A stretch of DNA of 7,498 bases from CAVPRW01 sp046727435 [NCBI: bacterium] (lineage in GTDB: Bacteria; Tectomicrobia; Entotheonellia; J063), in assembly GCA_046727435.1 (NCBI GenBank), contig JBKPCR010000362.1:1-7498 (forward strand). Reading direction: 5' to 3'. Below the pieces are notes generated by a model. The model worked only from the letters and a program-made list of their open reading frames with translations, was not told where the DNA came from and ran no database searches. Below are positions 1 to 7,498 of the stretch, piece by piece (the stretch's first letter is position 1; each line of letters opens with the position of its first letter). The position numbers and the translations under genes were made by a program.

Positions 1-364
1 CGCGGGCAGCGGTGGCGGCCAGGGCGGTCAGAGCGCAGGACCAGAGGGAGGATCGCGCCGATCGCGGGCCCCGTCCGGAGCCAGGAGTGGGGGGTGGTGG
101 GCTGTGGCCTGGTTGCGGAGGCAGACGGACATGGTCCGGGCCTGTCAGTCGATGCCACCGTCACATGGCTGGGGCGTGGGGTCGAAGCGCCGGAGGTCTC
201 CGCCGCTCCTGGTGCGTTTGTCCCAGTCCCAGCCTACCACCGTGGTCTGCGGAGGAGGGGGCCTCAAGCAGGATCACCCAGCTGCAACGGACGAGCGGGA
301 CAGAGGCGGTGCACAGTCATTGGCACAGCCATCGGTGAATGGTGAGTTCGCCGCCCGCCGCTGA
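1..364. other. GC-rich stretch with no convincing gene
   Basis: Several frames are open here only because the DNA is GC-rich and stops are rare. The plus frame open from base 1 to about 345 and the one from 12 to 338 give low-complexity Arg/Gly/Pro peptides with no recognisable motif or ribosome site. On the minus strand a short frame (about 267 down to a TGA at 145-147) gives a Pro-rich stretch, then GWDWDKRTRSGGDLRRFD. That looks more protein-like than the others and could be the C-terminal scrap of a gene, but it has no proper start. I see no RNA gene or mobile-element end. Confidence 0.4.
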
Positions 365-402
365 GCGTGGGCATTGATATGATTTGCATTGCAAACGATT
401 GT

Positions 403-434
403 GCCAAAAGAACTTGCAAAACCAGACTTTTGGC
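403..434. repeat. 8-bp inverted repeat (GCCAAAAG / CTTTTGGC)
   Basis: GCCAAAAG at 403-410 is followed 16 bases later by its exact reverse complement CTTTTGGC at 427-434. It lies at the left edge of the AT-richer segment upstream of the VOC remnant and the metallopeptidase gene. It could be an operator or a weak stem, but no T-run follows that would make it a terminator. Function unknown. Confidence 0.4.
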
Positions 435-440
435 GCAAGC

Positions 441-524
441 GTTGTCCATATCATCAGACTTTCTGATTTGCACGCAGGGCAAATCATAGGGTCTAGGCGT
501 CTGCATTGTGAAGGCGGAGGCCAT
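441..524 (+). pseudogene. Possible N-terminal scrap of a calcineurin-like phosphoesterase
   Basis: Read from 441, the frame encodes VVHIIRLSDLHAGQIIG. Calcineurin-like metallophosphoesterases usually begin with a hydrophobic strand followed by a D-x-H metal-binding motif in the context LSDLH.G, as seen here at 459-479. No start codon or ribosome site fits, and the next family motifs (GDxxD, GNHD) are absent. The same frame runs straight into the VOC-like remnant that begins at 525. The motif is short enough to be coincidence. An inverted repeat (464-486) sits exactly on it. Confidence 0.2.
464..486. repeat. 8-bp inverted repeat (TGATTTGC / GCAAATCA)
   Basis: TGATTTGC at 464-471 and its exact reverse complement GCAAATCA at 479-486 are separated by 7 bases. 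A related TGATTTGC-like word also occurs near 379-387. This dyad could be a regulator binding site in the leader of the downstream genes or a small hairpin. It is not followed by a T-run. Confidence 0.4.
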
Positions 525-590
525 ATGATCCAGATCATCGGCATGCACCATATTGGCATTTCCGTAGTAGATGATCTAGAGCGCTGCTAG
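525..590 (+). pseudogene. Truncated VOC/glyoxalase-fold protein (N-terminus only)
   Basis: The ATG at 525 follows GGAGG (516-520) at a spacing of 4. It opens the peptide MIQIIGMHHIGISVVDDLER, then Cys and TAG (588-590). The stretch GMHHIGISVVDDLER matches the first beta strand and loop of the vicinal-oxygen-chelate family (glyoxalase I, bleomycin-resistance and extradiol dioxygenase relatives), where the first His of HxGISV is a metal ligand and DLERS..FY follows. After the TAG the same frame continues AEVLGMK, which resembles the family's FYxxVLGMK. The gene may therefore have lost a few codons and gained a stop before being joined to the peptidase gene. About 110 residues of the usual domain are missing, so no activity is expected. 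Confidence 0.5.
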
Positions 591-605
591 GCGGAGGTCC
601 TGGGA

Positions 606-1187
606 ATGAAAACCGTAGGCCTGCTCTTAACTTTCCTCTTAGTTGTAGAGGCTGCAGTCATACAAGGTCAGGTTCCCCGCCGTGCAGTATCGGATGAGCA
701 GATTATCGCCCAGGGGCAGCGAGTTGGAAGCGGTACATACGTAGAGATTTATCAGCATGGCGTGACTGTTGATCCGTCCTTTCTGAGGATAATGGAAAGC
801 GAATACAAACAGGTAGAGACCGTGACGGGTGTGAAGCTGGATACAGCTACACTGAGTCCCAAAGTGCACGTCTACGTCTCGGATGCCGTAGGAGTGTCCC
901 ATGTTTGGAGGGGATACCAACATCCAAGCGATCCGAGAGCGATTATTTTTCTGAACCCAAGGGTATATTTGGGAGCCATGAGCGGTACAAACGCCACGCA
1001 TATTCATGAGCTGACGCACCTGTTTACTTGGCGTTTCACCAGTCATACTCTACGGCAAGGTCTTGCTGACTCTGTCGCGCCCATCCTCCTTCCCGGAGCC
1101 GCAGCCGCGGGCCTAGCGCTTCATAGTCCCCTACCCGGCTACACACGACCAAGGGCAGCAGGCCATAGTCCTGTCGAAAGGTATTGA
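606..1187 (+). CDS. Secreted HExxH metallopeptidase, truncated and fused to antisense DNA
   Basis: The ATG at 606 has GGAGGT (593-598) seven bases upstream. Residues 1-22 (MKTVGLLLTFLLVVEAAVIQ...) look like a signal peptide, so the product would be exported. Residues 134-138 are HELTH, the zinc-binding HExxH helix of gluzincin-type peptidases, followed by LFTWRF and QGLAD (151-155). In peptidase-MA-like families that last motif is normally EGLAD, where Glu is the third zinc ligand. Here it is Gln (CAA), one base from GAA, so metal binding may be impaired. Homology-like sequence stops at residue 155 (base 1070). Residues 156-193 are merely the antisense of the NACHT gene. Composition up to 1070 is about 45-60% GC, against about 78% in a sample of the NACHT region. 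The substrate is unknown. The gene is probably non-functional because the C-terminal half of the domain is absent. Confidence 0.6.
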   Translation: MKTVGLLLTFLLVVEAAVIQGQVPRRAVSDEQIIAQGQRVGSGTYVEIYQHGVTVDPSFLRIMESEYKQVETVTGVKLDTATLSPKVHVYVSDAVGVSHVWRGYQHPSDPRAIIFLNPRVYLGAMSGTNATHIHELTHLFTWRFTSHTLRQGLADSVAPILLPGAAAAGLALHSPLPGYTRPRAAGHSPVERY

Positions 1188-2316
1188 TCGCGTCGACACA
1201 GCCTGCGCGATGCTCGGCCTGCACTTCATCGAGCCCATCCAGTAACGGCAGTACCTGGTCCGCATCGACCCATGCCTGGCCCATTTTGCTGGGTACGTCG
1301 TACCGCTGTTGGAGTTCGTCGACCAGCCAGTCACCCAAGGGGCGCCGCTGCGCGGTCCAAGATGACAGGGGGAAGACCACGGGGATCGGCTGCTCCGGGT
1401 CCTGGGCCGCGCGCTGCAGCAGGGCACGGGCGAGCGTCAGCAGTAGTGTCGTCTTGCTCGCCCCCGGCGCGCCAAGAATCAGCAGCGCGCGATCCATACG
1501 ATCGAACACTCCAACAAGTAGTGTCCCTGGCGCCTGTACCCGGTCGACGAGGTCCGGGCGCTGGACAAGGAGGTCGAAGGCACGGGTCACCAAGGCGGGG
1601 TGTCCGGTCAGCCCTCGCTCCCGCAGGATGTCCTGCGGGAGCGAGGGCTGGAGCACGCCGATGATCCAGATGGCCCAGACCTTCTCGATCATCGCCCGCC
1701 GATTACGACTGGCCGGGTCGGAGCGGCGCGTCTCCCCGAAATATTGCTGAATGGTCACCCCGCGCAGGGTGAAATTGTCGCCGACGGTGATGTGGTCAAA
1801 CTGGAGTTGGGCAGCCGGCGTAAGACCGGCTGCCTCCATCTGCTCTCGCTCGTGTTGTCGCTCTTTCCAGCGCGAGAAAGCCGGGAGAACATCGACCGAT
1901 GTCGGGTCGGCTGTGAACCGCTCGATGCCGTGGTGGAGGCCGATATACTCGCGCCATTCCTTCAGCAGGGGGTCTTTCGTGCGATCATCGTAAGGCTCCG
2001 GCCATCCGGTTACCCCATCATCCAGCAGGAACGGGAGGACGTCGATCCCACGGTCGATGGCGTGATCGTACTCCATTTGGGTAATACTGCGCGCTTGCCC
2101 TGCGGGGACGAACCCATGGCGAAACCTGACCAGGAGCACACAGGCCTGACAGCCGTCGAGCCGGTCCAGGCTAAACCGCCTCGGCTCGTCCGCGTCCGAG
2201 GTCCAATCCTCCATGGGATCGACCTGATATCCCGCCTTGCGCAGTTGGGCGATGACCCGTTGCCGGTGTTCCTTCAGATCGACGTAGGGGGAGGAGACGA
2301 ACACCTCGACTGGCAT
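1036..2316 (-). CDS. DUF4062-NACHT STAND ATPase, C-terminally truncated
   Basis: The ATG at 2316 is preceded by AGGAGG (2322-2327 on the opposite strand, spacing 5). Residues 1-100 (VEVFVSSPYVDLKEHR..., then ITQMEYDHAI and VLPFLLDD) match DUF4062, a TIR-like N-terminal domain often fused to NACHT ATPases. Residues about 277-394 form the NTPase core: Walker A GAPGASKTT (282-290), Walker B VLPLLDGLDE (355-364) and sensor-1-like LLPLVVCSR (386-394). STAND proteins of this layout are signal-activated switches, and some relatives act in phage defence. The role here is inferred only from family. The winged-helix and sensor repeats that should follow are missing. After about residue 407 the frame reads the antisense of the peptidase gene. 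Full-length relatives are usually much longer than 426 residues. The N-terminal part looks intact and well expressed. A perfect palindrome sits at residues about 223-236. Confidence 0.8.
   Translation of the reverse strand: MPVEVFVSSPYVDLKEHRQRVIAQLRKAGYQVDPMEDWTSDADEPRRFSLDRLDGCQACVLLVRFRHGFVPAGQARSITQMEYDHAIDRGIDVLPFLLDDGVTGWPEPYDDRTKDPLLKEWREYIGLHHGIERFTADPTSVDVLPAFSRWKERQHEREQMEAAGLTPAAQLQFDHITVGDNFTLRGVTIQQYFGETRRSDPASRNRRAMIEKVWAIWIIGVLQPSLPQDILRERGLTGHPALVTRAFDLLVQRPDLVDRVQAPGTLLVGVFDRMDRALLILGAPGASKTTLLLTLARALLQRAAQDPEQPIPVVFPLSSWTAQRRPLGDWLVDELQQRYDVPSKMGQAWVDADQVLPLLDGLDEVQAEHRAGCVDAINTFRQDYGLLPLVVCSRVGDYEALGPRLRLREGGWARQSQQDLAVEYDW
1071..1096. other. Illegitimate junction between two convergent gene fragments
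   Basis: Plus-strand peptidase-like sequence ends at 1070 (after QGLAD). Minus-strand NACHT-like sequence ends near 1096 (after LGPRLRL). The switch between the two, and a sharp rise in GC, falls in these 26 bases. Both genes lose their 3' ends at the same point, as expected from a deletion, an inversion breakpoint or a chimeric assembly. No insertion-sequence end or target duplication is visible. Confidence 0.65.
1609..1650. repeat. Perfect 20+2+20 bp palindrome inside the NACHT gene
   Basis: Bases 1609-1628 and 1631-1650 are exact reverse complements separated only by TG. The DNA could extrude a cruciform and the mRNA would form a 20-bp hairpin. It encodes residues about 223-236 (QPSLPQDILRERGL) in the linker just before the NACHT core. 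There is no T-run, so it is not an ordinary terminator. The arms are GC-rich. Confidence 0.95.
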
Positions 2317-2412
2317 GGCGGCCTCCTATTCTCGAATGGAATGTCCAGTAGTGTTGCCTGACATGCTCAGCGTCGTCCGGGCTCTGGTGCCCTCCTGCGC
2401 ATCTCGGGCGCG

Positions 2413-2441
2413 AGTGTAGGCGGGAAGGACGGCCGTGTCAA
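2413..2441 (-). promoter_or_regulatory. Strong sigma70-type promoter for the NACHT ATPase gene
   Basis: Read on the minus strand, TTGACA (2436-2441, a perfect -35) is followed after exactly 17 bases by TACACT (2413-2418), a four-of-six match to the -10 consensus. Transcription would start near 2406, leaving a leader of about 90 bases before the ATG at 2316. It lies between the NACHT gene and the end of the broken membrane gene, so the NACHT gene is probably transcribed independently. Confidence 0.7.
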
Positions 2442-2491
2442 ATCTTGGCTTTATGGGTCCCCACTGGCGGCTGCGACGCGGTGCTGCGGCA

Positions 2492-3138
2492 TCACCGCCA
2501 TGGCCACGGGAATGTCGAGAGCTTCAAGATGAACAGGGCGGTCTGCCATACCTTTATGCCGAGCACCCAGAGAGCGCCGGCGCCCCCCAGGGCATAGCAC
2601 GCGGCGCAGGCGAGGCGGATGTAGCGGTGCTTCCACACGAATGGCCAGTAGTGCAACAGCGAGCGGTTGAGCTGGTCGCACCACTGGTCGCGGCTGAACT
2701 CCTTGATGCGTGACGGGCAGAAGAAGGCGTACAGCGTCGAGGCCACAGCCAAGAGCAGCGTCGACAGCAGGAGTAGGAAGGACTGGCTAGGAATGGGGTG
2801 GGGGTGTAGACGCTCAAGAAGGAACGGCGCGAGTCGGCGTAGCGGGTGGTCGGGTAGGGCGGTGAACTGCTCGGCCCAGGTGCACACCAAGTTAATTTTG
2901 TCGTTATAGAGCGCCAGCCCGTAGAAAACGATGGGGATGAGGATGAGGGCGCTGTAGGAGAGGCCGAATAGGGACAGACGCCCCACGACCCGCAGGCGCT
3001 CCCAGTTTGTCAAACGCTCAAGCCAGGGGCGGTTGCAGGCATCAAAATCTCGAGCGTCCTTGGTGTCGCTTACCGCGAGGGTTGTATCGGTTGCGTGAAC
3101 CGAACGCTCTCTAGGCCATGAGCCTGGTGAGTCCCCCG
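2492..3138 (-). pseudogene. Membrane-spanning C-terminal half of a pentapeptide-repeat protein, out of frame
   Basis: The frame runs to a TGA at 2492-2494. From about 3075 downward it is clearly protein-like, starting with VSDTKDARDFDACNRPWLERL. It holds three hydrophobic segments: one around LFGLSYSALILIPIVFYG, one around SFLLLLSTLLLAVASTLYAF, and one around LACAACYALGGAGALWVLG. Charged loops lie between them, including PSRIKEFSRDQWCDQLNRS, and the end is FPWPWR. No ATG, GTG or TTG with a ribosome site begins this part. Upstream in the same frame the DNA is just a shifted reading of the pentapeptide repeats. The simplest reading is one original gene with the protein starting at 3330, split by a frameshift between about 3139 and 3075. 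The function of the membrane part is unknown. Confidence 0.6.
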
Positions 3139-3330
3139 CGCCCCATACAGGTAGGCGCCGCCCAGGTCGGCCCCGCCCAGGGTGGCCCCGTGCAAGTCGG
3201 CCCTGGCCAGGGTGGCCTCGCCCAAGTTGACCCTGTACACGTCCAGCCTCACATCTGGGTTTTTCTCCCGCCATTGGCGGATGGCCTCTGCCCCTTGCTG
3301 CACGAGGTCGACGTGTTTAGGGGTGGCCAT
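3070..3330 (-). CDS. Pentapeptide-repeat protein N-terminal half, frameshifted
   Basis: The ATG at 3330 has GAGGAGG (3337-3343, opposite strand) at a spacing of 6. The product begins MATPKHVDLVQQGAEAIRQW, then REKNPDVRLDVYR, a leader typical of bacterial pentapeptide proteins in which a helix precedes the repeats. Six repeats follow at residues 34-63: VNLGE, ATLAR, ADLHG, ATLGG, ADLGG, AYLYG. These form a right-handed beta helix in known members, usually a protein-binding or membrane-apposed scaffold. After residue 64 (base 3139) the frame turns into unpatterned sequence and stops at 3070. The frame that continues with membrane segments is offset, so a full-length protein would need a frameshift. 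Six repeats is short for the family, and repeats may have been lost with the frame. Confidence 0.65.
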   Translation of the reverse strand: MATPKHVDLVQQGAEAIRQWREKNPDVRLDVYRVNLGEATLARADLHGATLGGADLGGAYLYGARGTHQAHGLESVRFTQPIQPSR

Positions 3331-3343
3331 CGCGTGCCTCCTC

Positions 3344-3687
3344 AGCGTGCGTAGAGACCACTCGGATATAGAATGTTGGCTGATACTACCACGAGGTGCC
3401 CCGCCACCACACGCCTTTCGCTTCGACGCCCCCCCTCGCCTTGGCTCTTGAATCACTAATTTGACCAGGCCCGTGCCCCTGCGGCTGTTACCGCGGGACC
3501 CCACCGTTACATGCGCGTAAGCCCGCCAATGACCCTGGACGCAGGGCCGGTGACGGGCATCAAGTGTATAGAACGGGTCCTAGGTGCACAGGCGAAAGCT
3601 CCTGAAAGCCCTACAAGCCATGATCGTCTTTCCACATGACTCACCAGCCCTCCATGCCTGATCCGCTCACCACCCCGAACATACCCC
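3344..3687. other. Intergenic region between divergent genes
   Basis: This stretch separates the minus-strand pentapeptide gene from the plus-strand operon. No frame here looks coding. The minus frame from 3504 to 3331 is an upstream extension of the pentapeptide gene without a ribosome site of its own. It contains a small nested stem (3521-3558, listed separately) and should hold the pentapeptide promoter. I could not pick a convincing -35/-10 pair for it. Confidence 0.5.
3521..3558. repeat. Nested stem-loop with a symmetric internal loop
   Basis: The outer stem is GCCCG (3521-3525) with CGGGC (3554-3558). The inner stem is CCCTG (3533-3537) with CAGGG (3542-3546) closing a four-base loop. 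Exactly seven bases lie on each side between the two stems (CCAATGA and CCGGTGA). It could be a structured leader or transcript element. It is short, and chance is possible in GC-rich DNA. Confidence 0.3.
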
Positions 3688-3716
3688 TTGCATATCCGTT
3701 GAAATATCCATATATA
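3688..3716 (+). promoter_or_regulatory. Candidate promoter of the RHH-recombinase-DUF29 operon
   Basis: TTGCAT (3688-3693) and TATATA (3711-3716) are separated by exactly 17 bases and lie about 55 bases upstream of the first gene in a local AT-rich island. Each matches the consensus only partly. An alternative -35, TTGAAA at 3699-3704, has no good -10. The -10 lies inside a perfect palindrome (3708-3719), which would allow repression by steric block. Confidence 0.45.
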
Positions 3717-3719
3717 TGG
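3708..3719. promoter_or_regulatory. Perfect 12-bp palindrome, candidate operator
   Basis: CCATATATATGG is fully self-complementary and covers the candidate -10. The related word ATATCC occurs just upstream at 3692-3697 and again at 3704-3709. The first gene downstream encodes a small ribbon-helix-helix-like protein, a fold that commonly binds such short dyads. Autoregulation is therefore a reasonable inference, though not shown. Confidence 0.4.
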
Positions 3720-3769
3720 CCTAATCTATGGTTGCTATGTCTGCAACCGTCCGTACAGGAGGATTGTCG

Positions 3770-3967
3770 ATGTCTCAAGACGTGCATTTACAGGTGCCTG
3801 AGCGCCTGCTGGAGGAAGCCCAGCGCCTGGTCCCGGTGCTCGCCCGCGACGCCGAGCTGGCAGTGATGGGACGCATGAGCCGGGCGCTGGTGCTACGGCT
3901 CGCCCTGCAAAAGGGGCTCGAAGTGCTGAAGCACACCTATAAACCGGCTGCCAACTCTGGACACTAG
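3770..3967 (+). CDS. Small ribbon-helix-helix-like DNA-binding protein
   Basis: The product has 65 residues. The ATG at 3770 is chosen over an upstream in-frame start (3728) because AGGAGGA (3757-3763) lies six bases before it. The N-terminus VHLQVPERLLEEAQRLVPVL fits a short beta strand entering helix A. GRMSRALVLRLALQKGLEVL then fits a turn and helix B. This is the CopG/Arc-like ribbon-helix-helix pattern, in which a dimer inserts its paired strands into the major groove. Such proteins are often antitoxins or plasmid and phage repressors. No toxin is obvious next door: the following gene is a recombinase 47 bases away. A likely role is control of the operon through the palindrome upstream. 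The fold is inferred by eye from a short protein. Confidence 0.65.
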   Translation: MSQDVHLQVPERLLEEAQRLVPVLARDAELAVMGRMSRALVLRLALQKGLEVLKHTYKPAANSGH

Positions 3968-4014
3968 GGCTGCTTTGTCATGAGTTCACCCTCACGAGAG
4001 AAGGAAGACCCGCC

Positions 4015-4641
4015 ATGGTCGCGAAGGCGTCCGCCGTGTCCACTCACCGTACTGTGCAGAGTTTAGACCCCGTCGATGCATCGCCCCGCGATTATCTGAC
4101 CGAACGCGAGATAGAGCTGTTCTGCAAAGCGGCGAAGCACGGCCGCCATGGCGCCCGCGATTACGCCATGGTGCTGCTCGCCTATCGCCATAGCCTGCGC
4201 GTCTCCGAGCTCGTCGAGATGCGCCTGGATCAGCTCGATTGGCACACCGCCCATCTGTGGGTCGCGCTCAGGAAGGGCAGCTTGAGCACGCAGCACCCCC
4301 TCGATGGCGATGAGTTGCGGGCGCTGCGTGCCTGGTTCCGCGCACGTGAGCGCCATCCCCAGCGCCATCTCCCCTGGATATTCCTGAGCGAGCGGGGGCC
4401 GTGCACACGGCAGATGTTCAACTACCTGGTGGCGGCGATCGGCACGCGCGCCGGACTCCTCCCGCACGTGCATCCCCATATGCTGCGCCATAGCTGTGGC
4501 TATGCGTTGGCCAATAAGGGGCGCGACACGCGGCTGATGCAAGATTACCTGGGGCACCGGAATGTACAGCATACGGTCCGGTACACGCGCACGGCCGCGG
4601 CGCGCTTTGAGGGCTTGTGGCGGTCGGCGGAGGGAGACTGA
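4015..4641 (+). CDS. FimB/FimE-like tyrosine recombinase
   Basis: The product has 208 residues, close to the roughly 200 of E. coli FimB and FimE. AAGGAAG (4001-4007) precedes the ATG by seven bases. The catalytic set of tyrosine recombinases is complete: Arg62 in HSLRVSELVEMR, Lys87 in LRKGS, His155 and Arg158 in HPHMLRHSCGYALA, His181 in DYLGHRN, and the nucleophile Tyr190 in HTVRYTR. The C-terminal run from HPHMLRHS to ARFEGLW closely follows the Fim recombinases. Like them it lacks the usual N-terminal core-binding domain. Known members invert a promoter segment between short inverted repeats. No such segment or fimS-like repeat is evident nearby, so it may act elsewhere or have become an element integrase. 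Its stop codon shares one base with the next start. Confidence 0.9.
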   Translation: MVAKASAVSTHRTVQSLDPVDASPRDYLTEREIELFCKAAKHGRHGARDYAMVLLAYRHSLRVSELVEMRLDQLDWHTAHLWVALRKGSLSTQHPLDGDELRALRAWFRARERHPQRHLPWIFLSERGPCTRQMFNYLVAAIGTRAGLLPHVHPHMLRHSCGYALANKGRDTRLMQDYLGHRNVQHTVRYTRTAAARFEGLWRSAEGD

Positions 4642-5075
4642 TGAGCGACTATGACACCGATTTCTATGCCTGGACCCAGGCCCAGGCCGCGGCGATCCGC
4701 GCCAAAGCAGTGGCCGCGCTGGACATAGACCACTTAGCTGAGGAGGTCGAAGACTTGGGCCGTGCGGTCCGGAAGGCTATCGGCAGTCAGTTGGAGCGCC
4801 TGCTGCTGCACCTGCTCAAGTGGCAGTATGATCCGGCCACCGACCCGCGTCGCCTCTGGCGCGTCACTATCCGCCACGCCCGACGGGAGATTGCCGATGA
4901 TCTCGCCGAGAACCGGAGCCTGCACGGCTACCCAGCCGAGCGCCTGGCGACGGCCTATCGGCACGCCCGCGAGGACGCCGCCGACGAGACCGGCCTGCCG
5001 CTCGCCACCTTCCCTGAGGCCTGCCCGTGGCCGCTGGCCCAGGTACTGGATGAAGACTTCTGGCCGGAGGCCTGA
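4641..5075 (+). CDS. DUF29 family protein
   Basis: The product has 144 residues, the usual length of DUF29 (about 140-150). The ATG at 4641 overlaps the recombinase stop by one base (TGATG), with a ribosome site GGAGGGAG (4629-4636) inside the recombinase gene, so translation is probably coupled. Family hallmarks run the whole length: YDTDFYAWTQAQA near the N-terminus, LDIDHLAEEVEDLG, LLLHLLKWQYDP, then LWRVTIRHARREI, ETGLPLATFPEACPW and LDEDFWPEA at the end. The protein looks helical and cytosolic, with no signal or membrane segment. DUF29 is abundant in cyanobacteria and some purple bacteria, and I know of no established biochemical function. Coupling to a recombinase is notable. Confidence 0.92.
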   Translation: MSDYDTDFYAWTQAQAAAIRAKAVAALDIDHLAEEVEDLGRAVRKAIGSQLERLLLHLLKWQYDPATDPRRLWRVTIRHARREIADDLAENRSLHGYPAERLATAYRHAREDAADETGLPLATFPEACPWPLAQVLDEDFWPEA

Positions 5076-5123
5076 TCCATGTCATAGAACACAAGTCGAT
5101 GAGGGGAAGATTGGAGGAGGAGT

Positions 5124-5381
5124 GTGGAGAAGCCCGCCAAGAATACGCCACCCGATTGGACGGAGATGTATCGGCTCGAACTCGGCATCGACCCCAGCGA
5201 TCGGCACCAGCTCTTGAACGCAGTGACGAAAGATATCGCTGCTGCCCATCATGGCGATAAAGCCGCCAAGCGTCGGGTGGCCGCGTATGACCGCGCGCAT
5301 CGGGGATTCGAGAGGCAGGTCGCAGATGAGGAGCGAGAAGCCGCTGAGAATGACGAAGACGACGCTGCAGACGCGGACTAA
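5124..5381 (+). CDS. Small protein with acidic tail, unknown function
   Basis: The GTG at 5124 follows a strong GGAGGAGG (5113-5120), 48 bases after the DUF29 stop, so it is probably the last gene of the same operon. The 85-residue product has a Pro-rich start (KPAKNTPPDWTEMYRLELG). A helical, basic middle follows (LLNAVTKDIAAAHHGDKAAKRRVAAYDRAHRGF), and the tail is very acidic (EREAAENDEDDAADAD). It has no signal peptide or membrane segment. I do not recognise the family. The charge split could suit a small adaptor or nucleic-acid-mimicking tail, but that is only speculation. Confidence 0.65.
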   Translation: MEKPAKNTPPDWTEMYRLELGIDPSDRHQLLNAVTKDIAAAHHGDKAAKRRVAAYDRAHRGFERQVADEEREAAENDEDDAADAD

Positions 5382-5446
5382 GGAGAGCTCTGACAGATTG
5401 GCCGCGATGGCCAGGGCCAGGGAGGGCCCAGTGGGCTGTTCGCGTT

Positions 5447-5482
5447 GCGATTGATCTTGAGCAGTTGCACATGGCGATTGAT
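5447..5482 (+). repeat. 9-bp direct repeat at the left edge of a low-GC segment
   Basis: GCGATTGAT occurs at 5447-5455 and again at 5474-5482, a 27-base period. The second copy lies at the point where base composition drops from GC-rich to about 47% GC and where the next gene starts. It may be a footprint of the event that brought that segment in, or coincidence. Confidence 0.35.
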
Positions 5483-5890
5483 AACCTCATGGAGGTTTGT
5501 GAGTTCGAACTCAAAGGGGAACTTGATCCCATCCGAGGCTCTTGGTGGCAAACCCTTATCTTTTGGTCTAAAGGCAAAATCACGCAAACTGCGTTCAACC
5601 GACTCTTACAGACCCTAAAAGAGGTCTGTGTTGCTCGATCGATTGGAATACCAAGTGCAGAGGAGACCGTAAAACTTGCTGAAGCAGTAGATCGGGTGCT
5701 TAAGAGCCTTGAACCGTTTGAGAGTAGCGTCATTCGTTTTGGGAAGCTGTGCCCGCCAGGCTACCGTGCGGCGCTTCGGGGAGCCCCACCCGAGTGTCTG
5801 CACGAAGCCGTGCAGCGCAGCCGCGCGCAACTGGAGCGCACCTTGCAGCGGTTACGAGAGCCGCGCGAATGGCCGGTGCTGCCGCAATGA
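5471..5890 (+). CDS. Hypothetical protein of mixed composition (possible chimera)
   Basis: The product has 139 residues from the ATG at 5471 (a TTG six bases earlier is possible). Neither start has a clear ribosome site. Residues 1-92 (MAIDNLMEVCEFELKGELDP..., SWWQTLIFWSKGKITQ, EETVKLAEAVDRVLKSLEPF) come from DNA of about 47% GC. From about residue 94 (base 5750) the DNA jumps to about 71% GC and the protein becomes CPPGYRAALRGAPPECLHEA, then VQRSRAQLERTLQRLREPRE, an Arg-rich amphipathic helix. The two halves look like different origins joined in frame: an acquired 5' part and the resident 3' end of an older gene. I recognise neither half. The stop overlaps a possible small downstream frame by four bases (ATGA). 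Confidence 0.45.
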   Translation: MAIDNLMEVCEFELKGELDPIRGSWWQTLIFWSKGKITQTAFNRLLQTLKEVCVARSIGIPSAEETVKLAEAVDRVLKSLEPFESSVIRFGKLCPPGYRAALRGAPPECLHEAVQRSRAQLERTLQRLREPREWPVLPQ

Positions 5891-5994
5891 TCGAGGGAAC
5901 TCATGAGCGGCCCAGCTTACCGGCAGAGGTGAAGACGACACACGCCAGCGCGAACGGGGGTGCGCGGCGCCGTCGGCGTCCTCGTGCGAAGTGA
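5887..5994 (+). CDS. Possible tiny Arg-rich ORF
   Basis: A 35-codon frame starts at the ATG that overlaps the previous stop (ATGA) and ends at a TGA at 5992-5994. The peptide ends in ARRRRRPRAK. A competing start with a better ribosome site (GAGGGA, ATG at 5903) is in another frame and gives only nine residues. Either may be the decayed start of a lost gene. There is little reason to believe a real product. Confidence 0.18.
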   Translation: MIEGTHERPSLPAEVKTTHASANGGARRRRRPRAK

Positions 5995-6002
5995 CCTCCG
6001 CG

Positions 6003-6269
6003 ATGGCCAGCACGCCTCTCACGCCTGCAACGGCGTATCCTGGTCTGGTTGGCCGCCGAAGACCAACGGACCCGTGGCAGCATGGCCGCCAGCCAGGCCA
6101 AATTCGTGAGCGCCCTGGCCTACGATAAGGGCAACGTCTCCACCTCGCTCAAGGGCCTGGCGGCGAAGGGGCTGGTGACGATCACCCGGACGCCCGGCGG
6201 GAAAGCTGAAGCGGTGGACCTGACCGCCGAGGGTCGACACCGGGTAGTCCTGGGGACGGCGAGTTGTGA
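6003..6269 (+). pseudogene. MarR-like winged-helix regulator with two compensating frameshifts
   Basis: The middle of this region encodes a clear winged helix: LQRRILVWLAAEDQRTRG from about 6025, ASQAKFVSALAYDKGNVSTS as the helix-turn-helix, LKGLAAKGLV, and a wing ITRTPGGKAEAVDLTAEGR. It resembles MarR or DprA-type DNA-binding domains. That frame has no proper start, since a TGA lies at 5992 and only TTG 6049 or weaker codons follow. It also overruns the next gene by over 300 bases to 6603. In another frame an ATG at 6003 gives MASTPL and a TGA at 6267-6269 overlaps the next start. A one-base shift near 6018 and the opposite shift near 6240 would yield one protein of about 88 residues. Either the gene is decayed or the sequence has two indel errors. 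Confidence 0.5.
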
Positions 6270-7096
6270 ATACGAAGAACGACTCCGACACAATGGACCC
6301 TACAGCCCTCTACTACGCCCCCAGCACTATCGCCCAGGGCGCCGCGGCGCTGGCGGCGCTGATCGGGTTTCTGGGCCTGTGGCGGCTGAATCGGCTGCGG
6401 GAGGAATACGACCAGGCGGCGCGGGATGTTGGGTGGCTACTTACTTCCGCTCCCGTTTCGGATCCGCGCGTCACAAACATAACCGTCCATACCTTGCATC
6501 GCGATATCATTATTCGGGCAGCCGAGCACTTTATTACCAAATATCGAGACAGCCAAGACGACACGCTGAGGTCAGTCGCGCTGAAGATCGAGGCCACACT
6601 TAAGCGATGGAGGGCCAAACCGGGCGACCAGCATCGGGTTATGGGGGTCCTCCAGCGCTTTCTGCGCAGAGCGCTCGTGATCCTGGCCCTCGCTATCCTC
6701 GGCCTCGTCTTCGCTTATGCGCTGAACGCCTGGGTGGTGACGGCATTGATCGCCCGGTTGCTCATCATCCTTGCCGGCTACCGCCTATGGCGTGACACGG
6801 CTTCTGTCGTGCGCGAGGCGGTTCGTTCCATCCGATCCCTCGTGATCCTGGCTGTGCTGCTCGCCCTGGCCAGCTCTGCCCTGGCCGGCCCGGTGCGCTC
6901 CCCCACCTATGCAGAGCAGACCCTCGCCCCCCTGCAGAACCCGTGCGGCGACGGCACGCAGGCGGTCTCAACCTGGAGTTCGACGTTGCACCGGTGGCAG
7001 ACTATGATCACCGCGAGCCCACGGCCCTCGTGTACGTGGCAGCCGAACCCACGCACCCAGCAGGTGGAGGTGCGCTGTCGATCACTGATGCGTTGA
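6266..7096 (+). CDS. Membrane protein with a C-terminal signal-peptide-like exported domain
   Basis: The product has 276 residues from a GTG at 6266. An ATG at 6293 is the alternative. GTG is preferred because it overlaps the presumed regulator stop by four bases (GTGA). Hydrophobic segments lie at about 21-39, 135-153, 155-174 and 190-207. The soluble loop of residues about 58-115 comes from DNA of about 48% GC, while the flanks are 63-67%. The last segment, RSIRSLVILAVLLALASSAL then AGP, has the basic start, hydrophobic core and AxA site of a cleavable signal peptide. It is followed by a small domain with Cys227, Cys256 and Cys271 (TYAEQTLAPLQNPCGDGTQA, then VEVRCR). This looks like a separate small exported protein fused in frame to a three-segment membrane protein. 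From memory the tail resembles small secreted proteins beginning CTTYEEKTL, whose first Cys would here be Ser. The function is unknown. Confidence 0.6.
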   Translation: MNTKNDSDTMDPTALYYAPSTIAQGAAALAALIGFLGLWRLNRLREEYDQAARDVGWLLTSAPVSDPRVTNITVHTLHRDIIIRAAEHFITKYRDSQDDTLRSVALKIEATLKRWRAKPGDQHRVMGVLQRFLRRALVILALAILGLVFAYALNAWVVTALIARLLIILAGYRLWRDTASVVREAVRSIRSLVILAVLLALASSALAGPVRSPTYAEQTLAPLQNPCGDGTQAVSTWSSTLHRWQTMITASPRPSCTWQPNPRTQQVEVRCRSLMR

Positions 7097-7129
7097 TGCA
7101 TGACGGGTAATCCCGAGAGAGGAGCTCCT

Positions 7130-7438
7130 ATGCAGTCAGAAGAAATCCTCGATGCCCTTGAAGAGTACCTCGGTCAATATGTGGGCGGTACCCGGAGACT
7201 CGCCTGGCAAGACCCCTACCGAGGGGACCTCTTTAAACTTTTCCTGCAGGCCTATAAGCAGGGCCATGCGCAGTCCGCCGGCCCAGCCCCGCTCACCGGC
7301 AGTGCCATTCGGGACGAACTCATCGCGCGGTCTGAGCCGACACCCCCCGCACCGGACCAGCGCGAATTCTTGGACCAGATCGTCATCCTCTGGGACGCCT
7401 GGACCTACGCGCTCGATCGGTACCAGGAAGGGGTGTGA
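7130..7438 (+). CDS. Conserved-looking small protein, unknown function
   Basis: The product has 102 residues. The ATG at 7130 is preferred to the in-frame ATG at 7100 because GAGAGGAG (7117-7124) lies five bases upstream. The gap of 33 bases after the membrane gene suggests one operon. The protein is soluble and mostly helical: EEILDALEEYLGQYVGG at the start, then DLFKLFLQAYKQG, a Pro/Ala-rich linker (SEPTPPAPDQ) and an aromatic C-terminal helix FLDQIVILWDAWTYALDRYQ. Codon usage is GC-rich and regular, so it is likely real. I do not recognise the family. Confidence 0.65.
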   Translation: MQSEEILDALEEYLGQYVGGTRRLAWQDPYRGDLFKLFLQAYKQGHAQSAGPAPLTGSAIRDELIARSEPTPPAPDQREFLDQIVILWDAWTYALDRYQEGV

Positions 7439-7448
7439 CAGAGGGCAC

Positions 7449-7465
7449 CCGGTGACGCCCACCGG
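7449..7465 (+). terminator. Weak hairpin after the last gene
   Basis: CCGGTG (7449-7454) pairs with CACCGG (7460-7465) across a five-base loop, starting ten bases after the TGA at 7436-7438. No T-run follows, so it is at best a partial or factor-assisted terminator. Confidence 0.2.
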
Positions 7466-7498
7466 CGCGCCCGTGCGTGGCGACCGACGTCACCAGCC

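Follow-up and report, generated by a model that had tools for sequence, protein, structure and literature searches.

How does a long perfect palindrome come to lie inside a protein-coding sequence, and does it do anything there? The question is raised by a stretch of 7,498 bases (the window), in which positions 1609–1650 form such a palindrome within a gene that joins a DUF4062 domain to a NACHT domain. The original prediction described 42 bases with 20 exact pairs and a two-base spacer, in coding sequence and just before the NACHT core, and it was exact on each point: the arms, 20 nt each, are 100% complementary; the symmetry stops at their ends, where the next pair outward (T1608/G1651) is a mismatch; and the palindrome lies in frame as residues 223–236 (QPSLPQDILRERGL), in the linker ahead of a NACHT match at residues 277–370. 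The elements are, in the order in which the gene reads them:

1036–2316, minus strand: ORF of 426 aa, comprising DUF4062 and the first part of NACHT
1631–1650: arm 2, the 5′ arm relative to the gene, encoding Q-P-S-L-P-Q and part of the following Asp
1629–1630: spacer, the two bases TG
1609–1628: arm 1, the 3′ arm relative to the gene, encoding L-R-E-R-G-L and part of the preceding Ile

Both domains of the host ORF exceed the Pfam cut-off: DUF4062 at residues 5–86 (E 1.6e-14) and NACHT (E 1e-7), the latter over profile positions 2–98 of 167 only. Residues 4–121 match KpSwz, a DUF4062 protein of solved structure (PDB 10wc, E 3.9e-7); PADLOC gave a weak mad8 match over residues 273–303 (E 3e-4) and NCBIfam gave zero matches to the ORF. 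A structure prediction with a mean pLDDT of 49, and below 50 across most of the linker, was set aside. The available text of a preprint (PMC13174449) identifies KpSwz as a TIR-like NADase of the antiphage system Swarozyc and notes that human proteins carry DUF4062 adjacent to NACHT; for KpSwz itself that text gives an auxiliary domain, with no mention of NACHT. Unlike KpSwz, the window gene joins DUF4062 to NACHT, looks truncated and has an altered P-loop. About 100 bases upstream of the ORF start there is a promoter-like site (2413–2441, minus strand: TTGACA, 17 bases, TACACT), the one such site found between 900 and 2500, where 0.3 are expected.

The palindrome is real and far from chance, as had been claimed. 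It is by far the longest perfect palindrome in the window when spacers of up to 20 are allowed, the runner-up having arms of 9 nt. With bases treated as independent and drawn at the window's composition, arms of at least 20 are expected 6e-8 times in 7,498 bases for spacers up to 2, and 4.5e-7 times for spacers up to 20. When the peptide is held fixed and synonymous codons are drawn as the gene uses them, the arms pair perfectly in 4 of 200,000 draws if the palindrome's own codons are left inside the pool and in 1 of 100,000 if they are kept outside it; on average 12.7 of the 20 positions pair. The peptides of 10 distinct relatives, written in the gene's own codons, reach at most 13 of 20 pairs in 200,000 draws.

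For comparison we collected 129,814 bases from 26 sources – the window, 24 other loci (L006 omitted) and 50 kb of E. coli K-12 – a small sample, in which seven further perfect palindromes have arms of at least 11 and spacers of up to 8. Annotated genes flank the five found in E. coli; L014 has one, ahead of that stretch's sole annotated gene; and one, with 16-base arms and a 6-base spacer, is at 2268–2305 of L007, just beyond a NACHT frame that ends at 2257 (L007 carries no annotation, and placement there was judged from plus-strand frames). Thus within this small sample the window's palindrome is the sole one inside a frame with known homology. L007 is the closest relative found, and the position of its palindrome, just beyond the NACHT frame, is an ordinary place for a terminator-like hairpin. 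A separate inverted pair in the window (528–550 and 1649–1671), with 10 identical bases in the middle, was taken as chance because, by a rough estimate, about 27 such 10-base pairs are expected per window. A literature search returned no published report of the palindrome.

The predicted fold is strong. For RNA of the coding strand over 1589–1670 the folding energy is −54.9 kcal/mol, where 200 shuffles give −31.9 ± 3.5 (z −6.5); for the DNA of 1600–1659 it is −28.8 (z −7.9). An intrinsic terminator, defined by a stem followed by a T run, was rejected: a scan of 900–2500 calls two terminator-like sites, neither of them at 1609–1650. A known RNA family was likewise rejected, since an Rfam scan of the window returned nothing at gathering score.

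The relatives found for the ORF are distant. A tblastn search of plasmids returned 42 records when the whole ORF was the query and 37 when it was the linker–NACHT part, mainly from Nostoc and Streptomyces, with the best place below 60% identity in each; the same kind of search found no relative in phages. IMG/VR contributed five loci, the best of which (L007) is 47% identical over the linker and is the nearest covering relative found; a wider alignment scan recovered the same five. A single-protein scan, which takes six short peptides as its query and may miss more distant relatives, gave 33 pattern matches in species genomes and 3 in viral contigs, with 0 confirmed in either, and neither a degenerate linker pattern search nor a plasmid nucleotide search gave anything useful. 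Nineteen plasmid loci were fetched by hit; in 7 of them a pentapeptide-repeat gene lies just upstream of the NACHT gene. The window has pentapeptide repeats too, with a 15-base periodicity, at 3139–3234 on the minus strand, upstream of the NACHT gene and on the same strand.

From 25 tblastn rows, 20 span the palindrome (19 distinct loci, L006 repeating the record of L002) and five do not. Throughout the 20 covering rows the palindrome's 14 residues align without a gap, which indicates that the segment is inherited rather than inserted and contradicts the suggestion that a REP-like sequence had been inserted and read in frame. The same perfect dyad in all homologues, it had also been said, would argue for protein constraint; in the covering rows, at most 47% identical, it occurs in 0 of 20. 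The relatives' 42-mers form 3–8 of 20 pairs, and on this count we rejected the idea that protein constraint keeps the dyad, which appears specific to the window among the sequences found. Many of the rows are near-identical Nostocales, so that the independent sample amounts to about nine linker sequences, and it is on nine that the family profile of the linker columns was scored. The profile and the set of invariant columns come from 12 representatives (including the window) of less than 75% identity, chosen from 22 sequences; L006 and L009–L011 are omitted, L008 and L024 have no linker coverage, and L001 was trimmed before an internal stop. That last relative, from Acaryochloris, is annotated over 1309–2637 as two adjacent hypothetical proteins with the stop inside the matched stretch, so that members of the DUF4062–NACHT family may be broken elsewhere too.

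How does the encoded peptide compare with its family? The pattern SL...LGL that related proteins had seemed to share is indeed there: Ser, Leu (one relative has Val), Leu and, in most, Gly stand at the same places, gap-free. The relatives give ten distinct versions of the 14-residue segment; in these, positions 3 (Ser) and 12 (Leu) are constant, nine have Ile at position 10, and position 5 is always His or Tyr, where the window has Pro. The codons that matter are:

1642–1644, minus strand: TCG, Ser 225; Ser in 20 of 20 covering rows
1621–1623, minus strand: CGG, Arg 232, where 9 of 10 distinct segments have Ile; pairs as complement with CCG (Pro 227, the His/Tyr column)
1615–1617, minus strand: CGA, Arg 234, where 20 of 20 covering rows have Leu; exactly complementary to TCG (Ser 225)
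1609–1614, minus strand: GGG CTG, a family-like G-L; complement of CAG CCC in the 5′ arm, a Q-P that is not family-like

Scored on six residues each against the family profile, the 5′ arm reaches −1.0 and the 3′ arm +6.1. In the former only Ser and Leu resemble the family, with Q, P, P, Q and D all scoring below zero; the latter keeps four conserved residues (L, E, G, L), its two Arg being outliers. These scores argue that neither arm is simply a copy of the other, and a single whole-arm copy from 5′ to 3′ was rejected on the same profile. Arg 234 is consistent with the 5′ arm as template, and Q-P and Q-D with the 3′ arm as template; the partner of Arg 232 is a Pro that is just as unusual. Copying seems to have been two-way and partial, or else the lineage had an unusual 5′ arm earlier: the below-zero scores of Q, P, P, Q and D would call for several events or for an ancestor with such an arm. 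The unusual residues alone prove nothing, since positions outside the palindrome (for example residues 92, 50 and 55 of the aligned stretch) are comparably unusual. In a leave-one-out comparison the window protein breaks two of 30 columns that are invariant elsewhere (L234R and G287S), an ordinary number given that other representatives break 0 to 4; only the places are unusual. Nor is CGA an exceptionally rare codon for Arg, at 16 of 147 Arg codons in the window's frames.

How close to a palindrome might the ancestor have been? If the two Arg codons are replaced by ATC (Ile) and by CTG or CTC (Leu), 15 of 20 positions still pair, the five altered bases falling in two patches; across all the Ile or Ser codons and Leu codons tried, the count runs from 14 to 17. 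A family-like peptide reaches at least 15 of 20 pairs in 0.18% of synonymous draws, with a mean of 10.3.

The state of the gene bears on whether such changes would have been tolerated. A functional DUF4062–NACHT (STAND-like) protein would be expected to have both domains, an intact P-loop and a complete NACHT and sensor part; both domains are present, the NACHT and sensor part is incomplete, and the P-loop is altered at one position:

1456–1458, minus strand: Walker A residue 287, Gly to Ser, in a P-loop reading GAPGASKT; the Gly before Lys is invariant in the other representatives

Homology to five relatives, some of whose loci are themselves cut, ends at 1093 (L007), 1087 (L004), 1045 (L002), 1075 (L013) and 1075 (L005), and the remainder of their proteins gives weak, scattered matches to the window (best E 0.028). 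The sequence past the break belongs to the end of an unrelated ORF on the plus strand, with GC down from 0.63 to 0.50. Because homology breaks near 1093–1045 and the P-loop Gly has become Ser, the gene looks truncated and decayed and is probably no longer functional; the break itself may be a junction in the genome that disrupted the two genes, or else a chimera of the assembly.

The surroundings of the gene are mixed. The plus-strand ORF whose end meets the NACHT homology break runs from 606 to 1187 and has a HELTH motif, read by eye; a plasmid search for relatives of its frame 606–1085 gave nothing useful. Ahead of it a frame of 21 codons at 525–587 (MIQIIGMHHIGISVVDDLERC) is presumably the start of a glyoxalase/VOC protein, and Pfam found nothing on this short frame. 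On the other side of the NACHT gene, 4015–4641 encodes a short tyrosine recombinase that NCBIfam matches best to two models of tyrosine-type DNA invertases, in both cases below the curated cut-off; a DUF29 protein (4641–5075) follows, and the plasmid relatives of the DUF29 protein and of the recombinase come from many groups. The invertase was considered as a source of the palindrome and rejected, no link between the two having been found.

We consider it probable, with real room for doubt, that the palindrome is a chance, lineage-specific product of template-switch homogenization of a quasi-palindrome, tolerated in a gene that is probably broken. The conserved residues of the linker use GC-rich codons that may already have been complementary in part (CTC for Leu and GAG for Glu; GGG CTG for Gly-Leu and CAG CCC). 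Where an inverted repeat is imperfect in this way, a replication fork may briefly have copied the nascent or the opposite strand, whereupon part of one arm would have been replaced by a precise reverse complement of its partner with length unchanged. One or more switches, probably in both directions, could have left perfect arms with Arg in place of the family's Ile and Leu; starting from 15 of 20 pairs, a switch would make both mismatch patches complementary at once. The change would then have persisted because the gene was probably no longer functional. The imperfect ancestor, the number and direction of the switches and the loss of function are all inferred. The perfect inverted repeat, the two-base spacer and the absence of net insertion relative to relatives are what template switching would leave; against it, codon choice alone would seldom produce a starting state with 15 or more of 20 pairs. 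Correction of an imperfect dyad by template switching, one of the origins first proposed, is thus the best-supported reading; it is also unproven, the nearest covering relative being 47% identical.

A model for template-switch mutation at quasi-palindromes was reportedly put forward by Ripley in 1982, and the process has since been seen in several settings. In the available text of the sources, quasi-palindromes in E. coli become perfect through template switching, as in thyA and lacZ (PMC7202029); a single event can create a perfect stem (PMC8794818); and in yeast, 39 coding genes carry the signature, with up to five neighboring replacements, in a report that describes such events in genes as seldom reported and able to resemble positive selection (PMC8604942). 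Imperfect repeats seem to mutate toward more perfect ones (Van Noort 2003), and small inverted repeats are rarer in E. coli ORFs than in randomized controls (Ladoukakis and Eyre-Walker 2008), both as cited in the available part of PMC6060812; the available text of PMC10434271 gives no rate for long perfect repeats in genes. The window's palindrome resembles these mutations in being a short coding inverted repeat that probably became perfect with its length kept, and in having clustered non-synonymous changes that may reflect copying of the partner arm. Its arms, of 20, are longer than in the 18-bp laboratory quasi-palindrome described in the available text of PMC7202029; it differs from these cases also in that its ancestor is hypothetical and in having unusual residues in both arms, which makes more than one event likely.

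The closest published look-alike, judged from the available text, is found in the mitochondrial coding sequences of Nematomorpha (PMC6649704), where perfect repeats lie in frame and both arms encode conserved residues; template switching is named there as one possible maker. The 'phase 2' repeats of that study have fewer Leu, Ile, Val, Phe and Met, residues with T at the second codon position. The window's arms fall in this class by register, their second codon positions pairing with each other, and resemble it in the loss of Ile and Leu. The Nematomorpha palindromes differ in being numerous, up to 284 bp long and in functional genes, whereas the window has just one, of 42 bases, in an apparently truncated gene. 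That text also describes the Rickettsia elements as selfish palindromic elements.

The other explanations have to be set against the same evidence. Point substitutions piling up by chance in a GC-rich gene would need no template switch, and the conserved residues of both arms do have complementary GC-rich codons, which accounts for the average of 12.7 pairs; with perfect pairing in about 1 to 2 per 100,000 synonymous draws, and with a peptide altered at family columns exactly as pairing requires, we find this account unlikely while keeping it in view. An artefact of sequencing, amplification or assembly, whether by template switching in vitro, of which polymerases are also capable, or by a wrong hairpin consensus, seems quite improbable: in a fold-back chimera all sequence past the hairpin would be inverted, whereas the homologous frame is maintained on either side. 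REP, MITE and Rickettsia-type elements are typically compact inverted repeats, and the Rickettsia elements lie inside genes; these and REP sequences are insertions present in many copies. The window's palindrome is as compact, and differs from them in not being an insertion and in having no other copy in the sequences searched: its 28-base core has zero exact matches in 84,980 species genomes or in IMG/VR, and no second match to an arm at 17 or more of 20 positions exists in 133,258 bases. The gap-free alignment, with family residues kept in both arms, speaks against a REP-like insertion, and a mobile or dispersed palindromic element of any of these types, inserted in frame, is in our judgment highly improbable.

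Could the hairpin have been selected for what it does? A stable mRNA stem would tune the amount of full-length protein if it made ribosomes or polymerase pause or were an RNase III substrate, and the strength of the fold as both RNA and DNA and its placement, with the DUF4062 effector part on one side and the NACHT part on the other, are what such a role would predict. Pausing or processing is possible on these two grounds, and transcription pausing, replication stalling and nuclease targeting, all raised by the original prediction, are possible consequences of the palindrome. As an explanation of its presence, selection for a functional hairpin is unlikely: none of the 20 covering relatives has the dyad, neither an Rfam family nor a terminator-like site was called there, and the gene looks truncated. 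Very doubtful, too, is a selected coding hairpin at which halting yields a short NADase-only product beside the longer sensor, a lineage-specific expression switch; were it true, the palindrome would separate a TIR-like NADase domain from the NACHT switch in a defense gene.

If homogenization by template switching is the correct reading, the locus would be a clean natural case, in a bacterial coding gene, of neighboring amino acid changes copied from arm to arm. The palindrome would then stand as a useful worked case of a known mutational process rather than as a new system.
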